Source of the DNA: Nitrospinota bacterium
GTDB lineage: Bacteria; Nitrospirota; Nitrospiria; Nitrospirales; UBA8639
Direction of reading: 5' to 3'
DNA: 10,006 nucleotides
Assembly (NCBI GenBank): GCA_022561525.1
Contig: JADFRB010000023.1
Span: 1,169 to 11,174, forward strand
Part shown: piece by piece, positions 1 to 10,006 of the stretch
How positions within the stretch are numbered: position 1 is the first letter of the stretch
How the letters are laid out: the number at the start of each line of letters is the position of its first letter
Position numbers and translations under genes: made by a program
Notes under the pieces: generated by a model
Databases searched by the model: none
Told to the model about the DNA's origin: nothing
What the model saw: the letters and a program-made list of their open reading frames with translations, nothing else

Positions 1-620
1 AGCGTTGATTGGTGCCACCCGGGAAACACTGCATTCACGCGAATATTGGATTCTCCCCATTCTTGAGCCACGGATCGTATCAATCCTAGTACCCCAGCCT
101 TGGTTGCCGCATACGCCGCTTGACCTGTTGTTCCTTGAGCGCTGGCAAGCGAGCTGACGACCAGAATCGATCCTGACCCTTGGGCTTGTAAAATGGGGCC
201 GACTGCTCGAAGGCAAAAAAACAAGCCAGTCAGATTGGCGTGAATGAGTTCATCCCATTGTTCGGGGGTCATACGAACTGTCACCGCATTGATTGTTTGA
301 CCCACCGCCCAAATTAGGGCATCAAGTCCGCCCCATCGTTTCCTGAAACGTTCGATACTGTTGGTAACTTGGTGTGGATCTCGGACATCAGCGTGAAAAA
401 GAGAACCGTCTTCTCCTTGTTCCTCAAAGTGCGAGTAGACGTTCCGAGCCGACTGTTCGTGGCGATGGTAGTGGACCCCGACCTTCCAATTGGCCTCAGC
501 AAACCTCAAGCAAATGGCGCGTCCAATGACCCCGGAACCACCCATGACCAACACGGTTTTAGGACGAGCATTAGGCATAGAGAGGGCCGGAGACGTTGTA
601 TCTTCTGAAGGAATTTTCAT
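1..620 (-). CDS. SDR family NAD(P)-dependent oxidoreductase (partial, C-terminus outside window)
   Basis: A classical short-chain dehydrogenase/reductase, probably cytosolic; the substrate cannot be told. 206 residues are visible from an ATG at 620 and the frame is still open at base 1. Seen: a Rossmann glycine motif GGSGVIG (residues 27-33), a cofactor-proximal HADVRD (76-81), catalytic-type Asn129 in HANLTG, Ser157 in VVSSLAS, and the YAATK motif giving Tyr170 and Lys174. NIRVNAVFPG (192-201) matches the usual segment after the active site. The conserved NNAG motif after strand 4 is replaced by WAVG (104-107), and the glycine motif is GxxGxxG-like rather than TGxxxGIG. A second ATG in frame at 578 (MPNARPK) is a shorter alternative start; neither has a clear ribosome site, but a promoter at 641-669 would put the transcript start just ahead of 620. 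The family is certain. FabG-like ketoacyl reductase is possible but unproven. Confidence 0.93.
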   Translation of the reverse strand, partial: MKIPSEDTTSPALSMPNARPKTVLVMGGSGVIGRAICLRFAEANWKVGVHYHRHEQSARNVYSHFEEQGEDGSLFHADVRDPHQVTNSIERFRKRWGGLDALIWAVGQTINAVTVRMTPEQWDELIHANLTGLFFCLRAVGPILQAQGSGSILVVSSLASAQGTTGQAAYAATKAGVLGLIRSVAQEWGESNIRVNAVFPGWHQST

Positions 621-640
621 CGGTTGGCAAGAAAATATTG

Positions 641-669
641 ATTATCGCGAACAGGCCAAGTGAAGGCAA
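641..669 (-). promoter_or_regulatory. Putative sigma-70 promoter of the SDR gene
   Basis: Read on the minus strand, a -35 box TTGCCT (664-669, 4 of 6 consensus) is followed after exactly 17 bp by a -10 box GATAAT (641-646, 5 of 6). Transcription would begin near 634, giving a leader of about 14 nt before the ATG at 620. This is a pattern match only. Confidence 0.5.
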
Positions 670-694
670 ATTCTTAATGATGATCAGTTTCTTG

Positions 695-728
695 CGGCAG
701 TCAGATCTCTGTGTTAGTGTGACTGCCG
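695..728. repeat. Inverted repeat in the divergent intergenic region
   Basis: A perfect 9-bp inverted repeat, CGGCAGTCA (695-703) and TGACTGCCG (720-728), with a 16-nt loop. It lies between the divergent SDR and secreted-protein genes, upstream of the SDR promoter boxes. No T-run follows the stem on either strand, so it is not a typical intrinsic terminator. A regulator binding site or an RNA hairpin are both possible. The rest of the 621-857 gap holds no gene I can support. Confidence 0.5.
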
Positions 729-857
729 GTGTTGAAGTAGGAGTTCCCGCCAAACGTCAGATCGACAAATAATTCAATTTCGAAGATGGTTTCCGAATAG
801 ACTGGAAAGGGTAACGTTTCACAGTGATATTCTCAATAATGACTGGGAGCCTGAGTC

Positions 858-1760
858 GTGCAACGTAACTCGGGTGTTCAGGTGACGATAGCTCAGATAG
901 GTGTTGGAGGAGTATGGCTGGCTGTATTGTTCAGTGTGGGGTTAGCTTTTGGCCAACCTTTACCAAGGTTCATTCATCAACCGGAGGAGTTTTTTCCTGA
1001 TCAAGCCGGTAATGAATGGCGCTATCAAGGCCGAATTGTTGAAGGGGCCGTGAATCAAATCGCCGATAAAACCTTTGTGAATATTTCTACTGTGACCGGG
1101 AAGGAAAAGATTGATGGCGTCAATGTAACAGTCTTTCATGATTCCAATCCTGGGAACCAAGGTCCCACGGATAGTTATTATCTGCGGGATGCGGCAGGCA
1201 TTCGTTATTATGGATCGAAGCCTGGTACCCGGCTAGAAAGACAATTGGTGCCGTATCAGATTATCCGATTTCCCTTGGAAATCCCGAGCTCTTTTGAGCA
1301 ACTGAATCGAACGAATTTAAATCTCGGATTAGACCTTGATCATGATGGCCAAGCGGAAAAAGTGGATGTATTTGCGACCGTGACTCTTCATGGCCAGGAA
1401 ACTATTACTGTCCCTGCCGGGACCTATGAGAATGCCGTCCGGATGGAAGCGAACATGAAACTCTTGGTGCATTTGTCGCGTGATGGGACGCAGGTGAAAG
1501 GATTCGATTCGATGACGGTGTGGTTTGTGAAAGATGTCGGGTTGGTGAAATATTCGGAGCGACAAATGATTCCCAACCCCCGCACGGGACAAGATCGATT
1601 GATTGAAATAACCGAAGAACTGCAAGAGGCAACATTGCAGGGCGGAACACAGCTATTGAGTGGGCGCAAAGCCTCGACGCATGGTGTTCTCACTGGTCAC
1701 ACGTTGGACCATGAATTGTTGCAAGTACCCTTCCCCTCCCGCCTTGGTGCCGACCCCTGA
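858..1760 (+). CDS. Secreted protein of unknown function
   Basis: A 300-residue protein I cannot assign to a named family. It starts at a GTG with GGGAG 8 nt upstream; a second in-frame GTG lies at 882. Residues 14-32 form a hydrophobic segment ending AFG, consistent with a signal peptide and export; no lipobox is seen. The mature part looks beta-rich: FFPDQAGNEWRY (45-56), a SYYLRDAAGIRYYG stretch (106-119), and ETITVPAGTYENAVRME (181-197) followed by VWFVKDVGLVKY (221-232). This order (W-Y strand, YY.D..G, TVPAGTY..A, W...VGLVKY) is a layout I associate with uncharacterised exported bacterial proteins. DLDHDGQAEKVD (159-170) resembles a DxDxDG calcium loop. Residues 266-300 lie antisense to the end of putA and look like a non-conserved tail. 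Its divergent neighbour is the SDR gene; no functional link is evident. Confidence 0.8.
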   Translation: MQRNSGVQVTIAQIGVGGVWLAVLFSVGLAFGQPLPRFIHQPEEFFPDQAGNEWRYQGRIVEGAVNQIADKTFVNISTVTGKEKIDGVNVTVFHDSNPGNQGPTDSYYLRDAAGIRYYGSKPGTRLERQLVPYQIIRFPLEIPSSFEQLNRTNLNLGLDLDHDGQAEKVDVFATVTLHGQETITVPAGTYENAVRMEANMKLLVHLSRDGTQVKGFDSMTVWFVKDVGLVKYSERQMIPNPRTGQDRLIEITEELQEATLQGGTQLLSGRKASTHGVLTGHTLDHELLQVPFPSRLGADP

Positions 1761-4628
1761 AAGTCGATGTCCGCCAAAAGGCTGCCGTCCCACCAATGAT
1801 CCCGTGATAGGGCGATTGATGTAGAAATTTCCCACATCAAAGGCTTCACGGGCCCGTTGGATATTCGCTGGGCTTCGTGAGTACACTCCGCCGGTCAGGG
1901 CAAAATCCGATTGCATGGCCATAGTCAGCGCATCCTCAAATGATGGGCTTCGAAGGACAGCCACCAATGGCCCAAAGATTTCTTCTTGCGCCATCCGGTG
2001 ATGTGGCTGGATGTCTCCCACAATCACCGGTCCTTGAAACCATCCTTCACTCTCAATGACTCGGTCCAGCAACACGGTGCCTTCCTGGCGGGCAATATCC
2101 ACATATTCCCGTACTTTGTGTAGCGCCCGTTGATCGATCATCGGTCCCATTTGATTACTGGGATCTTCGGGGGGGCCGATATGCAGACTGTTAGCGGCTT
2201 GGATGAGTCTTTCCATGAACTCGTCATAGACCGGTTCAAGAACAATGGCTCGTGAGCATGCGGAACATTTTTGGCCCTGATATCCAGTGAAGGAGTACAA
2301 CACCCCGTGCACGGCTTCGTCCAAATCCGCGGTTTCATCAATAATGATGGCATTCTTTCCACCCATTTCCGCAATGGCATGTGTTACATGATGTTGTCCG
2401 GGTTGCACCTTCGATGCCTGGTTGATGATTTGAAGTCCGACCTCTTTTGATCCGGTAAATGCAATGACATGAATCTGAGGATGCGAAACGAGGGCTTTGC
2501 CAATCTCCGGCCCGCCGGGAAGGAAATGAAGCACGCCATCAGGCAAACCCGCTTCTCGAAAAAGCTGAGATAGATGATAGCCCATCATCGGTGAACGCTC
2601 GGATGGTTTGAACAGCACGGCGTTACCCGTGACGAGCGCGGAAGATACCAGTCCGGTTGGAATGGCCAAAGAGAAGTTCCAAGGAGAAATCACAACCGCC
2701 AATCCGCGAGGCCGCCATTCGAGATGATTCAGCTCCCCAGGTTCTTGCCCAAGCCGTTGGGGTCGGCCTAATCGTCGCATCTCCCGTGCATAAAATTCCA
2801 GAAAATCGATGGCTTCGGCAATGTCGCCATCGGCCTCTCGCCATGGTTTGCCCGTTTCAAAAATTTCCCACGCCGCGAGTTCATGCCGACGTTGCCGCAT
2901 GAGTTCGGCGACCCGACATAAATAATCCGCGCGCGTATCCGCCGTTGTCGCCCGCCATTGTTTCCATGCAGCCTGAGCCGATTGTATGACTCCTTCGATT
3001 TCCGCAGGAGCGTAGCTTGGCATCCTGACAATAATTTCGTTCGGGCGACTTGGATTGGTGGAAACCAGTTCATCCTTGAGTTGTCCGACGGTGGGCGGGA
3101 CATAAAATTTCACTGTCTTTCCCAGTTGGCCTTTCACGCTCTCAATCGCTTCTGTCATGGCCTGGCGAGCTGGTTCTCGGGAGAAGTCGGTGTACGGTTC
3201 ATTTTTAAAAGATTGACCGATGTCTTGTTCATGAATCATGGCGTGATGTCCAGCGGCATGAGAGGTATGTGGAGGGGCCAGCAATACTTCAAGCGGTGTC
3301 TCATGATCTCGCTGCTTCGAGATAAAGGATTCATTCGACGTGTTTTCCAGAAGTCGCCGTACGAGATACGCCATTCCGGGGATCAATTCCCCAACTGGCG
3401 TATACACACGAACGCGCCTGCCATATTTTACCACGGCATGTTGTAATGCATCGGCCATGCCATACAGAGATTGGAATTCATAGTTGTCGGGAGCGAAGTC
3501 ATGGGCTTGGGCAATGGCTTCGGCATGGGCCAGGCTTCGTAAATTATGCGTGCCAAACGCGGGACGGAACAGAGTGGGGTGGGCGAGTAGTTTGCCACTG
3601 ATGTATTCAAAGTTGGCATCGGTTTCTGCTTTGTGCCGCAACACCGGGATTGGCCAGCCACGCTGTTCGTTTTGAATAGTCTCCGCATCCCAGTATGCCC
3701 CTTTTACTAAACGAATGGTAATAGGCGTGCCACGCTGTTGTACCCAATCAACCATGCGATCGAGCGTCATATCCGCATCGCGTAAATAGGTTTGGAGCGC
3801 AATCCCCGCACCGGCATAGGTGCGATAGGCGGGTTCTGAGAAAATCCGCATGAAAATTTCGTAGGTCAGATCTTTCAGCTCATATTGCTCCATATCGAAG
3901 GTAATCGAGGCAGGTAGTTGTGACGCAAGATTCAAAATGGGACGCAGTCTTGATGCCACGCCTTCGAAACTCCCATCAGGGTCAGCCGAATTGAGCTGGG
4001 AGTACAGGGCAGAAATTTTGATTGAGAGATTGGTTCGGGGGAGCAGGCCGTGATGGTCCTGTTCCAATAACGGTTGACTCGGCCATCGTTGTGCGTTTTC
4101 GTGATACACCCGAAGGGCATCGAGACAATGGTCTCGATAGGAATCGGCTTCGGCCTCGCTCACCGTGGCTTCCCCAAGAAGGTCTACGGATGCGCATCGT
4201 CCGGAACGCCAGAGTTTACCAAGTACCGGCATGGCATTGGTCATGGAATCGCCGGCCATAAACGTATGCGCCATGCGCGTGAATTGCCGTCGAAGTACGA
4301 GGGCTCCCACATGCGAACCAATCCAAGAAGACGGAAGTTTCTGAAGTGACCACTTTAGTGGCTTGGGAAGAATCGGTGTGCCGCCAAAATATTCGGCCAA
4401 GAGGCGTGTGAACTGCTGGTCAGTTTTCAAAGTAGGGAGGACATCGACAAAACGAAAAAGCTGAACCTTGAAATCCTCATCCCGCATCCCCCAGGCCATC
4501 AGCAGATCATTCCACCACCGTTGGCTCAGTATCGTTGCCGTACTGGTCTTCGAGTGATCAGCCAGCGTCTTGCCGATTTGTTGGATAGAAGGTTCCAGCA
4601 GCTCTTCAGAGATCATACCAGCCCTCAT
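1653..4628 (-). CDS. putA: Bifunctional proline dehydrogenase / L-glutamate gamma-semialdehyde dehydrogenase PutA
   Basis: Oxidises proline to glutamate in two steps: an FAD-dependent proline dehydrogenase, then an NAD-dependent aldehyde dehydrogenase, with channelling between them; PutA acts at the inner membrane face and passes electrons to quinone. The 991-residue length fits the short PutA class lacking the N-terminal ribbon-helix-helix DNA-binding domain, so it is not expected to repress its own gene. Dehydrogenase barrel (about 195-435): LSIKISALYSQ (201-211), ITFDMEQYE (242-250), TIRLVKGAYWD (304-314), and the substrate-binding arginines Arg424-Arg425 in YLVRRLLENTSNESF. Aldehyde dehydrogenase domain (about 525-985): SPWNF (648-652), GNAVLFKPSE (668-677), FTGSKEVG (724-731), Glu754 in AEMGGKN, catalytic Cys788 in GQKCSACSR, EEIFGP (882-887), and the C-terminal QPFGGHRLSGVG. 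An ATG four codons in (4616) has GAGGG at good spacing and may be the true start. The 3' end overlaps the convergent secreted-protein gene by 108 bp. Confidence 0.97.
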   Translation of the reverse strand: MRAGMISEELLEPSIQQIGKTLADHSKTSTATILSQRWWNDLLMAWGMRDEDFKVQLFRFVDVLPTLKTDQQFTRLLAEYFGGTPILPKPLKWSLQKLPSSWIGSHVGALVLRRQFTRMAHTFMAGDSMTNAMPVLGKLWRSGRCASVDLLGEATVSEAEADSYRDHCLDALRVYHENAQRWPSQPLLEQDHHGLLPRTNLSIKISALYSQLNSADPDGSFEGVASRLRPILNLASQLPASITFDMEQYELKDLTYEIFMRIFSEPAYRTYAGAGIALQTYLRDADMTLDRMVDWVQQRGTPITIRLVKGAYWDAETIQNEQRGWPIPVLRHKAETDANFEYISGKLLAHPTLFRPAFGTHNLRSLAHAEAIAQAHDFAPDNYEFQSLYGMADALQHAVVKYGRRVRVYTPVGELIPGMAYLVRRLLENTSNESFISKQRDHETPLEVLLAPPHTSHAAGHHAMIHEQDIGQSFKNEPYTDFSREPARQAMTEAIESVKGQLGKTVKFYVPPTVGQLKDELVSTNPSRPNEIIVRMPSYAPAEIEGVIQSAQAAWKQWRATTADTRADYLCRVAELMRQRRHELAAWEIFETGKPWREADGDIAEAIDFLEFYAREMRRLGRPQRLGQEPGELNHLEWRPRGLAVVISPWNFSLAIPTGLVSSALVTGNAVLFKPSERSPMMGYHLSQLFREAGLPDGVLHFLPGGPEIGKALVSHPQIHVIAFTGSKEVGLQIINQASKVQPGQHHVTHAIAEMGGKNAIIIDETADLDEAVHGVLYSFTGYQGQKCSACSRAIVLEPVYDEFMERLIQAANSLHIGPPEDPSNQMGPMIDQRALHKVREYVDIARQEGTVLLDRVIESEGWFQGPVIVGDIQPHHRMAQEEIFGPLVAVLRSPSFEDALTMAMQSDFALTGGVYSRSPANIQRAREAFDVGNFYINRPITGSLVGRQPFGGHRLSGVGTKAGGEGYLQQFMVQRVTSENTMRRGFAPTQ

Positions 4629-4641
4629 TTCTCTTCATCAT

Positions 4642-4670
4642 ATCATACCTTGTCGGTTGGGAAAGGGTAA
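4642..4670 (-). promoter_or_regulatory. Possible putA promoter
   Basis: On the minus strand a -10 box TATGAT (4642-4647, 5 of 6) lies 17 bp after a weak -35 box TTACCC (4665-4670, 3 of 6). A second overlapping TATGAT lies 5 bp downstream. Transcription would start about 4635, only 7 nt before the first ATG but about 19 nt before the ATG at 4616, which favours the inner start. The remaining gap to hicB shows one weak stem (4694-4716) and no gene. Confidence 0.35.
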
Positions 4671-4832
4671 GAATACAGTATTGTAGTCATGTAGGGGAGG
4701 CATTGCTCACCTTCCCTTTATTGGATTTTATCTTCAAGGATTAAAAAGTTTGGCGATGTCCACTCTACGAGATTGAATACGTTAAGCTGGGCATGAACCA
4801 TCATGACCGTTAAAGCCTTGCATTTTTGGTTC

Positions 4833-4846
4833 AGGCTGCATAGCCT
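4833..4846. promoter_or_regulatory. Inverted repeat upstream of hicB, possible operator
   Basis: AGGCT, a 4-nt spacer GCAT, then AGCCT form a perfect small palindrome 20 bp before the hicB start codon. It covers the -10 side of a poor candidate promoter (TTGCAT at 4818-4823, 17 bp, TAGCCT at 4841-4846). HicB-type antitoxins often repress their own operon, so an operator here would make sense. However, this HicB has no visible DNA-binding domain and the arms are short. Confidence 0.3.
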
Positions 4847-4865
4847 ATAGCCACGGAGGGCGATC

Positions 4866-5087
4866 ATGGAAAACCAAAGTCAGTTCAAAATTGAGCTCGA
4901 ACAGGAAGAAGATGGGCGATGGATTGGAGAAGTTCCGTCGCTTCCTGGTGTTATGGCCTACGGATCAAATCGCGGAGAGGCTCTCGCTGCGGTTCAGGCG
5001 TTGGCACTACGTGTGTTGGCTGACCAATTGGAACATGGTGAAGCCTTTCCTGATCAACTGCTGAATGTGTCCTTTGTCGCGGCATGA
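4866..5087 (+). CDS. hicB: HicB-family antitoxin (short form)
   Basis: A 73-residue antitoxin expected to bind and neutralise the HicA ribonuclease encoded next to it. The partial RNase-H-like HicB fold is recognisable: a first strand FKIELEQEEDGRWIGEVPSLPGVMAYG (residues 7-33), a helix EALAAVQALALRVLADQLEHGE (38-59), and a last strand around LLNVSF. The W.GEVPSLPG...G motif followed by EAL..VQALALRVLAD is typical. There is no C-terminal ribbon-helix-helix or helix-turn-helix extension, so any repression of the operon would need another means. A strong ribosome site GGAGGG (4855-4860) sits 5 nt before the ATG. The stop codon overlaps the hicA start in an ATGA (5084-5087), implying translational coupling. 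The antitoxin-first order is the reverse of the classic hicA-hicB order but is common for this subtype. Confidence 0.9.
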   Translation: MENQSQFKIELEQEEDGRWIGEVPSLPGVMAYGSNRGEALAAVQALALRVLADQLEHGEAFPDQLLNVSFVAA

Positions 5088-5461
5088 GCCGCTGGCCTTC
5101 CACGCAAGCGTCTCGTGTTCTCTCCGCGTTACTCCGCATTGGCTGGTCAATTAAACGAACAACTGGCTCTCACAAGATTTTAGAACGTGAGGGGTGGTCA
5201 GATATGGTGTTTGCCTTCCACAGTCGCGATGAAATAGGGCCGAAAATGCTCGCTCGTCTTACGAAGGTGACTGGGCTAAAACCTGAAGATTTGTGTTTCG
5301 CAAGTTTCTCATTTCTAAAAAATGTTTCTGTAGCGAACGATTACTTTTCCTTGCACGGTTTCACGCGGCGGCCTGTGATACTGCCGTTGTGGCCCATGTT
5401 ATTTACGAAGGTCCCTGATAAGGCCCGGTCTTTCTCGCTGAAAAGCAAACTTTCTTCTTGA
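5084..5461 (+). CDS. hicA: HicA-family mRNA interferase toxin with an abnormal C-terminal extension
   Basis: HicA toxins are small double-stranded-RNA-binding-fold proteins that cleave mRNA, using a histidine. Residues 1-70 give a full core: ASRVLSALLRIGWSIKRTTGSHKILE (9-34) with catalytic-type His30 in TGSHKIL, a strand MVFAFHSRDEIG (41-52), and a final helix KMLARLTKVTGLKPEDL (54-70). Family members usually end about here at 60-85 residues. This frame continues 55 residues further with no recognisable domain, and residues 87-125 are encoded antisense to the 3' end of the exported-protein gene at 5341. The likely explanation is loss of the normal stop by a small deletion or frameshift at the 3' end. 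The toxin core looks intact, so the gene may still be active; whether the tail disturbs folding or HicB binding is unknown. It has no ribosome site of its own and depends on coupling to hicB. Confidence 0.85.
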   Translation: MSRWPSTQASRVLSALLRIGWSIKRTTGSHKILEREGWSDMVFAFHSRDEIGPKMLARLTKVTGLKPEDLCFASFSFLKNVSVANDYFSLHGFTRRPVILPLWPMLFTKVPDKARSFSLKSKLSS

Positions 5462-6474
5462 ATGATGCCACGTGGAAATTCCCATCTGATGTACACCGTA
5501 TCGCCTTGGACTTGAATTTTGGCCGGTTTGGGGTCCATCCGGTCGTACTGTGAGGGTGGAGGGTAGATCATGACGGTTTTATAATCGCCATGGTTTTGAT
5601 GGTTGTGAATGAGCCACTGCCAGGTACCGCAAAGCCGTAGTAGGCCCCTTTTGCGTTTTTGATCGGTCTGCCATTGCCGCAACCGATTCCAAATAACACG
5701 CGTACGGTGCTCCGTTTCCATCTGTAACTTGACCAGGGCTGCTTGTAAATAAGCCTGATGCAGGGGCAGGTAGTGTTGATGCAGGTAGCGGGCAGCATAG
5801 GATTCCTGGTTTTGCACTGATGGTGCAGGAAAGTTACGTTCCTTTGATGCTTCGGTGTTCCAATATTCATGAAGGCGTTGGGTGACCCCTTGAGCCCCTG
5901 CCTTCTCTGCTATCGTGAGCCATCCCTTATTTTCCTTTGTCCAAATCGAATATTGCTGATGAAGGTATTCGGCATAGCGGGCATAATGGGGCAGTTCGAC
6001 TATTGCCGGCTGTTGTGTTGCTGCTAATTCGAAATAGGTGTTGGCCAGCGCGAATACACGGTGGAGTTCAGGCTGTGTTGAGACCTTGGTTAACCAAGTA
6101 AGATGATCGTTGGATGTATCGTGAAGGAAGGACATTCCACGTTTGTGCCCTTGGTGGAGTTGCATTTCCATTTCCGAACTGAAATGCCACGTGGCAACTC
6201 CTGCTGCTAAGTTGACCATCTTTTGAGTGATGGTGGTTGGCAACGGCGGTTTTTTGTGTCGTCGGCCACGAGACTTTTTGTGAGATGTCGCTTGGATAAA
6301 TGGGCCCATGGCTGCACGAACAAAGGCTTGGGCTTGTAAGTTGGACGTGACCGCTGTAATTTTTTGGGTAGGAGTGTTTAAAAACTTTTCGAAGTTCGGT
6401 TCTTTGGCAAATAGAGGCGTTGGGCCAAGGCTCACCTCGCCTGCTAGAACCATTGATAAGGCAAGAAGTCCCAT
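5341..6474 (-). CDS. Exported protein of unknown function with C-terminal GxW-type beta domain
   Basis: I do not recognise a named family. The open frame reaches 6660, but I chose the ATG at 6474 (377 residues) because it directly begins a signal-peptide-like stretch, MGLLALSMVLAGEVSLG, with probable cleavage after LFA (residue 23), and because the first 20 codons of the longer frame lie inside a palindromic repeat. No ribosome site supports it. A GTG at 6588, preceded by AGGTG, is an alternative. Mature protein: a helical part with a strongly basic patch SHKKSRGRRHKK (64-75); a long region rich in His, Tyr, Gln and Trp (about 100-280), probably helical, with repeated Tyr-Leu-His-Gln pieces (YLHQQY, YLHQHYLPLHQAYLQ); and a compact beta-like end from GTWQWLIHN (283-291) to LSGTFVNNMGHNGSITGRRV (352-371). 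Periplasmic location is inferred. The 3' end overlaps the hicA tail by 121 bp. Confidence 0.75.
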   Translation of the reverse strand: MGLLALSMVLAGEVSLGPTPLFAKEPNFEKFLNTPTQKITAVTSNLQAQAFVRAAMGPFIQATSHKKSRGRRHKKPPLPTTITQKMVNLAAGVATWHFSSEMEMQLHQGHKRGMSFLHDTSNDHLTWLTKVSTQPELHRVFALANTYFELAATQQPAIVELPHYARYAEYLHQQYSIWTKENKGWLTIAEKAGAQGVTQRLHEYWNTEASKERNFPAPSVQNQESYAARYLHQHYLPLHQAYLQAALVKLQMETEHRTRVIWNRLRQWQTDQKRKRGLLRLCGTWQWLIHNHQNHGDYKTVMIYPPPSQYDRMDPKPAKIQVQGDTVYIRWEFPRGIIQEESLLFSEKDRALSGTFVNNMGHNGSITGRRVKPCKEK

Positions 6475-6602
6475 CCAGCGGAAGGTTGGTCGTGGTGTTG
6501 GTACAGTGAAAGGCGTGGTGTGTGACGGTGTTCTAGGAAAAAGGCAGAGTTGCAAAAAAGGGGATAGCCTTAGCTGAATAAGAGGCACGATCACACCTGG
6601 GG

Positions 6603-6759
6603 TTAGGGTTCGCGTAAGAATACCTTCCCCTGGCTGGGTGCTGAGACACCTGTCTGGCAAGGCGCGAGGACTACTCCTCGTATGGAAAGGACGAGCAACG
6701 CCGCTAGACGGGATGGATCGACGCCCAAACAGGGGAAGTTATTCTTGCGCGAACCCTAA
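6603..6759. repeat. 157-bp palindromic element with 30-bp terminal inverted repeats (MITE-like)
   Basis: The left end (6603-6632) and the reverse complement of the right end (6730-6759) agree at 28 of 30 positions; both outer ends read TTAGGGTTCGCG inward. Partial pairing continues inside the arms (for example 6635-6638 with 6724-6727). The middle holds two mutually exclusive hairpins that share bases: CGAGGA/TCCTCG with a CTAC loop (6665-6680), and CTCGT/ACGAG (6677-6695). No transposase or other gene lies inside. This architecture suits a non-autonomous transposable element or the remnant of an insertion sequence. A clear target duplication is not visible; only GG flanks both ends. It sits just upstream of the exported-protein gene and could alternatively form a structured RNA. 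Confidence 0.7.
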
Positions 6760-6985
6760 GGTGACCACGACTTTTTTTATTTCACCATGCACACCAATAT
6801 CTTACACGTTTGTTTTGCGCCCAACTGCCGTTTCTAGGTTCGAGGACCCTCATCCCCTAGCATTCAGGACAAAAAATGGATCCGGTCACCTTGTATTGTT
6901 CCAGAATCCACTCTCTGAATGAGAAATGCATCCCAATGAGCCCTCTTCCTAACCTATTTTTTTTTGAGTTTCACGACCTTTTCAC

Positions 6986-7014
6986 ATGACATACGCGTTA
7001 GGGACGTTTACAAT
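6986..7014 (+). promoter_or_regulatory. Putative sigma-70 promoter of the urtA-like/kinase operon
   Basis: A -35 box ATGACA (6986-6991, 5 of 6) is followed after exactly 17 bp by a -10 box TACAAT (7009-7014, 5 of 6). The predicted transcript start near 7021 leaves an unusually long leader of about 334 nt before the ATG at 7355. It is the best promoter-like pair I noticed ahead of this operon; a second, closer promoter is not excluded. Confidence 0.5.
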
Positions 7015-7065
7015 CAAGATAAATGTAAAAGGATCGCTTACCAGATAGGAATGTGAAACAAAAGA

Positions 7066-7084
7066 CCCTATGACAGTCACAGGG
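7066..7084. promoter_or_regulatory. 19-bp palindrome in the operon leader, candidate operator
   Basis: CCCTATGACAGTCACAGGG is an odd-length palindrome centred on 7075, with 8 of 9 arm positions complementary (one A/C mismatch). A one-base centre is too tight for an RNA hairpin, so a dimeric protein binding site is the better reading. It lies about 45-63 bp downstream of the predicted transcript start, where a bound regulator could block elongation. Confidence 0.4.
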
Positions 7085-7354
7085 CAGTTTGGGCTTGTCT
7101 ACTGTTTTCCCGAGCAAGGAAGGAGACGGAACCGAACGACACACCTCAGGGCAACAGCACGGTTCAGAGTCCACAATTTCTATGACAATCATTGGCATGT
7201 ACAGAAACATCAACCAACAATGATCAAGGGAACAGGCCAGTCTATGTCATAAGTTATCTAAGAACCTTCAGACAGGCATTCCACCTGGTAAGAAAAAATG
7301 GAACCATTTGTCGTGAATATTTCGCACTGTGGCATTATTCAACGGCTGGGCAAC

Positions 7355-8626
7355 ATGAACGTCTTGAAACCGCGTAGGTCGTTTGCCATAGCCCTGACCT
7401 TCTTCTCGGTTGTCGCCGGCTTCACTTCTTGCAATCTCCAATCCAGTACACCACCCACTCAACCCATTAAAGTGGGGATTCTCCATTCGTTAACCGGAAC
7501 CATGGCCATCAGTGAACGATCAGTCGTAGACGCCACACTATTGGCGATTGAAGAATTAAACGCCCAGGGAGGCGTGCTGGGCCGGAAGATTGAACCGATC
7601 GTCGTCGACGGCCAATCCAGTGAAGAACGGTTTGCGGAGTTGGCCAACCAACTTATTCATCGGGATCAGGTAAGTGTCCTGTTTGGCTGTTGGACCTCGG
7701 CCAGTCGCAAAAGAGTGAAGCCTGTGGTGGAAGACGCCGATCATTTGCTGTTTTATCCTGTTCAATATGAAGGTCTCGAACAATCGCGGAATATTATTTA
7801 CACCGGGGCTGCTCCCAATCAACAGATTATTCCCGCGGTCAAATGGAGCTTTGACCATTTAGGCAAGAGATTTTTTCTGATTGGGTCAGACTATGTGTTC
7901 CCGAGAACGGCCAACGCTATCATCAAAGCTCAAGTCGATGCCTTGGGTGGAGAAATCGTGGGTGAGTACTACCTCCAACTGGGCACGAAGGACGTTGCTG
8001 AAGCGATTCAAGCCATAGTTCATACACAACCCGATGTCATTCTTAACACTATCAACGGGGACAGTAATGAGGCATTTTTCCATTCGCTCCGAGCCGCTGG
8101 CGTGTCGGCGGATTCAATCCCAACCATGTCCTTCAGCATTGCCGAAGATGAACTCAGAACCTTAGGTCCCAAGAACATGGAAGGAGATTATGCGGTGTGG
8201 AATTATTTCCAATCGATTGATACGGAGGAAAACCGAGAGTTTGTCTCCCGGTTTAAAGCCCGGTACGGGGCCCACCGTGTGACAGACGATCCGATGGAAG
8301 CCGGGTATTTCGGGGTGTACTTATGGGCCCAAGCGGTGGAAGCCGCCGGATCTGATCAGCCGTCTTTAGTTCGACCAGCTTTGAGCGATCAAAGTGTTCT
8401 CGCCCCGGAAGGGATGGTCTCTGTGGATGGTGCAACCAACCATACATGGAAAACCGTCAGGGTGGGACAAATCCAAAGCGACGGTCAGTTTTCCATTCTC
8501 TGGACGTCCGATCATGCCATACGACCTGTGCCGTACCCTCCCTATCGCTCACGGACAGAGTGGGAAGACTTTCTCCATCACCTGTATGTGGGATGGGGAA
8601 ACCGCTGGGCGAATCCTCATTCCTGA
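7355..8626 (+). CDS. urtA: UrtA-type urea/amide-binding lipoprotein, apparently paired with a sensor kinase
   Basis: A 423-residue periplasmic binding protein of the UrtA/AmiC group. The ATG at 7355 is chosen over the one at 7298 because it directly precedes a lipoprotein signal (NVLKPRRSFAIALTFFSVVAGFTSC) with Cys26 as the likely lipidated residue; the lipobox FTSC is slightly atypical. UrtA hallmarks appear in order: KVGILHSLTGTMAISE (39-54), GGVLG (72-76), FGCWTSASRK (110-119), FYPVQYEG (133-140), GAAPNQQ (151-157), GSDYVFPRTAN (177-187), NGDSNEAFF (234-242) and a DDPMEAGYFGVYLW region (311-324). Binding of urea or a short amide is inferred from this. After the usual C-terminus there is a tail with TEWEDFLHHLYVGWGNRW (401-418) that I do not recall in transport UrtA proteins. 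No urtBCDE permease genes follow within the window; a histidine kinase starts 12 bp downstream in the same operon. Its role is therefore more likely ligand sensing than uptake. Confidence 0.9.
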   Translation: MNVLKPRRSFAIALTFFSVVAGFTSCNLQSSTPPTQPIKVGILHSLTGTMAISERSVVDATLLAIEELNAQGGVLGRKIEPIVVDGQSSEERFAELANQLIHRDQVSVLFGCWTSASRKRVKPVVEDADHLLFYPVQYEGLEQSRNIIYTGAAPNQQIIPAVKWSFDHLGKRFFLIGSDYVFPRTANAIIKAQVDALGGEIVGEYYLQLGTKDVAEAIQAIVHTQPDVILNTINGDSNEAFFHSLRAAGVSADSIPTMSFSIAEDELRTLGPKNMEGDYAVWNYFQSIDTEENREFVSRFKARYGAHRVTDDPMEAGYFGVYLWAQAVEAAGSDQPSLVRPALSDQSVLAPEGMVSVDGATNHTWKTVRVGQIQSDGQFSILWTSDHAIRPVPYPPYRSRTEWEDFLHHLYVGWGNRWANPHS

Positions 8627-8638
8627 CCTGGAATTCCT

Positions 8639-10006
8639 ATGCGTTTCGACTGGTGGAAAAGGCTTAGACTCTCTACCCAATTAGTGCTCGGGTTTGTCGT
8701 GATGGGGGCGATCCCCTTGTCCCTGGTCACTATCATCACTTTTGAAAACGCCAAGAATTCCCTGGAAGATGCTGTCACCGACCGGATCTTGGCCATTGCT
8801 TCCCATAACGCCGAACGAATGAATGCGTTTCTCAATGAGAGAATCATTGATGTCACCACCCTGGCGCGCATGCCGTCGATTATTGAAGCCATGGAGAAAT
8901 TTGATGCAGCCTTTACGATCGGGCAACAAATTTACTCTGTGGAGTATATGACGATTGAACAGGAGCTGAAACCCTTCCTCACCGACTACAAAGAATCGTC
9001 CAGATATGGCGATTTATTCTTAATATCCCCACAAGGCGATACAATTTTTTCCGTCAACCGGGCTGAGGAACTGGGAACCAATCTGATCACCGGACTATTT
9101 CAGAATACCGCCCTGGCTAAGGCGTTCGATCGGGCGAGAACGTTATTGGAAACCGGGATCTCGGATTTCGAGCCTTATTTCGCTCAAAATAGGACAGTTG
9201 CATTTCTAGCCGCACCGGTGTTTCGACAAGGCAAATTTCTCGGAGTCGTTGCCCTTGAAGTCACAGATGAAGACATCCTGACCCTCACACAAGATTATTG
9301 GGGATTGGGACAGACCGGTGAGGTGGTGATTGCCTATCGACGCCCGAATGGAGCCCTCTTGGTCAGTCCGCTTCGGCATGAACCTCGGACCTCTTTCAAT
9401 AAACTTATCCCCTTTAACACGGACGTCGCATACCCCATCCATTTAGCCGTGCAAGGGAAGCGTGGATCAGGACTGTCTTATGACTACCGCGGTGAACGCG
9501 TCTTGGCGGCCTGGGATTATTTGCCTTCGTATCGATGGGGAATCGTAGTCAAAATCGATGCCAAGGAAGCGTTCTCCCCAATTGCCAAGTTGAAAGCCAT
9601 CACCCTTTTTAGCGGATTGCTTTTAATGATTGTGTTGGCTGTCGGAGCGTTCTTCATTGGAAATAATATGTCCAAACCACTTACCAATCTCGTCAACCAA
9701 ACCAAGCGGTTTCGCCGACATGATTTCTCGCAACGGGTCCCAGAATCCGGCCCCCAGGAAGTGAGCGTATTAGCCGGAGCGTTCAATGAGATGGCTCAGG
9801 AATTGAACCAGTCGTATTCGGAATTGAAAAACAACTTAGGTGAATTGTCGAGGGCCAATAACAACCTGGCGCGCGAAATGGCTGAGCGTCAACGTGTTGA
9901 AGAGTCTCTGAAGCAGAAAGAGCTTCAAATTCAAAATGCCCAGCGCATGGAAGCCATTGGGACGCTGGCTGGAGGCATTGCGCATGATTTTAATAATATT
10001 TTGTCC
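8639..10006 (+). CDS. Membrane sensor histidine kinase (partial, C-terminus outside window)
   Basis: 456 residues are visible from an ATG at 8639 and the frame stays open at the end of the window. Layout: a transmembrane helix (about 13-33); a large periplasmic sensor region (34-318) of double-Cache type, with YGDLFLISPQGDTIFSVN (123-140) followed by GTNLITG, an AAPVFRQGKFLGVVALEV stretch, and GLGQTGEVVIA from 222; a second transmembrane helix (321-341); a HAMP domain (342-389, with SKPL and VLAGAFNEMA); a coiled-coil linker (about 390-434); and the start of HisKA, with the phospho-acceptor His449 in GGIAHDFNNILS. The AHDFNN form is typical of kinases that often continue into HATPase and receiver domains, so a hybrid kinase is likely but not visible. 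A weak GGA precedes the start at 8 nt. Sharing an operon with the UrtA-like lipoprotein suggests that protein is its signal input or co-sensor. The phosphorelay partner is presumably further downstream. Confidence 0.93.
   Translation, partial: MRFDWWKRLRLSTQLVLGFVVMGAIPLSLVTIITFENAKNSLEDAVTDRILAIASHNAERMNAFLNERIIDVTTLARMPSIIEAMEKFDAAFTIGQQIYSVEYMTIEQELKPFLTDYKESSRYGDLFLISPQGDTIFSVNRAEELGTNLITGLFQNTALAKAFDRARTLLETGISDFEPYFAQNRTVAFLAAPVFRQGKFLGVVALEVTDEDILTLTQDYWGLGQTGEVVIAYRRPNGALLVSPLRHEPRTSFNKLIPFNTDVAYPIHLAVQGKRGSGLSYDYRGERVLAAWDYLPSYRWGIVVKIDAKEAFSPIAKLKAITLFSGLLLMIVLAVGAFFIGNNMSKPLTNLVNQTKRFRRHDFSQRVPESGPQEVSVLAGAFNEMAQELNQSYSELKNNLGELSRANNNLAREMAERQRVEESLKQKELQIQNAQRMEAIGTLAGGIAHDFNNILS

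Follow-up and report, generated by a model that had tools for sequence, protein, structure and literature searches.

A UrtA-type binding protein encoded with a dCache-HAMP histidine kinase: a probable receptor for urea or a near analogue in the genus of Candidatus Nitronereus thalassa

The window, a stretch of 10,006 nucleotides, closes with a gene for a UrtA-type binding protein and, directly behind it, a gene for a membrane histidine kinase, raising the question of whether such a protein serves transport or sensing. The preliminary description had read the locus as a UrtA-type gene, a 12-bp gap and then a kinase, and this arrangement was borne out by the open reading frame coordinates and profile scores. 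The window ends where its contig (C19, 11174 bp, in a 64%-complete assembly) ends, so that genes downstream of the kinase cannot be read there.

The gene pair and its products

The pair comprises the following features (residue mapping of the pocket to Prochlorococcus UrtA, with roles from PMC10392092, in part).

7355..8626, + strand: UrtA-type binding protein gene, 423 aa from ATG 7355 (442 aa from the in-frame ATG 7298)
7355..7432, + strand: signal or anchor segment with a weak lipobox up to Cys26, read from the letters (model helix 8–24; LASC in the ortholog)
7691..7699, + strand: pocket residues W113 and S115 (W120 and S122 of Prochlorococcus UrtA)
7754..7771, + strand: pocket residues Y134, Q137 and E139 (Y141, Q144 and E146)
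7892..7900, + strand: pocket residues Y180 and F182 (Y190 and F192)
8054..8056, + strand: pocket residue N234 (N246)
8135..8137, + strand: pocket residue S261 (S274)
8507..8623, + strand: C-terminal tail, residues 385–423, with a helix at 400–413 and an end carrying W414 and W418 (tail profile 77.5 bits)
8627..8638, + strand: intergenic gap of 12 bp, between the UrtA-type gene end (8626) and the kinase ATG (8639); the same in G027, a 4-bp overlap in G021
8639..10006, + strand: sensor histidine kinase with dCache and HAMP, of which 456 aa are read before the contig stops (Pfam; 825-aa ortholog)
8759..9550, + strand: periplasmic double Cache domain (dCache_1, Pfam) between two transmembrane helices
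9653..9811, + strand: HAMP domain (Pfam, 49.5 bits)
9959..10006, + strand: truncated HisKA, of which the beginning is present, with the H-box AGGIAHDFNN (read from the letters; HisKA scored in the ortholog)

The 423-aa product scored 506.1 bits against the TIGR03407 profile of UrtA, over the cut-off of 492.75, and 548.5 bits against Peripla_BP_5. Its closest solved structure was a urea-binding protein at 57% identity, and all nine positions with urea-contact roles in UrtA (Prochlorococcus numbering; PMC10392092, in part) were identical in the window protein. The same nine letters recurred in 119 of the 120 homologues listed from a database search that scored at least 7,999 candidates, a listing that favours high scorers. 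The P and V of the AmiC pocket were not found, as the window has Q and N at the positions of Q144 and N246. By score and pocket the protein fits UrtA; the UrtBCDE partners of that family were missing beside the pair in G027 and G021, two relatives with near-complete genomes. The preliminary description had also called it a lipoprotein. An anchor segment with Cys26 is indeed present, but its lipobox is a weak F-T-S-C (L-A-S-C in the same-genus ortholog). By a rough rule, 92 of the 120 listed homologues had a hydrophobic anchor without a lipobox, 27 a lipobox-like one and one another type.

The kinase had been described as a Cache-HAMP-HisKA protein. Pfam scored dCache_1 at residues 41–304 and HAMP at 339–391, in keeping with two transmembrane helices around a periplasmic domain, which was also modelled with a dCache fold. 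HisKA remained unscored in the window because the contig end cuts the protein at residue 456, just inside the H-box sequence GGIAHDFNNI, and this part of the claim held in the same-genus ortholog, an 825-aa hybrid histidine kinase with the order dCache-HAMP-HisKA-HATPase-REC. In that ortholog kinase and receiver form one protein, and no separate regulator gene comes directly after it; separate receiver genes were found near loci L024, L027 and L048. At E 0.001 or better the Pfam scan returned dCache_1 and HAMP only, and the LuxQ-specific periplasmic family, which we take to be in Pfam under that name, was absent. A whole-kinase profile run against solved structures gave kinase cores nearly throughout the 60 rows listed, none of which was a dCache chain. 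LuxQ and TorS chains were absent among the structural matches listed, which excludes nothing.

Conservation of the pair and its wider clade

Candidatus Nitronereus thalassa (G027; same genus, 98% complete) carries the pair in the same order and with the same 12-bp gap, at 76% identity to the window for the UrtA-type protein (442-aa reading) and 71% for the kinase part. Conservation was local to the pair, as no other window open reading frame of at least 150 aa was fully matched in 20 kb of G027. A chance pairing of two genes was ruled out, since the pair was kept while its flanking genes changed. The pair was also carried by the near-complete relative G021, with a 4-bp overlap, while a second same-genus genome (G026, 99% complete) was without either protein. 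In total, the full pair was found in three of 48 family genomes (G000, G027 and G021). At E 1e-120, a tail-bearing query matched five of 295 phylum genomes, two of the five matches being tail-bearing.

The preliminary description had named urtBCDE genes behind the kinase as a finding that would speak against sensing. None follow the pair in G027 or G021. Genome-wide, a permease search covering UrtB and UrtC found the two in none of the three pair-bearing family genomes, of which G000 is only 64% complete.

Beyond the family, the pair was found in Verrucomicrobiota, Zetaproteobacteria, Magnetovibrio, Thalassomonas, planctomycetes and cyanobacteria, and binding-protein and kinase genes were adjacent and shared their orientation across genomes. 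The locus survey covered 100 loci, three of which were removed before counting: L017 and L020 as remote matches, and L019 for want of a UrtA frame. In a tree built without the tail columns, the tail-bearing proteins made up one side of a branch with an SH-aLRT of 96.7, the sole support measure of these quick tree searches; in this tree, the second of those built, L054 was labelled transport, though unclassified by context. The proposal that such proteins form their own clade beside kinases was thus upheld, and in a wider form that takes in chemoreceptors and Ser/Thr kinase fusions besides kinases of the dCache type. The two-gene partners of receptor-clade proteins divided into 14 histidine kinases and 13 chemoreceptors (n = 27, including L034 and leaving out L046, L047, L160 and L167, which are cut by contig or flank ends). 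Among the 30 best Planctomycetia loci, 17 encode the UrtA-type domain and a Ser/Thr kinase as a single chain, and tail-less UrtA-type domains were fused to histidine kinases in cyanobacteria. Distances among UrtA-type proteins and among sensor domains were correlated (r 0.77, 31 of 32 pairs, L023 left out), a value reached in none of 2000 permutations. The correlation is in line with co-inheritance, though common descent may account for part of it, as for part of the clade.

The tail carries Trp at 403, 414 and 418. When 75 chosen receptor-type proteins, the window one among them, were aligned, 414 and 418 proved invariant and 403 almost invariant. Its profile scored at least 20 bits in 19 of 23 receptor-linked proteins and reached 4 bits in none of 64 transporter-linked UrtA proteins, so that the expectation that would have weakened the sensing proposal, a tail found mainly in transport operons, was contradicted. 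L024, with both a kinase neighbour and an urt operon, was counted as receptor-linked, and L034 had a tail score of 17.4. The tail was present in all 120 listed database matches. From 760 plasmid records, 40 were listed, and all but one of these end by query residue 404. The exception is a Methylovirgula homologue annotated urtA, which covers residues 28–423 at 46% identity. Solved urea-binding proteins align up to about residue 404–409, leaving the last residues of the window protein uncovered. With high model confidence the tail was predicted as a helix belonging to the binding protein (block pLDDT of 96 and 93 over residues 401–420, and 63 for the final three residues).

The preliminary description had suggested that the tail might be the contact surface for the kinase, and this suggestion found mixed support. 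A docking surface on the dCache domain would suit a tail that is found in receptor-linked and missing from transporter-linked proteins, whose Trp 414 and 418 are invariant, and which is missing from the cyanobacterial kinase fusions, where none of four scanned matched dCache. However, just one of the 17 Planctomycetia Ser/Thr kinase fusions lacks the tail (L162, which is cut by its contig), and no dCache-type gene lay near the 16 others in the part read, which reached about 1.5 kb downstream and little upstream; this argues against a role tied to dCache alone. L029, L046 and L048, moreover, have a shortened tail, yet their partners match a dCache-type sensor, and the model in which the tail forms a helix of its own protein does not favour docking either. 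In the window's own family, G022–G024 have receptor-linked proteins without the tail, and their kinases match the dCache sensor weakly. In view of the Ser/Thr kinase fusions we dropped dCache contact by the tail as a conclusion and regard it as possible, if doubtful.

Proposed mechanism and comparison with known systems

Together, these results indicated that the pair is quite probably a binding-protein-dependent receptor for urea or a near analogue, with the dCache-HAMP kinase as its reader. The UrtA-type protein would sit on the periplasmic side of the inner membrane, fixed there by its N-terminal helix or a lipid anchor, and would bind urea or a very close analogue in its Venus-flytrap pocket. 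Through its periplasmic dCache domain, the kinase encoded alongside would then sense the ligand state of the binding protein, and the signal would pass through HAMP to HisKA/HATPase and on to a fused receiver, as in the same-genus ortholog. Urea as the ligand, the contact with dCache, the sense in which the kinase responds (activated, or freed from inhibition) and the genes under its control are points that we infer.

Two other assignments of function were weighed. The protein might be the orphan subunit of a transporter, docking on a permease whose genes lie at another site, its kinase neighbour being incidental; its score above the UrtA transporter cut-off agrees with this, as does the public name of the same-genus ortholog, urea ABC transporter substrate-binding protein. 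Such a role is nevertheless highly improbable given the missing UrtB and UrtC (with G000 at 64% completeness), the retention of the pair where flanks differ, a tail and clade set apart from transporters, and the many signalling partners and fusions. Alternatively, dCache could bind a small ligand of its own, with the UrtA-type protein as a second input. The sensor model resembles the ligand-binding dCache domains of PctA, Mlp24, TlpQ and DctB, which would fit, but a shared fold alone shows no ligand, and we consider dual input unlikely. The best reading of the wider clade is a receptor family for urea or near analogues that has been misnamed as transporter subunits.

In LuxP-LuxQ and TorT-TorS, a periplasmic binding protein is the ligand-binding subunit of a sensor kinase, for other ligands. 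AmiC is likewise a regulator, and its target is not known to be a membrane receptor. AmiC of Pseudomonas aeruginosa (1pea, 1qnl, 1qo0) shares the fold family at 34–35% identity and is no transporter part; it acts on AmiR (1qo0 title), whereas the window protein is proposed to act on a membrane kinase. At the Q144 and N246 positions of UrtA, the AmiC pocket shows P and V. UrtA of UrtABCDE (TIGR03407; 7s6e, 7s6f, 8hic) and the urea-binding protein 8tg1 have the same fold at 49–57% identity, and UrtA has all nine urea-pocket positions in common with the window protein. The window type differs in its extra tail, its receptor partner, its separate side of the tree and the lack of permease genes found in near relatives. 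A close parallel is CuaD-CuaS-CuaR of Ruminiclostridium cellulolyticum (PMC10384115, in part), in which a membrane-anchored binding protein, distinct from the one for uptake, is likewise encoded with a two-transmembrane HAMP histidine kinase. The ligand of CuaD is cellobiose, while the window protein has a urea-type pocket; the extracytosolic part of CuaS is given there, in the part of the source used, as having no predicted domain, while that of the window kinase is dCache; and the receiver is fused in the ortholog of the window kinase. In Corynebacterium glutamicum, the periplasmic binding protein of GlnH-GlnX-PknG was suggested to steer a Ser/Thr kinase (PMC9769921, in part), through separate proteins, whereas the planctomycete UrtA-type domain and kinase share one chain.

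A literature search on urea and UrtA, binding-protein kinases, planctomycete kinases and three-component systems (by titles, and by part of the text for PMC12342949) found no title describing a UrtA-type receptor family. For urea sensing with a histidine kinase it returned one Helicobacter pylori title, concerning chemotactic responses to acid and urea. An mSystems paper (PMC8547431, in part) lists just one chemoreceptor whose ligand domain is Peripla_BP_5.

The ligand and what a urea receptor would mean

The pocket letters suggest that the ligand of the window binding protein would be urea or a near analogue. A hint comes from Magnetovibrio, where the next genes after the pair are that of an OmpR-type regulator, encoded on the opposite strand, and then urtABCDE; a urease gene lies at a greater distance on the same contig. 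This locus, L024, has the sole tail-bearing protein near an urt operon, and its kinase lies in between. Urease was found in four of the 17 named two-gene genomes, which may be incomplete. It was not found in the genomes nearest to the window, Candidatus Nitronereus thalassa included. Urea carboxylase was rejected as an alternative urea pathway, as TIGR02712 matched in 20 of 20 genomes, never over the cut-off, and the matches resemble other biotin-dependent carboxylases. With no urease, UrtB, UrtC or over-cut-off urea carboxylase found in these nearest genomes, urea would be a cue there rather than a food.

The pair could also be a receptor whose true ligand is a short aliphatic amide, a guanidine-like compound or another small nitrogen compound. 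No urea catabolism was found in the host group, either by the genome searches above or in PMC10579370 (in part), UrtBC-like transporter genes stand beside formamidase genes (PMC3098086, in part), and TIGR03407-like transporters possibly handle other amides too (same source, in part). A planctomycete sister branch, moreover, has a pocket altered to Q144A, F192W and N246V, which is partly AmiC-like and has the V in common with AmiC. Set against this are the unchanged urea-contact positions of the window protein, its 57% identity to a solved urea-binding protein, and the Magnetovibrio copy adjoining urtABCDE, so that a ligand other than urea appears somewhat unlikely.

Characterised bacterial urea receptors are, to our knowledge, few. 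Since tail-bearing and transporter-linked UrtA proteins did not overlap in our sample, the tail may serve as a rule, a simple discriminator of urea receptors from urea transporters that could correct claims of urea uptake made from genomes. A broader proposal, to which we give even chances, is that of a large overlooked urea-receptor family with a W-rich tail, named in databases as transporter subunits, with histidine kinases, chemoreceptors and Ser/Thr kinases as outputs and one planctomycete branch re-tuned to another ligand, through which nitrite oxidisers without urease (Nitronereus) would sense urea as an environmental signal and not as food. Why a nitrite oxidiser unable to use urea would keep a urea-type receptor is an ecological puzzle, and a candidate answer is that urea would mark sites where ammonia oxidisers will supply nitrite.

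A conserved binding protein–kinase pair

Three genes of the window, which lies at a contig end, are considered here.

1653-4628, minus strand: proline utilisation protein (PutA_N, Pro_dh, Aldedh), upstream of the pair
7355-8626: UrtA-type binding protein, 423 aa
from 8639: dCache_1-HAMP kinase, beginning 12 bases past the UrtA-type gene and interrupted by the contig end

The binding protein scored 506.1 bits against TIGR03407 (cut-off 492.75) and 548.5 bits against Peripla_BP_5. Because the window genome (G000) is 64% complete, relatives were required. UrtA-type proteins were matched in 17 of 48 family genomes, and the same pair was found in Candidatus Nitronereus thalassa (G027, same genus), where a 423-aa protein accompanies an 825-aa dCache-HAMP-HisKA-HATPase-REC kinase. 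In a comparison of 20 kb of G027 with every window ORF of 150 aa or longer, the pair alone had its counterpart there, the sole further match being the aldehyde dehydrogenase part of PutA (33%). The PutA-type gene is seemingly unrelated to the pair and does not adjoin it in G027. In the family genome G021 the two genes overlap by 4 bp and the kinase carries an added GAF domain, while neither pair protein was matched in G026, a same-genus genome that is 99% complete. G000, G027, and G021 were the only family genomes with a near full-length match to the sensor domain.

Urease alpha and UrtB were identified in 12 and 10 of the 48 family genomes, respectively, and neither was matched in G000, G026, G027, or G021. 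UrtC was not matched in G000, G027, or G021, and no urea carboxylase scored above the cut-off in 20 genomes including these three. Public records name the G027 protein "urea ABC transporter substrate-binding protein", despite the context in that genome. On sequence grounds, the pair is a genuine conserved sensory unit, in line with the sensing system proposed in the preliminary description. G021 also has a divergent second UrtA-like gene (517 aa, L103:8164-9717) without a clear partner, and in G022–G024 (L104, L105) a tail-less UrtA-like gene is flanked by two very large multidomain hybrid kinases.

The C-terminal tail and the receptor clade

For a wider survey, a contig scan gave 592 confirmed stretches, of which the 80 highest-ranked were combined with 20 loci from searches of the family and window genomes, and 97 of these 100 loci were assigned a context class. 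At least one of urtB-E lay downstream in 64 of the 97 (transport context), and a sensor gene adjoined in 23; five were cyanobacterial single-chain fusions with a histidine kinase, one was a fusion with a Ser/Thr kinase, and four were unclassified. By Pfam, the partners were histidine kinases in G027, G021, L021, L022, L023, L024, L027, L029, L032, L034, L038, and L048 (the last called from HATPase, with HisKA without a score) and chemoreceptors in L033, L037, L039, L041, and L043. In many partners dCache_1 scored less than the 45-bit Pfam cut-off, and the partners in L021 and L041 had no hit. Receiver and receiver-GGDEF genes followed the receptor pairs at L027:4022-5769 and L048:13252-14745, which suggests a cyclic-di-GMP output in some lineages. 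At L023 the pair sits on a contig assigned, by its label, to a Thaumarchaeota genome, in which urease was also found.

The W-rich tail of the window protein (residues 385-423) reached at least 20 profile bits in 19 of the 23 receptor-linked proteins and in the Ser/Thr kinase fusion, and in none of the 64 transporter-linked proteins, five cyanobacterial fusions, or four unclassified proteins. The receptor-linked proteins below this score were L034 (17.4) and three from G022–G024 (<8). A search of 5.8 billion proteins found the tail in all 120 matches listed (lowest 57.2 bits), which were the best 120 of at least 7,999 candidates and biased to tail-bearing proteins because the tail raises the score. 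Phylum-wide, 5 of 295 genomes matched a tail-bearing query at E 1e-120: two matches were tail-bearing (G000, G021), one was tail-less and kinase-linked, and two were in transport operons. In a core tree with the tail columns omitted, a single branch (SH-aLRT 96.7) split 53 tail-bearing proteins from 33 others, namely 26 labelled transport (including L054, which is actually unclassified), five cyanobacterial fusions, and two tail-less kinase-linked proteins. The tail is a marker of the receptor clade. It was modelled as a helix (400-413) and a Trp end, with block pLDDT of 96 and 93 over residues 401-420 and 63 for the last three residues; alignments of solved urea-binding proteins to the window protein stop at about residue 404-409. 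In the 447-aa protein P0005, whose longest contig is only 1900 bases, the tail continues into the apparent start of a receptor transmembrane helix, and P0005 is possibly a natural fusion of the pair.

The putative urea pocket

Nine positions near urea have been described in Prochlorococcus UrtA (PMC10392092), and all nine are identical in the window protein (W113, S115, Y134, Q137, E139, Y180, F182, N234, S261). Judged from these residues, urea is the best candidate ligand. Q144, N246, and S274 in Prochlorococcus numbering (window Q137, N234, S261) were retained in 18 of the 23 receptor-linked proteins, and the five exceptions (L033, L037, L039, L043, L047) had Q144A, N246V, and S274A, plus W at F192 (window F182). 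The pocket was canonical in three and altered in nine of 12 additional two-gene loci, altered in three loci without a recognised partner, and canonical in 16 of 17 Planctomycetia Ser/Thr kinase fusions.

The altered-pocket planctomycete members, in which A, W, and either V or P stand at the changed positions, include the two-gene loci L033, L037, L039, L043, L047, L146, L158-L160, L164-L167, and L169. Their scanned partners (all except those of L047, L160, and L167) were chemoreceptors. This branch probably has a different ligand. In place of Q144 and N246, AmiC carries P and V, so the branch is partly like this amide receptor. L155 and L041 are chemoreceptor-linked yet retain Q144 and N246, and pocket type is therefore not strictly tied to output type.

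Probable single-chain receptors in planctomycetes and cyanobacteria

In Planctomycetia, 108 of 297 genomes were matched at an E-value no higher than 1e-90. Of the best 30 loci, 17 encode a Ser/Thr kinase with the binding domain fused at its C-terminal end, 10 have an adjoining sensor-profile gene (chemoreceptors in all eight scanned), and three have neither; UrtB was not seen in these 30 short loci. The planctomycete Ser/Thr kinase fusions are a cis version of the receptor. The C-terminal UrtA-type domain with the tail occurs in the 17 loci within L143-L172 (except that L162, truncated by its contig, lacks the tail) and in L025. Tandem UrtA-like genes were observed in L148 and L150, the copy checked in each having an altered pocket.

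Matches were found in 150 of 242 cyanobacterial genomes. Among the best 30 loci, two were tail-bearing and adjoined a dCache kinase (both kinases scanned), two were tail-less kinase fusions, and the remaining 26 had no tail, with UrtB within the flank in 25. The UrtA-kinase single chains of the survey (L026, L028, L030, L035, L036; four of five Pfam-scanned) also had no tail, and the trees placed the cyanobacterial kinase fusions inside transporter UrtA. By these trees, the cyanobacterial fusions are a second recruitment, and UrtA has therefore been recruited to signalling at least twice.
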